From NCBI RefSeq assembly GCF_011947195.1, contig NZ_JAATVY010000013.1, forward strand, positions 62,001-126,000: a DNA stretch of 64,000 nucleotides, given 5' to 3'. Numbering within the stretch: position 1 is the stretch's first letter; every line of letters starts with the position of its first letter. The notes under the pieces were generated by a model. That model saw only the letters and a program-made list of their open reading frames with translations. It had not been told where the DNA came from and did no database searches. Below, piece after piece: positions 1 to 64,000 of the stretch. This DNA is from Planosporangium thailandense (GTDB taxonomy: Bacteria; Actinomycetota; Actinomycetes; Mycobacteriales; Micromonosporaceae). The position numbers and the translations under genes are program-made.

Positions 1-533
1 GTGAACGACGTCGCGCCGGTCGGGCCGGGTGCCGGGGCCGCCGGCTTCGCCGTCAGCGAGGCCATCGCCCAGTAGCTCTGGCCGAGCGGGTTGAACGGCA
101 CGACCCGGACGGTGTACTTCCCGGCCACCGGCGGCACGACGAGGATCTCCGGGTCGGCGGTCGTAGCCGCCTCGGCGACCTCGTTGCCGGCGCTGTCGTA
201 CAGGTACACGTCGAAGTCCGCGTTGCCGGCCGACCAACCGACCGCGATCTTCAGGTCGTTGCCGGCGTCGTAACCGGCCGGCACGTCGACGGTGAGGGCG
301 TAGTCGTCGCAGACCGTCGCCTGGTTGCACAGCAGGCTGCCGGCGGTCGCGGTCGCGTTCGGCACGAGGAACGGGCCGCCGTTCCACGTGACGGACGTGC
401 TGGTCGACGACACGGTGCCGCTCGCGGGGGTCGCGGCCTGCGCGGGGGTGGCGCCGGCGGCCACGGCGAGGAGCAGGGCGGCGGCAGCGATGATCGGCCG
501 CGGCGCCCGCGCGGCCTTCCGGGGTGGTCTCAT
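1..533 (-). CDS. Secreted protein with PPC-like beta domain, cut by window edge
   Basis: The reading frame runs off the left edge, so only the first 177 codons are visible. It opens with ATG at 533, preceded by a GGTAGGG-type ribosome site. Residues 1-33 form a signal peptide: basic start, long Ala/Leu core, then an Ala-x-Ala site near AQA. The mature part is a compact beta domain with one Cys pair (around CNQATVC) and the FDVYLYDSAGNEV pattern typical of bacterial pre-peptidase C-terminal (PPC) domains, followed by a Pro/Ala linker. The missing C-terminal part probably carries the main function, for example a peptidase or glycosidase, so the product cannot be named. The fold assignment is from pattern only. 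Confidence 0.75.
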   Translation of the reverse strand, partial: MRPPRKAARAPRPIIAAAALLLAVAAGATPAQAATPASGTVSSTSTSVTWNGGPFLVPNATATAGSLLCNQATVCDDYALTVDVPAGYDAGNDLKIAVGWSAGNADFDVYLYDSAGNEVAEAATTADPEILVVPPVAGKYTVRVVPFNPLGQSYWAMASLTAKPAAPAPGPTGATSF

Positions 534-711
534 GGCATCCCTACCTTTCACGGCCGACGGCCGCGTTTACCGGTGTGAATGTTTATCGCTGTAGCCGTCC
601 GGGTGTAACGCGCTCGCCGTTCGTGCCGCACCGGATCGCCCGAACGGGTGAGTCCCCGCTGGTCGGGTAAACCGCTCGTCACCCCCGCGCGCCGGCGCAT
701 AAGCTGCCGGC

Positions 712-1362
712 GTGGCGGAGCTGATCTCGGTGAACCTGGCGGTGCCCCGGCCGAACCCGGCCAAGGAGTCCGGGGTGACCGGCATCGACAAGCGGCCGGT
801 CGCGGGCCCGGTGCTGGTGCGCGCCCCCGGTCCGAAGGACGGCGGGCTGGGCAGCGGCCTGGTCGGCGACGGGATCTTCGACCGGGTCAACCACGGCGGC
901 GACGACCAGGCGGTCTACGCGTACGCCCGGGAGGACCTCGACGCCTGGGAGGCCGAGCTGGGGCGGACACTGCCCAACGGCGCCTTCGGCGAGAACCTCA
1001 CCACCTCGGGGCTGGACGTCACCGGCGCCCTGGTCGGGGAGCGCTGGCGCGTCGGCGAGCAGGTCGTCCTCGAGGTCGCCGACGTGCGGATCCCGTGCCG
1101 CACGTTCGCCGACTGGATGGCCGAACATGGGTGGGTCAAGCGCTTCACCGTCCGCGCGGTGCCCGGGGCCTACCTGCGGATCATCGTGCCCGGCGAGATC
1201 CGTGCCGGCGATCCGATCGAGGTGGTCAGCCGCCCGGAGCACGACGTGACGGTCGGTCTGACGTTCCGGGCCTTGACCCGCGAGCCGGAACTGCTGCCCC
1301 GGCTACTCGCGGCCGACGCCCTGCCGGACGACCTCAAGGAGGCGGTCGCGAAGCGGACGTGA
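712..1362 (+). CDS. MOSC domain protein (YiiM-like)
   Basis: 216 residues starting at GTG 712. It is a single-domain MOSC protein of the YiiM type. The family is the molybdenum-cofactor sulfurase C-terminal fold, used in N-hydroxylated-base detoxification or Moco-linked sulfur chemistry. The features seen are GENLTT near residue 100 and the conserved Cys in PCRTF near residue 128, the putative sulfur carrier. The length is normal for YiiM. The gene stands alone and converges on treZ; the long palindrome 1373-1426 lies between the two stop codons. No Moco gene is adjacent, so the physiological substrate is open. Confidence 0.9.
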   Translation: MAELISVNLAVPRPNPAKESGVTGIDKRPVAGPVLVRAPGPKDGGLGSGLVGDGIFDRVNHGGDDQAVYAYAREDLDAWEAELGRTLPNGAFGENLTTSGLDVTGALVGERWRVGEQVVLEVADVRIPCRTFADWMAEHGWVKRFTVRAVPGAYLRIIVPGEIRAGDPIEVVSRPEHDVTVGLTFRALTREPELLPRLLAADALPDDLKEAVAKRT

Positions 1363-1372
1363 CCGCACCTCC

Positions 1373-1426
1373 CATGATCCTGAAGGGTTTTCCGTGTCCC
1401 GACACGGAAAACCCTTCAGGATCATG
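1373..1426. repeat. Palindrome family A, copy A1
   Basis: Two perfect 26-bp arms (1373-1398 and 1401-1426) are separated by 2 nt. The tips read CATGATC/GATCATG and the core is TTTTCCGTGTC. It starts 10 nt after the MOSC stop, and the treZ stop codon (1422-1424) lies inside it. It has no T tract, so it could act as a bidirectional terminator or mRNA 3'-end stabiliser. Related copies are at 20286-20339 and 31332-31385. Confidence 0.9.
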
Positions 1427-3158
1427 ACACGGTAATGACCGCCGCGGACTCGGCCGGCAGCTCCACCGCGTTCGGGCGCACCGTCACGCCGGCCTCCGTG
1501 GCCAGCAGTACGGCGTCCGCCCGGCCGGGGATCGCGATGCGCTGGCGCTGGCCGGCGAGGTTGGCCACCACCAGGCAGCCGCCCCGCGCGACGGTCAGGA
1601 ACCGGTCGCCGGTGGTGACCTTCACCCGGTCCAGCCACGGGTCCGACAGGTCGGGCACCGCCTTGCGCAGCGCGATCAGCCGCCGGTACAGCTCCGCCAC
1701 GCCTGCGTGCTCAGGCTTGTCCAGCTCCGACCAGTCGAGCTTGGAGCGCTGGTACGTCTCGGGCGCCTGCGGGTCGGGCACCTCGTCGGCCGTCCAGCCG
1801 TGCGCGGCGAACTCCCGTCGCCGTCCACTTGCGACGGCCGCCGCGAGGTCGGGCTCGGGGTGGCTGGTGAAGAACTGCCAGGGCGTGCTGGCGGCCCACT
1901 CCTCACCCATGAACAGCATCGGCGTGAACGGGCCGGTCAGCAGCAGGGTCGCGCCCACCTTCAGCAGCCCGCTGGACATGATCGCCGGTAGCCGGTCGCC
2001 GAGCGCCCGGTTGCCGATCTGGTCGTGGTTCTGCAGGTACGCGACGAAGCGGTGGCCGGGTGTCCGGGACCGGTCCACCGGACGGCCGTGGCGGCGACCG
2101 CGGAAGCTCGACCAGGTGCTGGCGTGGAAGAACGCGCCCTCCAGTACGGTCGCGAGGCAGTCGGTCGAGCCGAAGTCGGCGTAGTAGCCCTGCCGCTCAC
2201 CGCTGAGGACGGCGTGCAGCGCGTGGTGGACGTCGTCGTCCCACTGCGCCTGCAGGCCGTACCCGCCGGCCTCGCGCGGCGTCACCATCCGAGGGTCGTT
2301 GAGGTCGGACTCGGCGATGAGCGACAGCGGTCGGCCGAGATGCGTCGCCAGCGACTCGACCTCGACCGCGAGCTGTTCGAGCAGGTGGACCGCGCCGTGG
2401 TCGACGAGCGCGTGCACCGCGTCCAGGCGCAGGCCGTCGACGTGGTAGTCGCGCAGCCAGGTCAGGGCGCTGTCGATGATGTACCGGCGGACCTCCTCGC
2501 TACCGGGGCCGTCGAGGTTGAGCGCCGCGCCCCAGGGGTTCGACGCCTCGCCCAGGTACGGGCCGAACGCGGGGGCGTACGCGCCGGAGGGCCCGAAGTG
2601 GTTGTAGACCGCGTCGATGATCACCCCGAGGCCGCGGGCGTGGCAGGCGTCCACGAAGCGCTTCAGGCCGTCGGGTCCGCCGTACGGCTCGTGCGGCGCG
2701 TACCAGCAGACCCCGTCGTAGCCCCAGTTGTACTCGCCGTTGAAGGCGTTCACCGGCAGCAGCTCGACGAGGTCGATGCCGAGGTCGACGAGGTGGTCGA
2801 GGCGTTCGACAGCTGAATCAAAGGTGCCCGCTGGCGTGAACGTGCCGACGTGCAGTTCGTAGATGACGCTGCCCGGCAGGAAACGGCCGGTCCAGCCGTC
2901 GTCGGTCCAGCCGAACGCGCCGTGGTCGTAGAGCCGGCTCGGCCCGTGCACGCCGTGCGGCTGCCAGGCCGACCGCGGGTCGGGCAGCGGCCGGTCCGAG
3001 TCGTCGAGCAGGTACGCGTAGTCGGTGCCGGGCCCGGCGGCCGGTACGTCGACCCGCCACCAGCCCGACTCCTCGGCGGCCTCCATGTCGTGGTCGGCGT
3101 CCAGCGCCCGCAGCCGTACCCGGGACGCCTTCGGCGCCCAGACCCGGAACTCGGTCAT
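1422..3158 (-). CDS. treZ: Malto-oligosyltrehalose trehalohydrolase
   Basis: 578 residues. It hydrolyses the alpha-1,4 bond next to the trehalosyl end made by TreY, releasing trehalose (EC 3.2.1.141). An N-terminal beta-sandwich (about 1-90) is followed by a GH13 barrel. The catalytic residues are visible: nucleophile Asp246 in DGLRLDAVHAL, acid Glu283 in IAESDLNDP, and Asp379 in QNHDQIGNR. YNWGYDG near residue 144 is typical of TreZ. Its ATG overlaps the treY stop by 4 nt (ATGA), so translation is coupled. It is the last gene of the glgX-treY-treZ operon, and its stop codon lies in palindrome A1. Confidence 0.97.
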   Translation of the reverse strand: MTEFRVWAPKASRVRLRALDADHDMEAAEESGWWRVDVPAAGPGTDYAYLLDDSDRPLPDPRSAWQPHGVHGPSRLYDHGAFGWTDDGWTGRFLPGSVIYELHVGTFTPAGTFDSAVERLDHLVDLGIDLVELLPVNAFNGEYNWGYDGVCWYAPHEPYGGPDGLKRFVDACHARGLGVIIDAVYNHFGPSGAYAPAFGPYLGEASNPWGAALNLDGPGSEEVRRYIIDSALTWLRDYHVDGLRLDAVHALVDHGAVHLLEQLAVEVESLATHLGRPLSLIAESDLNDPRMVTPREAGGYGLQAQWDDDVHHALHAVLSGERQGYYADFGSTDCLATVLEGAFFHASTWSSFRGRRHGRPVDRSRTPGHRFVAYLQNHDQIGNRALGDRLPAIMSSGLLKVGATLLLTGPFTPMLFMGEEWAASTPWQFFTSHPEPDLAAAVASGRRREFAAHGWTADEVPDPQAPETYQRSKLDWSELDKPEHAGVAELYRRLIALRKAVPDLSDPWLDRVKVTTGDRFLTVARGGCLVVANLAGQRQRIAIPGRADAVLLATEAGVTVRPNAVELPAESAAVITVS

Positions 3159-5440
3159 GACACTGTTCTCCTCGGGGCCAGCAGCGCGACGGGGTACGGG
3201 TCCAGCAGGTCGACCAGCGCCACCGCGCCGCCGGCGAACTGCCGGCCCGTGAGCACGTCGACCAGGTCGTCGGGCAGGGACAGCCGGGTGTCACCCCAGC
3301 CGCCGCGCCGGCGCAGGCCGACCGGCAGCCGGGTGGCGACGGTAAGGGCACCACCGCGACCGTCAGAAGCCCGATCGAACGCGACCAGATGCGACGCCGC
3401 CGGGCCCTCGGCGTCCAGCTGCCGGTAACCGGTGAACAGCTCCGGGTGCTGCCGGCGCAGGCGCAGCGCGCGGCTGGTCACCAGCAGCTTCGCGGCTCCG
3501 GTCGCGTCGACGTCCGGCTGCCAGCCGTCGTCGAGCCGCGCGAGCAGGTCGCGGCGCGCGGCGAAGTCGACCGGACGCCGGTTGTCCGGGTCGACCAGCG
3601 AGAAGTCCCAGAGCTCGGTGCCCTGGTACACGTCCGGTACGCCGGGCATCGTGAGCTGGACCAGCTTCTGCCCGAGCGAGTTGGACCAGCCGGCGGCGCG
3701 GATCGACGCGACGAAGTCCGACAGGTCGGCGTGCAGCGCCGGGTCGTCGTAGACCGCGTCGACGACCCCGTGCATCGCGCGCTCGAAGTCGGGGTCCGGG
3801 TCAGCCCACGACGTCGACGTCGACGCCTCGCGGGCGGCCTTCTCCGCGTACGCGTGCAGCCGTTCCCGCTCGATCGGCCAGGCGCCGACCGTCGCCTGCC
3901 ACAGCAGGTGGGCCAGCGCCACGTCGGGCAGCGGTGCGCGGGCCGTCCACCGCCGCACGGCGTCGGCCCACTCCTGCGGAACCTCGGAGAGTACGGCCAG
4001 CCGTGCGCGTACGTCCTCCGACCGCTTGGTGTCGTGGGTGGACAGTGCGGTCATCCCGGAGGGCCAGCGGGCCTGCCGGGCCGCGGCCGCCGCGTGGAAG
4101 TCCGCGACCGGGACGCCGAAGTGGCCCGGATCGTTGCCGACCTCGTTGGCTGCGGTGAACCGGCTGTACCGGTAGAACGCCGTGTCCTCGACGCCTTTGG
4201 CCATCACCGCGCCGGTGTACTGCTGGAACCGTACGGCCAGCTCGTCGTCGGGGTGCGACAGCCGGGGCCGCAGCGCCTCGACCGTCGCGGTCAGGTCGGG
4301 GCGGGACCGCTCGGCCGCCGCGAGGGCCTGCGTGAGGTGCTCGGCCCCGACCGGCAGGTACGAGCGGTACACCGGGAACTGCACGGCGATCTCGACCAGT
4401 GCCTCTTCCGCGTCGGGTTTCGCGGCGGGCAGATCCGGCACGAGCCGGCTCAAGCGGGTCAGCTCCGCCGCGAGCAGCTGTGTCGCGGCTTCCCGCTTGC
4501 CCTGGTGCGCAAGGGTCGCCCAATCGGAAGGGTCGAGCCGGGTGAACGCGGCCTCGGCCGCCGGGTCGATGAACAGTCCCGAGACCTCGCGCAGGGCGTC
4601 GTACCCGGTCGTGCCGGCGACCGGCCAGTCCGGCAGCTCCTCGCCGACTTCCAGGATCTTCTCCACGACCAGCCACGCGTCCGGCGCCGCCTCGGCCAGC
4701 CGCCGCAGGTAGCCGGCCGGGTCGCGCAGCCCGTCCGGGTGGTCGATCCGGATGCCGTCGAGCTCGCCGGCGGCGTACCAGCGCAGCACCTCCCGGTGGG
4801 TCGCGTCGAACACGGCCGGGTCTTCCACGCGGAGGCCGGCGAGTTCGGCGATGGCGAAGAAGCGCCGGTAGTTGAGCTCGGCGTTGCCCCGCCGCCACGA
4901 CACCAGTTCGTAGTGCTGGCGGTCGTGCACCTCGGTCGGGCTGCCGCCCGCCGTACCCGGCCGAAGCGGGAACCGCTTGTCGTAGTAGTGCAGCTCGTCA
5001 CCGACGACCTTCAGGTCGGACAGCGCGTCGGGGGAGTCGGACAGCACCGGCAGCAGGATGCGCGGCCGGCTCCAGTCGATGTCGAACCAGTCGGCGTACC
5101 GCGACGCGCGACCGTGGCGCAGCACGTCCCACCACGCCGGGTTCGCGGCCGGCACCGCCACCCCGACGTGGTTGGGCACGATGTCGACGACGAGGCCCAG
5201 GCCCGCCGCGCGCAGCGCCGCCACCAGCCGCCGCCGGCCGTCCTCGCCGCCGAGCTGCGGGTTCACACGGGCGTGGTCGACGACGTCGTACCCGTGCTCG
5301 GAGCCCGGAGCGGCGGTGAGCAGGGGAGCGGTGTAGAGGTGCGTGACGCCGAGCGCGTCCAGGTAGCCGGCCAGTTCAGCGGTGGCTGCCAGGTCGAAGC
5401 CCGGGCGTACCTGCACCCGATACGTGGAGACCGGCCGCAT
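3155..5440 (-). CDS. treY: Malto-oligosyltrehalose synthase
   Basis: 761 residues, a usual TreY length. It is an intramolecular transglucosylase that turns the reducing-end alpha-1,4 bond of maltodextrins into the alpha,alpha-1,1 bond of trehalose (EC 5.4.99.15). The GH13 signatures seen are the N-terminal STYRVQ, DIVPNHVG near 86-93, nucleophile Asp233 in GIRIDHPDGL and acid Glu260 in LVVEKIL. It starts 1 nt after the glgX stop and overlaps treZ by 4 nt, so all three enzymes are probably made together. Together with TreZ and the debranching enzyme GlgX it forms the glycogen-to-trehalose route. Confidence 0.97.
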   Translation of the reverse strand: MRPVSTYRVQVRPGFDLAATAELAGYLDALGVTHLYTAPLLTAAPGSEHGYDVVDHARVNPQLGGEDGRRRLVAALRAAGLGLVVDIVPNHVGVAVPAANPAWWDVLRHGRASRYADWFDIDWSRPRILLPVLSDSPDALSDLKVVGDELHYYDKRFPLRPGTAGGSPTEVHDRQHYELVSWRRGNAELNYRRFFAIAELAGLRVEDPAVFDATHREVLRWYAAGELDGIRIDHPDGLRDPAGYLRRLAEAAPDAWLVVEKILEVGEELPDWPVAGTTGYDALREVSGLFIDPAAEAAFTRLDPSDWATLAHQGKREAATQLLAAELTRLSRLVPDLPAAKPDAEEALVEIAVQFPVYRSYLPVGAEHLTQALAAAERSRPDLTATVEALRPRLSHPDDELAVRFQQYTGAVMAKGVEDTAFYRYSRFTAANEVGNDPGHFGVPVADFHAAAAARQARWPSGMTALSTHDTKRSEDVRARLAVLSEVPQEWADAVRRWTARAPLPDVALAHLLWQATVGAWPIERERLHAYAEKAAREASTSTSWADPDPDFERAMHGVVDAVYDDPALHADLSDFVASIRAAGWSNSLGQKLVQLTMPGVPDVYQGTELWDFSLVDPDNRRPVDFAARRDLLARLDDGWQPDVDATGAAKLLVTSRALRLRRQHPELFTGYRQLDAEGPAASHLVAFDRASDGRGGALTVATRLPVGLRRRGGWGDTRLSLPDDLVDVLTGRQFAGGAVALVDLLDPYPVALLAPRRTVS

Positions 5441-5441
5441 G

Positions 5442-7559
<2,118 letters not shown>

Positions 7560-7797
7560 CTGTCGCTGCTCCTGCCCCTGACGTCCGGCCGCCGGACGGC
7601 TGTCCGAGTGTCCTCCGTTTGCCCGATAGCGGTTGGTCGTAATCATGGCGGTGGGTGACCGTAAGTACGGAGTGAAGTCGGCCATCAGGACTATATCTCG
7701 CCCCGTTGGAAAAGGGCGTAATGTCACAATTCGGGCCACTTCAGCGGTCCTCGACTACGAGGTGGGCCCGACGGCTGTTCCGGGGCGAACCGGCACC

Positions 7798-9048
7798 TCA
7801 GCCGGCAGAGAGTTCGGTGATCCGGCCGGCGAGGAACGCCCGTTCGGTGGCGTTGTCGGCGAGTTCCAGCGCCGCGCGGTAGGCGGCGATCGCCTCCTTG
7901 TTGCGGCCGAGGCGCCGCAGCAGGTCCGCCTTCGTGGCCGTCAGGTACCGATAACCGGCCAGCCGGCCGTCGCGTTCGAGTGCTTCGACCTCGACGAGTG
8001 CCGCGGCCGGGCCGTCCACCATCGCGACGGCCGCGGTGCGGTTGAGCGCGACCACCGGCGACGGCCACACCCGCAGCAGTTCGTCGTACAGACCCACTAC
8101 CTGCCGCCAGTCGGTCTCGGCGTAGCTGGGCGCTTCGGCGTGCAGCGCCGCGATGGCCGCCTGCAGCGCGAACCGGCCCGGGCGCCCGCCACGCAGCGCG
8201 TCGAACACGAGCCCGACGCCCTCGTCGATGGCGGCCCGGTCCCACCGCGAACGGTCCTGCTCCGCCAGCAGCAGCAGGCGGCCGTCGGGCGCGATCCGGG
8301 TCGCCCGGCGGGCGTCGGCGAGCAGCAGCAGGGCGAGCAGGCCGCGTACCTCCCGCTCGTCGGGCATGAGGCTGTGCAGCATGCGCGCCAGGTCCAGCGC
8401 CCGCTCCACCAGGTCGACGCGGACGAGATCCCGGCCGGTGGGAGCGGTGTGACCGGTCGTGTAGAGGAGGTGGACCACGGTCAGCACCGCGTCCAGGCGG
8501 TCGGGTAGCTCGTGCGCTTCCGGCACGCGATAGGCGATGCGCGCCGCCGAGATCTTCTTCTTGGCCCGGGTGACGCGCGCGGCCATTGTCGGCTCGGATA
8601 CCAGGAACGCCTGGGCGATGTCACCGGTGCTCACCCCGCACACCAGGCGCAGCGTCAGCGCCACCTGCGCCTCCCTGGCCAGGGCGGGGTGGCAGCAGGT
8701 GAAGACCAGCCGAAGTCGGTCGTCGGGGACCACGTCGGCTTCCACGTCTTCGGCGTCCGGCGCGGCGTCCGGCTCGACCAGTAGCGGCAGCTTGGAGCGG
8801 AGCGTACGGTCGCGGCGGTGCGCGTCCAGGGCGAGCCGGCGCGCGGTCGTGGTGAGCCACGCGCCGGGGTTTCCGGGTACGCCGTCGCGAGCCCAGGTGT
8901 CCAGCGCCCTTAGGTACGCGTCCTGGACGCACTCTTCGGCGAGTTCGATGTCGCCGGCGACGCGCGCCGTCGCGGCGAGCACGAATGCCCACTCGCGACG
9001 GTGCGCGTCGGCAACCGCCCGCTTGATCTCCGCGGCGGCTGCGTTCAC
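7798..9048 (-). CDS. ECF42-type RNA polymerase sigma factor with TPR-like C-terminal domain
   Basis: 416 residues starting at GTG 9048. Sigma region 2 (about 10-80, EECVQDAYLRALDTW) and region 4 (about 105-165) are followed by a long helical C-terminal domain (about 185-416). This is the arrangement of the ECF42 (SigJ-like/DUF6596) group, where the C-terminal TPR-like domain replaces an anti-sigma factor. The DGPF-domain gene lies 10 bp upstream on the same strand, the standard partner of ECF42 factors. A promoter matching the group consensus stands before that pair (9485-9511), suggesting autoregulation. The signal sensed is unknown. Confidence 0.93.
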   Translation of the reverse strand: MNAAAAEIKRAVADAHRREWAFVLAATARVAGDIELAEECVQDAYLRALDTWARDGVPGNPGAWLTTTARRLALDAHRRDRTLRSKLPLLVEPDAAPDAEDVEADVVPDDRLRLVFTCCHPALAREAQVALTLRLVCGVSTGDIAQAFLVSEPTMAARVTRAKKKISAARIAYRVPEAHELPDRLDAVLTVVHLLYTTGHTAPTGRDLVRVDLVERALDLARMLHSLMPDEREVRGLLALLLLADARRATRIAPDGRLLLLAEQDRSRWDRAAIDEGVGLVFDALRGGRPGRFALQAAIAALHAEAPSYAETDWRQVVGLYDELLRVWPSPVVALNRTAAVAMVDGPAAALVEVEALERDGRLAGYRYLTATKADLLRRLGRNKEAIAAYRAALELADNATERAFLAGRITELSAG

Positions 9049-9058
9049 CTGGCGCCTG

Positions 9059-9403
9059 TCACTCGTCGAAGGTCATGACTGGCCGCACCTCGACCCCGCC
9101 GTACGGCGCCGGGCACAGTTTGGCGATGGCCAGGGCCTGGTCGAGATCCTTCGCCTCGATCAGGTAGTAGCCGCCCAGGGCCTCCTTTGTCTCGACGAAC
9201 GGGCCGTCGGTCACGATGTCGTCCCGGATCGTCGTCGCCGTCGTGGTCGGCTGCAGGGCGTTGCCACCGAGCAGGCTGCCGCCCAGCTCACCCACCTGCT
9301 GGGCGAACCGGTTGTGCGCCTCCATCGCCTGCTGCCAGGCTTCCGGCGGGGCGTCCTGCCAGCCGGTCTCGCTCTCGTAGATCAGGATCAGGTACTGAGC
9401 CAT
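9059..9403 (-). CDS. DGPF/YCII-related protein, partner of the ECF42 sigma factor
   Basis: 114 residues, starting at ATG 9403 (MAQYLILIYE) with AAAGG 9 nt upstream; the frame is open further up without support. It is a small YCII-fold protein with the DGPF motif (TDGPFVETKEALGGYYLIEA, residues about 62-81) and the C-terminal GGVEVRPV strand. Members form compact ferredoxin-like dimers and are encoded beside ECF42 sigma factors as likely members of their regulon. Their biochemical role is not settled. It is first in a two-gene operon with the sigma factor. Confidence 0.9.
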   Translation of the reverse strand: MAQYLILIYESETGWQDAPPEAWQQAMEAHNRFAQQVGELGGSLLGGNALQPTTTATTIRDDIVTDGPFVETKEALGGYYLIEAKDLDQALAIAKLCPAPYGGVEVRPVMTFDE

Positions 9404-9484
9404 CGTGCTTGCCTTTCTATCGGTTTCGTTCGCCTGGCATCGGACCGACCTCGACCTCGGCCCCGCGCCAGCCTTCACCACCAC

Positions 9485-9511
9485 GACGAACGGCCCCGCA
9501 GCGAATCGACA
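9485..9511 (-). promoter_or_regulatory. Putative ECF42-dependent promoter
   Basis: On the minus strand TGTCGA (9511-9506) is followed after 17 bp by CGTC (9488-9485). This agrees with the -35 TGTCGA / -10 CG(A/T)C pattern known for ECF42 targets. It lies about 80 bp before the DGPF start codon and would make the sigma factor autoregulatory. Confidence 0.6.
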
Positions 9512-9534
9512 ATGTCGTCGGAAAATTTTCACCG

Positions 9535-9582
9535 GATCTTGGACACTTGGGCTGGTCATAGCCGGCCCAAGTGTCCAAGATC
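9535..9582. repeat. Palindrome family B, copy B1
   Basis: 21-bp arms (9535-9555 and 9562-9582), 20 of 21 paired plus one T-G wobble, with a 6-nt loop. The tips read GATCTTGGACACTTG. It begins 2 nt past the lon stop codon and lies upstream of the ECF42 promoter. Related copies are at 28918-28965, 41287-41336 and, degenerate, 61231-61281. Confidence 0.88.
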
Positions 9583-9584
9583 GT

Positions 9585-11897
9585 TCAGGCGGCTAGCGCT
9601 GCCTCAGCCGCCGGGCGCAGGGCCAGCTCCAGCACGTCGGTCACGTCGCTCACCGGGTGGATCGTGAGCGCCTCGCGCACCTCGGCGGGTACGTCGTCGA
9701 GGTCCGGCTCGTTGCGCGCCGGGATGACGACCTCGGTCAGGCCGGCCCGAGCCGCTGCGAGGAGCTTCTGCTTGACCCCGCCGATGGGCAGTACCCGGCC
9801 CGACAGCGTCAGCTCGCCGGTCATACCGATCTCCGGGCGTACGGGGCGGCCCGTCGCCAGCGACGCCAGCGCGGTCGCCATCGTGATGCCCGCGCTCGGG
9901 CCGTCCTTGGGGATCGCGCCCGCGGGTACGTGCAGGTGCAGCCGGCGGCCCGCCAGCGTCGCCGGGTCGATGCCCAGCTCCGTGCCGTGCGAGCGAAGGT
10001 ACGACAGCGCGATCTGCGCCGACTCCTTCATCACGTCACCGAGCTGACCGGTCAATGTCAAACCGGACTCCCCGGGCATCGCGGTGGCCTCGATGAACAG
10101 CACGTCGCCGCCGGTACCGGTTACCGCCAGCCCGGTCGCCACGCCGGGCACGGCGGTGCGCTCCGCCGACTCCGGCGTGAACCGCGGCCGACCCAGGTAC
10201 GCCCGCAGGTCAGCCGCGCCGACGCGGATCGGCGACGGGTCGGACGCCAGCTTCACGGCGGCCTTGCGCAGGATCCGGGTCAGCGCCCGCTCCAGCTGTC
10301 GCACGCCGGCTTCCCGGGTGTACTCGGTGGCGATCCGGCGCAGCACCTCGTCGTCGACGGTCACCTCGGCCGGCGTGAGGCCGGCGCGCTCCAGTTGCCG
10401 GGGCAGCAGGTGGTCGCGGGCGATCGCGACCTTCTCCGCCTCGGTGTACCCGTCGAGCGCCACCACCTCCATGCGGTCCAGCAGTGGACCGGGCACGGTG
10501 TCGGCGACGTTCGCGGTCGCCAGGAACAGCACGTCCGACAGGTCGAGATCGACCTCCAGGTAGTGGTCGCGGAACGTGTGGTTCTGGGCCGGGTCGAGCA
10601 CCTCCAGCAGCGCGGCGGCCGGGTCGCCGGCGTACCCGGCCGACAGCTTGTCCACCTCGTCGAGCAGCACGACCGGGTTCATCGAGCCGGCTTCGCGGAT
10701 GGCGCGCACGATGCGGCCGGGGAGTGCGCCCACGTAGGTGCGCCGGTGACCGCGGATCTCCGCCTCGTCACGGACGCCGCCGAGCGCCACCCGGACGAAT
10801 TTGCGGCCCAGTGCCCGCGCGACCGACTCGCCGAGGCTGGTCTTGCCCACACCGGGCGGACCGACGAGCGCCAGCACCGCGCCCGAGCCACGACCACCGA
10901 CCACGTGCAGGCCGCGGGTGGCCCGCCGGTTGCGGACGGCGAGGTACTCCAGGATCCGGTCCTTGACGTCGTCGAGGCCGGCGTGGTCGGCGTCGAGCAC
11001 CGCGCGCGCCGCGGTCAGGTCGGTGTTGTCCTCGGTACGGGTGTTCCACGGCAGCTCGAGCACGGTGTCCAGCCAGGTGCGGATCCAGCCGGCCTCCGGG
11101 GTGGAGTCGCTGGCGCGCTCCAGCTTGCCGACCTCGCGCAGCGCCGCCTCGCGTACCTTCTCCGGCAGGTCGGCGGCCTCGACGCGGGACCGGTAGTCGC
11201 CGGCGCCGTCGGGTTCGTCCTCGCCCAGCTCCTTGCGGATGGCGGCGAGCTGCTGGCGCAGCAGGAACTCCCGCTGGCTCTTCTCCATGCCCTCGCGGAC
11301 GTCCTCGCTGATCCGCTCGGCCACGTCGAGCTCGGCGAGGTGCTGGCGGATCCAGTCGACGAGCAGCGTCAGCCGCGCGTCCACCGTGGCGGCGGTGAGG
11401 ATCTCGGCCTTCTGGGCGGTCGACAGCCAGGGCGCGTACCCGGCGGAGTCGGCGAGCTCGGACGGGCCCTCCATCCGCTCGACGGCGTCGATGACCTGCC
11501 AGGCGCCGCGCCGCTGCAGCACCGAGGTGACCAGGGTCTTGTACTCGCGGGCCAGCTCGCGGGTCCGGCCGGTGACCGCCGGCTCGTCGAACGGCGAGGT
11601 CTCCACCCACAGCGCGGCACCCGGGCCGGCGACGCCGGAGCCGATGTGGGCGCGGGCGAGGCCACGGATCACGGCGGCCGGTTCGCCGCTGGGCAGCCGG
11701 CCGACCTTTTCGATCACCGCCGTCGTGCCGACGGAGCCGTACTCGCCGTCCGGGCGGGGTACGGCGATGAGGGTGTTGTCGCCTGCCGTGCGGGCCGCGT
11801 CGACCGCCGCCTGGGTGGCGGCGTCCAGGGTGACCGGGATGACCATGCCGGGCAGGAGGACGGCGTCGGCCAGGGGGAGGACCGGAAGGGTAGCCAC
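9585..11897 (-). CDS. lon: ATP-dependent Lon protease
   Basis: 770 residues, a LonA-type protease that unfolds and degrades damaged or regulatory proteins in the cytoplasm. In order: LAN substrate domain (about 1-200), AAA+ module with Walker A GPPGVGKT (346-353) and Walker B LLDEVDK (about 411-417), and an S16 protease domain with catalytic Ser668 (KDGPSAG) and Lys711. The start is GTG 11897, with AGAGG 6 nt upstream. The frame is open much further upstream, but that part is antisense to the permease gene. A 21-bp HspR-type HAIR box lies 25 bp before the start, so heat-shock repression by HspR is likely. Confidence 0.97.
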   Translation of the reverse strand: MATLPVLPLADAVLLPGMVIPVTLDAATQAAVDAARTAGDNTLIAVPRPDGEYGSVGTTAVIEKVGRLPSGEPAAVIRGLARAHIGSGVAGPGAALWVETSPFDEPAVTGRTRELAREYKTLVTSVLQRRGAWQVIDAVERMEGPSELADSAGYAPWLSTAQKAEILTAATVDARLTLLVDWIRQHLAELDVAERISEDVREGMEKSQREFLLRQQLAAIRKELGEDEPDGAGDYRSRVEAADLPEKVREAALREVGKLERASDSTPEAGWIRTWLDTVLELPWNTRTEDNTDLTAARAVLDADHAGLDDVKDRILEYLAVRNRRATRGLHVVGGRGSGAVLALVGPPGVGKTSLGESVARALGRKFVRVALGGVRDEAEIRGHRRTYVGALPGRIVRAIREAGSMNPVVLLDEVDKLSAGYAGDPAAALLEVLDPAQNHTFRDHYLEVDLDLSDVLFLATANVADTVPGPLLDRMEVVALDGYTEAEKVAIARDHLLPRQLERAGLTPAEVTVDDEVLRRIATEYTREAGVRQLERALTRILRKAAVKLASDPSPIRVGAADLRAYLGRPRFTPESAERTAVPGVATGLAVTGTGGDVLFIEATAMPGESGLTLTGQLGDVMKESAQIALSYLRSHGTELGIDPATLAGRRLHLHVPAGAIPKDGPSAGITMATALASLATGRPVRPEIGMTGELTLSGRVLPIGGVKQKLLAAARAGLTEVVIPARNEPDLDDVPAEVREALTIHPVSDVTDVLELALRPAAEAALAA

Positions 11898-11921
11898 ATC
11901 GCACCTCTGTAATGACGTAAT

Positions 11922-11942
11922 CATGAGTCTTCTCGACTCAAG
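11922..11942 (-). promoter_or_regulatory. HAIR-like element (HspR operator) upstream of lon
   Basis: Read on the lon strand it is CTTGAGT-N7-ACTCATG, one base away from the HspR inverted-repeat consensus CTTGAGT-N7-ACTCAAG. The centre lies about 35 bp before the lon GTG. HspR control of lon is established in Streptomyces; application here is inferred from the match. Confidence 0.75.
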
Positions 11943-12126
11943 TCTGGTGAGGCATCCGGTGTTCCCGATGTGACCCAGGACACAACGGGCGGGTGGCTGT
12001 CCTGCGCGCTGTGTGACGCCGTCGTTGTGTGCTGTCAACTTTTCCCACGTTTTCCACTGACGCCCGCCAATGAGCCACGGGTCGGCTATCGTTCCGCAGA
12101 TCACACGTCCAGTGGAGGGGAGCCAG

Positions 12127-12192
12127 ATGCCGCCGTCGCCCAGGCCCGCCCCGGCGGCCCGTACCGCCGTCACGCTCATCGCCCGGGTCTGA
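12127..12192 (+). CDS. Possible 21-codon leader peptide before the permease
   Basis: ATG 12127 is preceded by a very strong ribosome site (GGAGGGGA, about 6 nt away). It opens a frame of 21 codons (MPPSPRPAPAARTAV...) ending in TGA at 12190-12192, 5 nt before the permease ATG at 12198. The permease ATG itself has only a weak site, so ribosomes may reach it by termination and re-initiation. The peptide is rich in Pro, Ala and Arg, which would suit ribosome-stalling control. Nothing shows it is translated apart from the ribosome site and the spacing. Confidence 0.45.
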   Translation: MPPSPRPAPAARTAVTLIARV

Positions 12193-12197
12193 CGAGC

Positions 12198-13529
12198 ATG
12201 GCCGATCTGAACGTCGTACCGATGTGGGCGGGGGTGGCCCGCCATCGGCGCATCCATCGGCTGGGGCTCGGCCAGGGGACGGCCCTGTTCGTCGGCGCCG
12301 TACTCGGCCCCGGTGTCCTCGCGCTGCCCCGGCTCGCGGCGGCTGCCGCCGGCCCCGCTTCGCTCGTGGCCTGGGGCACGCTGCTGGCCCTGAGCGTGCC
12401 GGTCTCGCTGACCTTCGCCGCGCTCGGCGCCCGCTTTCCCGGTAACGGCGGGGTCGCCACCTTCGCCGCCTCCGCTTTCGGCCGGCACGCCGCCGCGGTC
12501 GTCGGCTGGTGGTTCTTCCTCGCCGTCCCGATCGGAGTGCCGGCCGGCGCGCTGATCGGCGGAGAGTACGTCGGTGCCGCCCTCGGCCTCGACGGGACGG
12601 CGACCGCCCGGGTCGCCTGCGCGCTGGTGCTCGCGGTGTTCGTCGCCAACTACATCGGCCTTCGGCTGTCCGGCGCGGTGCAGTTGTTGTTCGTGGTCGT
12701 GCTCATCGGGTTGCTCGTCGCGGCCGTCGCCGCCGCCGCGCCGGACGTCGAGGTCCGCCATTTCGTGCCGTTCGCGCCGCATGGCTGGACCGGCGTCGCC
12801 AGCGCGGCGGGCGTGCTGTTCTTCGCCTTCGCCGGCTGGGAGGCCGCGAGCACGCTGTCGGCCGAGTTCCGCAATCCCCGCAAGCACCTTCCCTGGGCGA
12901 CCGTCATGACGCTGATCGTCGTCGGGGTGCTCTACCTCGGCCTGGCCGTCACGACGGTCGGCGTGCTCGGCGATCGGGCGGCCACCTCGCCGGTCCCGCT
13001 CGCCTCGCTGCTCGAACGGGGCATCGGGGGAGCGGCGGACGCCATCACCGCGGGTGCGGCGGTCTTCCTGACCTTCGGCGCGCTCAACACGTACCTCGCC
13101 GGCGGCGCGCGCCTCGGCGCGGCTCTCGCCAGCCACGGCGCGCTGCCGCGACTGCTCGCGAAGGGCGGCGCGGCGGGCGAGGTGCCCCGGCGCAGCCTGA
13201 CCCTGCTGGCCCTGCTCGCCGGTCTGGTGACCGCGGTGACGTTGGTCTTCCACGTTGATCTCGACGCGCTCATGCGCGCGACCGCGGCCTGTCTGGCGGC
13301 TGTGACCATCGTCGGCACCGCCGCTGCCGTGCGGATCCTGCCGCCGCGCACGGCCGGCCGTCGGGTGGCGATGGCGGCGACCGCGTTCGCCGTGGTCGTT
13401 CTCGCCTCGTGCGGTGTCTTCCTGGTCTTCCCGGTCGCGGTCGCGCTGGTGGTCGTCGCGGTGACGGGTGGCGGCGCGCGGCGGGCCGCCACCGTACCGG
13501 CCGCCGCGCCACAGGAGTCCCCCGCCTGA
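12198..13529 (+). CDS. APC-family amino acid permease
   Basis: 443 residues starting at MADLNVVPMWAG. It is an integral membrane protein with about 12 hydrophobic helices. The first (LGLGQGTALFVGAVLGPGVL) carries the Gly-rich GxGxxxG-type stretch of APC superfamily transporters. ANYIGLRLSGAVQLLFVV and FFAFAGWEAAS match helices 4-6 of the family. It probably imports or exchanges an amino acid or amine; the substrate cannot be read from sequence. It is divergent from lon across about 230 bp and sits directly behind the 21-codon leader frame. No other transport gene accompanies it. Confidence 0.85.
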   Translation: MADLNVVPMWAGVARHRRIHRLGLGQGTALFVGAVLGPGVLALPRLAAAAAGPASLVAWGTLLALSVPVSLTFAALGARFPGNGGVATFAASAFGRHAAAVVGWWFFLAVPIGVPAGALIGGEYVGAALGLDGTATARVACALVLAVFVANYIGLRLSGAVQLLFVVVLIGLLVAAVAAAAPDVEVRHFVPFAPHGWTGVASAAGVLFFAFAGWEAASTLSAEFRNPRKHLPWATVMTLIVVGVLYLGLAVTTVGVLGDRAATSPVPLASLLERGIGGAADAITAGAAVFLTFGALNTYLAGGARLGAALASHGALPRLLAKGGAAGEVPRRSLTLLALLAGLVTAVTLVFHVDLDALMRATAACLAAVTIVGTAAAVRILPPRTAGRRVAMAATAFAVVVLASCGVFLVFPVAVALVVVAVTGGGARRAATVPAAAPQESPA

Positions 13530-14233
13530 CGGAAAATGTGTACGCGCGCACTCACAGTAATCACGGTCTATGTGAATTACGGTTAGCGATTGACGCGTGG
13601 CGGACTGTAGGGGCATTCCCCTGCGGCACCGCAGTACCGAATGGATATGGCTCCTTGTTCCGTATTGGTGCGATTCATCCGGAACGGGGGAGCGCTGATT
13701 TCCGCCATTTCGGCAATGCCTGCGGACTTGTGTCCACCGGGCGTCGTCGGTGCATCGACGGTATGAAGGATGGCGGTATCGACGGTTCGGTTTAGCTGCG
13801 TGGCCTTCCGAACCCTGGTATCGGCGATCTCTTTACGGGCCCATCGGACGGGGTTAGGTTTGTCGACGTTACGGGGCGTTAAGGAGGGCGTGGGAGGTCA
13901 ATCAGTCGTATCGGGGACTGCCAATGCAAAACTGACGGCTCCGGCGTCAGTCGTCGTATCGGCTTTCGCGGTCCCCGAATGTGGTACCCGTGAAGGCGAA
14001 CCTTGACGCCATCGTCGCCGGTGCATCGGCCCGGACCTGCCCGACACGCACGGCGAACTGATCAAGGACAATTTCCCCGGCGAACGGCATCGGCCCGGCG
14101 ACCACCCGGACGGCCGATGAGTCCCGCTGCGCGCGGTGCTGCCGACTGTTCCACGAACCCGGCGCCGCGTAGCAGGTGAACCGGCCATCGGGTCCGTCAC
14201 GAGCGGGCCCGGTCGCTTCTGTGCAGGAGAGCA
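13530..14233. other. 704-bp gap without a convincing gene
   Basis: This is the longest non-coding stretch in the window. Open frames here have poor codon bias. It contains several small inverted repeats: GGGG-CATT-CCCC near 13610-13621, CTGCGG-CA-CCGCAG near 13621-13634, and ACTGACG-N7-CGTCAGT at 13931-13951. It also has scattered AT-richer segments. It probably holds the promoter and a long leader for the kinase operon starting at 14234. A TTGACG at 13590 has no good -10 partner. A small RNA cannot be excluded. Confidence 0.6.
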
Positions 14234-16900
14234 ATGGCGATCGCGACAGTGACAACGCCGCCGGCGGGCGACCAACCGCGCCCCTCCACCGCCGACCGTG
14301 CGGTCGCCGGCCACCGGCGGGGCGTCGGGCACTCCTGGTTCTGGTCGGTACGCACCCAGCTACTCGCCCCGATTCTCGTCACCACGCTCGGCCTCGTCGT
14401 GCTCGGCGTCGTACAGACCGCCGACTCGATCGCCAGTGCGAGCGACGCCACCCGCGCGCAGGTGGTGTCGTCGACCGCGACGGCCACCGTCCGGTTGACC
14501 CACGAGCTCGAACGCGAGCTGGCGGAGACGGCGGCGCTACGCGAGCGGGGCGGGCACGCCGGCGAGCAGCTCGTCACGGCCCAGCGGGCGCGGACCGACG
14601 ACGCGGTCAAGCGGTACCGCGCCGCGCTGACGGCGGCCTCGCGTACCACTCCGGCGCTTGACGCGGAGTTCCACGCCGCCGATGTCGAGCTGGGTAAGTT
14701 GACGACCGCCCGGACGTTGAGCGACCCGGGCGGTCCGACCGACAAACTGCCCGACCCGGTGTACCACGACATCACGACCGCCCTGCTCGCCGTCGCCGAC
14801 GCCCTGCCGTCCCAGCTGCGTGACCCGAAGCTGTCGGGCACCGCACGCGACGTCGCCGCGCTCGCCGCCGTCGAGCACTACCACGCCCTCGAACGCGACC
14901 TGCTCCACGCCGCCTTCAGCCGCGGTTCGCTCCAGGGCAACGACCTGGTCGACCTGGCCAGGATCGACTCCGCGCGGCAGGAGCGCGAAGCGGAGTTCAC
15001 GCGGGTGGCCGACGCCGCGGCCCGGGCCCGCTACGACAAGGTCGTCAAGGGACCGGACGTCGAGGCGGCGGCCCGGATGCGGGACGCGGTGTTCGCCGGC
15101 GAGCCCGGTGCGCTGGAAGTCGACGCCGACGCCTGGTACGTGGCGCAGAGCAGCACGATCCGGAAGGTCAATCTCGTCGGGCTGGCGCTGTCCGACCAGC
15201 TCGACCGCGACGCGTCCCAGGTAGCGACGTCCGCGACCCGGCGCGCCTGGCTCACCGGTGGCGGTTCGGTCGGGATCGGCCTCATCGCGCTCGGCGCCGC
15301 GCTGGCGCTGGCCGTACGCACCAGCCGGCGGCTGCGGCGACTGCGTGCCGCCGCGCTCACGGTCGCCCGGCACGAACTGCCGGCGATCGCCGACCGGGCG
15401 ATGGCGGGCGCCGTGATCGACGCCAGTCGGGGCCTCGACTCGGCGGCGGCCGGCATCACCCGCGGCATCGCGGCCAGCGGAGACGAGGTTGGTGAGGTGG
15501 CCGACGCGTTCTCGTCGGTCCACCGCACCGCGCTGCGGCTGGCGGGCGATCAGGCGCAACTGCACGCCGACATGGCGCGCATGGCGGAGACCTTCGCCCG
15601 CAGGATCCGTACCCTCATCACCCGGCAGCTGCGGCTGCTCGACGAGTTCGAACAGGACGAGACCGACCCGGACGCCCTGGAGCGCTTCTTCGCGCTGGAC
15701 CACCTCGCCACCCGCCTCCGGCGCAACGGCGAGAACCTGCTCGTACTCGCCGGGGGCGAGCCGGGCCGGCCGGTCAGCGGCGCGTTCCCGCTCGCCGGCG
15801 TGGTCACCGCCGCGGCGTCCGAGATCGAGGATTTCAAGCGCGTCGAGGCCCAGCCGATGGACGTGGCGGTCGTCGGCCCGGTCGTGGGTGACCTGGTACA
15901 CCTGCTGGCTGAGCTGCTCGAGAACGCGACCTCGTTCTCGCCGCCCGACACACCGGTACGCGTCGACGCGCGGCGCACCGTCGATGGCGTGGTGCTGCGG
16001 GTGCACGACAGCGGGATCGGGCTGACCGAGGCCAGGCTGGCGGAGGTCAACCGGCGCCTGACGGAGCGGACGGCGAGGCTGTCGAGCGCCGCCACCGGCA
16101 CCATGGGGCTCCACGTCGTGGCGCGACTGGCGGCCCGGCACGGCATCAGGGTGCAGTTGCACACGACCGGCAGCGGCACCGTCGCGTACGTGCTACTGCC
16201 GTTGAGCGTCCTCGACTCGCCGGCCCCGGTACGGTCGGCGCCCGCGGAGCAGGCGGCTGCCGAGCCTGTTCTGGAGCGGGCGGCAGCTCGTCCGGCCCGG
16301 CCCGCGTCCGTGCCTATGACGGCGCTGCCCCGTGCGGAGCGCGAGGAAGCGGTGCCCTTGGCCGCGGCGCCCGCCGTGCCGGTGTCGCCCGCGCCGGTGG
16401 GGCCTGCCGTGCCTGCCGTGCCTGCCGTGCCCGCCGTGCACGGCGATGGCGCCCTGCGGGTGCCCGCGACCGTTTCGGCGGCAGCTTCCCTGGGTGCGCC
16501 GAAGGTCCCGGCCGCGCGAGCGCAGGCGCCAGCGACACGGCCAACGGCACCGCCGGCCGCGGTGCCGGCGGTGCCAGCTCAGGCCGCGGTCCCGGCGGCG
16601 GACGTGACGCCGGCGGCGCCGGTGCCGGCCACGGCTCCGGCATCGGCCACGCCTCCGCCGCCGGCGGCGCCCATCCGGGCGTCGGCCGCCGTCGTACCGG
16701 ACCGTTCCGGCGGGTCGCTGTTGCCGCGCCGCCGACCCGGTACCCAGCTCGCCGGGGACCCGCGACCCGCTCCCGCGCCGGCGCCCCGTGCGCCGGTCGA
16801 CCCCCACAGTGTCCGCACCCGACTGTCCGCACTGGCGGAGGGGGTCGCCGCCGCCAAGCGCAATACGACCGAACCATCCACGCCCACAAAGGATCGATGA
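14234..16900 (+). CDS. NIT-domain sensor histidine kinase, conservon CvnA type
   Basis: 888 residues. A first membrane helix (about 41-62) leads into a long extracellular helical region that fits the nitrate/nitrite-sensing NIT domain (about 65-335). A second helix (about 337-360) and a HAMP-like region follow. The kinase core has the H-box-like FALDHLATRLRRNGENLLVL, N-box ELLENATSFSPP and G-box HDSGIGL. The last 220 residues are low-complexity Pro/Ala/Val. This is the CvnA layout, whose members signal to a roadblock protein and a Ras-like GTPase rather than to a classical response regulator. It overlaps the next gene by 4 nt (ATGA). Confidence 0.9.
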   Translation: MAIATVTTPPAGDQPRPSTADRAVAGHRRGVGHSWFWSVRTQLLAPILVTTLGLVVLGVVQTADSIASASDATRAQVVSSTATATVRLTHELERELAETAALRERGGHAGEQLVTAQRARTDDAVKRYRAALTAASRTTPALDAEFHAADVELGKLTTARTLSDPGGPTDKLPDPVYHDITTALLAVADALPSQLRDPKLSGTARDVAALAAVEHYHALERDLLHAAFSRGSLQGNDLVDLARIDSARQEREAEFTRVADAAARARYDKVVKGPDVEAAARMRDAVFAGEPGALEVDADAWYVAQSSTIRKVNLVGLALSDQLDRDASQVATSATRRAWLTGGGSVGIGLIALGAALALAVRTSRRLRRLRAAALTVARHELPAIADRAMAGAVIDASRGLDSAAAGITRGIAASGDEVGEVADAFSSVHRTALRLAGDQAQLHADMARMAETFARRIRTLITRQLRLLDEFEQDETDPDALERFFALDHLATRLRRNGENLLVLAGGEPGRPVSGAFPLAGVVTAAASEIEDFKRVEAQPMDVAVVGPVVGDLVHLLAELLENATSFSPPDTPVRVDARRTVDGVVLRVHDSGIGLTEARLAEVNRRLTERTARLSSAATGTMGLHVVARLAARHGIRVQLHTTGSGTVAYVLLPLSVLDSPAPVRSAPAEQAAAEPVLERAAARPARPASVPMTALPRAEREEAVPLAAAPAVPVSPAPVGPAVPAVPAVPAVHGDGALRVPATVSAAASLGAPKVPAARAQAPATRPTAPPAAVPAVPAQAAVPAADVTPAAPVPATAPASATPPPPAAPIRASAAVVPDRSGGSLLPRRRPGTQLAGDPRPAPAPAPRAPVDPHSVRTRLSALAEGVAAAKRNTTEPSTPTKDR

Positions 16901-17316
16901 ACCATATGCAACAACAGCAGCAGACCGCCGGCCTCGACTGGTTGCTGGCGAGCTTCGCCCGGCAGGTGCCGGACGTGGCCCACGCCGTGGCCGTCTCCGA
17001 CGACGGGCTGCGCCTGGCGGCCTCGGCTGACCTTCCGGTCGACATGGCTGACCAGCTGTCCGCGGTGATCAGTGGGCTGGCAAGCCTGTGCGCCGGCACC
17101 GCGCGCCTCATGTCGGCCGGCAGCGTGCGGCAGACGATCGTCGACATGGACGGCGGCGTCATGCTGGTCATGAACGTCGGCGACCGGGCGTTGATCGGAG
17201 TGCTGGCCGTACCCGGCTGCGACCTGGGGCAGGTCGGCTACGAGACGGCGATGCTCGTACACCGGGTCGCCGATGCGCTGGAGCCGGCCCCGCGGCAGGC
17301 CGAGGGGCTGACATGA
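16897..17316 (+). CDS. Roadblock/LC7 domain protein, CvnB type
   Basis: 139 residues, starting MNHMQQQQQTAGLDWLLASFARQVPDVAHAV, which is typical of actinobacterial CvnB proteins apart from its Gln run. The roadblock/LC7 fold covers nearly the whole length (AVSDDGLRLAASADLP, LMVMNVGDRALIGVLA pattern). Family members dimerise and act as GTPase-activating partners of CvnD GTPases. Here no DUF742 (CvnC) or GTPase (CvnD) gene follows. Instead the stop overlaps the ATG of a TAXI solute-binding lipoprotein. The normal partner must be encoded elsewhere or be absent. Confidence 0.92.
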   Translation: MNHMQQQQQTAGLDWLLASFARQVPDVAHAVAVSDDGLRLAASADLPVDMADQLSAVISGLASLCAGTARLMSAGSVRQTIVDMDGGVMLVMNVGDRALIGVLAVPGCDLGQVGYETAMLVHRVADALEPAPRQAEGLT

Positions 17317-18278
17317 AACGGCGTACGTTCGGCCTGGCGCTGATCGGGGGCGCGCTCGGGCTGGCCGGCTGTGCCAGCGCGGCGGCCTCGCCGCGGCGCT
17401 GGCACGACGGTCGGATCTTCCTCGCCACCGGCAACACGACCGGCACCTTCTACCAGCTCGGCGGTGGCTACGCCGACCTGGTCAGCAAGTACGTGCCCGG
17501 GTACGAGCTGCGGGCCGAGCCCAGCGGCGCGTCCGGTGACAACATCGCGCGGGTGCTCAGCGGCGACATGGAGCTCGCGTTGTGCACCACGGACTCCGCG
17601 GCCGACGCGGTCGAGGGGCGTGGCCCGTACGCCGACAAGCCGCAGCCGCTGGTGGCCCTGGCCCGGCTGTACCCGAACACGATGAACGTGGTCGTCCGCA
17701 GCGACGCGAAGATCCGGACGCTTGCCGACCTGCGCGGCAAGCGGGTCTCCACCGGCACTCTGAACTCGGGTTCCGACCTGCTCGCCGGGCGCATGCTGGA
17801 CGCCGCCGGGCTTAATCCGGACACCGACGTCCAGCGGCTGCGGCTGTCCCTGCCCGACACGGTGAACGGGATGCGGGACGGTACCGTCGACGCGCTGTTC
17901 GCCGCGGACGGCCTGCCCACGCCGGGCGTCGCCGACCTGCTCGCCAGCGCACCCGGCCGGTTCACGCTGCTGTCGACCGGCTACGTGGCCGACCCGCTGC
18001 TCACCAAGTACGGGTCGATCTACGCCAGAGCGTCCATCCGCGCGAACGTGTACGGCACGGCCAGCGACATCGACACGGTCGCGGTCCCGACCCTGCTGCT
18101 GGCCGCCGCCGACCTGCCCGACGGGCTGGCGTACGACCTGACCAGGGTGCTTTTCCAGCACCAGTCAGAGCTGGCGAAGGCGCACCCGGAGGGGGCCGAC
18201 TTCCGCCGCGCGGACGGGCAGTACACCCAACCGGTCCCGCTGCATCCGGCAGCGCGCCGGTACTACCAGGGGCACTGA
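17313..18278 (+). CDS. TAXI-family solute-binding lipoprotein
   Basis: 321 residues. The N-terminus has a lipoprotein signal with lipobox LAGC (Cys20), so the mature protein is anchored outside the membrane. The body matches TRAP-associated extracytoplasmic immunogenic (TAXI) receptors: ATGNTTGTFYQLGGGYADLV near the start, EPSGASGDNIARVLSGDMELAL, LADLRGKRVSTGTLNSGSDLL. Such proteins normally deliver a ligand such as glutamate or a small organic acid to a TRAP membrane subunit. No DctM/DctQ gene is present, and the gene is translationally coupled to the kinase and roadblock genes. A role as ligand receptor for the NIT kinase is therefore plausible (inference). Confidence 0.9.
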   Translation: MKRRTFGLALIGGALGLAGCASAAASPRRWHDGRIFLATGNTTGTFYQLGGGYADLVSKYVPGYELRAEPSGASGDNIARVLSGDMELALCTTDSAADAVEGRGPYADKPQPLVALARLYPNTMNVVVRSDAKIRTLADLRGKRVSTGTLNSGSDLLAGRMLDAAGLNPDTDVQRLRLSLPDTVNGMRDGTVDALFAADGLPTPGVADLLASAPGRFTLLSTGYVADPLLTKYGSIYARASIRANVYGTASDIDTVAVPTLLLAAADLPDGLAYDLTRVLFQHQSELAKAHPEGADFRRADGQYTQPVPLHPAARRYYQGH

Positions 18279-18425
18279 CCGGCCGGGTACCCCGTTCCGG
18301 GGAAACAGTTTCCCTCGGCGGTGACACGGGTCGATGGCCTGGATACGCTCGGCGGTACTTCGCGGTGTGTTCCGCGTCATACTGGTACGCGCGGACAGCG
18401 AAGCTGGTCCATTCGAGGAGCGCGC

Positions 18426-20276
18426 ATGCGAGTTCGCCGAGCGACCGTCCTGACCGCCCTGACCACTCTCACGCTGTCGATCCCGCTGTTCGCCCCGTCG
18501 AGCCCGGCCAGCGCCGCCGCCGACCGGGCCGACGCCGGCCGGGCCGACGTCGGCCGGATCCGGGCCGCGCCGGTGGCGGAAGGCTACGGCGGAGCTATCT
18601 CCACCGTGGATGCCACCGCCACGAGCGTCGGCCTCGACGTGCTGCGCCGGGGTGGAAACGCCGTCGACGCCGCCGTCGCGGCAGCCGCGACGCTCGGCGT
18701 GACCGAGCCGTTCTCCGCGGGCATCGGTGGCGGCGGTTTCCTCGTCTACTACGACGCCCGGAAGCGGACCGTCTACACCATCGACGGCCGGGAGGCAGCG
18801 CCGATGGCGATGGGGGCCGACGCTTTCGTCGACCCGGCGACCGGCAAGCCGTACGACTTCCAGGAGGCCCGCATCAGCGGTATCTCCGTCGGGGTGCCGG
18901 GCACGCTGCTGACGTGGCAGGAGGCGCTGCGGCGCTGGGGTACCCGGTCGCTGGCGGCGTCGCTCGCGCCGGCGGCCGCCGTGGCGCAGCGGGGCTTCCC
19001 GGTGGACCAGACGTTCCACGATCAGATCGCCGATCCGGCCAACCACAACGACACCTCGTTCGCGCAGTTCAGCTCGACCCGCGCGCTGTACCTGCCGGGC
19101 GGACAGGCGCCGGCGGTCGGCTCCACGTTCCGCAACCCCGACCTGGCCGCCACGTACCGGCTGATCGCCCGGGAGGGCGTCGACGCGTTCTATCGTGGCC
19201 GGCTGGGGCGCGACATCGTCAACACCGTCCAGCACCCGCCGGTCGCGGCGAACCCGGCGGTGGCGTGGCAGTACCCGATCCGCCCCGGCGCCATGGTGCT
19301 GTCGGACCTGGAGAACTACCGCGTGCGATTCCCGGCCCCGACGCGGTCGGAGTACCGGGGCCTCGACGTGTACGGCATGGCCACCCCGTCCAGTGGTGGC
19401 ACGACCGTCGGTGAGGCGCTCAACATCCTCGAGCGGTCCGACCTGCGGTCGCAGCCGTTGGCGCAGGCGCTCCACCGGTACCTGGAAGCGAGCGCGCTCG
19501 CGTTCGCCGACCGCAACCGGTACATCGGCGACTACACCCCACGCGCCACGCTCGACCAGTTGCTCAGTGACGGGTTCGCGGCGGAGCGGGCCTGCCTCAT
19601 CGACCCGGCGCACGCGCTGCCCAAGCCGGTCGCCCCGGGCGTGCCGGACGGCTCGTACGGCGGCTGCGCGCAGGCGCCGGCGGGGGCGGCCAACACGCAG
19701 GGTACGCACACGACGAACCTGACGGTCGCCGACCGGTGGGGCAACGTCGTCGAGTACACCCTGACCATCGAGCAGACCGGTGGCAACGCGATGGTGGTGC
19801 CCGGCCGCGGGTTCCTGCTCAACAACGAGCTGACCGACTTCAACTTCACGCCGACGCAGGGGGACGCGCCCGACCCGAACCTGCCCGCGCCGGGTAAGCG
19901 TCCGCGCAGCTCGATGTCGCCGACGATCGTCCTGCAGGACGGGAAGCCGTTCCTGGCGGTCGGATCGCCCGGCGGCTCGACGATCATCACCACGGTCCTG
20001 CAGATCCTGGTCGGCCGGCTCGACCTCGGCCTGTCGCTTCCGGACGCGATCGCCGCGCCACGCGCCAGCCAGCGCAACACCGCGAGCGTGCAGGCCGAGC
20101 CGGCGTTCCTGGCGGCACCGGAGGCTGCGGCGCTCACGCGGTTGGGCCACACCTTCACGACGACCCCGGAGATCGGTGCGGCGACCGGGATCGAGTTCGA
20201 GCGGCACGGCCGCATGCTCGCGGCCGCGGAGCCGACCAGGCGGGGCGGCGGGGCCGCGGCGGTCGTCAGGCGGTAG
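18426..20276 (+). CDS. ggt: Gamma-glutamyltransferase
   Basis: 616 residues beginning at ATG 18426 with AGGAG 5 nt upstream. A signal peptide (about 1-33) shows it is exported. It is an Ntn hydrolase that self-cleaves before Thr429 in the GTHTTNLTV motif to give large and small subunits; GGNAVDAAVAAAATLGVTEP and SSGGTTVGEALNILE are conserved family stretches. It transfers or hydrolyses gamma-glutamyl groups of peptides. In an organism that probably uses mycothiol instead of glutathione, the substrate may be other gamma-glutamyl compounds. It ends 9 nt before palindrome A3. Confidence 0.95.
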   Translation: MRVRRATVLTALTTLTLSIPLFAPSSPASAAADRADAGRADVGRIRAAPVAEGYGGAISTVDATATSVGLDVLRRGGNAVDAAVAAAATLGVTEPFSAGIGGGGFLVYYDARKRTVYTIDGREAAPMAMGADAFVDPATGKPYDFQEARISGISVGVPGTLLTWQEALRRWGTRSLAASLAPAAAVAQRGFPVDQTFHDQIADPANHNDTSFAQFSSTRALYLPGGQAPAVGSTFRNPDLAATYRLIAREGVDAFYRGRLGRDIVNTVQHPPVAANPAVAWQYPIRPGAMVLSDLENYRVRFPAPTRSEYRGLDVYGMATPSSGGTTVGEALNILERSDLRSQPLAQALHRYLEASALAFADRNRYIGDYTPRATLDQLLSDGFAAERACLIDPAHALPKPVAPGVPDGSYGGCAQAPAGAANTQGTHTTNLTVADRWGNVVEYTLTIEQTGGNAMVVPGRGFLLNNELTDFNFTPTQGDAPDPNLPAPGKRPRSSMSPTIVLQDGKPFLAVGSPGGSTIITTVLQILVGRLDLGLSLPDAIAAPRASQRNTASVQAEPAFLAAPEAAALTRLGHTFTTTPEIGAATGIEFERHGRMLAAAEPTRRGGGAAAVVRR

Positions 20277-20285
20277 CCGCACCCT

Positions 20286-20339
20286 CATGATCGCGGAAAC
20301 TTCTCCGTGCTCCGGCGCGGAAAAGTTTCCGCGATCATG
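20286..20339. repeat. Palindrome family A, copy A3
   Basis: 25-bp arms (20286-20310 and 20315-20339) with two non-Watson-Crick positions, one of them a T-G wobble, and a 4-nt loop TCCG. It keeps the CATGATC/GATCATG tips and TTTTCCG core of family A, but the flank of the core reads GCGGAAA. It lies between the convergent ggt and the unknown secreted-protein gene, 9 nt after the ggt stop. Confidence 0.85.
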
Positions 20340-20353
20340 GGAGGCGGGGCCGA

Positions 20354-21901
20354 TCATGGGGCATGGGGCCGGAGGACGCCGTTGGCGAGCCTCCATTCAC
20401 CGTGCAGAGCGGGGAGGTCCCGCTTCGCGCCGACGATGGGGATGCCGAAGATCTGCAACTGTACGAACAGCGACGGGCGCAGGTCGTACCCGGCGTAGAC
20501 GGCCCAGTTGACGGACGGGATCACGGCCCCGATCGTGGCTCGCAGGTACGGCGCCCACTCCAGGGTGGCGCCGGCCGATCCGTACAGCGCCACCGTGAGC
20601 TGCGCCCCGACCGTCGCCGTCGCCTCGGCGGATCCGCTGAGGGTCAGGTGCGTGCCGGGGGTGGTGGTCGCGGTCGCCACCGGCAGCCGGCTCCACTCGC
20701 CGTCGCGGTACTCGGCGCCCAGCGACATCTCACCGGCGGTCTTCTCCTCGGCGTCGATGCTGACCTGACCGGTCGCGGTGACCTGGTAGAAGTACGTCAG
20801 GTCGGCGCCGACCACGACGGGGAACCCCAGGACGAACACCGTGGTCTGCACGTGGACCTCGGCGAACGGCAGCCGCACCGGCTGCCGGCCGGAGTCGGCC
20901 TTGCCGGCGAACGTGGCGTGCACCTTGAAGCCCTGGTCGTACGCGCCGCCGATGCCGATCGCCGCCTGTGACGGCGCCGCCCCGGCGGCCGGGTCCCGCT
21001 GGTACTTGAAGATCACCTGGGGCTGGAAGCGGATCCACCCCGCGAGGGTGGGCCCGCCCTGCGACGTGCCGGTGTACCCCAGGTCGCCCAGCGGGAGGTC
21101 GAGGTCGAGTGCGACCTGCCCGCCCACGGGGAACCGGCCGTCGCCGGCAGTGGTCGGCAACGGCGCGGGCGCGATCACGTCGGCGGCGGGCAGGGCCCGG
21201 CCCGGCTCGGCGGCGGGGGCGCCGGCCGCCGGCGGGCGCGTCGACGGTGGGGCCGGTGTCGGCGCCGGCGTTGCCGTCGGTGCCGACGGGTTCGCTGCCG
21301 GCCGCGCCGGGTCGACCCTCGCGGAGACGCCCTGGCGGAGCGGCTTCACCGTCAGGTCCGTCGGCCGCACCGGAGTCGTCGAGTTGACGGTCGCGTCGCC
21401 GAGCAGGTCGGGAAGGGTGGCCGGCTGTACCGCCACCGCGCCGGTACGGTCCGGCGTGGGGTCCACAACTTTGATCAGCGCTCCCTGCGGCAGTTGCGGT
21501 GTGCTCGCGCTGGCGATGATGTCGCCGGCCTTCACCGCCGGCGGGGAGGCGGGTGCCGAGGGAGCCTTGGAGGGAGCCTTGGAGGGAGCCTTGGAGGGAG
21601 CCTTGGAGGGAGCATTGCCGGCGGGCGCGGCGGCGGTGAGCTTCGCTCGGCCGCTGGCGCGGTCGTAGGAGGCGATGCGCAGGTCCCGCGCGGACAGGCG
21701 CTGCACCCCGCCGGTAGGGGTGGCGGCGGCGCGCGCGACCGCCGTGACCGGTGCGGGACTGGTCGCGGCGGTGAGGACCGGGCTCTGCCAGCGGGTCTGG
21801 TTGCCCGGAGCCAGGAAGGCGCCCGCGGCGAACGCGACCGGCACGGCGACGACCACCGTGCCGGTCGCGACGAGCAGCCGGCGCCCTGGAAGTATCGACA
21901 C
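20354..21901 (-). CDS. Unknown exported protein with KAPS repeats and beta-rich C-terminal domain
   Basis: 515 residues from GTG 21901, chosen because GGAGG lies 8 nt upstream and a hydrophobic segment (about 9-29) follows at once. The N-terminal half is low complexity: four to five KAPS repeats near residues 97-115 and a Pro/Ala/Thr stretch. The C-terminal half (about 245-515) is rich in alternating hydrophobic residues, Gly and aromatic residues, suggesting a large beta-sandwich or beta-helix exposed at the surface. No catalytic motif is recognised. It looks like a membrane-anchored or secreted envelope protein of unknown role. Confidence 0.8.
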   Translation of the reverse strand: MSILPGRRLLVATGTVVVAVPVAFAAGAFLAPGNQTRWQSPVLTAATSPAPVTAVARAAATPTGGVQRLSARDLRIASYDRASGRAKLTAAAPAGNAPSKAPSKAPSKAPSKAPSAPASPPAVKAGDIIASASTPQLPQGALIKVVDPTPDRTGAVAVQPATLPDLLGDATVNSTTPVRPTDLTVKPLRQGVSARVDPARPAANPSAPTATPAPTPAPPSTRPPAAGAPAAEPGRALPAADVIAPAPLPTTAGDGRFPVGGQVALDLDLPLGDLGYTGTSQGGPTLAGWIRFQPQVIFKYQRDPAAGAAPSQAAIGIGGAYDQGFKVHATFAGKADSGRQPVRLPFAEVHVQTTVFVLGFPVVVGADLTYFYQVTATGQVSIDAEEKTAGEMSLGAEYRDGEWSRLPVATATTTPGTHLTLSGSAEATATVGAQLTVALYGSAGATLEWAPYLRATIGAVIPSVNWAVYAGYDLRPSLFVQLQIFGIPIVGAKRDLPALHGEWRLANGVLRPHAP

Positions 21902-22047
21902 GCTCGTCCCCTCCGGGATGTCCACGACGAGATGCCACGACGGCCACGGGGAGTGGCACAGATTCGTGTTCGTCAATGGATACCGGAGGTCGGCCCGGAT
22001 GTACAGAGGGGTCGCGATATCGGCGGGCGCCCCGGCCGGCCGAAGAG

Positions 22048-22596
22048 TCAGCCCAGCGGTCCGAAGATGGGGTGCGGACTGAGCTTGACGCGCGGCGCGG
22101 CCCCGCCGTTCCACGGCGCCTTACGGATCTCTTTCATCGCGGCCTTGCGCCGGGCGGCGTCCATCCGGTCGATGAACAGCACCCCGTCGAGGTGGTCGGT
22201 CTCGTGCTGCAGGCAGCGCGCCATCATCCCGGAACCGACGATCTGGACCGGATCGCCGTGCATGGAGAAGCCCTTGGCGACGACGTTCATCCGTCGCATG
22301 GTGTCGAAGTACAACCCGGGCAGGGACAGGCAGCCCTCCGGGCCGTCCTGCTCCTCGTCGTCGGGGAAGCGCAGCGTCGGGTTGACCAGGTGGCCGTCCA
22401 CACCGTCCACATGGAACACGAAGACCCGCAGGCCGACCCCGAGCTGGGGAGCGGCCAGCCCGGCGCCCTCCGCGTCGCGCAGCGTGTCACGGAGATCGTT
22501 GACCAGAGTCCGCAGCTCGCGGTCGAACGTCGTCACCTCGTCGGCCGGCGTCGTGAGGACCGGGTCTCCGAAAAGGCGTACGGGTAGGACTGCCAT
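22048..22596 (-). CDS. def: Peptide deformylase
   Basis: 182 residues from ATG 22596, with GAGGAG 4 nt upstream. It removes the formyl group from nascent N-terminal Met. All three family motifs are present: GAGLAAPQ (44-51), EGCLS (87-91, metal-binding Cys89) and HETDH (131-135, metal-binding His pair and catalytic Glu). It is divergent from a winged-helix regulator across 52 bp that carry two TTTGCAAA sites. This isolated copy with its own regulator may be a second, inducible deformylase rather than the one linked to fmt; that cannot be tested inside the window. Confidence 0.95.
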   Translation of the reverse strand: MAVLPVRLFGDPVLTTPADEVTTFDRELRTLVNDLRDTLRDAEGAGLAAPQLGVGLRVFVFHVDGVDGHLVNPTLRFPDDEEQDGPEGCLSLPGLYFDTMRRMNVVAKGFSMHGDPVQIVGSGMMARCLQHETDHLDGVLFIDRMDAARRKAAMKEIRKAPWNGGAAPRVKLSPHPIFGPLG

Positions 22597-22623
22597 GGCG
22601 CTCCTCGGGTGGTTGACGACCTC

Positions 22624-22648
22624 TTTGCAAAGCAGCATAGTTTGCAAA
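22624..22648. promoter_or_regulatory. Paired TTTGCAAA operator between def and its divergent regulator
   Basis: Two copies of the self-palindromic octamer TTTGCAAA (22624-22631 and 22641-22648) are spaced 17 bp apart, about 1.6 helical turns. The second ends directly before the regulator ATG at 22649. A winged-helix dimer bound here would cover the regulator start and the def promoter region. It is inferred as the autoregulatory site. Confidence 0.6.
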
Positions 22649-23392
22649 ATGAAGGGGCGACAGCGAGCGACAGTGCGACCGGGGGAGACGGAGCGGCCGG
22701 GGGGGACGGAGCGGCCGGGGGGGACGGAGCGGCCGGGGGAGACCGGGAGGCCGCCTGCCGGGCAGCGACACGCGGGGTCAGCCGAAGCAGCCGAAGCGGC
22801 GCTGGCCCACCCGGTCCGCGCGGCGCTCATGGAGCTGGTCACCGCGCGCGGCACCCTGACCTCGGCCGAGGCGGCGCGGGAGCTTGGCGGCAATACCGGG
22901 CTCTACTCGTTCCACCTGCGGCAGCTGGCCCGGTACGGGCTGATCGAAGAAGCGCCGGCCGTCCGCGGGCGGGTACGCCCCTGGCGGGTGGCGTCCGCCC
23001 CGACCGCTCCGGACCCGGCCGTCGGGGCGGACCTGGACGGGCTGGCCCGCGGGCTGGAAGACGAGAGCTACCGGCGCTGGCTCGCCCAACGCGACCGCGT
23101 ACCCGCCTGCTGGCGGCGTGACGAGGCGTTCAGCCAGGTCCTCTACCTCACGCCTGAGGAGCTGACCGAGATGGGGGACGCGATCCGGCGGCTGATCGCC
23201 GGGTACCGGCAGCGCGAGGATCGACCGGCCACCCGGCCGCCGGGCGCCGCACCCGTCGCGGTCGTGGCCCGCCTGTTCCCGCTGCTCGAGTCGGGGCCGG
23301 AACAGTCGGGCCCGGAACAGTCGGGCCCGGGACAATCGAGCCCGGAACAGTCGAGCCCGGGACAATCGGGATCATCGATCCCGGGCGCCTGA
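22649..23392 (+). CDS. ArsR-like winged-helix transcriptional regulator
   Basis: 247 residues from ATG 22649, which directly follows a TTTGCAAA site and has no ribosome site, so the mRNA may be leaderless. The first 35 residues are an Arg/Pro/Gly/Glu low-complexity run built from 18-bp DNA repeats. The winged-helix domain (about 47-110) contains AHPVRAALMELV and the recognition-helix region NTGLYSFHLRQLARYGLIEEA, as in HTH_20/ArsR-like regulators. The C-terminus ends in about six SGPEQ-like pentapeptides from 15-bp repeats. It probably represses itself and the divergent def. Confidence 0.85.
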   Translation: MKGRQRATVRPGETERPGGTERPGGTERPGETGRPPAGQRHAGSAEAAEAALAHPVRAALMELVTARGTLTSAEAARELGGNTGLYSFHLRQLARYGLIEEAPAVRGRVRPWRVASAPTAPDPAVGADLDGLARGLEDESYRRWLAQRDRVPACWRRDEAFSQVLYLTPEELTEMGDAIRRLIAGYRQREDRPATRPPGAAPVAVVARLFPLLESGPEQSGPEQSGPGQSSPEQSSPGQSGSSIPGA

Positions 23393-23410
23393 CGCGGGCG
23401 GGTCCGCCGG

Positions 23411-24781
23411 CTACGCCGGTTCGGGTACGCGTGGCGACTGGGTCACCAGCGACGGCGCCCGCGCCGCGGTCTGCAGCGGCTTGCGCGGCTCCTCCAGCTC
23501 GCCCAGGGCGGTGATGTCCCGCGGGAACACGGCATCGATGATCCAATCGGTGAGCACCCGCATCTTGCGGTGCGTGCTCGGCAGCATCATCAGGTGATAC
23601 CCGCGGTGCAGCACCCACGCAGGCAGCCCACGCAGGTGGATGTCGTACACCTGGGCCACCCCTTCGAGCCGCCCGAGGCCGGCGACGACGCCGATGAAGC
23701 GGTGCCGGTACGGCTCGGGAGGGGCACTGTGCCGGCCGCGGAGCTCGGAGATCAGGTTGTCGGCGATCCGCCGGCCCTGTCGGATCGCGTGCTGGGCCGT
23801 GGGAGCACACAGCGCGTTCGGATCGTCGCTGGTCAGGTCGGGCACGGCGGCGCAGTCGCCGCCTGTCCACGCGCCCCGCAGGCCTCGCACCCGCAGATAG
23901 GCGTCGGCGAGTAGGCGGCCCTGGTCGTCGCGGGGCAGGTCGGTGTCTTCGACTACCGGGTTGGGCTGTTGACCCGCCGTCCAGATCAGCGTGTTGGCTT
24001 CGACGATGTCGTGGGCGTACCGGCCGCCGAACCTGATCCGGCCGCCGACGCACGAGGCGATGGTCGTGTCGAGGCGGATCTCCACGCCTCGCTCGCGCAG
24101 CACGTTCGCGATGTATTCGCTGAGGTCAGGGGTGACCTCCGGCAGGATGCGGTCGCCGGGCTCGACGAGGATCCAGCGCAGCTCCTCGCGGCGCAGCCCC
24201 CGGAACGCCCGGATGGCCTGGTGTGACAGGTCCGACAGTTCGCCGAGCGCCTCGACGCCGGCGAAGCTGGCGCCGACGAGCACGAACGTCAGGGAGCGCC
24301 GGCGTGAATGCGGGTCGGTCGTGGACGCGGCCAGCGACAGCTGGGTGATCACGCGGTTGCGCAGGAAGACAGCCTCTCCGAGAGTCTTGAAACCGACGGC
24401 CAGCTCGGCGAGCCCGGGTACCGGGGCCGTCTTCGAGACCGAGCCGGGGGCGATCACCACATGGTCGTAGGGGATGTCGCGCTCCTCGCCGTTGACGAGC
24501 CGTACCCGCGCCGTACGGTCGGCGTGTCGGATCCCGACGACCTGGCTGTTGCAGATGTAGAACCGGCTGAGGATCCGGCGCAGCGGGACGGCTACGTGCC
24601 GCGGCTCGACGGTGCTGGCGGCGACCTCGGCCAGCAGCGGGTGATAGGTCGTGTAGGACAGGGGATCGACGAGGCAGAGGTCCGCCTCGCCCGGGTCCAG
24701 CCGGTCCTCCAGCCGCTTCGCGGCGAAGAGGCCGACCGCGCCGCCGCCGATGACGAGGATGTGGGGGGCCGCCCTGTTCAT
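23411..24781 (-). CDS. FAD/NAD-dependent oxidoreductase, type II NADH dehydrogenase-like
   Basis: 456 residues. An FAD-binding Rossmann motif (ILVIGGGAVGLFAAKRLE, about 8-25), a second nucleotide-binding motif (FVLVGASFAGVEALGEL, about 168-184) and a C-terminal TGGDCAAVPD flavin motif give the NDH-2/Ndh-like fold. Such enzymes pass electrons from NADH to quinone without pumping protons. The hydrophobic C-terminal part (LPAWVLHRGYHLMMLPS) may lie on the membrane. Its ATG overlaps the stop of the upstream membrane-protein gene by one base (TGATG), so the two are coupled. The exact electron acceptor is not shown. Confidence 0.88.
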   Translation of the reverse strand: MNRAAPHILVIGGGAVGLFAAKRLEDRLDPGEADLCLVDPLSYTTYHPLLAEVAASTVEPRHVAVPLRRILSRFYICNSQVVGIRHADRTARVRLVNGEERDIPYDHVVIAPGSVSKTAPVPGLAELAVGFKTLGEAVFLRNRVITQLSLAASTTDPHSRRRSLTFVLVGASFAGVEALGELSDLSHQAIRAFRGLRREELRWILVEPGDRILPEVTPDLSEYIANVLRERGVEIRLDTTIASCVGGRIRFGGRYAHDIVEANTLIWTAGQQPNPVVEDTDLPRDDQGRLLADAYLRVRGLRGAWTGGDCAAVPDLTSDDPNALCAPTAQHAIRQGRRIADNLISELRGRHSAPPEPYRHRFIGVVAGLGRLEGVAQVYDIHLRGLPAWVLHRGYHLMMLPSTHRKMRVLTDWIIDAVFPRDITALGELEEPRKPLQTAARAPSLVTQSPRVPEPA

Positions 24782-25233
24782 CAGGGTGACCTGAGCGAGT
24801 TGTCGACGGCGGCGGCGACCGCGCCGTACGCCAGGTGGGGCAGTACGTCGGCGGCCCAGTCGGCGGCGCTCCACCGGCGTGGGTCGGTGATGCCGAGGAT
24901 GGTCATCGGCGTGTTCGACCCGAGCATCGCCATGGTCGTCAGCAGGGTGGCGGCCCGGGGCCACGACGGGGTCCGGCGCACCGTGGCGGCGTAGACGAGC
25001 GTCGCGCCCAGCCCGGTCGCGTAGCCGAGCAGCGCCCCGAGCCCGGCGCCGCGATTGTCGGCCTCCTCGCCTTCGCCGAGATCCACGCCGAGGAGATCGC
25101 ACAGCCGCCGTACGGTCCGCTGCGGTGTCGTGCTGGCGGGACGACCGCGCAGCGCCATGTCGAGATAGCTCACCGTGTCGAGGGTGATCGTGCCCGCCGC
25201 GCCGGCGATCAGGCCCCGGGAGAGCGTACGCAT
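24781..25233 (-). CDS. Small integral membrane protein of unknown function
   Basis: 150 residues with four hydrophobic segments (about 5-25, 62-84, 95-115 and 122-142) separated by a short acidic loop near residue 55. It starts at ATG 25233 (MRTLSRGLIAGAAGTITLDTVSYLDMAL). No motif was recognised. Its stop overlaps the start of the NDH-2-like gene, so the pair is probably made together. A membrane partner or anchor for the oxidoreductase is one possibility. Confidence 0.8.
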   Translation of the reverse strand: MRTLSRGLIAGAAGTITLDTVSYLDMALRGRPASTTPQRTVRRLCDLLGVDLGEGEEADNRGAGLGALLGYATGLGATLVYAATVRRTPSWPRAATLLTTMAMLGSNTPMTILGITDPRRWSAADWAADVLPHLAYGAVAAAVDNSLRSP

Positions 25234-25281
25234 CGGTGTCGACTACCCGGCCCGGCGTCGCCTACACCGCCGGCGGGCACC

Positions 25282-25941
25282 TCACGGCAGCTCCCATACG
25301 GTGGTCAGCTTCGATTCGGCGCTCTCGAGCGCCTGCGTCACCGGGATGTCGTACGTGGCGACCGCGGTGAACAGACCGCGGGGCAGGTAGGCCCGGCCCG
25401 GGTCGCCCACCAGGACCCGGGCGCCGGTGGCCCGGGCCCGCTGGAGGAAGGGCAGCACCCGCTCGGTCATGGGGCGGCTGTAGAAGACGTCGCCGGCGAG
25501 TACGACCTCGGCGCCGCCGGCGTCACCGTCGAGCACGTCGCCGAGGACGACGGCCACGTCGACACCGTTGGCGGTGGCGTTGACCGTGATGGCGGAACCG
25601 GCGAGCGGATCGATCTCGACCGCGGTCACGTGGGACGCCCCGGCACGGGCCGCCGCGATGGCAACCAGGCCGGAGCCGGCGGCGAGATCGAACACGACGC
25701 GGTCGCGCACGAGATCGGGGTGGTCGAGGAGGTGCCGGGCGAGCGCCTGCCCGCCGGCCCACGCGAAGGCCCAGAACGGCGGTGGGAGCTCGTGGCCACG
25801 CGCCTGCTCGGTGCGTTCCCACAGGTCGATCGGCTCGTCGGCGAGATGGAGCAGCACCTCCGGTACCGCGGAGGGTGCGCCGAGGCGTGTGTGGGAGCGA
25901 ACGAAGTCCGAGGTCGGGACCGGGCCCGTGGGCGGATGCAC
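25282..25941 (-). CDS. SAM-dependent methyltransferase, ETF-beta/L11 lysine-methyltransferase-like
   Basis: 219 residues. FWAFAWAGGQALARHLLDHP (about 56-75) is the signature seen in ETF-beta lysine methyltransferase-like (METTL20/PrmA-related) proteins. The SAM-binding motif I reads VFDLAAGSGLVAIAAARAGA (about 83-102), followed by the acidic VEIDPL. It probably methylates a protein lysine, but the target cannot be named. The gene ends 48 bp upstream of the membrane-protein gene on the same strand and may be co-transcribed. Confidence 0.85.
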   Translation of the reverse strand: MHPPTGPVPTSDFVRSHTRLGAPSAVPEVLLHLADEPIDLWERTEQARGHELPPPFWAFAWAGGQALARHLLDHPDLVRDRVVFDLAAGSGLVAIAAARAGASHVTAVEIDPLAGSAITVNATANGVDVAVVLGDVLDGDAGGAEVVLAGDVFYSRPMTERVLPFLQRARATGARVLVGDPGRAYLPRGLFTAVATYDIPVTQALESAESKLTTVWELP

Positions 25942-26086
25942 CCGAGCACTGTACGCGGCGGCCGGGCGTCACATGCGGTACGGGAACGCGTGATGCGCAA
26001 CCGACTGGCACCCGCACGCGTACCGGGCCGCACCGCCCGTCCCGTTAGCTAAATCACACCAGAGGAACTGGCTCCAGGGGGATGCG

Positions 26087-26419
26087 ATGCCGGTAAATGT
26101 CGAGGCCGTCCGCGCGGAGGCGCTGTTCGTGTCGCCTCTTCAGTCGTCGGATCAGCCCAAGCCCGATCAGGTCCTGCGGGCGGTGGCCACCGCGCTGCGC
26201 CGGTTCGGCGCGCGGGGCTGCGCGGTACGGGTCGCAGGTGAGTTCGGCGAGCACCCGGAGACCGCGGTCAGCCGCATGGAGTGGGCCCTCAACGTGATCC
26301 GTACGGTGTACCCGGCTCCGGTGGACCCTGCCGCGCTGCGCCCGGAGCCCGCGCTGTGCCCGGAGCCCGCGCTGCGCCCGGAGCCCGCGCCGCAGCAGCC
26401 GCTGGCTCTCGCCGGCTGA
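26087..26419 (+). CDS. Small conserved-looking hypothetical protein
   Basis: 110 residues from ATG 26087, with AGGGGG 5 nt upstream. The N-terminal 75 residues look globular and helical (QVLRAVATALRRFGARGCAV). The C-terminal 35 residues are four to five copies of a PEPAL/RPEPA repeat. No known family was recognised. Codon use is normal for the window, supporting a real gene. It is isolated, on the opposite strand from the methyltransferase gene. Confidence 0.7.
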   Translation: MPVNVEAVRAEALFVSPLQSSDQPKPDQVLRAVATALRRFGARGCAVRVAGEFGEHPETAVSRMEWALNVIRTVYPAPVDPAALRPEPALCPEPALRPEPAPQQPLALAG

Positions 26420-26712
26420 CGTCACGGCGCGACCCGGAGACGGGCGGGCGCTCCTTCGGCCCGTACGGTGTAGCGTCCATATCGGACGGTGTGGGGTATG
26501 GTCGCTACGAGTGGCGACCGGATCACAAATGACATCGATGCCCGACATTCCACTCTAACGATTCGCGAGCTGATCGGTCCAGGCTCGGCACCCCCTCCTT
26601 AATGATTTTGTTAAGAGCCTGTGAACTGGCGCAAAACCAACGGCGGAACGTCACTTTCGCACGAAACACTGCACATGCGAGGTTGGAGAGCCTCGCGGCC
26701 GAGGAGGGCGCA

Positions 26713-26955
26713 GTGTTGATCAAGACGATGAGCTGCGATGCGGGTGTGCGGGTGGATCTTTTGTGCGACTCCTGTGACGTGTTGTTTTCTCCGGGGGCCG
26801 GTACTCCGCCGATACGGTCGGCGATCTGGGCGGCCGCGAGCGCGTGCGGGTGGACTTCGACCGGATCGAGCCTGATGGGGCGGCATTTCTGTCCGGCCTG
26901 CGCCGAGCCGCGTGAGGATCAGCGGTTGGCGACGGTCGGGCCGAGCGGCACCTGA
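26713..26955 (+). CDS. Small zinc-ribbon-like protein
   Basis: 80 residues from GTG 26713, chosen because GAGGAGG lies 5 nt upstream; the frame is open further up without support. Two CxxC knuckles, CDSC (near 18-21) and CPAC (near 63-66), suggest one zinc-binding site. It resembles small actinobacterial zinc-ribbon proteins of unknown role. The preceding 290 bp contain AT-richer DNA and a GGGTAT (26494-26499) but no promoter that can be assigned with confidence. Confidence 0.6.
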   Translation: MLIKTMSCDAGVRVDLLCDSCDVLFSPGAGTPPIRSAIWAAASACGWTSTGSSLMGRHFCPACAEPREDQRLATVGPSGT

Positions 26956-27008
26956 GGAGCCAGTGTCGGCAGGAGTGCGATTCGGCGGGTCGCCCGTGCT
27001 CGGCGCGG

Positions 27009-27033
27009 GTGTGAGGCCGCGACGGCGGGGTAT
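27009..27033 (+). promoter_or_regulatory. Sigma-B-like promoter candidate, site 1
   Basis: GTGT (27009-27012), 15 bp, then GGGTAT (27028-27033). It fits the GNNT-N14-16-GGGTA pattern of actinobacterial sigma-B/SigF-type promoters. It ends 9 nt before the GTG of the 61-residue acidic protein, so the transcript would be almost leaderless. Confidence 0.5.
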
Positions 27034-27042
27034 CACCCCGGT

Positions 27043-27228
27043 GTGACGCAGCAGCCGATACAGGAACCCGAGCCGCTGCCCGAGTACGAGCAGCGAGCCG
27101 ACGTGCACCCGATCGAGGAGCGCGCCGACGTCCTCGAAGCGGTCGAGGACGACACGACGGCGCCTGGCTTCCCGGTGCCCGAGGAAGGCTCGGACGATCT
27201 CGCTCCGCGGTTCCACGAGCCGCTGTAG
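27043..27228 (+). CDS. Small acidic hydrophilic protein
   Basis: 61 residues from GTG 27043 (MTQQPIQEPEPLPEYEQ...). It is rich in Glu, Asp and Pro, has no Cys and no hydrophobic core, and is probably disordered. There is no clear ribosome site, but a sigma-B-like promoter ends 9 nt upstream. It resembles in composition the small proteins at 41881, 51527 and 53704. Its function is unknown; a stress-induced hydrophilin-like role is inferred from composition and promoter only. Confidence 0.55.
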   Translation: MTQQPIQEPEPLPEYEQRADVHPIEERADVLEAVEDDTTAPGFPVPEEGSDDLAPRFHEPL

Positions 27229-27292
27229 CGGCCGGGGTGCCGGATGAACGCGGCGGGACGGTAGCGCCGCCGCGGGGGAGCGCCCTGTGATT

Positions 27293-27311
27293 CGCGAGCG
27301 TATCGCTCGCG
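27293..27311. terminator. Short GC-rich hairpin
   Basis: CGCGAGCG-TAT-CGCTCGCG: 8-bp perfect arms with a 3-nt loop, 65 nt after the stop of the small acidic protein and 150 nt before the chitinase start. There is no T tract. It may terminate the small gene or be an operator for the chitinase. Confidence 0.4.
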
Positions 27312-27460
27312 TCACTACCCGTCGGTAATCGGCGCGCTTTCGCGACCTGGGCCGGCCTGAGCAGCGTTTTTTCACGTACACTTAAGAAAGTTTGCAGTAG
27401 GGGCTAAGTCGGTGTCGGTCAGACTCGATCGACCGTAACCGATGTGAACGGAGGCCCCTC

Positions 27461-28903
27461 TTGCGGCGCAATCGTCTCAGACTCGCGATCTACACCGTGT
27501 CGGCGTTGCTCGCCGCCGGCGGCGGAGTCGGAGCCGCGTTAGCGGCCACGAGTCCGGCCCCGGCCAGCGCGTCAGGTCTCACGGCCGCCTTCAGCAAGGA
27601 CTCCGACTGGGGCTCCGGGTACCAGGGCAAGTTCACCATCACCAACACCGGTGGCGCCGCCGCCACGGGCTGGCGGCTGGAGTTCACGCTGCCGGCGGGC
27701 GCATCGCTCGGCAGCTTCTGGGACGCCACGATCACCCGCAGCGGTAACACCTTCGTGGCGACCGACCGCGGGTACAACGCCAGCGTCGGCGCGGGCGCGG
27801 CGACGAGCTTCGGCTTCATCGTCGCCGGCAGCGGTGCGCCGACCTCCTGCACCATCAACGGCGCGCCGTGTACCGGCGGCGCCCAGCCGGGGACGGGCAC
27901 CCCGACCGCCGCGCCGAGCCCGACGCAGACCTCGTCGCCGCCGGCGCCGAAGCCGACCGCGACCACGCCGACCGCGACGAAGAGCAGCACCGGCCAGCCC
28001 GTACCGCCGCCGGCGAGCGGCGCCATCACGGTCGCTCCGTACGTCGACATGGGTCTGCTGTCCAACCCCGGTAGCCCGACCCTCGCCCAGCTTGCCGCGA
28101 GCAGCGGGATCAAGTCGTTCACCATGGCGTTCGTCAACAGCGCCGGCTGCAAGGCGAGCTGGTTCAACGCCTTCGACCCGCGGGCGCGGGCCTTCGGCGA
28201 CCAGATCGACGCGCTCCGCCAGGCCGGCGGCGACGTGAAGATCTCATTCGGCGGGGCCACCGGGATCGAGCTGGCGCAGGCCTGCACCGACGTGAACGCG
28301 CTGACGGCGGAGTACCAGGCCGTGGTCGACGCGTACAAGCTGAAGTTCATCGACCTGGACGTGGAGGGCGCGGCGGTCGCCGACAAGGCCTCCGTCGACC
28401 GGCGCTCGGCGGCGCTGGCCGCCCTGCAGAAGCGCGACCCGGGCCTGAAGGTGTCCCTGACGCTGCCGGTGCTGCCCGAGGGGCTCACCGCCGACGGCCT
28501 CAACGTCGTGAAGTCCGCGAAGGACGCCGGGGTGAAGCTCGACCTGGTCAACATCATGGCGATGGACTACCAGCGCGCCGGCCAGGACTACGGCGATCTC
28601 GCGATCCAGGCGGCGAAGTCGACCGAGGCCCAGCTCAAGGGCTTGTTCGGGATCTCCGACGCCCAGGCGTTCCGGATGCTCGGGGTGACCCCGATGCTGG
28701 GTAAGAACGACGACCAGGGCGTGTTCGACCAGAGCGACGCACGCGACCTGGTCGCCTTCGCCAGCGCCAACCACGTCGGGTACCTGTCGTTCTGGGAGAC
28801 CAACCGCGACAAGAACGCCTGCAACGGCGCGCTGTTCCAGTGCACCAACGTGCCGCAGCAGCCGTTCGAGTTCAGCAAGATCTTCGCCGGCTTCCGCGGC
28901 TGA
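27461..28903 (+). CDS. Secreted GH18 chitinase with CBM2 domain
   Basis: 480 residues from TTG 27461, with GGAGG 6 nt upstream. A signal peptide (about 1-30) is followed by a CBM2-like carbohydrate-binding domain (about 40-138; WGSGYQGKFTITNTG, GWRLEFTLPAG), a Pro/Thr linker (about 142-185) and a GH18 barrel (about 188-480). The active-site motif is DLDVE (298-302) with catalytic Glu302; the first Asp of the classical DxxDxDxE is Lys here. It would degrade chitin outside the cell. No DasR-type site was seen upstream. Palindrome B2 begins 14 nt after the stop. Confidence 0.93.
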   Translation: MRRNRLRLAIYTVSALLAAGGGVGAALAATSPAPASASGLTAAFSKDSDWGSGYQGKFTITNTGGAAATGWRLEFTLPAGASLGSFWDATITRSGNTFVATDRGYNASVGAGAATSFGFIVAGSGAPTSCTINGAPCTGGAQPGTGTPTAAPSPTQTSSPPAPKPTATTPTATKSSTGQPVPPPASGAITVAPYVDMGLLSNPGSPTLAQLAASSGIKSFTMAFVNSAGCKASWFNAFDPRARAFGDQIDALRQAGGDVKISFGGATGIELAQACTDVNALTAEYQAVVDAYKLKFIDLDVEGAAVADKASVDRRSAALAALQKRDPGLKVSLTLPVLPEGLTADGLNVVKSAKDAGVKLDLVNIMAMDYQRAGQDYGDLAIQAAKSTEAQLKGLFGISDAQAFRMLGVTPMLGKNDDQGVFDQSDARDLVAFASANHVGYLSFWETNRDKNACNGALFQCTNVPQQPFEFSKIFAGFRG

Positions 28904-28917
28904 GCGCCGCTTCTGAC

Positions 28918-28965
28918 GATCTTGGACACTTGTGTGACCTATACGTCGCACAAGTGTCCAAGATC
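28918..28965. repeat. Palindrome family B, copy B2
   Basis: 21-bp arms (28918-28938 and 28945-28965) with one wobble pair and loop CTATAC. The tips GATCTTGGACACTTGTG are shared with B1 and B3. It lies between the convergent chitinase and aldo-keto reductase genes. Confidence 0.88.
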
Positions 28966-28975
28966 CGTTTAGGGG

Positions 28976-29965
28976 TCAGAGATTCACGGTACGCATGCCG
29001 CCTTCTTCGTAGCGGTCACCCGCCGCGGCCGGCAGCGACTCGTCGAGTACGCGTACCTGGTCGTCGGTGAGCGTGACGTCGACGGCGGCGACGTTCTCCT
29101 CCAGGTAGGTCACCCGCTTCGTGCCGGGGATCGGCACGATGTCGTCGCCCTTGGCGAGCAGCCAGGCCAGCGCCAGCTGCACGGGCGTGCAGCCGACCTC
29201 GCCGGCCAGCCGCTTGACCGTGTCGAGCAGCGCCAGGTTCCGTGCGAGGTTCTCGCCGCGGAACCGGGGGTTGGTCCGGCGGAAGTCGTCCGGGGCCAGT
29301 GTGTCGGTCGACTCAATGCGGCCGGTGAGGAAGCCGCGACCCACCGGGGAGTACGCGACCAGCGTCGTGCCCAGCTCGCGCGCGACCGGCAGCGCGTCGG
29401 CGGCCACGTCCCGGCTCCACAGCGAGTACTCGCTCTGCAGGGCCGCGATCGGGTGTACGGCGTGGGCGCGGCGCAGCGTCTCGCCGGTCACCTCGGACAG
29501 GCCGAGGTACCTGACCTTGCCGGCCCGTACCAGGTCCGCCATCGCGCCGACGGTGTCCTCGATCGGCACGTCCGGGTTGCGCCGGTGCAGGTAGTACAGG
29601 TCGACGTGGTCGACGCCGAGCCGCCGCAGCGACGCGTCGATGGCCCGGCGGGCGTACTCGGGGCTGGAGTCGATCCGGCGTGACGACCCGCCGTTTCCCT
29701 CGCGCACGATGCCGAACTTGGTGGCCAGGACGACCTTGTCGCGGCGGTCGGCGATGGCCCGGCCCACCAGGCGCTCGTTGTGGCCCAGGCCGTACATGTC
29801 GGCCGTGTCGAGGAGATTCACGCCCAGCTCGACGGCGCGGTGGATGGTCCTGATCGAGTCGGCCTCGTCGGCCGGCCCGTAGAACTCCGACATACCCATG
29901 CAGCCGAGGCCGAGCGCGGAGAGCGCGGGTCCGCCGGCGCCGAGGGTGCGGTACTTCATGGTCAT
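28976..29965 (-). CDS. Aldo-keto reductase
   Basis: 329 residues, a NADPH-dependent aldo-keto reductase of the AKR13/YakC type. The tetrad residues are visible in DTADMYG (Asp, Tyr), VLATKFG (Lys) and LYYLHRRNP (His). [19 protein letters not shown] is the cofactor-binding end. It reduces aldehydes or ketones of unknown identity. It is divergent from an MFS exporter, and its promoter carries a MerR-type dyad in a 19-bp spacer (30002-30032), so redox- or metabolite-induced expression is likely, although no merR gene is adjacent. Confidence 0.94.
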
Positions 29966-30001
29966 TTCCGTTCGTGAGTCGCTGTTTTTCCGTCGAGCTC
30001 C

Positions 30002-30032
30002 ACCTTCGGCGTTCGAGTGTGCTCGAAGTCAA
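30002..30032 (-). promoter_or_regulatory. MerR-type promoter of the aldo-keto reductase gene
   Basis: On the minus strand the -35 TTGACT (30032-30027) and -10-like GAAGGT (30007-30002) are 19 bp apart. The dyad TTCGAG-TGTG-CTCGAA (30012-30027) fills the spacer. An overlong spacer with a central dyad is the hallmark of MerR-family activation. Confidence 0.65.
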
Positions 30033-30103
30033 GTCGCGCTGCGGTGTGATCCGGAGCAAACGGCGGCGTAATTGGCTCGGAATCGTCGGCTCCTTACCGC
30101 ACC

Positions 30104-31336
30104 ATGGAGATCATGCGTCTCGAGCCGTACCGTCATGTCCTCACCCGTCCCGGAGTGCTGCCGCTTGTCCTGGTTGCGCTGCTCGCCCGGGTACCGGCGA
30201 CGGCGGTCGGCATCACGCTCACCCTGCACGTCGTGGGCGACCTGCACCGCGGGTACGGGGCGGCCGGCCTGGTCGGCGCCCTGTCCACCATCGGGATGGC
30301 GCTCGGCAGTCCGGCCCTGGGGCGCCTGGTCGACCGGCGCGGGCTGCGGCCGATGCTGCTGCTGACGACCGTGGCGTCCGCGGTCTTCTGGGCCGTCGCG
30401 CCCGAACTGCCCTACCAGGTGCTGCTGCCCGTGGCGTTCGTCGGTGGGGCGCTGACCCTGCCCGTGTTCTCGGTGGTGCGGCAGTCGCTGGCCGCGCTGG
30501 TCCCCGAGGAGCACCGCCGGGCCGCCTTCTCGATCGACTCCATGTCGGTGGAGCTCTCCTTCATGGTCGGTCCGGCGCTGGCCGTGATCGTCCTGACCAC
30601 CACCTCGGCGACGATCACGATGTGGGCGGTCGGCGTCGCGCTGACCCTCGCCGGTCTCGGGCTCTACGGGTTCAACCCGCCCACTCGCAGCGACGAGGAG
30701 CGGGCCGCGGGTCGCCCGGCCGAGCGGCACCGCGTACTCAGCCCCCGACTGGTGACCGTGCTGGTGGCGATAGCCGGCGCGACGTTCGTATTCGCCGGCA
30801 CCGATGTCGGCATCGTCGCGATCCTTCGGACGGCGCACCAGCTGAACTGGACCGGGATGGTGTTCATCGCCTGGGGCGCCTACTCGATACTCGGCGGTTT
30901 CGTGTACGGGGCCCTGCCGCGCCCGTGGCCCACCTTCGTGATCATGGTGCTGGTCGGGCTGTGCACGATGCCGGTCGGGCTCGCCACCAACTGGCAGTGG
31001 CTGTCCCTGCTGATGGCCCCGGCCGGCTTCCTGTGCGCGCCGGTGATCGCCTCGAGTTCGGACGCGGTCAGCCGGCTGGTGCCGGCCTCGGTCCGGGGGG
31101 AGGCGATGGGCTGGCACGGCTCGGCGCTGACCACCGGTACCTCCCTGGGCGCTCCGGTGGTCGGGTTCGTCCTCGACCGGTACGGGCCGGTCTGGGCGTT
31201 CGCGCTCGCCGGCGCTGTGGGAGCGGTGGTGGCGCTGCTGGCGATCCTGGTGACGCGGCGTCGCCCGGACGCCCCGGCAGACGCGCCGGCTGCGGAGCCG
31301 GAGGCGATCGCCGTCGGCGCCGGCGGCACGCCATGA
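30104..31336 (+). CDS. MFS transporter
   Basis: 410 residues with about 12 hydrophobic helices and the MFS loop 2-3 motif (GSPALGRLVDRRGLRPML, about 66-83). It is probably a drug or metabolite exporter; the substrate is unknown. Two start codons are possible: ATG 30104 and ATG 30113. Neither has an ideal ribosome site, and GGAG lies just before the second. It is divergent from the aldo-keto reductase across 138 bp. The stop codon (31334-31336) falls inside palindrome A2. Confidence 0.88.
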   Translation: MEIMRLEPYRHVLTRPGVLPLVLVALLARVPATAVGITLTLHVVGDLHRGYGAAGLVGALSTIGMALGSPALGRLVDRRGLRPMLLLTTVASAVFWAVAPELPYQVLLPVAFVGGALTLPVFSVVRQSLAALVPEEHRRAAFSIDSMSVELSFMVGPALAVIVLTTTSATITMWAVGVALTLAGLGLYGFNPPTRSDEERAAGRPAERHRVLSPRLVTVLVAIAGATFVFAGTDVGIVAILRTAHQLNWTGMVFIAWGAYSILGGFVYGALPRPWPTFVIMVLVGLCTMPVGLATNWQWLSLLMAPAGFLCAPVIASSSDAVSRLVPASVRGEAMGWHGSALTTGTSLGAPVVGFVLDRYGPVWAFALAGAVGAVVALLAILVTRRRPDAPADAPAAEPEAIAVGAGGTP

Positions 31337-31385
31337 TCCTGAAGGATTTTCCGTCTCCGAGCACGGAAAATCCTTCAGGATCATG
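31332..31385. repeat. Palindrome family A, copy A2
   Basis: Perfect 23-bp arms (31332-31354 and 31363-31385) with an 8-nt loop. It differs from A1 mainly by paired changes (AAGGG/CCCTT to AAGGA/TCCTT), so base pairing has been kept while sequence drifted. It contains the MFS stop codon and precedes the co-directional reductase gene at 31446. Confidence 0.9.
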
Positions 31386-31445
31386 AGCGGGGGCGGGTCC
31401 TCCCGCGTGGGCGATGGGTCTCGGGCAGGCGTTAGGGTCGGCACC

Positions 31446-32411
31446 ATGACGGTGGCGCAGTTCAGTCAGGAGACCTCCGGCCGGGGCGAGTTCGTCCGGC
31501 AGGCCAACCGGTTCACCGGCCGGGTGAGCGCCGCGTCCACGTCGCGGCCGGGCGAGGGACCTGACGACCAGGGGCGATGGCCGGTCGAGCCTGGCCGGTA
31601 CCGGTTGATCTGGTCGCGCGCCTGCCCGTGGGCGCACCGGGCGGTGATCGTGCGCCGGCTCCTCGGCCTAGACGACGTCATCTCGCTGGGCACCGTCGAC
31701 CCGATCCGCGACGAGCGCGGCTGGCGCTTCACCCTCGACTCCGACGGGCGCGACCCGGTCCTCGGGGCCGAGTTCCTCGCCGAGGTCTACCGGGCCACCG
31801 ACTCGGAGTACGCCGGACGGGTCACGGTGCCGGCGCTGGTCGACACGCTCACCGGCCGGGTGGTCACCAACGACTACCCGCAGCTGACCCTCGACTTTTC
31901 CACCGAATGGACGGCGTTCCAGGCTGAGGGCGCGCCGGATCTCTACCCGGAGCCGCTTCGGCCGGAGATGGACGAGCTGATGTCGGAGATCTTCACCGAC
32001 GTCAACAACGGGGTGTACAAGTGCGGCTTCGCCACCTCGCAGGAGGCGTACGAGACCGCGTACCGCGGGCTGTTCGCGCGGCTCGACGCGCTGTCGGACC
32101 GGCTGGCCACCCGGCGTTACCTGATGGGCGACGCGCTCACGGAGGCGGACGTGCGGCTGTTCACCACGCTGGTGCGCTTCGACGCCGTCTACCACAACCA
32201 CTTCAAGTGCAACCGGAACAAGCTCACGGAGATGCCGGTGCTCTGGGAGTACGCCCGGCGGCTGTTCCAGACGCCCGGATTCGGGGAAACGGTCGACTTC
32301 GACCACATCAAGCGGCACTACTACGGCACGCACGACGCGATCAACCCGAGCGGCATCGTGCCGGCAGGGCCGGACCTGCGCGGCTGGATGCTTCCGCTGG
32401 CCGATCGCTGA
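31446..32411 (+). CDS. Glutathionyl-hydroquinone reductase-like GST (Ecm4/YqjG family)
   Basis: 321 residues from ATG 31446. The thioredoxin-like domain carries the active-site SRACPWAHR (about 57-65), with the Cys that attacks the thioether of hydroquinone conjugates. The all-helical C-terminal domain follows, ending in NPSGIVPAGP, a family hallmark. In glutathione users this enzyme removes glutathione from hydroquinones. Actinomycetes usually make mycothiol instead, so the cosubstrate here is uncertain. It sits alone after palindrome A2. Confidence 0.92.
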   Translation: MTVAQFSQETSGRGEFVRQANRFTGRVSAASTSRPGEGPDDQGRWPVEPGRYRLIWSRACPWAHRAVIVRRLLGLDDVISLGTVDPIRDERGWRFTLDSDGRDPVLGAEFLAEVYRATDSEYAGRVTVPALVDTLTGRVVTNDYPQLTLDFSTEWTAFQAEGAPDLYPEPLRPEMDELMSEIFTDVNNGVYKCGFATSQEAYETAYRGLFARLDALSDRLATRRYLMGDALTEADVRLFTTLVRFDAVYHNHFKCNRNKLTEMPVLWEYARRLFQTPGFGETVDFDHIKRHYYGTHDAINPSGIVPAGPDLRGWMLPLADR

Positions 32412-32787
32412 CGGAGCCGCACCGAGAGGGAGCCGCAGCGGAGAGATCCGCACCGAGAGGGAGCCGCAGCAGAGAGGGACGCAGCAGAGGGTGCTGCATT
32501 AAAACGTCCTTAATGGACGACGGCTCCCGTTCGATTGATGCCGAACCGATGCAATTCATAACGATGAGTCAGTGGCTCATTACGGCGCATTAACGTACGG
32601 GTACGCGCTTTTGCGCACTTGCACAATCTTTCGGACGTACCTCGCTCTCGTATTGCGCGACCCGGCTCAATGAAGCATTGTGCTCAGGGCCCAGTGACGG
32701 CAGCGATGCATTGACGGCTCGCGATCATGACCGTGGCGACGTGGGACTGGGTTCTCCGCTTTTGACGCAATGGAAGGGAATCCGCGC
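32412..32787 (+). promoter_or_regulatory. 376-bp intergenic region before the wall-anchored protein
   Basis: It begins with a direct repeat of 23 bp (32417-32439 and 32448-32470, period 31) plus a decayed third copy. A markedly AT-richer segment (about 32500-32700) follows, with small dyads such as CGTCC-TTAAT-GGACG and ATGAGTC-AGT-GGCTCAT. No promoter consensus was assigned. The length and composition suggest several regulators act on the downstream gene. Confidence 0.5.
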
Positions 32788-33861
32788 GTGGGACGGACAA
32801 GTGTAGGTAGGTGGGGCCGGCTGGGGGCGGTCGCGGTGTTGGGCGGCCTGATGTCGTTCGCCGCCGCCGGAGTCGCAGCCGCCGCTGACGCGACGACGAC
32901 GCCGGTCGAGGGGAAGACCGGGGTCAGGGCAGACCACGGCAAGGATGTCGTCTACCCGCTGTTCAGCAAGACCGGTCATTTCGAGGGCGCGGCCCGGATC
33001 ACGCTCACCATCGGCGACAAGACCGTCGACGCCTACTGCATCGACCTGCACACTCAGCTCAAGCGGGACACGTACCAGGAGACGAAGTGGGATTCGTCGA
33101 AGGTCAACAACCTCGGGAAGGTGCAGTGGATCCTGGTCAACAGCTTCCCCAACGTCACCCCCGAGGCGGTTCTCGCCAAGGCGAAGGTCACGCCGACGGG
33201 CGGCGACGCCGAACTGCCGGTGTACGCCGCGACCCAGGCCGCCATCTGGCACTTCAGTGACGGGTTCGACCTCGGTGACTTCAAGGGCGGGGACGGCGCC
33301 GCCACCTACCCGATGGTCCAGGGCGTGTACGACTACCTCGTCAACAACGCTGTGGACACCGAGGAGCCCGCTCCCACGCTGAGCATCACCCCGCCGGAGG
33401 CGACGGGTGAGCTGGGGTCGAAGCTGGGCCCGTACACGGTCAACTCGTCGTCGAAGGCGACGCTGACCGCGAAGGGCGGCACGATCGTCGACGCCAACGG
33501 GGCGCCGCTGACCGAGTCCGTCGAGGGCGGCACGAAGTTCTGGCTGACCAGTGACACGGCCGGCAAGGTGACCGTCGACGCGAGCGCCACCGGCTTGGTG
33601 CCGACCGGGCGGGTGTTCACGTACAAGGGCGGGCAGGACAAGGCCCAGAAGGTGATCCTGGCCGGCAAGGTGCCGACCAGCCTGGTCGCGCACGCCAGCG
33701 GCACCTTCCTCCCGAAGGCCGCGCCGGCCCCGGCGACCCCGTCGCTGCCGGTCACCGGCGCGTCGGCTGTCGGCGCCGCCGTCGGTGGTGTCGCCCTGCT
33801 CCTCGGCGGGGGAGTGCTGGTGGTGCTCCTGCGGCGCCGCCGGGTGAAGTTCACCGCCTGA
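32788..33861 (+). CDS. Wall-anchored thioester-domain surface protein (LPVTG)
   Basis: 357 residues from GTG 32788, chosen because AAGGGA lies 8 nt upstream; an in-frame ATG at 32770 has none. After a signal peptide (about 1-33) comes a thioester domain: Cys84 (DAYCIDL) and Gln150 (ATQAAIWHF) match the residues that form the internal Cys-Gln thioester in Gram-positive adhesins. A beta domain (about 205-300) follows, then LPVTG (320-324), a membrane helix and an Arg-rich tail, the full cell-wall sorting signal. It probably bonds covalently to amines on a surface. The class E-like sortase at 57327 is a candidate anchor enzyme. Confidence 0.9.
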   Translation: MGRTSVGRWGRLGAVAVLGGLMSFAAAGVAAAADATTTPVEGKTGVRADHGKDVVYPLFSKTGHFEGAARITLTIGDKTVDAYCIDLHTQLKRDTYQETKWDSSKVNNLGKVQWILVNSFPNVTPEAVLAKAKVTPTGGDAELPVYAATQAAIWHFSDGFDLGDFKGGDGAATYPMVQGVYDYLVNNAVDTEEPAPTLSITPPEATGELGSKLGPYTVNSSSKATLTAKGGTIVDANGAPLTESVEGGTKFWLTSDTAGKVTVDASATGLVPTGRVFTYKGGQDKAQKVILAGKVPTSLVAHASGTFLPKAAPAPATPSLPVTGASAVGAAVGGVALLLGGGVLVVLLRRRRVKFTA

Positions 33862-33877
33862 TCTGAGCCGACCGTCT

Positions 33878-33917
33878 GACGGTGGCGGCACCCCGGTTTC
33901 GGGGTGCCGCCACCGTC
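33878..33917 (+). terminator. Strong hairpin after the wall-anchored protein gene
   Basis: 18-bp perfect arms (33878-33895 and 33900-33917) with loop GTTT, beginning 16 nt after the stop codon and followed by GTCTTCC. It is an intrinsic-terminator-like structure with only a weak T run. It is unrelated in sequence to palindrome families A and B. Confidence 0.8.
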
Positions 33918-33946
33918 GTCTTCCGTCAACTGGTAGGAAGGCATCT

Positions 33947-35116
33947 ATGCGGCGGATTGGCATCGACGAACGCCGGGCACGGCTGGGGGCCCGGCACCAC
34001 CTCGCCGCCTCGGCCACGGCGTCGAGCCCTGCCGAGGCGGCCGCGGGCGTCGTGGCGCTGCACGCCACCGACCCGGCATCGGTCTTCCTCTCCGTACAGG
34101 CGCGGACGGCGGCCGTGGACGTCGAGGCGATCGAGCGTGCGCTCTACGAGGAGCGGACGCTGATCCGCATGCTCGGCATGCGCCGGACCATGTTCGTGGT
34201 GCCGTCCGAGTCGGCGCCGGTCATCCAGGCTGCCTGCGCCCGGGCGATCGCAGCGGTGCAGCGCCGCAAGTACACGCAGTTCATTTCGGACGCCGGGCTG
34301 GGCGACGGGGCCTGGCTCGCCGACGTCGAGGACGCGACGGCGCGGGCGCTGGCCCGGCTCGGCGAGGCGACCGGGGCGCAGCTGTCCGCCGCCGAGCCGC
34401 GCCTGCGCAGCCAGGTGCGGATGGCGGAAGGCAAGTCGTACGCGCGCGACACCGCCATCACCACCTGGGTGCTGTTCCTGCTCGCCGCCGACGGCCGGAT
34501 CGTCCGCGGTCGGCCGAACGGCTCGTGGACGAGTACGCAGTGGCGGTGGTCGCCGATCGAGCGGTGGCTGCCGGACGGCATGGCCGAGCTGGCGGTCGAG
34601 GATGCCCGGGTGGAGCTGGCGCGCCGGTGGCTGGCAGCCTTCGGCCCGGCCACCGTCGCCGATCTCCGGTGGTGGACCGGATGGACGGCGACCCAGGTCA
34701 AGCAGGCGCTGGCGGCGATCAGGCCGGTAGAGGTGGATCTCGACGGGGAGACCGGGCTGGTGCTCCCCGACGACCTGGAGCCGGCGCCCCGACCGGAGCC
34801 GTGGGTCGCGCTGCTACCCGCGCTCGACCCGACCGCGATGGGCTGGCAGGAACGGTCCTGGTATCTCGGGCCGCACGGCCCGGCGCTGTTCGACCGGTCG
34901 GGCAACGTGGGGCCGACGGTGTGGGCCGACGGCCGGATCGTGGGCGGCTGGGCGCAGCGCGCCGACGGCGAGATCGTGTACCGGCTGCTCGAGGATGTCG
35001 GCAGCGACGTGGCCTCCGGGGTGGAGGCGGCCGTCGACCGGCTCGCCAAGTGGATCGGGGACGTACGGGTGGTGCCGCGCTTCCGCACGCCGCTGGAGCG
35101 GGAACTGTCCGCCTGA
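33947..35116 (+). CDS. HTH_42 winged-helix protein, AlkZ/YcaQ-related
   Basis: 389 residues of the HTH_42 superfamily, which includes DNA glycosylases AlkZ and YcaQ that remove bulky or cross-linked bases. The tandem winged-helix layout and ERTLIRMLGMRRTMFVVP, DLRWWTGW and LLPALDPTAMGW stretches are typical. Where AlkZ and YcaQ carry the catalytic QxQ/QxD motif, this protein has His39-Ala40-Thr41 (ALHATDPASV). It may therefore use different chemistry or have a different substrate. It follows a strong terminator and converges on the GT39 gene. Confidence 0.85.
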   Translation: MRRIGIDERRARLGARHHLAASATASSPAEAAAGVVALHATDPASVFLSVQARTAAVDVEAIERALYEERTLIRMLGMRRTMFVVPSESAPVIQAACARAIAAVQRRKYTQFISDAGLGDGAWLADVEDATARALARLGEATGAQLSAAEPRLRSQVRMAEGKSYARDTAITTWVLFLLAADGRIVRGRPNGSWTSTQWRWSPIERWLPDGMAELAVEDARVELARRWLAAFGPATVADLRWWTGWTATQVKQALAAIRPVEVDLDGETGLVLPDDLEPAPRPEPWVALLPALDPTAMGWQERSWYLGPHGPALFDRSGNVGPTVWADGRIVGGWAQRADGEIVYRLLEDVGSDVASGVEAAVDRLAKWIGDVRVVPRFRTPLERELSA

Positions 35117-35124
35117 GCCGCGGG

Positions 35125-37245
35125 TCATCCGGCCCGGGCGCAGTCATACAGGCCGGACACGTCGAGCGCGGGGGCGTTGACGGGCTTGCAGTTGCCGGTC
35201 ACCCACGTGGTCGTCGCGCTGTTGCCGCGCCGCCCGAAGCCCCCTCCTTCCAGCACGTACCGGGCCTGCCCAGCGGCGACGAGCTTCGCCAGTTGGTCGG
35301 TGGTCGGGAACGGGACCTGTCCGGAGAACCCGCCCATCGGAAGGACCGAGGCCCCGGCCAGGATGAGCGGTCCCGCCTGCATCGAGCCCTGCGTGGCGAC
35401 CAGGTACCGGCTGCCCGGCTGGTGGCTCTTCAGATATGCGACGAGCCGCTCGGTCTGTGCGCTCGGCCGGTCGCTGACACCGCCGAAGCCACCGCGTCCA
35501 CTGCGTCCCGACCAGGCGCCGGGTGCCTGACCACGGCCGGCGGCCCGGCCACCGTCCGGCGTGCCCCACATCCCGGACCGCTCGAACGTGCCGCCCCTCC
35601 GGTCACCGTCGAAGCCGCCGGCACCACCGGCCCCGGCTGCGAGGCCGTAGCGGCGATCCCGATCCGCGCCGCCGGTACCACCTCGGGCCGGGCCGAAGCC
35701 GAACCCCCGGGCGGGCCCGGCCGACGGGCCACCGCCCGATCCCGCGTACCGGCTGTCGTCGGTCGACGCGGCCCAGGCCGTCGGCGCGACGGCCAGCGCA
35801 CCGACCGTGGCGGCCATCGCGACGGCGGCGATCCGGGCTCTTCGACCGCCTCTCGGAGTTCCGTGCCCCGCAACGCCCTGCATCAGGGTGGTGACCACGA
35901 GCAGGATCACACCGACCGCGCCGAGCGACACGAGCAGCGGGGTGAGCCAGGGCAGGAAGGAGGGGTACTGCCCGGACAGGTAGGCGGCCCATCCGATCGA
36001 GACGGCGACCGTTGCCGGCAGGAGCCAACGTCGCCGGCCCGGCCGTCGGTAGGCCTGCCAGAGCGTCACCGTGCCGCCGCCGGCCAGCGCCGCGACGGCT
36101 GGAGCCACGGCGACCACGTAGTACGTGTGCGCTACGCGGCCGGTCGAGAACGCGGCCGTGTAGACCGCCAGCCATCCTCCAAACAGGAGGAAGCCGGCCC
36201 GGACGGCGTCGGTGCGCGGGGTCCGCCCGCGCCACCAGATCCCGCACACCAGGCCGATGACAGCGAGCGGGTACAGCCAGCCGACCTGGGACGCGACGTC
36301 GGCGCCGAGCATGTACGAGGCGACGGCGCCGCCGTGTCGACCGAAGCCGACCGCCGTGTCGGTGTTCAGCCCGTACCGGTTGAACAGGTTGTAGTCGAAC
36401 ACCATCGACAGCGGGGAGTTGTCGGTCGAGCCGTCGATGTACGGGCGCGCCGACGCCGGCGTGAGCAGCACCATGACGATCCACGACAGGGACACCGCGA
36501 GCGTGACGAGCCCGGCGAGCCCGACGTGTCCGAGCGGGCGGCGCACCGTACCGGGCGCGGCGACCAGGTAGGCAAGGGCCAGCGCGGGCAGGATGCCCCA
36601 CGCCTCGACCATCTTGGCCTGGAAGGCCAGCCCCACCCAGACTCCGGCCAGCAACAGCCAGCGCAGCCGGCCGCCCGCGACCGCGCGTTGCGTCGCATCG
36701 GCGGCGAGGACCAGCAGCATCGTCAGTAACGTGTCGGAGATCTCGGCGTGGGAGAGCGCCGCGACGATCGGCGTCGTGGCGAACGCCGCCGCGGCCAGGA
36801 TGCCGGCGGTCGGGCCGATCCAGCGGCGTACGACCCCGTACAGCACGAGCAGGGTGACCACGGTTTCGACCACCTGCGGCAGCAGGACCGACCAGGTCGA
36901 GAAGCCGAAGATCCGGGCCGACAGCGCCTCGACCATGAACGCGCCGGGCAGCTTGTCGAGCGTGATCGACGCTGCCGGGTCGTACCCGCCGTAGAGGAAC
37001 GCCTTCCAGTTCTCGGCCATGCTCTTGACGGCCGGGGCGTAGAACCCGTGCAGTTCACCGAGGCGCACACCCCAGGCGTAGAACGCGCCGGCGACGACGG
37101 CCAGCAGGAGCAGCGCCGGTCGGGCCCATCGCGGCTGGCCGGCGGGGGACAGCCAGGGCAGTCGACGGCTGCGCGCGACGGGTGGGGTGCCGGAGGTGGT
37201 GGCGTTGGGCGGGATGCCGACGGATGGTGCAGCGGTCGCGCTCAC
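35125..37245 (-). CDS. GT39-type membrane glycosyltransferase (ArnT/YkcA-like)
   Basis: 706 residues if the GTG at 37245 is the start; an in-frame ATG at 37290 is the alternative, and neither has a clear ribosome site. It has about 11-12 membrane helices. FYAPAVKSMAENWKAFL and DPAASITLDKLPGAFMVEAL near the N-terminus match polyprenyl-phosphate-sugar transferases of the ArnT/PMT superfamily; the second contains the conserved Asp. A Gly/Arg/Ser-rich insert (about 515-580) precedes a small extracytoplasmic domain ending in CKPVN...YDCARAG. It probably transfers a sugar from a lipid carrier to an envelope acceptor. Confidence 0.87.
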   Translation of the reverse strand: MSATAAPSVGIPPNATTSGTPPVARSRRLPWLSPAGQPRWARPALLLLAVVAGAFYAWGVRLGELHGFYAPAVKSMAENWKAFLYGGYDPAASITLDKLPGAFMVEALSARIFGFSTWSVLLPQVVETVVTLLVLYGVVRRWIGPTAGILAAAAFATTPIVAALSHAEISDTLLTMLLVLAADATQRAVAGGRLRWLLLAGVWVGLAFQAKMVEAWGILPALALAYLVAAPGTVRRPLGHVGLAGLVTLAVSLSWIVMVLLTPASARPYIDGSTDNSPLSMVFDYNLFNRYGLNTDTAVGFGRHGGAVASYMLGADVASQVGWLYPLAVIGLVCGIWWRGRTPRTDAVRAGFLLFGGWLAVYTAAFSTGRVAHTYYVVAVAPAVAALAGGGTVTLWQAYRRPGRRRWLLPATVAVSIGWAAYLSGQYPSFLPWLTPLLVSLGAVGVILLVVTTLMQGVAGHGTPRGGRRARIAAVAMAATVGALAVAPTAWAASTDDSRYAGSGGGPSAGPARGFGFGPARGGTGGADRDRRYGLAAGAGGAGGFDGDRRGGTFERSGMWGTPDGGRAAGRGQAPGAWSGRSGRGGFGGVSDRPSAQTERLVAYLKSHQPGSRYLVATQGSMQAGPLILAGASVLPMGGFSGQVPFPTTDQLAKLVAAGQARYVLEGGGFGRRGNSATTTWVTGNCKPVNAPALDVSGLYDCARAG

Positions 37246-37262
37246 ACGGTGACTCTGCCGGA

Positions 37263-37283
37263 CGAAGGTACGAGAAACCTTCG
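37263..37283. promoter_or_regulatory. Inverted repeats before the GT39 gene
   Basis: CGAAGGT-N7-ACCTTCG (37263-37283) is a 7-7-7 dyad. It lies upstream of the gene if translation starts at 37245, or inside it if at 37290. A second dyad, ATCGGTACCGAT, is at 37307-37318. Both lie between the lacI-type gene end and the GT39 gene. They are possible operators; the regulator is unknown. Confidence 0.4.
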
Positions 37284-37323
37284 GTGGCATTGGGAGTTTG
37301 CTGAGAATCGGTACCGATCAATG

Positions 37324-38364
37324 CTAAAGTCCGCGTTCGACGAGCCGTGTGGGCAGGACGGTGGTGGTCGGCGGGGAGTCGTCGCCGTCGATCCGCTGAA
37401 ACAGCAGCCGAGCCGCCTGCCGTCCGAGCTCGCGGGTGTCGTATCTGATCACGGTGAACGGTCGTGGCATGAGATGCGACAGCTCGAAATCGTCGAACCC
37501 GACCAGCGCCGCGTCGCTGCCGCGCCGCCACAGTTCGCGTACCACGCCGACGGTGATGCGGTTGTTCGTACTGAAGAAGGCGGTGGGCGGGTCGGCCGAG
37601 TCGAGCAGGTCGGCGGTGACGTGTGCGGCGGTGTCCGGGTCCGCCACGCCGTCGCGGATCAGCGCGGGATCGCCGGTGATGCCGGCCTCGGCCAGTGCGT
37701 GCTGCGCGCCGCCGAGGCGTTCGGCCATCGTGTAGACGGCGGTGGAGTCGAGCAGTGTGGCGATCCGCCGATGCCCCCGCGCGAGGAGGTGCCGTATGCC
37801 GGCCTCCGCGCCGCCCCGGTTGTCGAGCAGGACCGTGTCGGCGAGCAGGCCGCCGGCGGGGCGGTCGAGGAACACCACCGGTGTGCCCATCTCGACCTCG
37901 ACCCGCAGGAAGGTGTGGTCGAAACCGGCGGGTACGACCAGTAGCCCGTCGACCCGCCGGGAACACAGGTCGAGCAGCAGGTCCTGCTCGCGCTGCGGGT
38001 CCTCTTCCGAGCTGGCGGTGAGCAGCATGGTGCCGTGGGTGCTCGCCACCTCGGCGACGGCCGCCGCGACGGTCGCGTAGAACGGGTTGCCGATCTCTTC
38101 GATGACGAGCCCGATCGTGGATGTCGCCCCGCCCGAGCGCAGCGTCCGCGCGAGGCCGTTGCTGCGGTAGCCGAGTTCGGTGACGGCCGCGAGTACCCGG
38201 TCGACGAGATCCTGCCGTACGTACGGGGCGTTGTTGACCACCCGTGACACGGTCTTGACGCTGACGCCGGCGCGGTCGGCGACGTCGACCATGGTCGGGC
38301 GGCGCGCCGGCCGGCCCGGCGCCGCCGCCTCGGGCTCGGTGGCCGGGTCTGTTCGCTTCGCCAT
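37324..38364 (-). CDS. LacI-family transcriptional regulator
   Basis: 346 residues from ATG 38364, with GGAGG 5 nt upstream. The LacI helix-turn-helix lies at about 24-50 (TMVDVADRAGVSVKTVSRVVNN), followed by the hinge and a periplasmic-binding-protein-like sensor domain (TIGLVIEEIGNPFYA, VGFDDFELSHLMPRP). It is divergent from the GH92 mannosidase. The space between them holds an AACGTT-centred LacI-type operator at 38501-38514. It probably represses that mannosidase until a mannose-containing sugar is present (inference). Confidence 0.94.
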   Translation of the reverse strand: MAKRTDPATEPEAAAPGRPARRPTMVDVADRAGVSVKTVSRVVNNAPYVRQDLVDRVLAAVTELGYRSNGLARTLRSGGATSTIGLVIEEIGNPFYATVAAAVAEVASTHGTMLLTASSEEDPQREQDLLLDLCSRRVDGLLVVPAGFDHTFLRVEVEMGTPVVFLDRPAGGLLADTVLLDNRGGAEAGIRHLLARGHRRIATLLDSTAVYTMAERLGGAQHALAEAGITGDPALIRDGVADPDTAAHVTADLLDSADPPTAFFSTNNRITVGVVRELWRRGSDAALVGFDDFELSHLMPRPFTVIRYDTRELGRQAARLLFQRIDGDDSPPTTTVLPTRLVERGL

Positions 38365-38454
38365 GCCACCTCCGATCCGGTTTCCATCGACGTCCCGCGA
38401 TTCGATCACGGCGCGGGCCTCCCGCCAAACCCCCTATCTCATCGTGGCGGGTAC

Positions 38455-38514
38455 TTGACACCGTGTTACATCGATGAGTATCTATTACCGCACGGCGTAC
38501 TGGCAACGTTGTCA
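38455..38514 (+). promoter_or_regulatory. GH92 promoter with LacI-type operator
   Basis: TTGACA (38455-38460) and a weak TATCTA (38479-38484) are 18 bp apart. Downstream lies TGGCAACGTTGTCA (38501-38514), a near-perfect palindrome with the central CG step typical of LacI-family operators. Bound repressor would block early transcription of the mannosidase gene. Confidence 0.6.
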
Positions 38515-38547
38515 ATCGCTCCCATCACGAGAACGGGAGACGGCAGT

Positions 38548-41277
38548 ATGTCCCTTGCCCCGGTACCCCCACGTTCCCTCGCCGGCTTTCTGGCCGGTAG
38601 CGTCATGCTGGTAGGCGCGGTCGCGGTCCCGACCGCGGCCGCCGCCCAGCCAAATGTCCGCATCGGACGGCCCGCGATGGCCAGCGTGACCCCGTACATC
38701 AATCCCTTCATCGGCACCGACGACAGCAACTCGCCGGACCCGGTCGGCGGCGGCGCCGGCGGAAGCACCTACCCGGGCGCGGTCGTGCCGTTCGGCATGG
38801 TCCAGTTCAGCCCGGACACCCCGACCGCGTCGCCGTCGGGATACCGCGACCGCGACCGCACGATCGAGGAGTTCAGCCTCACCCACTTCGACGGCGCCGG
38901 CTGCCCCAACAACGAGGATCTCGGCATCCTGCCGGTCACCGGAGACCTCGGCGGGTCGCCCGGCGCGAACTGGACGAGCTACGCCTCCGGCTACACCAAG
39001 GCGAACGAGGCCGCCTCGCCCGGGTACTACCGCAACCGGCTCGACCGGTACGCCACGACGGTCGAACTGACCGCGACCACGCGTACCGGCATGGCCAAGC
39101 TGACGTACCCGAACACGACCTCCGCCCGGGTCCTGGTCAACACCAGTCGCAGCGCCACCGGTAACCGGCGCGGAGACCTGACGATCAACGGATCGCAGCT
39201 CACCGGCAGCGTGACGGCCGGCGGCTTCTGCGGATCGAGCAAGACGTACAAGATCTACTTCGCCATCCGGTTCGACCGCGCGCCGACCGGGTCCGGCACC
39301 TGGCAGGGCGGCGCGGTCTCGCCCGGCTCGGCGAGCGTCAGCGGAGTCGACACCGGCGGGTACGTCACCTTCGACACCAGCACGAATCCGACGGTCACGA
39401 TGACGGTGGCGTTGTCGTACGTGAGCGCCGCCAACGCGACCGCGAACCTGGCGGCGGAGAACCCGGGCTTCGACTTCACAGGCGTACGCGCCGGCGCCGA
39501 CGCCGCGTGGAACGCCGCCCTGAGCCGGGTGCAGGTGAGCGGCGGGGACCCGGCCGACCTGCAGAAGTTCTACACCGCGCTCTACCACGTGATGCAGAGC
39601 CCCAACGTGGCCAGCGACATCAACGGCCAGTACATGGGCTTCGACAACGCCGTGCACACGGCCGGACACCCGGTCTACCAGAACTACTCCGGCTGGGACA
39701 TCTACCGGTCGTGGGCGGCGTTGATGGCGTTCGTCGCCCCGGACGTGATGACCGACGTCGTCAGGTCGATGGTGCTCGACGGGCAGCAGGGCGGGCTGCT
39801 GCCCAAGTGGTCGCAGGCGACCAACGAGGACTTCATCATGACCGGCGACCCGGGGCCGATCATCGTGGCCAGCGCGTACGCGTTCGGCGTGCGCGGGTTC
39901 GACACGGCGGCCGCCCTCGCGCTGATGCGCAAGAGCGCGGCCGGCGGCACCACGCAGGGCAAGGCGATCCGCGGCCGGGAGAGCGGGTACGAGTCGAAGC
40001 ATTTCATCGCCGAGGACCCGTCGGACTCCCTGGAGTACTCCGCCTCGGACTTCGCGATCGCCCAGTTCGCGCACGCGCTCGGCGACACCGGCACGTACCA
40101 GGCGGCCATGGCCCGCGCCCAGTGGTGGCGCAACGTGTTCAACCCCGAATCGGGGTACATCCACCCCCGCCACGCCGACGGCACCTGGCCCTGGCCGCTC
40201 GACCCGGCCAGCCCGTCCGGGTACACCGAGGGCAACGCCTCCCAGTACACCTGGATGGTCCCGTACAACCTCGGCGGCCTGATCGACGCGATGGGCGGCG
40301 CGCCGACGGCGATCCAGCGGCTCGACCACCACTTCACCCAGCTCAACGGCGGCCTGTCCCGGCCGTACTTCTACATCGGCAACGAGCCCGAGCACGGCGT
40401 GCCGTGGGTGTACAACTTCGCCGGTGACCCGGCGGGCACGTCAGCCGCGGTGCGCCGGGTGATGACCGAGTCGTTCACGACCGGGGCCGGCGGCCTTCCC
40501 GGCAACGACGACCTGGGCGCGACGTCGGCGTGGTACGTGTGGGCGGCGCTCGGGATGTACCCGGCGACCCCCGGGGCCGACACGCTCGCCCTGCACGGCC
40601 CGCAGTTCCCGGAGATCGTCATCCGGCGGCCCGGCGGCGACGTGCGGATCACCGGCGGCAGCGCGACCGCGCCGTACGTGCGGGGCCTGTCGGTCAACGG
40701 CGTGCCCACGAGCCACAACTACCTGCGCTACGGCGACGTGGCGAACGGCGTGACGCTGGCGTACACGATGGGTGGCACGCCGGGCGACTGGGGGACCGGC
40801 GACGGTGACGTGCCCCCGTCGTTCACCGACGGCGCCGTCCAGCCGCCGGCCGCGCCGCGGCTCGGCCCCGACCTCGCGCTGAACCGTCCGGTCACCGGGT
40901 CGGCGACCTGCGCGGCGACCGAGACTCTCGGCAGGGCGGTCGACGGCAGCCTTGCGGGCAACAGCAAATGGTGCTCGCACGCCTCGCCCGGGGTCCTGCA
41001 GGTGGATCTCGGCTCGGCGCGCAACGTGTCGTCGTTCGTGGTCAAGCACGCCGGCCTCGGCGGGGAGACGACCGGGTGGAACACCGGCGCCTTCACGATC
41101 GAGACCAGCCTCGACGGTACGACCTGGCAGCCCGCGGTCAGCGTGACCGGGTCGCGGGCCAGCCGTACGTTCCATCCGGTCGCGGCGCGCAGCGCCCGGT
41201 ACGTGCGGTTGACGGTCACGACGCCGACGAACAACGGCGACGACGCCACGCGGATCTACGAGTTCGAGGTGTACTGA
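38548..41277 (+). CDS. Secreted GH92 alpha-mannosidase with discoidin-like domain
   Basis: 909 residues from ATG 38548, with GGGAGA 7 nt upstream. A signal peptide (about 1-34) is followed by the GH92 N-terminal beta domain (NPFIGTDDSNSPDP, THFDGAGCPN) and the helical barrel (NASQYTWMVPYNLGGLIDA, PYFYIGNEPEHGVPWVYNF, GNDDLGATSAWYVWAALGM). GH92 enzymes are calcium-dependent exo-mannosidases, mostly alpha-1,2, acting on mannans and glycoproteins. The last 140 residues form an F5/8-type (CBM32-like) sugar-binding domain. It is divergent from a LacI regulator. Palindrome B3 starts 9 nt after the stop. Confidence 0.95.
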   Translation: MSLAPVPPRSLAGFLAGSVMLVGAVAVPTAAAAQPNVRIGRPAMASVTPYINPFIGTDDSNSPDPVGGGAGGSTYPGAVVPFGMVQFSPDTPTASPSGYRDRDRTIEEFSLTHFDGAGCPNNEDLGILPVTGDLGGSPGANWTSYASGYTKANEAASPGYYRNRLDRYATTVELTATTRTGMAKLTYPNTTSARVLVNTSRSATGNRRGDLTINGSQLTGSVTAGGFCGSSKTYKIYFAIRFDRAPTGSGTWQGGAVSPGSASVSGVDTGGYVTFDTSTNPTVTMTVALSYVSAANATANLAAENPGFDFTGVRAGADAAWNAALSRVQVSGGDPADLQKFYTALYHVMQSPNVASDINGQYMGFDNAVHTAGHPVYQNYSGWDIYRSWAALMAFVAPDVMTDVVRSMVLDGQQGGLLPKWSQATNEDFIMTGDPGPIIVASAYAFGVRGFDTAAALALMRKSAAGGTTQGKAIRGRESGYESKHFIAEDPSDSLEYSASDFAIAQFAHALGDTGTYQAAMARAQWWRNVFNPESGYIHPRHADGTWPWPLDPASPSGYTEGNASQYTWMVPYNLGGLIDAMGGAPTAIQRLDHHFTQLNGGLSRPYFYIGNEPEHGVPWVYNFAGDPAGTSAAVRRVMTESFTTGAGGLPGNDDLGATSAWYVWAALGMYPATPGADTLALHGPQFPEIVIRRPGGDVRITGGSATAPYVRGLSVNGVPTSHNYLRYGDVANGVTLAYTMGGTPGDWGTGDGDVPPSFTDGAVQPPAAPRLGPDLALNRPVTGSATCAATETLGRAVDGSLAGNSKWCSHASPGVLQVDLGSARNVSSFVVKHAGLGGETTGWNTGAFTIETSLDGTTWQPAVSVTGSRASRTFHPVAARSARYVRLTVTTPTNNGDDATRIYEFEVY

Positions 41278-41286
41278 ACCTTCCGC

Positions 41287-41336
41287 CGATCTTGGACACT
41301 TGTGAGACCTATAGGTCTCACAAGTGTCCAAGATCG
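41287..41336. repeat. Palindrome family B, copy B3 (perfect, no loop)
   Basis: A 50-bp perfect palindrome: 25-bp arms (41287-41311 and 41312-41336) with no unpaired centre. The right arm contains the stop and last codons of the minus-strand NUDIX gene. It lies between the convergent GH92 and NUDIX genes. Confidence 0.93.
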
Positions 41337-41773
41337 CGGAGTATCGCGCGGTGCTCCGCGGAGCGGAGGAACGTCGGCACCACCCGGTCGACGCGGCTGG
41401 CCAGCGGCAGCGCGAGGGCCTCCGACGGGGCGAAGAACCGCAGCGCCGCCCCCTCGCCGAGGACCAGGTCCTCCTGGCTAGCGCGCGCCGCGCCGTAGAA
41501 CACGTGCCAGTCGATGCGCATGCCGGGAGTCAGGCGGGCCGGGAAGCTCTCGTGCGCGAAGAGCGTCAGGTCGCCGTGGACCCCGAGGCCGGTCTCCTCG
41601 TACAGTTCGCGCCGCGCCGCGACGGCCGGATCCTCGCCCGCCTCCACGTGCCCGCCCGGCAGGCCCCAGCGGTCCGGGTCCATCCGGGCGTCAGGTTCGC
41701 GCAGCTGCAGCAGGATGGCCCCGTCCTGGTTGACCAGTAGGACGCTGGCCAGACGCAGGACAGCAGGTGACAT
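41318..41773 (-). CDS. NUDIX hydrolase
   Basis: 151 residues from ATG 41773. The NUDIX box GGHVEAGEDPAVAARRELYE (about 40-59), continuing into ETGL, has the metal-binding Glu residues, so it hydrolyses a nucleoside diphosphate linked to another moiety. The substrate is unknown. Its last five codons and stop are encoded by the right half of palindrome B3 (…DLGHL), so the repeat has become part of the protein. The upstream ribosome site is weak. Confidence 0.92.
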   Translation of the reverse strand: MSPAVLRLASVLLVNQDGAILLQLREPDARMDPDRWGLPGGHVEAGEDPAVAARRELYEETGLGVHGDLTLFAHESFPARLTPGMRIDWHVFYGAARASQEDLVLGEGAALRFFAPSEALALPLASRVDRVVPTFLRSAEHRAILRDLGHL

Positions 41774-41880
41774 GTGATCACTGTAGGGGCAATGTGGCCC
41801 TGACCGGCCCGATTGGTCCGGTAGTCGACGCGTGTCCTGGGTACCTGTCCCACCAGGACACATGAGGGGGCGTGGATGTG

Positions 41881-42060
41881 ATGACCGAGCCCGAACGCGC
41901 CGACGTGGACAAGACCGGCTTCTCCGAGGACGCCGATCCCGGTGCCGCTGGAGACTTCGCCGACGAGCACAGCGACACCACGTTCGCCGACGAGGTGGCC
42001 GACGGCCCCGAGCACGCCCGCGACCCCGACGAGCCCGAGGGGCGGGAGGGGCTCGACTAG
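41881..42060 (+). CDS. Small acidic hydrophilic protein
   Basis: 59 residues from ATG 41881 (MTEPERADVDKTGFSEDAD...); GTG 41878 is also possible, with GAGGGGG upstream of both. More than a third of residues are Asp or Glu, and there is no Cys or hydrophobic core. Upstream lies a GGGTAC (41839-41844) without a good -35 match. It resembles in composition the small proteins at 27043, 51527 and 53704. Function unknown. Confidence 0.65.
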   Translation: MTEPERADVDKTGFSEDADPGAAGDFADEHSDTTFADEVADGPEHARDPDEPEGREGLD

Positions 42061-42090
42061 ACATCCCGCGCGGTGTGCGCACAATGGCGC

Positions 42091-43125
42091 ATGGCCACCC
42101 CGACCGCACCGCGCTGGATCGACGCCGCGAAAGCGCCGGCGAGCACGCCGCCCCCGCTGGAGGGGGAGTGGGCCCCCGCCGACACCCGGCTCGACGACCT
42201 CCAGCGGTACCCGCTGCCGAGCGGCCACGGGCCCGAGGACGTCGTCGTCGACGCCGAAGGCCGGCTGGTCACCGGTACCGACGACGGCCGGCTGTGGCGC
42301 TGGCCGGTGCACGACGGGCAGCGCCCCGTGCCGGCGCCCGAACTCGTCGCGGACACCGGCGGCCGGCCGCTCGGCATCGAGGTCGACCCGCGCGACGGCA
42401 GCCTCGTCGTCTGCGACGCCGAGCGTGGGCTGCTGCGGGTCACCGGAGACGGCGCGGTGACGCCGCTGGCCGACCGCGCCGCCGGCAAGCCGATCCGGCT
42501 CTGCGACAACGCGGCGGTCGCCCGTGACGGCACGGTCTACTTCTCCGACAGCTCCGACCGGTACGGGTTCGCCGACTGGCGGCTCGACCTGCTGGAACAC
42601 CGGCCCAACGGCAGGCTGCTGCGCTACGACCCGGCCAGCGGCGACACCGACGTGGTCGCCGGCGGGCTGTACTTCCCCAACGGGGTGGCGCTCACCCCGG
42701 ACGAGTCGGCGCTGCTGTTCGTCGAGACGAGCATGCACCGGCTGATGCGGCTGCCGCTCGACGGCGGGTCGCCGACCCGGCTCGCGGACCTGCCCGCGTA
42801 CCCGGACAACATGGCGCCGGTCGGCGACGGCACCTACTGGATCGCGCTGCCCAGCCCCCGGGTGGCCGCCCTCGAACGGCTGCTGCCGTACCCGAGGGTG
42901 CGGCAACTGGTGGCCAAGGTGCCGGAGCGGCTGCAGCCGCAGCCGAAACGGTACGGGCTGGCGGCGCTCGTCGACGGTGCCGGGCGGGTGCTGCGGACCC
43001 TGCACGGTCCCGCCGGCCGCTACCTGATGATCACTGGTGTCCGGCAGCACGGATCGACGCTGTGGCTGGGCAGCCTGACCGAGAACGCGGTCGCGCGGGT
43101 GAGCCTGGACGCCGGCCCGGGTTAG
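42091..43125 (+). CDS. SMP-30/strictosidine-synthase-like beta-propeller protein
   Basis: 344 residues from ATG 42091; a GTG at 42073 is possible, and neither has a strong ribosome site. The repeats DVVVDAEGRLVTGTDDGRL, GIEVDPRDGSLVVCDAERG and NGVALTPDESALLFVETSMHRL are blades of a six-bladed propeller, as in gluconolactonases and strictosidine-synthase-like hydrolases. SDRYGFADWRLDLLEHRPNG is typical of the latter group. It lacks a signal peptide, so it is probably a cytoplasmic metal-dependent lactonase or esterase of unknown substrate. Confidence 0.85.
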   Translation: MATPTAPRWIDAAKAPASTPPPLEGEWAPADTRLDDLQRYPLPSGHGPEDVVVDAEGRLVTGTDDGRLWRWPVHDGQRPVPAPELVADTGGRPLGIEVDPRDGSLVVCDAERGLLRVTGDGAVTPLADRAAGKPIRLCDNAAVARDGTVYFSDSSDRYGFADWRLDLLEHRPNGRLLRYDPASGDTDVVAGGLYFPNGVALTPDESALLFVETSMHRLMRLPLDGGSPTRLADLPAYPDNMAPVGDGTYWIALPSPRVAALERLLPYPRVRQLVAKVPERLQPQPKRYGLAALVDGAGRVLRTLHGPAGRYLMITGVRQHGSTLWLGSLTENAVARVSLDAGPG

Positions 43126-43180
43126 CGCACCCGGGCGGGCGGGTAGCCGCGCGGACGACCCGATTCGGCGGGAGGGCGCC

Positions 43181-43765
43181 GTGAGTGATCCGGCCGTGAG
43201 CAGTCCCCAGGGCCGCGCCGAGGATCTGGTGGACGTTCTCATCCATGACCACCGCATGATCGAAGAGCTGTTCGGTGAGCTGGAGACCGGTGACCCGGGC
43301 GCGGACGAGCGGCGCCGGCTCGCGAACGAGGTCGTGGCCGAACTGGTGCGGCACACCGTCGCCGAGGAGCGGTACCTGTATCCGACGGTCCGCAAGGTCC
43401 TTCCCGAGGGCGACCGGGTCGCCGACCATGAGATTCATGATCACAATGAGGCCGAGCGGGACATGAAGAGCATCGAGGGCCTCGACCCGACCACGCCCGA
43501 CTTCGAGTTCACGCTCACCAAGCTGATGGGGGAGATGCGCCAGCACATCCTCGAAGAAGAGGTCGAGCTCTTCCCCCGGTTGCGGGCGGCGGCCGACCCG
43601 GCCGAACTGCGGGAGCTGGCCCGCAAGACGCAGCAGGTCAAGCGGCTTGCCCCGACCCGGCCACACCCGTCGGCGCCGAGCCGCCCGCCGGCGAGCACGC
43701 TGCTGGAACCGGCGCTCGGGCTCGTCGACCGGATCCGGGACGCGCTGAGCCGCCGCGCCACCTGA
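43181..43765 (+). CDS. Hemerythrin HHE-domain protein
   Basis: 194 residues from GTG 43181, with GGGAGGG 4 nt upstream. A four-helix HHE domain (about 15-150) shows the iron-binding His/Glu pattern: IHDHRMIEELF, RHTVAEERYLYP, EIHDHNEAERD, RQHILEEEVELFP. The C-terminus is a Pro/Arg linker and a short amphipathic helix. Such proteins bind O2, NO or iron and often take part in stress responses. A GGGTAG lies upstream (43141-43146) with a near-match -35 at 17 bp. Confidence 0.9.
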   Translation: MSDPAVSSPQGRAEDLVDVLIHDHRMIEELFGELETGDPGADERRRLANEVVAELVRHTVAEERYLYPTVRKVLPEGDRVADHEIHDHNEAERDMKSIEGLDPTTPDFEFTLTKLMGEMRQHILEEEVELFPRLRAAADPAELRELARKTQQVKRLAPTRPHPSAPSRPPASTLLEPALGLVDRIRDALSRRAT

Positions 43766-43785
43766 ACACGCGGCCCGGCGGGCGG

Positions 43786-45840
43786 TCAGCCGTTGTACAG
43801 CGGAACCGCGCGTCCGTCGTCGCGCCAGTACGCCTGCTGCCGGGGCAGGTCCTTCGTCGTGGCGCCGCGATGGTCGCGGGCCAGCACCCGGTAGGTGCCG
43901 TTGCCGGGAGCCATGGTCGCGAACGACAGCACCATCGACGCGCCGTCGAGGCATTCGAAGGCCACGGCATTGCCGCTCGGCGCCTCGTACACCGCACCGC
44001 CGAGCACCTCCGTGCGGCCGCCCCGCTCGGTCCGCAGCAGCGGCCCGCTGCGCTCCGTCTCGAGGCCGAGCACCCACACCGTCGCCCCGGCGTTGACCAG
44101 CAGCGGGGAGATGTTCTCCGCGCCGGTACCCCGGTCGAGGTGGTTGAACTGCCGGGCCCAGACCTGCTGCGGCTGGTCGAACCGCCAGCCGGAGGCGGAG
44201 ACGTCCTCCAGGTACAGCGGCCCCGCCCCGGCCTGGGCCTGGTAGCTGGTCGCGACGTTGACGGCGTCGACGTCGGTGAGCACGAGGGGCCGGGCGGTGT
44301 GCTGGGTGAACCCGACCAGGCCGGCGGCGGGGGAACTGCTGCCGGCGCCGTCGGTGATGCGCAGGCCCGAAACCGTCACGTCCCGTCCGGTGCCGTCGCC
44401 GACTCCGACGACGGCGGCCGGCGCGCTCGCGTTGCCCCAGGCCGGGCCGGTCGCGACCAGGGTCGAGCCGAAGCCGGCGAGCAGCCGTACCGCGCCGGAG
44501 ACGCGCAGCGGCTTGGAGATCACGTACCGGCCCGTGGGCAGGTACACCGCCGGCTTGCCGGAGTCGAGGGCCTTCTGGATCGCGGCCGCGTCGTCTCCGT
44601 TGTCGTCTGGCTTCGCTCCGTACGCCGCGGCGCTGACCCAGTCGGTCGGCTGGGCGGGTACGTAGTCGGGGGTCTCGCGTACCGGCAGGTCGGCGGCCGG
44701 GCTCGGCGCGTCCGGGAACGGCGTGACCTCCGGCTTCGACACGTACGCGGTCACGTCGTCGCCTTTGATGATCCGTCCGCTCTGGGTCACCGCCGACCGG
44801 TACCCGGCCGTGCTCACCCGGCGGGTCATCAGGTCGCCGTTGCTCTGGATCGCGCTGAAGTCGACGGTGCCGCCGGTCAGCTTCGCGTCGACGAGGGAGA
44901 CGAAGCCGTCCCGGTCACTGCGGATCGCTGGAACCGTGTTGCTGCTGGTCAGGTCGCGGATGGCGAGGATGTTGCCGCCGTTGTCGATCCCGGCGATCTT
45001 CTGCCCGGACAGGTCGAGGTGCTCCAGGGTCAGGCCGTACTGACCCTGGGCGACGCGGATGCCGTAGTCGAAGCCCTTCACGGCGACGCTGGAGATCAGC
45101 GCGGGGCCGGGCAGGCTCCGCGTGATGGACAGGCCGGTCGGGCCCGCGCCGGTCAGCGTGACCCGCCGGACCGACGCCACCGAGCTGCCCGTGTAGTCCA
45201 CGGCGACGGCGCCCGGGTTGGCGCCGGTGTCGACGGTGAGATTCTCGAGCTGGTTGCCGTACCCGCTGATGGCGTCCGGGCGGCCGACCCCGTCGATGCT
45301 CGACGTGCCGGTCCGCAGCAGCGGCCGGGGGCTCCAGTGGTTGCCGAACCCGGCAGCGTGGTCGGCCAGCTTGATGATCGTGCTGTTGCGCTCCTCGCCG
45401 ACCAGCCGCAGGCCGGACTGGCTGCGCCCGGCCTTGTTCCGGGCCTCCAACGGCTTGCTCACAAGGTAGGTGCCGGCGGGCAGGTAGATCGTGCGGCCCG
45501 GGTTGTCGGTGATGGCCTTCTGCAGCGCCGCGGTGTCGTCGCTGCTGCCGTCGCCCTTGGCCCCGTACACCGTCTTGACGTCGACCACGGCGTCGGCCGG
45601 GAAGCGCAGCCGGGGGCTGTCGAGGGCCAGGTTGCCGGTCGGCGCCGGCTCAGGGTCGGGCGACGTGGGGGTGCTAGGCGCTGCCGGGGCGGCGACCGGG
45701 GCGGAGGGCCTGGCCGCGACCGGGTGGATCGGCCGCATGCCCACGCCGGCCGTTAAGGCCACCGCCAGCCCGCCCACCAGGCTGATCAGGGTCAGTGCGG
45801 CCGTTGCCATCGTCTCGGACGATGGTCGCTTCTCGGTCAT
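43786..45840 (-). CDS. Exported parallel beta-helix protein with two pectate-lyase-3-like domains
   Basis: 684 residues from ATG 45840, with GAGGGAG 3 nt upstream. A signal anchor (about 12-33) and a Pro/Ala linker are followed by two tandem right-handed beta-helix units. Each begins with the same motif: VYGAKGDGSSDDTAALQKAI (about 91-110) and AYGAKPDDNGDDAAAIQKAL (about 408-427), the Pectate_lyase_3/GH55-like signature. It probably acts on an extracellular polysaccharide, as a lyase or glucanase. It converges on the hemerythrin gene across 20 bp. Confidence 0.87.
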   Translation of the reverse strand: MTEKRPSSETMATAALTLISLVGGLAVALTAGVGMRPIHPVAARPSAPVAAPAAPSTPTSPDPEPAPTGNLALDSPRLRFPADAVVDVKTVYGAKGDGSSDDTAALQKAITDNPGRTIYLPAGTYLVSKPLEARNKAGRSQSGLRLVGEERNSTIIKLADHAAGFGNHWSPRPLLRTGTSSIDGVGRPDAISGYGNQLENLTVDTGANPGAVAVDYTGSSVASVRRVTLTGAGPTGLSITRSLPGPALISSVAVKGFDYGIRVAQGQYGLTLEHLDLSGQKIAGIDNGGNILAIRDLTSSNTVPAIRSDRDGFVSLVDAKLTGGTVDFSAIQSNGDLMTRRVSTAGYRSAVTQSGRIIKGDDVTAYVSKPEVTPFPDAPSPAADLPVRETPDYVPAQPTDWVSAAAYGAKPDDNGDDAAAIQKALDSGKPAVYLPTGRYVISKPLRVSGAVRLLAGFGSTLVATGPAWGNASAPAAVVGVGDGTGRDVTVSGLRITDGAGSSSPAAGLVGFTQHTARPLVLTDVDAVNVATSYQAQAGAGPLYLEDVSASGWRFDQPQQVWARQFNHLDRGTGAENISPLLVNAGATVWVLGLETERSGPLLRTERGGRTEVLGGAVYEAPSGNAVAFECLDGASMVLSFATMAPGNGTYRVLARDHRGATTKDLPRQQAYWRDDGRAVPLYNG

Positions 45841-45977
45841 ATGCTCCCTCGGACGAACCGCCGGTAGGCGCCGATCACCCTACTCAACCGTCGATCGCCT
45901 TCACACCCCGCGTGGCGCGAACGTCACAAACTCCCGGCGGTCCGGGGACATGGGCCCGGCCGGGTACGCTCGCAGAC

Positions 45978-46412
45978 GTGGCCCGGTTTCTGACGCCGTC
46001 GTGGTTGGCGCGTCATGTGCTGATGTTGGTGCTGGTCATCACGTTCCTCGGGCTCGGCTGGTGGCAGGTCGGCCGGGCGCGCGGCGGCAACCTGCTCAGC
46101 TTCGGGTACGCGTTCGAATGGCCGCTGTTCGCGGGCTTCGTCGTCTTCGTGTGGCTCAAGGAGATCCGCACGACACTGCGCAAGGGGCAGCCCGCCGCCG
46201 AGCCGGCGCCGAGCCCGGCCGTGGCGGACGAGCTGGAAGGGCTGCCCGGTTACGTGCCGTTCCGGGCGACCGCGGTGCAGCGGGGCACGGTGCGGCCGGA
46301 ACAGGGGGTCGACGACGGCGACCCGGACCTGGTCGCGTACAACCGGTACCTGGAATGGTTGGCCGCCAACCCCGGTCGCCGGCCCAGCGAGTATCCGAGT
46401 TCGGAAGGATGA
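45978..46412 (+). CDS. Small membrane protein of unknown function
   Basis: 144 residues from GTG 45978 (MARFLTPSWLARHVLMLVLV). Two membrane helices (about 13-30 and 47-63) enclose the motif WWQVGRARGGNLLSFGYAFEWP, which recurs in actinobacterial membrane proteins of unknown role. A hydrophilic Pro-rich tail follows, ending NRYLEWLAANPGRRPSEYPSSEG. The stop overlaps the next gene's ATG (ATGA), so it is coupled to the DUF3817 protein. Confidence 0.8.
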   Translation: MARFLTPSWLARHVLMLVLVITFLGLGWWQVGRARGGNLLSFGYAFEWPLFAGFVVFVWLKEIRTTLRKGQPAAEPAPSPAVADELEGLPGYVPFRATAVQRGTVRPEQGVDDGDPDLVAYNRYLEWLAANPGRRPSEYPSSEG

Positions 46413-46759
46413 CAGCAGTGGAGTCCGCTCTCAAGCGTTACCGCATCGCCGCCTACGTCGTCGGCGTCTTCCTGCTGATCCTCACGTTGATCGCGATGCC
46501 GCTGAAGTACCTGCCGCCGCACAACGCGACCCTGGTGGCGATCGTGGGACCGATCCACGGCTTCCTGTACATGGTCTACCTGGTGGTCGCGTTCGACCTG
46601 TCGATGCGGGCGCGGTGGCCCTTCACGTACACGCTGGGGGTGCTGCTCGCGGGGACGATCCCGTTTCTGTCGTTCGTCGCGGAGCGCAAGGTGACCCACC
46701 GGGTGCGGGCGGCCCTCGCCGCGACCGCCGCGGAGCCGGTCAAGACAGCTGCGAGATGA
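46409..46759 (+). CDS. DUF3817 membrane protein
   Basis: 116 residues with three membrane helices (about 14-32, 45-65 and 73-95). LKRYRIAAYVVGVFLLIL and HGFLYMVYLVVAFDL are the DUF3817 signature. ATG 46409 overlaps the previous stop; GTG 46418 (AAGGA 8 nt upstream) is an alternative start. The function of the family is unknown. The 3' end overlaps by 20 nt the end of the convergent RsbW-like gene. Confidence 0.85.
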   Translation: MTAVESALKRYRIAAYVVGVFLLILTLIAMPLKYLPPHNATLVAIVGPIHGFLYMVYLVVAFDLSMRARWPFTYTLGVLLAGTIPFLSFVAERKVTHRVRAALAATAAEPVKTAAR

Positions 46760-47171
46760 GGGAGTTGGGCTCCCACTCCAGCTTCTTCTCGAAGTGCATG
46801 ATCGTGCCCTGCTTCGGGTGATGGCCCAGCTGGACGTTCTCGGTCAACATGCGGATCAGGTGTAGTCCGCGGCCCTCTTCGGCGCTCGGGTGCGGCATGG
46901 AGGCCTGCAGCGACGCCTCGTCGTAGCCGTGCCCGCTGTCGACCACGTCGATGCTGCAGGTGGCGCCCTCGATCGAGATGCTCACCTCATACTCGTCGGA
47001 GAACGCAGCGTGCTGCACGACGTTGGCGCACGCCTCGGTCAGCGCGAGCTCGACGTCGTAGCGGATGTCCTCGACGACACCCAGCGCGTTCAGCGCCGAC
47101 CGCACGACCCGGCGACTGATGGAGACACTTGACGTGTCTCTGGGTAAGCTCAGTTTGACGGTCACCTGCAT
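46740..47171 (-). CDS. RsbW-like anti-sigma-factor ATP-binding protein
   Basis: 143 residues from ATG 47171, with GAGGGG 8 nt upstream. It has a single GHKL (HATPase_c) domain: N-box ELALTEACANVVQHA (about 46-60), G-box VVDSGHGYD and GRGLHLIRML. This is the serine-kinase fold of RsbW/SpoIIAB anti-sigma factors. It would bind a sigma factor and phosphorylate a STAS antagonist such as that encoded at 49348. No sigma-B-family gene is in the window, so the partner lies elsewhere. Confidence 0.9.
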   Translation of the reverse strand: MQVTVKLSLPRDTSSVSISRRVVRSALNALGVVEDIRYDVELALTEACANVVQHAAFSDEYEVSISIEGATCSIDVVDSGHGYDEASLQASMPHPSAEEGRGLHLIRMLTENVQLGHHPKQGTIMHFEKKLEWEPNSLISQLS

Positions 47172-47453
47172 GTTCTGGCCCCTCGCCATCAGCCGCGCCC
47201 GGCTCGGACATCGACCCATGACGCGACAGAAGAGGTTGGTTGCCGCTACGCTACACTGCCGCGTCCAGGGGTGCCCGTTCGCGGTCGATGGCAAACCAGC
47301 CGGAGAGTTCGCGAGGGTCACATCTTCTCGAAGAATTCCTCAGCGCGAGGGAAAACCCTCCGATGGTCATCGTGCCGGGCCCCTTCGCCTGCCGGACCGC
47401 TCGCCGCTGGGACGGGGCCCGGCCCGAGCTACCGCCCCTGCCGGGGCGCGCGT

Positions 47454-47930
47454 TCAGCGCAGGACGTTCGACGTGTCGAACTCGTCCATCTCCCGGCCGC
47501 GCGCGAACGTCTCCTCGTCGACCGTCCCGCCCTCGTCGGAGTCGTAGTCCAGCACGATCCGCCAGACCCCGTCGCGTTTGCGGCAGATCGTGTGGAACAT
47601 CCCGTACCAGAGGTACTCGTCGGTGTCGGGGTAGGTCAGCCCGAGCCGGTAGACCCCACGCTCGGACGAGGCGTCGTCGCCGGTGTGCCGCTCAAGGAAG
47701 CGGAACCGGATGTCGAGCCGGCCCTCCTGGACGGCGACCCATTGGAACCACTCGCGCAGCCGCCCGGCGTACTCCTCGAATCCGCCGACCCATCCGCCGT
47801 TGCCTTCCACCCGGATCACCTCGGGGGAGTGCAGCGCGATGAAGGCCTCCACGTCGCCGAGCGCGTACGCGTCGGAGAACGGGATCCAGACGTCGCGGTT
47901 GATCTCGCTGAGCACGTCCGCATTGGCCAA
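47454..47930 (-). CDS. SnoaL/NTF2-like protein
   Basis: 158 residues from TTG 47930, chosen because AAGGAG lies 9 nt upstream; the frame is open a little further. The cone-shaped NTF2-like fold is suggested by PFSDAYALGDVEAFIALHSPEVIRVEGN and the following strand pattern (LDIRFRFLERHTGDD, WRIVLDYDSDEGG). Members are enzymes (cyclases, isomerases) or small binding proteins. No catalytic set could be assigned. The 280 bp between it and the RsbW-like gene hold no gene. Confidence 0.75.
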   Translation of the reverse strand: MANADVLSEINRDVWIPFSDAYALGDVEAFIALHSPEVIRVEGNGGWVGGFEEYAGRLREWFQWVAVQEGRLDIRFRFLERHTGDDASSERGVYRLGLTYPDTDEYLWYGMFHTICRKRDGVWRIVLDYDSDEGGTVDEETFARGREMDEFDTSNVLR

Positions 47931-48040
47931 CGGGATCGCTCCTTCGTAGGCGCCCCACCGACACCCGCGGCCGTACGGTAACACCGTCCGGTAAGGACTG
48001 TTAAGGGGTCGCGCATCGGTCGGGCGTCAGCCGAAGACGA

Positions 48041-48550
48041 TCATAGTCGGGGCAGCGGATGGAGGGCGACCTCCACCAGCTTGCCGTCGCGGATCTCGGC
48101 GGTCAGGTACGTGGCCACCGGCTGCCGCCGCCGGTCGGTCGGTGACCCCGGATTCAGCAGCCGCAGGCCGCCGGGCGCGACGCTGTCCCACGGGATGTGG
48201 CTGTGACCGAAGACGAGCAGGTCGACATCGGGAAACCGGGCCGCGCAGCGGCGCTCGCGGCCGGCGGCGGGACCGGTCTCGTGGATCACTGCCAGCCGGA
48301 GGCCGGCCAGCTCGGCGCGGGCCACCTCGGGCAGCCGCGCGCGCAGCGGCGGGCCGTCGTTGTTGCCGTACACCCCGATGAGCCGGGCGGCCCGGGCCTC
48401 CATCCGGTCGAGCAGCGCCACGTCGACCCAGTCGCCGGCGTGCACCACCACGTCGGCCGCCTCGATCGCGTGCCACAGCGGCCCGGGAAGGTCACGGGCC
48501 CGCTTCGGTACGTGGGTGTCGGAGGTCAGCAGCAGTCTTATCGCGGTCAT
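48041..48550 (-). CDS. YfcE/MJ0936-type metallophosphoesterase
   Basis: 169 residues from ATG 48550. The five metal-binding motifs are present: SDTHV (10-14), GDW (about 39-41), GNND (62-65), VIHETG and GHSH (near 115-118). It is a small calcineurin-like phosphodiesterase, probably acting on cyclic nucleotides or phosphodiesters. Its upstream region is a 16-bp tandem repeat array (48568-48660) that begins 17 bp before the start codon, so promoter and leader lie in or beyond the array. Confidence 0.92.
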   Translation of the reverse strand: MTAIRLLLTSDTHVPKRARDLPGPLWHAIEAADVVVHAGDWVDVALLDRMEARAARLIGVYGNNDGPPLRARLPEVARAELAGLRLAVIHETGPAAGRERRCAARFPDVDLLVFGHSHIPWDSVAPGGLRLLNPGSPTDRRRQPVATYLTAEIRDGKLVEVALHPLPRL

Positions 48551-48567
48551 CGGTGTTTCAATACTGC

Positions 48568-48660
48568 CTGCGTCTAGTACTTCCTGCGTCTAGTACTTCC
48601 TGCGTCTAGTACTTCCTGCGTCTAGTACTTCCTGCGTCTAGTACTTCCTGCGTCTAGTAC
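48568..48660. repeat. 16-bp tandem repeat array containing CTAG
   Basis: The unit is CTGCGTCTAGTACTTC, with five full copies and 13 nt of a sixth, all identical. The unit contains CTAG, rare in actinomycete DNA, and a TAG stop on the minus strand. The stop codon of the upstream zinc-ribbon gene (48654-48656) is in the last copy. The perfect identity implies recent expansion. Confidence 0.95.
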
Positions 48661-49226
48661 TGCTCGCGGATGGTCCGCCAGCGCGGACCCATCCGGGAGC
48701 CGAGGTCGGCCAGGAACGCCTCTGACAGCGGCGGCCAGTTGACGAACCGCACCGCCAGCTCGCCCACCAGGTACCCGTCGGGCCACTCACCGAGCGGGCG
48801 GGCCGCGCCGCAGCCCGAGCAGGTGACCCGTGGCTCGTCGCCGTCGAGCCACGGGCGGATCAACGTCTCCAGGGTCGCCTCGGGCAGCTCGTACCCGCAG
48901 TCGGGGCAGGCCGGTGCGTCGTGTTCGGAGGTGTCCCGGTAGAGCTCGCGCTCGACGAGGATCTCGACGCCGTTGTCGGTGAGCTCGTTGTCGGTGAGCT
49001 CGTTGCCGGTCGCGGCATCGTCGGTGCGGCGGGTGCGGTCTTCGGCGCCGGCACGGCGGGTGTCGCGGAAGCCGGGCGCGGCGGCCTCGGCCCGTGGACC
49101 GGGCAGGTACCCGCTCGGCTGCCGGGCGTCACCCCGTACGGGGTTGGGCGCGATGACCCCGGTATCGAGGAGCCACCGGATCACCGCGTCGGCCCGATCG
49201 GCGGCCTCGATGGCCCCGACCGACAT
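48654..49226 (-). CDS. Zinc-ribbon-containing hypothetical protein
   Basis: 190 residues from ATG 49226 (MSVGAIEAADRADAVIRWLL); a GTG at 49256 is an alternative and neither has a good ribosome site. Residues 1-25 look helical. A linker contains a duplicated ELTDNELTDN from an 18-bp-type repeat. The C-terminal part has a two-knuckle zinc ribbon (CPDCGYELP and CSGCGAARPLGEW). Its stop codon is provided by the tandem repeat array. It may be an adaptor or nucleic-acid-binding protein; function unknown. Confidence 0.75.
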   Translation of the reverse strand: MSVGAIEAADRADAVIRWLLDTGVIAPNPVRGDARQPSGYLPGPRAEAAAPGFRDTRRAGAEDRTRRTDDAATGNELTDNELTDNGVEILVERELYRDTSEHDAPACPDCGYELPEATLETLIRPWLDGDEPRVTCSGCGAARPLGEWPDGYLVGELAVRFVNWPPLSEAFLADLGSRMGPRWRTIREQY

Positions 49227-49347
49227 CTCGACGACTGTGACGCATTCGTCACCCACGGTTTATCAGCCTAGGTGGCCTGGGCGTATCGAGCGAGACCTCA
49301 CTCACGATTGCGGGCCCTCACTCACGTTCGGGTGACCGCGCCGGCGG

Positions 49348-49713
49348 TCACAGCCGGACGACCACGAGTCCGGCCACGTCGGCGTGTCGTGCGGCGTCGA
49401 CGCTGCGGTAGGTGGGGAACGCGTCGAGCAGCCCGACGACGGCCAGTACCCGGGCCACATGGCGGTTGGGGGCGGCCAGCCGCAGGTAGCCGCCACGGCT
49501 GAGGCGCTCGTTGTTGGCACGTACGAGCGTTCCGATGCCCGTCGAGTCGCAGAAGGACAGGTCGGAGAGGTCGACGATGAGGCGGGTGCAGCCGGCGTCG
49601 ATCAGGTCGCGGAGGTGGTCCTCCAGCTTGGGGGCGGAGGCGATGTCCAGCTCGCCGGTCAATGCCGTGATCGCCGGATCCGTGTCGTCCACGGTCGCGA
49701 TGCCCAGTTCCAT
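49348..49713 (-). CDS. STAS-domain anti-sigma-factor antagonist
   Basis: 121 residues from ATG 49713, with GGAAGG 8 nt upstream. It has a single STAS domain with strand GELDIASAPKLEDHL and the phosphorylation-site loop DLSDLSFCDSTGIG, where the Ser of DST is the target of RsbW-type kinases. When unphosphorylated it would bind the anti-sigma factor and free the sigma factor. It lies 92 bp downstream of the GAF-ANTAR gene on the same strand. Confidence 0.92.
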   Translation of the reverse strand: MELGIATVDDTDPAITALTGELDIASAPKLEDHLRDLIDAGCTRLIVDLSDLSFCDSTGIGTLVRANNERLSRGGYLRLAAPNRHVARVLAVVGLLDAFPTYRSVDAARHADVAGLVVVRL

Positions 49714-49805
49714 TGCTCGCCCTTCCGATGGTTGGCGTGAGCATACGTGCCCATGATCCGGCGCGCGCAGCCACCGCGCCGCAGCGTCGCAGGTCAGCGG
49801 GCCGC

Positions 49806-50531
49806 TCAGGCCGATCGGTTGCCGATGGCGGTGACCAGCCGGTCGGCCACCTCGTGCAGTGGCACGCCGACGTTCACCGAGGCCTGCTGCAGTACCTCGA
49901 GCGCTTCCTCGGCGCGGCAGCCCCGCTGGGCCATCACGATGCCGATGGCCCGGTTGACGGTCTCCCCGCTCGCCAGCGCCTCGGACAGGTCGGCGGCCAG
50001 GCCGGCGAGGCGGCCGCGGTCGAGCACGGCCGCGAGCAGCAGACCGGCGTGCTCGGCGACCAGCATGGCCGCCAACTGGACATCGGGCGAGAACGCGTTC
50101 GGCTCGCCGACGTACAGATTCAGCGCCCCGATCACGTGGTCGTCGATGTCGAGCGGCATCGACAGCACACCCACGATGCCGTCCTCGATCGCGGCCTCCC
50201 GCCACTGCTGCCAGCGGTCGTCCGCGGCCAGATCACCGGCGACGACCATCTCGCGGGTGCGGATCGCGGTGAGCGCGGGACCGTCGCCGATCTTGTACTG
50301 GATGTCGTCGATCCGGGCGGTCAGCGGGCTCGATGCGACCTGGGTGGTCGGCGCCCCGGCACGGATCAGGGTGATCCCACACCATGATTCACCGGGCACC
50401 GCCTGTGCGGTCGTCGCGACCAGCGACTCCAGAGCCTCGTCGAGGTCATCGCTCGTGATGAGGCTGGCAGTCAGCTCCCGTAGCAAGGAGGCGATCTCCA
50501 CCACATGGAGCTGACCGGTTCCCTCACCCAT
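49806..50531 (-). CDS. GAF-ANTAR regulatory protein
   Basis: 241 residues from ATG 50531, with GGGGAG 9 nt upstream. The GAF sensor domain (about 15-165) is followed by an ANTAR RNA-binding domain (about 175-235; LSEALASGETVNRAIGIVMAQ, then CRAEEALEVLQQAS). ANTAR proteins prevent transcription termination by binding paired stem-loops in leader RNAs. This one would do so in response to a small ligand or redox signal in the GAF domain. A good sigma-B-like promoter lies 53 bp upstream. Confidence 0.93.
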   Translation of the reverse strand: MGEGTGQLHVVEIASLLRELTASLITSDDLDEALESLVATTAQAVPGESWCGITLIRAGAPTTQVASSPLTARIDDIQYKIGDGPALTAIRTREMVVAGDLAADDRWQQWREAAIEDGIVGVLSMPLDIDDHVIGALNLYVGEPNAFSPDVQLAAMLVAEHAGLLLAAVLDRGRLAGLAADLSEALASGETVNRAIGIVMAQRGCRAEEALEVLQQASVNVGVPLHEVADRLVTAIGNRSA

Positions 50532-50583
50532 TCCTGTTTCTCCCCTCGGCGCGTCAGCGTGCCCCGGCACGCCGGCCTGACGC

Positions 50584-50607
50584 CTACCCAGCGGGCCTGC
50601 GGGAAAC
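50584..50607 (-). promoter_or_regulatory. Sigma-B-like promoter candidate, site 2
   Basis: Minus strand: GTTT (50607-50604), 14 bp, GGGTAG (50589-50584). It precedes the GAF-ANTAR gene by 53 bp and is one of the best matches to GNNT-N14-16-GGGTA in the window. Confidence 0.55.
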
Positions 50608-50630
50608 ACATGTGTGACGTGGGGGACACC

Positions 50631-51398
50631 TCATGCACGCGCTGTCGGTACTTTCGCCCACACCACCTTCCCGTCGCCGACGCAGGTCATGCCCCAGTCC
50701 CGACACAGGGCATCCAGCATGAGCAGGCCTCGGCCGTGCTCGTCGAGGGCGCTGGCCGCGCGCCGCGTCGGCAGCACCGGACTGTCGTCGCCGACCGAGA
50801 TCTGAAGGTCGTCCTGGCGCAGCGAGACGGTGAACGTGACGCGGCTGCCGGCGTGCCGGACCGCGTTGGCGACCAGTTCGGTGGCGACCAGTTCCGCGGG
50901 CTCGAGCGAATCCTGTACCGACCAGGAGCGGCAGGCCCGGCCGAGCAGCCGGCGGGCCACCGGCGCGGCGACCGGGGACGCGGGTAGCGCTTCGCGCAGC
51001 CGGTACCGCGGCCCCCCGGTGTCGAGCCGGGCACAGGCGGCGTCCACGGAGGGGTAGGACGCGATGTCGCAGCCGCTGCGGCGGACTGCGGCGAGCAGGG
51101 TCGGAGAGGCGCCGGCGAACACGACGGTACTGCCGGGCCACGTCATCGCCTGGCGCCGGAGGTCGGCGAAGAGCTGGGCGCCATCGTCGGCCCGTACGGA
51201 CAGGTCGGTCACGTCGAGAACCACGGCGTCCGGCTCGGCGGCGAGGCAGCACCCTACGCACGCCCGCAGATCGGGCACGCCTGCCGGGTCCAGCCGGCCG
51301 GCCAGGTGGAGGACAGTCACCGGGTACTCGGACGCCACCGCGCAGGTGAGCGGTCGACGGAGCTCCTCCGTACCTCGGTGTCCGGTCCGTGGCTTCAT
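50631..51398 (-). CDS. STAS and RsbW-like ATPase fusion protein
   Basis: 255 residues from ATG 51398. The N-terminal half (about 15-120) is STAS-like (VLHLAGRLDPAGVPDLRACVG, VVLDVTDLSVRADDGAQLF). In place of the usual phosphorylatable Ser/Thr of the DS(T) loop it reads VRADDGA. The C-terminal half is a GHKL ATPase with N-box ELVATELVANAVRHAG and GRGLLMLDALCRDWG. Antagonist and anti-sigma kinase folds are thus joined in one chain, which may regulate itself. A sigma-B-like promoter lies 9 bp upstream. Confidence 0.85.
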   Translation of the reverse strand: MKPRTGHRGTEELRRPLTCAVASEYPVTVLHLAGRLDPAGVPDLRACVGCCLAAEPDAVVLDVTDLSVRADDGAQLFADLRRQAMTWPGSTVVFAGASPTLLAAVRRSGCDIASYPSVDAACARLDTGGPRYRLREALPASPVAAPVARRLLGRACRSWSVQDSLEPAELVATELVANAVRHAGSRVTFTVSLRQDDLQISVGDDSPVLPTRRAASALDEHGRGLLMLDALCRDWGMTCVGDGKVVWAKVPTARA

Positions 51399-51407
51399 GT
51401 CCGAGTG

Positions 51408-51432
51408 CTACCCGCCGCTCGGAGCTCCAATC
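51408..51432 (-). promoter_or_regulatory. Sigma-B-like promoter candidate, site 3
   Basis: Minus strand: GATT (51432-51429), 15 bp, GGGTAG (51413-51408), only 9 nt before the ATG of the STAS-ATPase fusion, so the transcript would be nearly leaderless. Confidence 0.5.
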
Positions 51433-51468
51433 GTGGCGCCGGTGGTACCACCCCGAGGTGGAGTAGCC

Positions 51469-51494
51469 GTTTTGGCGCTCCCGTCGCTGGGTAG
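51469..51494 (+). promoter_or_regulatory. Sigma-B-like promoter candidate, site 4
   Basis: GTTT (51469-51472), 16 bp, GGGTAG (51489-51494), 32 nt before the ATG of the 93-residue acidic protein. With site 3 it forms a divergent pair in a 128-bp intergenic region. Confidence 0.55.
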
Positions 51495-51526
51495 ACGAAC
51501 ACGGATCGTTACGAAGGGAGCATCCG

Positions 51527-51808
51527 ATGAGTGCACCGCGTGAGGACAACGTGAGCGCGCCGCGTGATCAATCCGGCGTATGGCGTGACGACGAGCGGTT
51601 GCCCTTGTCGGAGCTCGGCAAGGCGCTGGCGCAGTACTCCTTCGACGGGCAGATCGACGACCCGACCGGCGGTGACGCCAGCTCCGAGCAGGAGTTCGGC
51701 GACGAGGAGCGGTTTGTCGAGTTGAACACCAAGCGGGATCCGGACCCGGACACCGAGGCCGGCCGTCGGGCCCGGCCGTCGTTCGAGGGCAAGTCCGGCC
51801 CGGTCTGA
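51527..51808 (+). CDS. Small acidic hydrophilic protein
   Basis: 93 residues from ATG 51527, with GAAGGGAG 7 nt upstream. It is rich in Asp, Glu, Ser and Arg, with the only hydrophobic part at LPLSELGKALAQYSFDGQ (about 25-42); the rest is probably disordered. It is preceded by a sigma-B-like promoter and divergent from the STAS-ATPase fusion gene. Function unknown. By composition it belongs with 27043, 41881 and 53704. Confidence 0.78.
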   Translation: MSAPREDNVSAPRDQSGVWRDDERLPLSELGKALAQYSFDGQIDDPTGGDASSEQEFGDEERFVELNTKRDPDPDTEAGRRARPSFEGKSGPV

Positions 51809-52090
51809 GCACCGGCTCACTGATCATGCGGCCTCGGCGCCGGCCGCAGCGCCACGATCTGCGGCGCCACGACTTGCTGTACGCCCTTGCGGCGTGAAGC
51901 GGTCAACCCCAGGGCACCTGTCTCATTCGCGCCGTGTGTCATCCGCGCTGTGTCTCATTCCCGCTGTCGGGCGCGGCCGCCCTGCTGCCGGCTGCCGCGG
52001 TCGCGCTGCGGCGCACGTACCCAGCACGAGGATTCACGGATCCCGAACGGGGTATGCCCGATGCGACCCGGCAAGGACAGGAGGGCGTCG
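51809..52090. other. 282-bp region upstream of hldE
   Basis: No gene is supported. It contains imperfect repeats of GTGTCTCATTC-like sequence (about 51920-51965) and the sigma-B-like promoter candidate GATT-N15-GGGTAT at 52031-52055. The hldE frame is open into this region, but the start at 52091 has the ribosome site. Confidence 0.5.
52031..52055 (+). promoter_or_regulatory. Sigma-B-like promoter candidate, site 5
   Basis: GATT (52031-52034), 15 bp, GGGTAT (52050-52055), 35 nt before the hldE ATG. It would place ADP-heptose synthesis under a stress-type sigma factor. Confidence 0.55.
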
Positions 52091-53623
52091 ATGACGCTGA
52101 GCGACCTACCCGACCGGTGGTGCGGCACCACCGTGCTCGTCGTGGGCGACGCGCTGCTCGACGGCTGGCTCGTAGGCTCGCCGCGCCGGCTCTGCCGAGA
52201 GGCGCCGGCGCCGGTCCTCGAAGTGGAGCGTACGACCTACGCCGGCGGTGGGGCGGCCAACGCCGCGTGCAACGTCGCCGCGCTCGGCGGGCGGGCCGTG
52301 CTCGTGGGCGCGATCGGCGAGGACCCGGACGGTGGCCGGCTGCGGCGCAGACTGGACGCGGCGGGCGTCGACCACCGGCTGGTGTCCGTACGGGGCAGGC
52401 GCACCATCGCCAAGCGGCGGCTGGTCGCTGACGACCAGATCGTGCTGCGCTTCGACGAGGGCGACAGCGGCCCGCTGCCCGAGGAAGCGACGGCGGCGCT
52501 GGTCGAGAAGGTCGGCGCCGCGCTCGACGAGGGCGTCGACGCGGTGATCGTGGGTGACTACGGCGCCGGTGGAGTCGACGACGCGGTACACGCGCTGCTG
52601 GCGCAGCGGCGCGCGCACATCCCGCTGCTGGTGGTCGACGCGCACGACCCCCGGCCCTGGGCGAGCGTCCGTCCGGACCTCGTCACGCCGAGCTTCGCCG
52701 AAGCCTGCCGGCTGCTGGACTGCGACGCCGCCGCGGTCGACGGGCGCCGGGCCGAGTGGGTCACCGACGCCGCCGACCGGCTGCTCGCGCTCGCCGGCGC
52801 GCCCGCCGTGGCGGTGACGCTCGACGTGGAGGGGGCGGTCGTGCTGACCGGGCAGGTCGAGCCGGTACGCACGTACGCGCAGCCCGCGCCCGCGAGCCAC
52901 GCCGCGGGCGCCGGTGACGCATACGTCGCGGCGTTCACGCTGGCGCTCGCCACGAACGTGCCGCTCGCCGACGCCGCGGAGGTGGCGCAGCTCGCCGCCA
53001 CGGCGGCCACCCGGGGCCGTACGCCGGGCACCGCGGTCTGTGACACGCGCGGACTGCTGGAGGTCGGTGGGGCGGGCGACCCGGTCGCGATGTCGGTCAC
53101 CGACCTGGTCGCGGCCGTGTCGGCGCACCGCAAACAGGGCCGCCGGATCGTGTTCACCAACGGCTGCTTCGACGTGCTGCACCGCGGTCACGTCGGCTAC
53201 CTCAACCAGGCCAAGCGCCTCGGCGACGTGCTGATCGTCGCGGTCAACTCCGACGACTCCGTACGCCGCCTCAAGGGCCCCGAGCGTCCGGTCAACCCGG
53301 TCGAGGACCGTGTCGCGGTGCTCGCGGCGCTGGCCTGCGTCGACCACGTCGTGATCTTCGAGGAGGACAGCCCGGCGAACCTCATCGCGTTGGTGCAGCC
53401 GGACCTGTACGTCAAGGGCGGCGACTACCGCCCGGAGACGATCCCGGAGGCGGCGCTGGTGCGCAAGCTCGGCGGCGAGGTGCTGACGCTGGACTACCTG
53501 CCGGACCGGTCCACCACGAAGCTGATCGGCCGGATCCGGGCCGGCGCGGCCCGACCGGCGACCCGCCTGCCGAAGCAGGGGCACGCGTTCGACGGGGCGC
53601 GCGGTCGGCGTACCCGCCCGTGA
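52091..53623 (+). CDS. hldE: Bifunctional heptose-7-phosphate kinase / heptose-1-phosphate adenylyltransferase
   Basis: 510 residues from ATG 52091, with AGGAGG 7 nt upstream. The N-terminal PfkB/ribokinase domain (about 1-320; GDALLDGW, AGGGAANAACNVAAL, catalytic AAGAGDAYVAAF) phosphorylates D-glycero-D-manno-heptose 7-phosphate. The C-terminal nucleotidyltransferase domain (about 350-490; TNGCFDVLHRGHVGYL, with the HxGH motif as HRGH) adds AMP. In Gram-negatives this feeds lipopolysaccharide. In an actinomycete the ADP-heptose must serve something else, such as glycosylation or a natural product. No gmhA, gmhB or hldD gene is adjacent. Confidence 0.95.
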   Translation: MTLSDLPDRWCGTTVLVVGDALLDGWLVGSPRRLCREAPAPVLEVERTTYAGGGAANAACNVAALGGRAVLVGAIGEDPDGGRLRRRLDAAGVDHRLVSVRGRRTIAKRRLVADDQIVLRFDEGDSGPLPEEATAALVEKVGAALDEGVDAVIVGDYGAGGVDDAVHALLAQRRAHIPLLVVDAHDPRPWASVRPDLVTPSFAEACRLLDCDAAAVDGRRAEWVTDAADRLLALAGAPAVAVTLDVEGAVVLTGQVEPVRTYAQPAPASHAAGAGDAYVAAFTLALATNVPLADAAEVAQLAATAATRGRTPGTAVCDTRGLLEVGGAGDPVAMSVTDLVAAVSAHRKQGRRIVFTNGCFDVLHRGHVGYLNQAKRLGDVLIVAVNSDDSVRRLKGPERPVNPVEDRVAVLAALACVDHVVIFEEDSPANLIALVQPDLYVKGGDYRPETIPEAALVRKLGGEVLTLDYLPDRSTTKLIGRIRAGAARPATRLPKQGHAFDGARGRRTRP

Positions 53624-53627
53624 GGTG

Positions 53628-53652
53628 GGTTGCCCGGGTGGGCGGTGGGTAT
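53628..53652 (+). promoter_or_regulatory. Sigma-B-like promoter candidate, site 6
   Basis: GGTT (53628-53631), 15 bp, GGGTAT (53647-53652); a second GGGTAT follows at 53662-53667. It is located between hldE and the 57-residue protein, whose ATG is at 53704. Confidence 0.5.
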
Positions 53653-53703
53653 GAGTGCGGTGGGTATCAGTCCCGCGGAGCAGTGAACGCAAAGGGAGAA
53701 GCC

Positions 53704-53877
53704 ATGCCCAATGTTCAGCAGCCGGAGATGCGCCGTAGCGGGCAGGACCCGTTGGTGACCGACAGCGTGAAGGACACCGCGACGACCTCGGCCGGCGGCG
53801 CCAAGGGCGACGACCGGGCGCTGCACAAGGTGCCCGAGGACCAGAAGTCACCGTACGGGCCGCAGTCGACGAAGTGA
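53704..53877 (+). CDS. Small hydrophilic protein, coupled to GT2
   Basis: 57 residues from ATG 53704, with GGGAGAA 4 nt upstream (MPNVQQPEMRRSGQDP...). It is rich in Lys, Asp, Gln, Thr and Gly, without Cys or a hydrophobic core, and is probably disordered. Its stop overlaps the GTG start of the glycosyltransferase (GTGA), so the two are translated together. A sigma-B-like promoter lies just upstream. Function unknown. Confidence 0.75.
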   Translation: MPNVQQPEMRRSGQDPLVTDSVKDTATTSAGGAKGDDRALHKVPEDQKSPYGPQSTK

Positions 53878-54824
53878 GCGCGCAGCAGGGTGTGCCGGCT
53901 CCGGGGAGCCGGCACTACTTGTGTTCCGCGGGGTTGCGGTCGCTCGACCCCGGTGACCCGGTGGCGTTCGCCGCTGAGCGCGAGTTGGACGTCCTGGTGC
54001 CGACCCGCAACCGGCCGGTCGAGCTGGCCGCCGCCCTCGCCGGGCTGGCCGCCCAGGACGCCGCGTTCGGCGTGGTGGTGAGTGACCAGTCGGACGCCGA
54101 GCCCGCCTGGCTGCACCCCGCCGTGGCCGGCATCGTGCGCGCGCTGCGCTACGCCGGGCACCCGGTCCTGCTCGAGCAGCACCTGCCCCGGCGGGGACTG
54201 GCCGAGCAGCGCGGTCACCTGCTGTCGCGGTCGCGCGCGAGATACGTGCTCTCCCTCGACGACGACATCTGGCTGGAGCCCGGCGCGGTCACCCGGCTGC
54301 TGACCGCCATCAAGCAGCTCGGCTGCGGCTTCGTCGGGAACGCGCCGCACGGCCTTTCGTACGCCGACGAGCACCGCCCGCAGCAGGAGGCGCCGTTCGA
54401 GGAGTGGGACGGCCCGGTACGACCCGAGCGGATCGACGCGCGCGGCCCGAAGTGGGGCCGGCACACGGTGCACAACGCCGCGAACCTGCTGCACATCACC
54501 GAGCGGCTGGGCCTCGCGCCGGGGGAGTGGCGGGCGTACAAGATCGCCTGGATCGGCGCGTGTGTGCTGTACGACCGGGCGAAGCTGCTCGCGATCGGCG
54601 GGTACGGCTTCTGGCCCGATGTGCCGGCGGCGCACGCGGGTGAGGACGTCGTGGTGCAGTTGCGGCTACAGGCGGCCTACGGCGGCGCGGGCATCGTGCC
54701 GAGCGGCGCCTACCACCTGGAGTCCCCGACCACCGTTCCCGACCGTGACGTCCAGTGCTTCGACGTGGTGTCGGCGACCTCCGGTGCGCCGGCCGCCGCT
54801 GAGCAGGGGGAGGTCCGGGTCTGA
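53874..54824 (+). CDS. Family 2 (GT-A fold) glycosyltransferase
   Basis: 316 residues from GTG 53874. It is a GT2-like fold with LDVLVPTRNRPVELAAAL (about 38-55) for nucleotide binding and the metal-binding LSLDDDIWLEPGAV (about 125-138). The acceptor-side region contains KIAWIGACVLYDRAKL and HAGEDVVVQLRLQ, whose ED pair is the probable catalytic base. There are no membrane helices, so it is cytosolic. Position directly after hldE makes it a candidate heptosyltransferase or a user of another activated sugar (inference). Confidence 0.85.
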   Translation: MSAQQGVPAPGSRHYLCSAGLRSLDPGDPVAFAAERELDVLVPTRNRPVELAAALAGLAAQDAAFGVVVSDQSDAEPAWLHPAVAGIVRALRYAGHPVLLEQHLPRRGLAEQRGHLLSRSRARYVLSLDDDIWLEPGAVTRLLTAIKQLGCGFVGNAPHGLSYADEHRPQQEAPFEEWDGPVRPERIDARGPKWGRHTVHNAANLLHITERLGLAPGEWRAYKIAWIGACVLYDRAKLLAIGGYGFWPDVPAAHAGEDVVVQLRLQAAYGGAGIVPSGAYHLESPTTVPDRDVQCFDVVSATSGAPAAAEQGEVRV

Positions 54825-54868
54825 GCCCGGGCCTCCCTCCACCAGCAGCCCCCGGTCACGAGCCCCGG

Positions 54869-55993
54869 TCACCGTCTGCGGGTGGACGCGTCGGCGTAGC
54901 GCAACAGCGCTCCCACCCCGCTGTCGAGGTCGACCTCGTCGGGCGAGACGAGGACCAGGTCGGCGTCGGTCGCGGCGAGGGCGCGCAACAGGGCCGCGTC
55001 GGCGCGTACCTGGATCGGGTTCTGCGTACCCATCTCCCGGAGCTCCTCGGCGGTCATCGCGATCTCGCTCGGCGTTTCGCCCACCCACAGCTTCGCCGTG
55101 GAGGACAGGTCGTTGACCAGTAGCACCGTGTCGACCTGGGCGCGCTGGAGCGCCGAGACCGTCGCGGCGAGCCCCACGCCGGCCGCGGCGTCGCGGCCGC
55201 GCTGCGTCTTGAACGCGTCGATGACCTCGGACACGTGCTGTGCGGCCAGCGCGGCGACGGCCTGCAGTGTGACGTCGTCGAGCGGGTCGGGGTCGGCCCC
55301 GGGCGCCCGTACGCCGACGTCGGTCTCGATGTAGCGCTTCTGCCACCACTCCGGCAGCTGGCCGATGAGCAGCCGGCGCGCCTGCGCCTCACCGGCGACG
55401 ATGATGGCCTCGGCAGCCATGTCGCTGGCCATCTGGGCCACCGCCTCGGCGATCTCCTGCGCGTTGCGCTGCCAGGTCATCTGGGTCGCCCGCCAGTGGT
55501 GGGAGTACGACCAGCCGCCCGCCTTGGCCCGGTGCAGCGGGTACAGGTTGTGGCCGTTGATCTGCCCGCGGCGCGCCACGCCGCCGACGGTGGCGCCCTC
55601 GAAGTCCGCCCCGACGCGGTTGACGACGATCCGCAGCCAGGCGACCTGCTCGCCGTACCCGGAGATCATCGGCATGGCGTGTGGCAGCGGCCCGAACGTC
55701 GCGACGTGGTCGAGTGGCGTGGCGAGGATGGGCACGCTCAGCGCGACCTCGCCGTGGCTGGCGAACGCGGCCAGCCAGTACTGGCCAGGCACCGGATCAT
55801 GGTTGAGGACGACGTTTTCGAGCGCGTCCAGCGTGGCCGTGTCGGCACCCTGGTCGGACAGCTCCTCGCGGGCGGCCCGCCAGCGCAGCTCGATGGCCTT
55901 GGTGGCGTTCTCGGACTCGTGGCTCGCGTCGAGCAGGACCGACGCCCACGGCCCCGGGCGTTCGGCCAGCGGACGAAGCATCGATAGGTGCAT
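54869..55993 (-). CDS. Bacterial eRF1-like protein (baeRF family, Rv2629-like)
   Basis: 374 residues from ATG 55993, with GGGGG 6 nt upstream. The architecture matches actinobacterial baeRF proteins related to eRF1 and to the Vms1/ANKZF1 peptidyl-tRNA hydrolases. The central region RAKAGGWSYSHHWRATQMTW aligns with the family GWSQ-type motif, and the C-terminal RNase-H-like domain ends TDADLVLVSPDEVDLDSGVGALLRYA. The mycobacterial relative Rv2629 belongs to the dormancy regulon. It probably acts on stalled ribosomes or peptidyl-tRNA during stress. A near-match sigma-B-like promoter (GCGT-N17-GGGTAC) lies upstream. Confidence 0.85.
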   Translation of the reverse strand: MHLSMLRPLAERPGPWASVLLDASHESENATKAIELRWRAAREELSDQGADTATLDALENVVLNHDPVPGQYWLAAFASHGEVALSVPILATPLDHVATFGPLPHAMPMISGYGEQVAWLRIVVNRVGADFEGATVGGVARRGQINGHNLYPLHRAKAGGWSYSHHWRATQMTWQRNAQEIAEAVAQMASDMAAEAIIVAGEAQARRLLIGQLPEWWQKRYIETDVGVRAPGADPDPLDDVTLQAVAALAAQHVSEVIDAFKTQRGRDAAAGVGLAATVSALQRAQVDTVLLVNDLSSTAKLWVGETPSEIAMTAEELREMGTQNPIQVRADAALLRALAATDADLVLVSPDEVDLDSGVGALLRYADASTRRR

Positions 55994-56151
55994 CAGTTAC
56001 CCCCTGGTTGGCGTCTTTCGCTCGTACCCTCAGCCGGCTGCTTGTCACGCGATTGCCGCTATCGAGGGACCCGGCGGGGGCGGTTGTGGTGGCGGGGGCG
56101 GTGGTGGCAGTGGTGTCGGTGGTCGGCGATCCACGTGATATCTGTTGAGCC
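55994..56151. other. Divergent promoter region with G-rich tract
   Basis: Between the baeRF and HAD genes. The part at about 56068-56130 is a run of GGNGG-type repeats on the plus strand that could form a G-quadruplex. GGGTAC of the baeRF near-match promoter is at 56029-56024 on the minus strand. Confidence 0.4.
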
Positions 56152-56637
56152 GTGGCGGCAGGCAGGCCGTTGGCCGTGTTCGACGTGGACGGCGTGGTCG
56201 CCGATGTCCGGCACCGCCTGCACCACGTGGCCCGCCGGCCCAAGAACTGGCGACGGTTCTTCGCCGGCGCCGCGGGTGACCCGCCGCTGGCTCCCGGAGT
56301 GGCGCTCGCACGGGAGTACGCCCGCGACCATCGCCTCATCTGGCTGACCGGCCGGCCGGAGTACCTGCGCCCGGTCACCGAGCACTGGCTGTCCCGCCAC
56401 CACCTGCCGGTCGACGAGCTTCTGATGCGGCCGACGTCCGATCACCGGCCGGCGCGCGAGTTCAAGGCCGAACAACTGCGCCGGCTCGGCCGGTCGGGCG
56501 AGATCGCCATCGTGGTCGACGACGATCCCGCGGTGGTCGCGAAGCTGACGCAAGCGGGGTGGCCGGTCCGGCTGGCCGACTGGGTGCCGTACGCCGAGTC
56601 GCTGCGGGAGGCGCAGGAGCGCGAAGGCCGCACATAG
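56152..56637 (+). CDS. HAD-superfamily phosphatase-like protein
   Basis: 161 residues from GTG 56152. HAD motif I is VFDVDGVVADVRHRL (9-23, Asp nucleophile and +2 Asp), motif II is LIWLTGRPEYL (Thr), the motif III Lys lies in FKAEQLRRL, and motif IV is VVDDDPAVV. No cap domain is inserted, as in polynucleotide-kinase/phosphatase-like or acid phosphatase-like members. The substrate is unknown. It lies behind a G-rich stretch. Confidence 0.85.
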   Translation: MAAGRPLAVFDVDGVVADVRHRLHHVARRPKNWRRFFAGAAGDPPLAPGVALAREYARDHRLIWLTGRPEYLRPVTEHWLSRHHLPVDELLMRPTSDHRPAREFKAEQLRRLGRSGEIAIVVDDDPAVVAKLTQAGWPVRLADWVPYAESLREAQEREGRT

Positions 56638-56787
56638 GTTTTCCGGCCGTGTACCTTCCGGCCGCGTCGGTTCCCGGCACGGGGCTCTCGTGGTGGTGGG
56701 CGTGGGGCGGGCTGATCGCCGCCCCGGTCGCGGGCACCCGGAGGGCTGGCTGATCCGCCGGATGCCCGCGACCGGGGGTGTTCGGCG

Positions 56788-57189
56788 TCAGGTCGCCGTG
56801 GTGGGTGTGAGCGCCTGCAGCAGCGCCTCGGCGTCCGCGCCGCGCGGTGAATCCGGTCGCAGCGGATCGTGGCCCAGCGTCAACAGGGTGTCACGCCACG
56901 GTCCGTTGATCTCTCCGTCGTCGGGCTTGTTCGTCAGGCGCCCGACCACCAGTTCGGTGACGAGCCGCATCGTCGCCACGTCGTCGTCGGTCAGGTCGAC
57001 GCGCCGTTTCTCCAGGATCCGCAGGACCCGCTCGCCGAGCTCGTGGATGTCGATGCCGGGCTCCGGGGCGTACGCGTCAGCGCCGTCGGGGGTCGACAGC
57101 AGCCAGTCGCGAAGCTCCGGGGAGGGCATGTTCACCACGCGGTGGAAGACGTCCCAGGTCTGTTCGATGTCCGGATTGCCACGGGTCAT
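56788..57189 (-). CDS. DUF3140 protein
   Basis: 133 residues from ATG 57189, with GGGGG 8 nt upstream; an in-frame GTG at 57198 is less likely. The N-terminus DIEQTWDVFHRVVNMPSPELRDWL is the DUF3140 signature. In other bacteria the domain occurs in small, possibly DNA-associated or stress-linked proteins; no function is proven. Here it is preceded by a sigma-B-like promoter (site 7). Confidence 0.85.
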   Translation of the reverse strand: MTRGNPDIEQTWDVFHRVVNMPSPELRDWLLSTPDGADAYAPEPGIDIHELGERVLRILEKRRVDLTDDDVATMRLVTELVVGRLTNKPDDGEINGPWRDTLLTLGHDPLRPDSPRGADAEALLQALTPTTAT

Positions 57190-57215
57190 CTCGATCACCC
57201 CCTAGGCCGTGCTAA

Positions 57216-57241
57216 TTACCCCGGGTGACGTGGGGTGAACC
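57216..57241 (-). promoter_or_regulatory. Sigma-B-like promoter candidate, site 7
   Basis: Minus strand: GGTT (57241-57238), 16 bp, GGGTAA (57221-57216), 26 nt before the DUF3140 ATG. The last base of the -10 differs from the T, C or G of the other sites. Confidence 0.45.
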
Positions 57242-57326
57242 GCCGGGCTGAGGAGTGAGATGACCGAGACGGTAGAGCCTGACCGGTTAAGTACTTATAC
57301 CCTAATTAACAGATATAGTTCGGTTC

Positions 57327-58142
57327 ATGCGCGCCACTCGTTCCACCGACGCGGCTGCCGGGACCACCGAGTCCACCGAGTCCACCGAGTCCGGCGAGTC
57401 CACCGTTTCCGCTGCTCCGGTGGCGCGCCGCCGGCCGGACCTCGTCCAACGCCTGCTCGGGGCGGTCGCGGCGGTACTGGTGACCGGCGGCCTGGTCCTG
57501 GTCGGCGGGGCCGGCCTGAACCTCTGGTCCCGGGTGCACCGCATCGAGGCCAGCCAGGCGAAGCTTGTGCACGCGGTCGACGCCGCCTGGCCGCCGATTC
57601 CGGTACGGCCGGCGGGCCGTGGGGGCGCCGGCGGCCAAGCGATACCGGCGGGGCAGGACACGGCGGCGGGGCAGGGATCGGCCGGGCAGGACTCCTCGGG
57701 CGCCGTCGCCAGGCTCCACATACCCCGGCTGCGGCTGGACCTGGTGGTCGTCGAGGGCTCCGCCGATGCCGACCTGCTGCGCGGCCCCGGGCACATCCCG
57801 GGCACTCCGCTGCCCGGACAGCCGGGCAACGTGGGGATCGCCGGTCACCGGTACCCGGGGGTGTTCTGGGACCTGGACCGGCTCCACCCCGGTGACCCCG
57901 TGGTCCTGGAGACCTCCCGGTCCTGGTACGTCTACCGCGTCGACCGGGAGATGACCGTCGGCCCGTCCGACGTCGACGTGCTTTCTCCACATCCCGCCGG
58001 TGCGCCTACCGGCGCCCGGGACCTTCTCACCCTGGTCACCTGTGACCCGGTCTTCACCACGCTGCGCCGGTTGATCCGGCAGGCGGTGCTGGTACGGACC
58101 ACGCCGCGAGCCGACGGCGCCCCGCCGGAGCTGACGGGCTGA
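57327..58142 (+). CDS. Sortase, class E-like
   Basis: 271 residues from ATG 57327. An N-terminal Ser/Thr/Glu-rich cytoplasmic part with three STE repeats leads to one membrane helix (about 42-64), a linker and the sortase barrel (about 125-265). The catalytic triad is His174 (IAGHRYPG), Cys239 (LVTCDPVF) and Arg247 or Arg248. The TLVTCDP arrangement is closer to class E than to class F. There is no ribosome site, and TATAGT (57314-57319) ends 7 nt before the ATG, so the mRNA may be leaderless. A candidate substrate is the LPVTG protein at 32788. Confidence 0.9.
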   Translation: MRATRSTDAAAGTTESTESTESGESTVSAAPVARRRPDLVQRLLGAVAAVLVTGGLVLVGGAGLNLWSRVHRIEASQAKLVHAVDAAWPPIPVRPAGRGGAGGQAIPAGQDTAAGQGSAGQDSSGAVARLHIPRLRLDLVVVEGSADADLLRGPGHIPGTPLPGQPGNVGIAGHRYPGVFWDLDRLHPGDPVVLETSRSWYVYRVDREMTVGPSDVDVLSPHPAGAPTGARDLLTLVTCDPVFTTLRRLIRQAVLVRTTPRADGAPPELTG

Positions 58143-58243
58143 CGGGCTGGCGGTCTGGCGGGGCTGACGGGCTGACGGGGGCTGACGAGCGTCGGGCGGC
58201 CGGACGAGGCGTGAACCGCCCAAACGTCCGATCCAGCCAAAAT

Positions 58244-58271
58244 CTCAGCTGCGACCGAGCGTTGCCGATGT
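58244..58271 (+). promoter_or_regulatory. FliA/WhiG-like promoter before cheA
   Basis: CTCA (58244-58247), 16 bp, GCCGATGT (58264-58271), 25 nt before the cheA TTG. It matches the GCCGATA-type -10 of FliA/sigma-D/WhiG promoters and shares the CTCA-N16-GCCGAT layout with the site before cheB. Confidence 0.6.
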
Positions 58272-58296
58272 GGGCCTCGTAGAAAGGGAGGCGGCG

Positions 58297-60768
58297 TTGG
58301 ACGAGCTCGGCGACATCGTCCAGGAGTTCCTCGTAGAAAGTCACGAGAACCTGGACCAGCTTGACCGTGACCTGGTGGCACTTGAGCAGCAGCCGGGGTC
58401 ACGAGAACTGCTTTCAAGCATTTTCCGGACGATTCACACGATCAAGGGCACGAGCGGCTTCCTCGCTTTCAATCGACTGGAGCGAGTGACGCACGTCGGT
58501 GAGAACCTGCTCGCCCGGCTGCGGGACGGTACGCAGGTGATGACGCCGGAGACGACGGACACGCTGCTGCGGATGGTCGACGTCGTCCGCACCCTCCTCG
58601 CCGCGATCGAGGAGACCGGCGCCGAGGGCGAGGTGGACGTCGAGGGCGTGATCGCCGCTGTTACCAGCTGCATCGACAGCGGCGACGGCGCAGGCGCCAA
58701 GGCGGTGGCCGCTCCGGGCGGCCCCGCGTCCCCGACCGCCGCGTCCCCGGCCGCCGCGTCCGCCGGCGCCGCCGCTACCGCGCCGGCCGCGGGGCCCGCC
58801 ATCACGGAGCCGCCCGCCGCTGTGGTGGGCGCCGCTGTGGTGGGCGCCGCTGTGGTGGGCGCCGGGGCCGCGCCCGAGGCGGGTGCGGAGACCACCCCGG
58901 AGGCCTCCGCGGGCGGTCCGGCCGCCATTGAGGCCGTGGCGCAGGCGTCGTCCGTCGAGGTCTCGCCCCTGGAAGCCGTTGCCGAGCCGGCACCGGACGC
59001 CCCCGTAGCCACGGCCCCGGCCGGATCCGTCGACGACGAGCACGGCCCCGGACAGGCCCGCCGCAGTATCGCGGACAGTTCCATCCGGGTCGACGTGGAT
59101 CTGCTCGACAAGTTGATGAATCTAGTGGGTGAGCTGGTGCTCACGCGTAACCAGATGTTGCGGGCGGTCAACGCGTCGTCGGACGCGACGTTGGCGCGGA
59201 CGGGTCAGCGGCTGAACCTGATCACCAGTGAGCTGCAGGAAGGCGTGATGAAGACGCGGATGCAGGCGATCGACCACCTGTGGTCGAAGCTGCCTCGCGT
59301 CGTGCGCGACCTGTCCAGCTCCGTGGGCAAGCAGGTCCGGCTGGCGATGGAGGGCCGCGAGACCGAGCTGGACCGCAGCCTGCTGGAGGCGGTCAAGGAC
59401 CCGCTGACGCACCTGGTGCGCAACGCCGTCGACCACGGTATCGAGGCGCCGGCCGACCGGGTGGCGGCGGGCAAGGCGGCCGAAGGGGTACTGACCCTGC
59501 GCGCCTACCACGAGGGTGGGCACGTCATCGTGGAGGTCGCCGACGACGGTAAGGGCATGGACCCCGACCGGATCGCCGCGGTGGCGGTCAAGCGGGGGCT
59601 GCTGACCCGTGACCAGGTGGCGCACATGGAGCGCCGGGAGATCCTCAACCTGGTCTTCAAGCCGGGCTTCTCGACCGCGGACAAGGTCACCAACGTCTCC
59701 GGCCGCGGCGTCGGCATGGACGTGGTCAAGACCAACATCGAGCGGATCGGTGGCGCCGTCGACGTCGAATCCACGCAGGGCGAGGGTACGACCTGGCGGC
59801 TGACGATCCCGCTGACGCTGGCGATCATCCAGGCGCTCACCGTGGAGTGCGGCACCGAGCGGTACGCCATTCCGCAGGTCGCGGTGCACGAGCTGGTGTA
59901 CCTGGACGGCCAGAACGGGCGGGTGATCGAGCACGCGATGGGCGCGCAGGTGTACCGGCTGCGCGGCAAGCTGCTGCCGCTGGTGCGCCTGGACGAGACC
60001 TTGGGGCTGCCGGCGCGCAGTGGCGACCGCGACGTCTACGTCGCGGTGCTGCAGGCCGACGGCCGCCGCTTCGGCCTGGTCGTCGACCGGGTACTCAACA
60101 CCGAAGAGGTCGTGGTCAAGGCGCTGTCGTCGCGGTTCAAGGAGATCGGCATGTACGCCGGGGCGACCCTGCTCGGTGACGGGCGGGTCGCGCTGATCCT
60201 GGACGTGCCGGCCCTGGCGCGGCGGGCGCACCTGAACGTGGGTGCGGTCGAACGCGCCCAGGCCGAGATCGACGCCCAGACCCGTGGCGCCGGCGACGCC
60301 GTCGACCGGCTGCTCATCGCCGGGGTCGGCGACCGGCGGGTGGCGATCCCGCTCGACATGGTCACCCGGCTGGAGGAGTTCCCGCTGGAGCGCTTCGAAC
60401 GGGTCGGCGCCCGCGAGGTGGTGCAGTACCGCGACCAGATCCTGCCGGTGCTGCGGCTCGCCCAGCTCCTCGGCGTCTACAGCGCCGCGGAGGACGAGGC
60501 GACCTCGGTGCCGGTGGTCGTCTACACCGAACGCGGCCGCAGCGTCGCCCTCGCCGTGGACCGGATCGTCGACATCGTCGAAGACGTCGTCGACGCCAAG
60601 CGCGACTTCGGCGACGACGGGCTGATGGGCTCGGCGGTCATCCAGCAGCGGGTCACCGAACTGCTCGACGTGCGCCGGGCGATCATGGCCGCCGACCCGC
60701 GGTTCGACGCCGACGCCGACACCGACGCCGGCTACGACATCGAGCAGACGATGATGGTGGGAGCGTAA
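58297..60768 (+). CDS. cheA: Chemotaxis histidine kinase CheA
   Basis: 823 residues from TTG 58297, with GGGAGG 5 nt upstream. The HPt (P1) domain has phospho-His47 in IHTIKGTSGF. In place of a normal P2 domain there is an Ala/Pro/Glu low-complexity stretch (about 125-250). The P3 dimerisation and P4 kinase domains follow (DLLDKLMNLVGELVLTRNQM, HLVRNAVDHGIEAP, VADDGKGMD, GRGVGMDVVKTNI). Two CheW-like P5 domains end the protein (about 500-645 and 660-805). It phosphorylates a CheY not seen here. Operon with cheW 6 bp downstream. Confidence 0.96.
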   Translation: MDELGDIVQEFLVESHENLDQLDRDLVALEQQPGSRELLSSIFRTIHTIKGTSGFLAFNRLERVTHVGENLLARLRDGTQVMTPETTDTLLRMVDVVRTLLAAIEETGAEGEVDVEGVIAAVTSCIDSGDGAGAKAVAAPGGPASPTAASPAAASAGAAATAPAAGPAITEPPAAVVGAAVVGAAVVGAGAAPEAGAETTPEASAGGPAAIEAVAQASSVEVSPLEAVAEPAPDAPVATAPAGSVDDEHGPGQARRSIADSSIRVDVDLLDKLMNLVGELVLTRNQMLRAVNASSDATLARTGQRLNLITSELQEGVMKTRMQAIDHLWSKLPRVVRDLSSSVGKQVRLAMEGRETELDRSLLEAVKDPLTHLVRNAVDHGIEAPADRVAAGKAAEGVLTLRAYHEGGHVIVEVADDGKGMDPDRIAAVAVKRGLLTRDQVAHMERREILNLVFKPGFSTADKVTNVSGRGVGMDVVKTNIERIGGAVDVESTQGEGTTWRLTIPLTLAIIQALTVECGTERYAIPQVAVHELVYLDGQNGRVIEHAMGAQVYRLRGKLLPLVRLDETLGLPARSGDRDVYVAVLQADGRRFGLVVDRVLNTEEVVVKALSSRFKEIGMYAGATLLGDGRVALILDVPALARRAHLNVGAVERAQAEIDAQTRGAGDAVDRLLIAGVGDRRVAIPLDMVTRLEEFPLERFERVGAREVVQYRDQILPVLRLAQLLGVYSAAEDEATSVPVVVYTERGRSVALAVDRIVDIVEDVVDAKRDFGDDGLMGSAVIQQRVTELLDVRRAIMAADPRFDADADTDAGYDIEQTMMVGA

Positions 60769-60774
60769 ACGCAG

Positions 60775-61221
60775 ATGGCAAGTCGTCAGTACGCCACCTT
60801 CGAGGTGGCCGACCAGCTGTTCGGCCTGGACGTGGCCAACGTGCAGGAAGTGCTGTCGTTTCACGAGTACACCCCGGTGCCGCTGGCACCCCGCTCGGTC
60901 GGTGGGCTGTTCAACCTGCGCGGCCAGGTCATCGCCGCGGTCGACCTGCGCGTCCAGCTCGGTCTGCCCCCGCGCGACTTCGAGGGCCCGGCGATGAACG
61001 TGATCGTGCGTACCGAGGAGGAGTCGGTCAGCCTGCTCGTCGACCGCATCGGCGAGGTCGTCGAGCTCGACGACGAGGCGTTCGAGCCCCCGCCGGACAC
61101 GCTCACCGGTCCCAGCCGGGACCTCATCACCGGGGCGTTCAAACTCGACACCCGCCTGATGCTCGCCCTCGACACCGCCCGCGCGGTGCAGACCTCGACG
61201 GCAGACGGCAACGACGAGTAG
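60775..61221 (+). CDS. cheW: Chemotaxis adaptor CheW
   Basis: 148 residues, a single CheW/SH3-like domain linking chemoreceptors to CheA. YATFEVADQLFGLDVANVQEVL, GLFNLRGQVIAAVDLR and SLLVDRIGEVVELD are the conserved family stretches. It lies 6 bp after cheA. A degenerate family B palindrome starts 9 nt after its stop. Confidence 0.96.
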   Translation: MASRQYATFEVADQLFGLDVANVQEVLSFHEYTPVPLAPRSVGGLFNLRGQVIAAVDLRVQLGLPPRDFEGPAMNVIVRTEEESVSLLVDRIGEVVELDDEAFEPPPDTLTGPSRDLITGAFKLDTRLMLALDTARAVQTSTADGNDE

Positions 61222-61230
61222 GTATTCTCC

Positions 61231-61281
61231 GATCTTGGGCGTTCGGGCGACCGGTAAGGGTTGCGCGGGCGCCCAAGACTC
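61231..61281. repeat. Palindrome family B, degenerate copy B4
   Basis: 20-bp arms (61233-61252 and 61259-61278) with 16 Watson-Crick pairs and 2 wobbles, loop GGTAAG. It keeps GATCTTGG at the left tip but has lost the ACACTTGT part. It lies 9 nt after the cheW stop, the same offset as B3 after GH92. Confidence 0.55.
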
Positions 61282-61365
61282 GTTGTGCGGTACTTGTACG
61301 CAGAGTTACCCAGATGTCCGATCGGGGGACAGCGCCGGGAGCAAGACGGTTGCAGACTCGGTGCC

Positions 61366-62268
61366 ATGTACAGCCTCGTCAGCGCTCCCGTCCTCGGATT
61401 CGACCTGACCCGCCTGCCGGGCGGGGCGGCAACCGCTGAAGTGCTTCTCCGTAGCCTCGTGCTCACCGAAAGCGATCTTCATGTTCTCGCCAGCTTCCGC
61501 CTCGACGATTGGGACCGGCTCAACCTGTGGCAGGACGTGGACGACGCGGCTCGCCGGCGGCAGACCGTACGGGACCTGTCGGCCGACCCGGCCGAGGCTC
61601 ACCAGACCCTCTCCCTGCTCGAACAGGCGCCGATCGGCACGATCGACGGCCTGCTGCACTGCCTACGCCACGATGTCCTGGACTGGACCTGGGAGTCGGT
61701 CGAGGGGGCGCCGGCGGTGCAGAGCCCGATCGCGGCCCAGGCCACCTCGGTGATCTGTGACGCGGTCGTCGCCGCGTACCTGCGCGACCTGTTGCCCGTG
61801 CCGACGCGCCGCAGCCTCGCCGCGGGTTGGCTCGCCGCAGCGCGCTGGCTGTCGGAACGCCCGATCCACCTCGGACCGCAGCATGACGACATCTCCGCGC
61901 TGCTGAGCCGGGTCCGGGCGCTCGGCCCGACCCGGTACGTCCGGCTGGCGGCCGCCGCCGCGGCGACCCGCCACCACGGTGTCGGTGGCTGGGCACCTGC
62001 GGTGCACGGCGCCTCGTGGGCGGTCTACGTCTCGGGGCGGATCCGGTCCGCCGCTGCCGCGCAGCTCCAGCTCGTTCAGGCGGTCGACGGCGCGGGCATC
62101 CCGGTGTCCGACCGCGCCGGTGGGGTATGGAACCTGCTCAGCGGCGCGGTGCAGGCCCTGACGGTCCGCGACATGCTCGCCGCGGAAACCGTGAGCCGCC
62201 TCGTCGACCCTCTGATGACGGCGCTCGATCTGAGCGAGGTCGCCGAGCCGGCGGGTTCGGGGGAGTAG
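61366..62268 (+). CDS. Unknown protein inside the chemotaxis cluster
   Basis: 300 residues from ATG 61366 (MYSLVSAPVLGFDLTRLPGG). It is predicted almost wholly helical with many Ala, Leu and Arg residues. It has no signal peptide, no membrane helix and no motif that I recognise. Its position between cheW and cheB on the same strand suggests a role in motility signalling, but its own upstream region has no FliA-like site. The codon bias is normal, so it is a real gene. Confidence 0.8.
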   Translation: MYSLVSAPVLGFDLTRLPGGAATAEVLLRSLVLTESDLHVLASFRLDDWDRLNLWQDVDDAARRRQTVRDLSADPAEAHQTLSLLEQAPIGTIDGLLHCLRHDVLDWTWESVEGAPAVQSPIAAQATSVICDAVVAAYLRDLLPVPTRRSLAAGWLAAARWLSERPIHLGPQHDDISALLSRVRALGPTRYVRLAAAAAATRHHGVGGWAPAVHGASWAVYVSGRIRSAAAAQLQLVQAVDGAGIPVSDRAGGVWNLLSGAVQALTVRDMLAAETVSRLVDPLMTALDLSEVAEPAGSGE

Positions 62269-62407
62269 CCGCCCCCGGACGGGTCGCGGCCCGGCTGTGT
62301 CGCCCGTGCCGCGACCGTACTGATCGACGGGTGTTTGTGGCCGACAAGGCGCTTTGATCCCCGATGGTTCCTGCTTCCCGGAATCGCGCTGTTCACCGCG
62401 TACTTTC

Positions 62408-62435
62408 CTCATCCGGCTCCTGATCGCGCCGATAT
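62408..62435 (+). promoter_or_regulatory. FliA/WhiG-like promoter before cheB
   Basis: CTCA (62408-62411), 16 bp, GCCGATAT (62428-62435), 54 nt before the cheB GTG. It has the same spacing and nearly the same -10 as the site before cheA. Confidence 0.65.
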
Positions 62436-62489
62436 GGGTTCAGGACGGATGACCGGGCGGTCGTCCCTGCGCCATTGGGAGGCCGCTTC

Positions 62490-63725
62490 GTGATCTCGGT
62501 ACTGGTGGTTGACGACTCGGTCGTCATCCGACGCCTGGTGACAGACGCGTTGGCCGAGGATCCCGAGATCCGGGTGGTGGGTACCGCGCCGAACGGGCGC
62601 GTGGCGCTGGCAAAGATCGAACAGCTCAAGCCCGACCTGGTGACCCTCGATATCGAAATGCCGGTCCTCGACGGCCTGGGCACCCTTCGCGAGCTGCGGC
62701 CCCGGTACCCCCGGTTGCCGGTCATCATGTTCAGCACGCTGACCGCGGCGGGCGCGAGCGCCACGCTCGACGCGCTCTCCGCGGGCGCGAGCGACTACGT
62801 CACCAAGCCCAGCAACGTCGGCAGCTTCGCCGAGTCCAGGCGCAGCGTCCGGGAACAGCTCATCCCACGAATCCACGCGCTCTGCGAACGGGGCCGCCGA
62901 CTCCGCCGCGATCCGGCGGCCGATCGCCCGAACACGTCGCCGGCCGCCGGCGGCTTCTCATTCCCACCCGCCCTCCCCGGTCTCGCCGGCATCCCGCGTC
63001 CGCCGCGGTCGGCACCCGGATCGCCCGGCGCGTCGCCGCCCACACCAGGCCGCCCCGGTGTCGCCCGCCTCGACTCCGCCCGCGGTGAGTCGAGCCGATC
63101 TGAGCGGCGGCGTACCGAACAGGTGGAGGTACTCGCGATCGGCTGCTCGACGGGCGGTCCGGAGGCCCTGTCACAGGTCCTGCAGGCCCTTCCCGAAAAC
63201 CTGCCGGTGCCCGTCGTGGTGGTTCAGCACATGCCGCCGGTGTTCACCAAGATGTTCGCCGAGCGACTCAACCGAATCTGCGCCCTCGAGGTCGTCGAAG
63301 CCGCGGGAAACGAACAGGTGCGGTCCGGCACCGTCTACATCGCACCCGGTGACTTCCACCTCGAGGTGGTCCGTTCCGGCGCCGCGGTGGTGACGAAGCT
63401 GCAGAGCGGTCCACCCGAGAACTTCTGCCGGCCCGCCGTCGACGTGCTGTTCCGGTCGGTCGCGAAGGTGTACGGCGGCAAGGTCGTCGCGACGGTGCTG
63501 ACCGGCATGGGGCAGGACGGCAGGCGCGGCGCCGAGGTGCTCCACGCCGAGGGCGCGGAGGTCGTCGCCCAGGACGAAGCGACCTCGGTGGTCTGGGGCA
63601 TGCCGGGCGCGATCACCCAGGCCGGCCTCGCCGACCTCGTGCTCCCGCTGCCGGAGATTGCCAACCATCTCATCTCGCGGGCCACGGCCACCGGTACGGC
63701 GCGGAGCAAGGAGGTAACGCGATGA
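62490..63725 (+). CDS. cheB: Chemotaxis protein-glutamate methylesterase CheB
   Basis: 411 residues from GTG 62490, with GGGAGG 8 nt upstream. The receiver domain (about 1-122) has phospho-acceptor Asp54 (LVTLDIEMPVLDG) and Lys106. A Pro/Ser/Arg linker (about 140-210) leads to the methylesterase domain with Ser220 (IGCSTGGPEAL), His247 (VVQHMPPVF) and the catalytic Asp in GMGQDGRRGAE. It demethylates and deamidates receptor glutamates for adaptation. Its stop overlaps the cheR ATG (ATGA). Confidence 0.96.
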   Translation: MISVLVVDDSVVIRRLVTDALAEDPEIRVVGTAPNGRVALAKIEQLKPDLVTLDIEMPVLDGLGTLRELRPRYPRLPVIMFSTLTAAGASATLDALSAGASDYVTKPSNVGSFAESRRSVREQLIPRIHALCERGRRLRRDPAADRPNTSPAAGGFSFPPALPGLAGIPRPPRSAPGSPGASPPTPGRPGVARLDSARGESSRSERRRTEQVEVLAIGCSTGGPEALSQVLQALPENLPVPVVVVQHMPPVFTKMFAERLNRICALEVVEAAGNEQVRSGTVYIAPGDFHLEVVRSGAAVVTKLQSGPPENFCRPAVDVLFRSVAKVYGGKVVATVLTGMGQDGRRGAEVLHAEGAEVVAQDEATSVVWGMPGAITQAGLADLVLPLPEIANHLISRATATGTARSKEVTR

Positions 63726-64000
63726 CGCTGACAGCTCAGGAGTTCGCGTACGTCAGTGAGCTGGTACGGCGCCACTCCGCAATCGTCTTGGAGACCGGCA
63801 AGGAGTACCTGGTCGAGGCCAGGCTCCTTCCGCTGGCCCGCCAGGCGGGCATCCCGACCGTCTCGGAGTACGTCAACCGGGCGCAGCAGCGACCGGAGCC
63901 GGACACGCACGACAAGATCGTGGACGCGCTGACCACGAACGAGACGTCGTGGTTCCGCGACGGCGAGCCGTTCCAGACGGTTGCCGAGGCGGTGCTGCCC
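63722..64000 (+). CDS. cheR: Chemotaxis methyltransferase CheR, N-terminal part
   Basis: The first 93 codons only, cut by the window edge. ATG 63722 has a very strong AAGGAGG site 6 nt upstream and overlaps cheB by 4 nt. The visible part is the helical N-terminal domain (VSELVRRHSAIVLETGKEYL) and the start of the catalytic domain (ALTTNETSWFRDGEPF), which is diagnostic of CheR. It adds methyl groups from SAM to receptor glutamates, opposing CheB. Confidence 0.95.
   Translation, partial: MTLTAQEFAYVSELVRRHSAIVLETGKEYLVEARLLPLARQAGIPTVSEYVNRAQQRPEPDTHDKIVDALTTNETSWFRDGEPFQTVAEAVLP

Follow-up and report, generated by a model that had tools for sequence, protein, structure and literature searches.

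The chemotaxis genes of this Planosporangium, a spore-forming soil bacterium, are very probably transcribed from two promoters of the FliA family (sigma-28/WhiG-like), one before cheA and one before cheB, which would divide the che cluster into two transcription units and allow the genes for swimming, steering and c-di-GMP turnover to be activated together. The motile spores of actinomycetes would thereby gain a defined regulon that is open to testing, with the chemotaxis genes included.

Results

The window is a stretch of 64,000 nucleotides that corresponds to C20:62001-126000 in the 7.0 Mb assembly (G000). The earlier note had claimed that the candidate promoters of cheA and cheB share one layout, and both sites proved exact. 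The cheA site is CTCA-N16-GCCGATGT at 58244-58271, with the -35 CTCA at 58244-58247, a spacer of 16 nt and the -10 GCCGATGT at 58264-58271; the cheB site is CTCA-N16-GCCGATAT at 62408-62435, with the -35 CTCA at 62408-62411, the same spacer length and the -10 GCCGATAT at 62428-62435. These sites, and all features of the window described below, are on the forward strand. Both -10 elements fit the GCCGATA type of the FliA family. The -35 departs from the textbook TAAA, with which CTCA, aligned as TCAG or TCAT, shares two of the four positions, and the sites are therefore assigned to the CTCA form seen before flagellar genes of these genomes. Standard sigma-70 promoters were looked for in the che region and none was found. 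By sequence alone, the two sites do not stand out beyond chance, as the window has three matches to CTCA-N15-17-GCCGA versus 3.16 expected from shuffles; their weight derives from context, namely position, enrichment, spacer and conservation.

The first gene of the cluster, cheA (58297-60768), encodes Hpt, dimerisation, ATPase and two CheW domains. Its likely start is TTG 58297, which is preceded by AGGGAGG and lies 25 nt from the -10, whereas an ORF start at 58270, overlapping the -10, is probably wrong. It is followed by cheW (60775-61221), an inverted repeat at 61233-61278 (20-nt arms, 80% complementary, no T run) that is possibly a terminator or processing hairpin, and orfX (61366-62268), a gene for a protein of 300 aa located between cheW and cheB. 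A second inverted repeat (62282-62316; 13-nt arms, 92% complementary) lies 3' of orfX and 5' of the cheB promoter. The cheB gene (62490-63725; receiver and methylesterase domains) starts with GTG 62490, 54 nt from its -10, and cheR (63722-64000) extends beyond the end of the window, where cheY, cheX and cheY are followed by the flagellar cluster from flhF/flhA to fliC (G000:C20:126.6-161 kb). The site before cheB is in a true intergenic gap and is conserved together with that gap. Judging from this layout, two transcription units are likely, cheA-cheW(-orfX) and cheB onward; orfX may form a further unit, since a hairpin-forming repeat separates it from cheW, and the unit ends given here are approximate in view of the repeats at 61233-61278 and 62282-62316.

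Enrichment of the motif before flagellar genes, which the earlier note had put forward as the check on its proposal, was pronounced. The 41 kb che/flagellar region has nine matches to CTCA-N16-GCCGAW versus 0.43 expected (Poisson P 9e-10), out of 82 genome-wide, and all nine have a spacer of 16, with none at N15 or N17. The corresponding regions of three congeners have eight, eight and seven matches at N16. In this genome, N16 sites precede cheA, cheB, the EAL-HDOD gene, flhA, fliM, motA, fliC and a glycosyltransferase gene of the cluster, so that flagellar and chemotaxis genes alike, MCP genes included, are found behind them. The ninth match is inside fliK (C20:146784) and was rejected as a promoter, as its conservation in the congeners is that of coding sequence. 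The confinement to N16 was observed in the cluster, in the upstream regions of GGDEF and MCP genes, and before cheA. The sites for flhA and the EAL-HDOD gene are divergent, lie within 65 bp (G000:C20:133461-133525) and are kept in all four congeners.

A conserved base outside the search pattern was also identified. Of 25 assigned sites, 24 have an A or T four bases before CTCA, compared with 8 of the 24 remaining matches (Fisher 3e-6). In other genomes, 90% of the sites before cheA and cheB have it as well; in the window it is A at 58240 for the cheA site and T at 62404 for the cheB site.

The closest relatives available for comparison are most likely Planosporangium flavigriseum TBRC 198, P. 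mesophilum NBRC 109066 and a MAG labelled Dactylosporangium. In three congeners, sites are present before the orthologous cheA, cheB, flhA, fliM, motA and EAL-HDOD genes, with spacers that are largely different in sequence. A broader comparison was based on 80 named loci obtained with orfX as the query, and the genomes in it are related rather than independent samples. With at most one mismatch, the cheA site precedes 63 of 67 cheA genes in named genomes, at a median of 32 nt 5' of the start, and is absent before cheA in the other four. The cheB site follows the architecture of the cluster: among 70 cheB genes it is present in 20 of 22 clusters in which the gap between orfX and cheB is at least 100 bp (two gapped clusters are without it), versus one of the 48 in which this gap is shorter, an association for which the Fisher value of 3e-14 overstates independence because the lineages are related. 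All four genomes compared from Planosporangium and its closest relative retain the cheB site, with a gap of 146-222 bp before cheB. In P. mesophilum, CTCA-N16-GCCGATAG also precedes a second gene of flagellin type, with Flagellin_N and Flagellin_C, which is located outside the flagellar cluster (L146, G001:C8).

The same promoter pattern was found before many genes for c-di-GMP enzymes and chemoreceptors. When 63 GGDEF domain hits of this genome and its 12 chemoreceptor genes were examined for upstream sites, exact CTCA-N16-GCCGAW matches numbered 12 and four, compared with chance expectations from genome-wide counts of 0.7 and 0.13, respectively; the remaining spacers between 6 and 29 gave three matches altogether in these upstream regions. 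When one mismatch was allowed and A/T at -4 was required, N16 sites were present at about 20 distinct GGDEF genes and seven chemoreceptor genes, whereas no other spacer yielded more than one gene. In three congeners the site is also found at an EAL gene, and in one genome from another family of the order a comparison of coordinates placed a same-strand upstream site at 8 of 57 GGDEF domains versus 0.5 expected. Type IV pilus ATPase genes are encoded on C59 and other contigs, and C59 has no exact CTCA-N16-GCCGAW site. Across the whole genome (7 Mb), there are 77 GGDEF domain matches versus 12 chemoreceptor matches.

No strong FliA was returned for this genome by the first family search. With a congener's FliA as the protein query, which at full length passes TIGR02479, the N-terminal part was located at the ends of C34 (84759-84959) and C59 (1-156) and the C-terminal part at C20 (G000:C20:161054-161182) and C36 (79458-79595), all four at contig ends, so the absence of FliA from this genome was rejected. 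The genome therefore contains fragments of two fliA-type genes, N- and C-terminal in each case; the middle parts of both are missing from the assembly, and complete fliA genes are present in relatives. The simplest reading is that there are two fliA genes whose near-identical middles were lost in assembly and that one of the genes would sit between flgN and fliC, as in relatives. Near-identical middles of fliA paralogues would probably explain how FliA can be hidden in short-read assemblies. Similar fliA breaks are seen in two congeners (G002, G003), and no fliA piece was found by protein search in G001.

Discussion

The FliA/WhiG-type identity that the earlier note had assigned to the two promoters is supported by the enrichment of the sites, their strict spacer and the FliA-family sigma genes in the genome. 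In the mechanism we propose, RNA polymerase with a FliA-family (sigma-28/WhiG-like) sigma factor would read both sites, the cheA site driving cheA-cheW and perhaps orfX, and the cheB site driving cheB-cheR-cheY-cheX-cheY. We infer that FliA binds at the predicted sites and that transcription starts there. Since promoters of the same class are found before flagellin and the flagellar operons, and also before several chemoreceptor genes and a considerable fraction of the GGDEF/EAL genes, active FliA would turn on the set for swimming, steering and c-di-GMP turnover together. By analogy with A. missouriensis, this would most likely occur during the formation of motile spores; that actinomycete likewise forms sporangia and has several sigma factors of the FliA family (FliA1-FliA3), and factors of this family act in its sporangium development (PMC11064477).

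Three other explanations were weighed against this one. It is extremely improbable that both sites are functionless and match a short motif by chance, as could happen in a genome of high GC content. Such a reading could draw on the count in the window, which equals the shuffled expectation, and on several other genome-wide matches that fall within genes, but it is contradicted by the strong local enrichment and strict N16 dependence, by the conservation of the sites across genera though the spacers change, and by the conserved A/T at -4, a base that is not part of the pattern. Very unlikely, too, is that the sites are promoters for a different alternative sigma factor, such as one of the SigB/SigF type. 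Factors of that type are also encoded in the genome, and the CTCA at -35 is unlike the textbook TAAA; against this, the -10 GCCGATA/G is of the FliA/WhiG type, flagellin and motor genes are also behind such sites, FliA-type genes are present in the genome, and the SsdA motif of A. missouriensis, GnTT-n14-CGGGTA, is clearly different (PMC10733313).

The remaining explanation concerns the number of units rather than the sigma factor, and holds that only the cheA site matters, with cheB transcribed mainly from one operon that runs from cheA through cheW and orfX to cheB, the arrangement of Actinoplanes and allied genera. In 48 clusters, mostly from those genera, cheB is indeed close behind orfX (most often 13 bp), and 47 of these tight clusters have no cheB site. 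For Planosporangium such an arrangement is rather unlikely, as the 146-222 bp gap and the cheB site are maintained in all four genomes of the genus and its closest relative, and a hairpin-forming repeat precedes the cheB site.

The che promoters extend the known class of FliA/WhiG promoters. They share with the FliA/sigma-28/SigD/WhiG class a GCCGATAA-type -10 and a location before flagellar, chemoreceptor and chemotaxis genes. The classical FliA class has TAAA at -35, whereas the sites described here have CTCA, an A/T four bases upstream and a spacer that is nearly always 16. Aligning the TCA of CTCA with TAAA gives a spacing of 15 nt, which is the classical FliA register. A CTCA-form promoter consensus has reportedly been published for Actinoplanes flagellar genes. 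A lineage-wide variant of the cheA -10, GTCGAT in place of GCCGAT, was seen in 36 cheA genes and is the usual form in Actinoplanes and allied genera (L317-L388), from which most of the 36 come.

According to PMC8325347, WhiG-like sigma factors direct the flagellar genes of Actinoplanes; the same paper provides the closest comparison for the c-di-GMP genes. Of 20 promoters predicted for WhiG of Rubrobacter radiotolerans, 12 have mapped starts, and five of them precede c-di-GMP enzyme genes (PMC8325347). In that species type IV pili are the targets, and RsiG together with c-di-GMP holds the sigma factor (PMC8325347), whereas the predicted targets here are flagella, chemotaxis and many more GGDEF genes. 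In the literature searched, neither che promoters nor c-di-GMP genes were found as FliA targets of A. missouriensis, and no report of a c-di-GMP part on this scale was found for zoospore formers. The scale of FliA-type promoters before c-di-GMP genes in zoospore formers appears to be new.

In zoospore-forming actinomycetes, control by the flagellar sigma factor likely extends beyond flagella and chemotaxis to a large block of c-di-GMP enzymes. Of the roughly 60 GGDEF genes considered for this Planosporangium, the block would comprise about 12 when only exact sites are counted and up to about 20 when one mismatch is allowed. A surplus of GGDEF proteins in zoospore-forming actinomycetes is noted in PMC10746217, and our results offer a concrete answer, in that a good part of it looks like members of the flagellar regulon. 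If true, part of the unusually high GGDEF count in zoospore formers would be explained, and spore c-di-GMP turnover would be a FliA-timed programme.

The architecture of the che cluster corresponds to the F5 chemosensory class of Actinobacteria as defined in PMC10746217, since CheA has two CheW stretches, matching the extra CheW domain of that class, and the order cheA-cheW-...-cheB-cheR matches its AW...BR. The F5 description there makes no mention of orfX, which here lies between cheW and cheB. This position recurs in many motile actinomycetes. The orfX protein has no Pfam or NCBIfam family and is predicted to be all-helical. An AlphaFold model from 43 sequences was good (pLDDT 91), whereas one from five sequences was poor. 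Foldseek gave no PDB match with E under 1 for the model and a second structural comparison gave Z up to 3.5, from which novelty of the fold does not follow. In Planobispora, Planomonospora, Spirillospora and Actinomadura hibisca, orfX is instead located in flagellar clusters without nearby che genes, so its product is probably a flagellum-linked protein.
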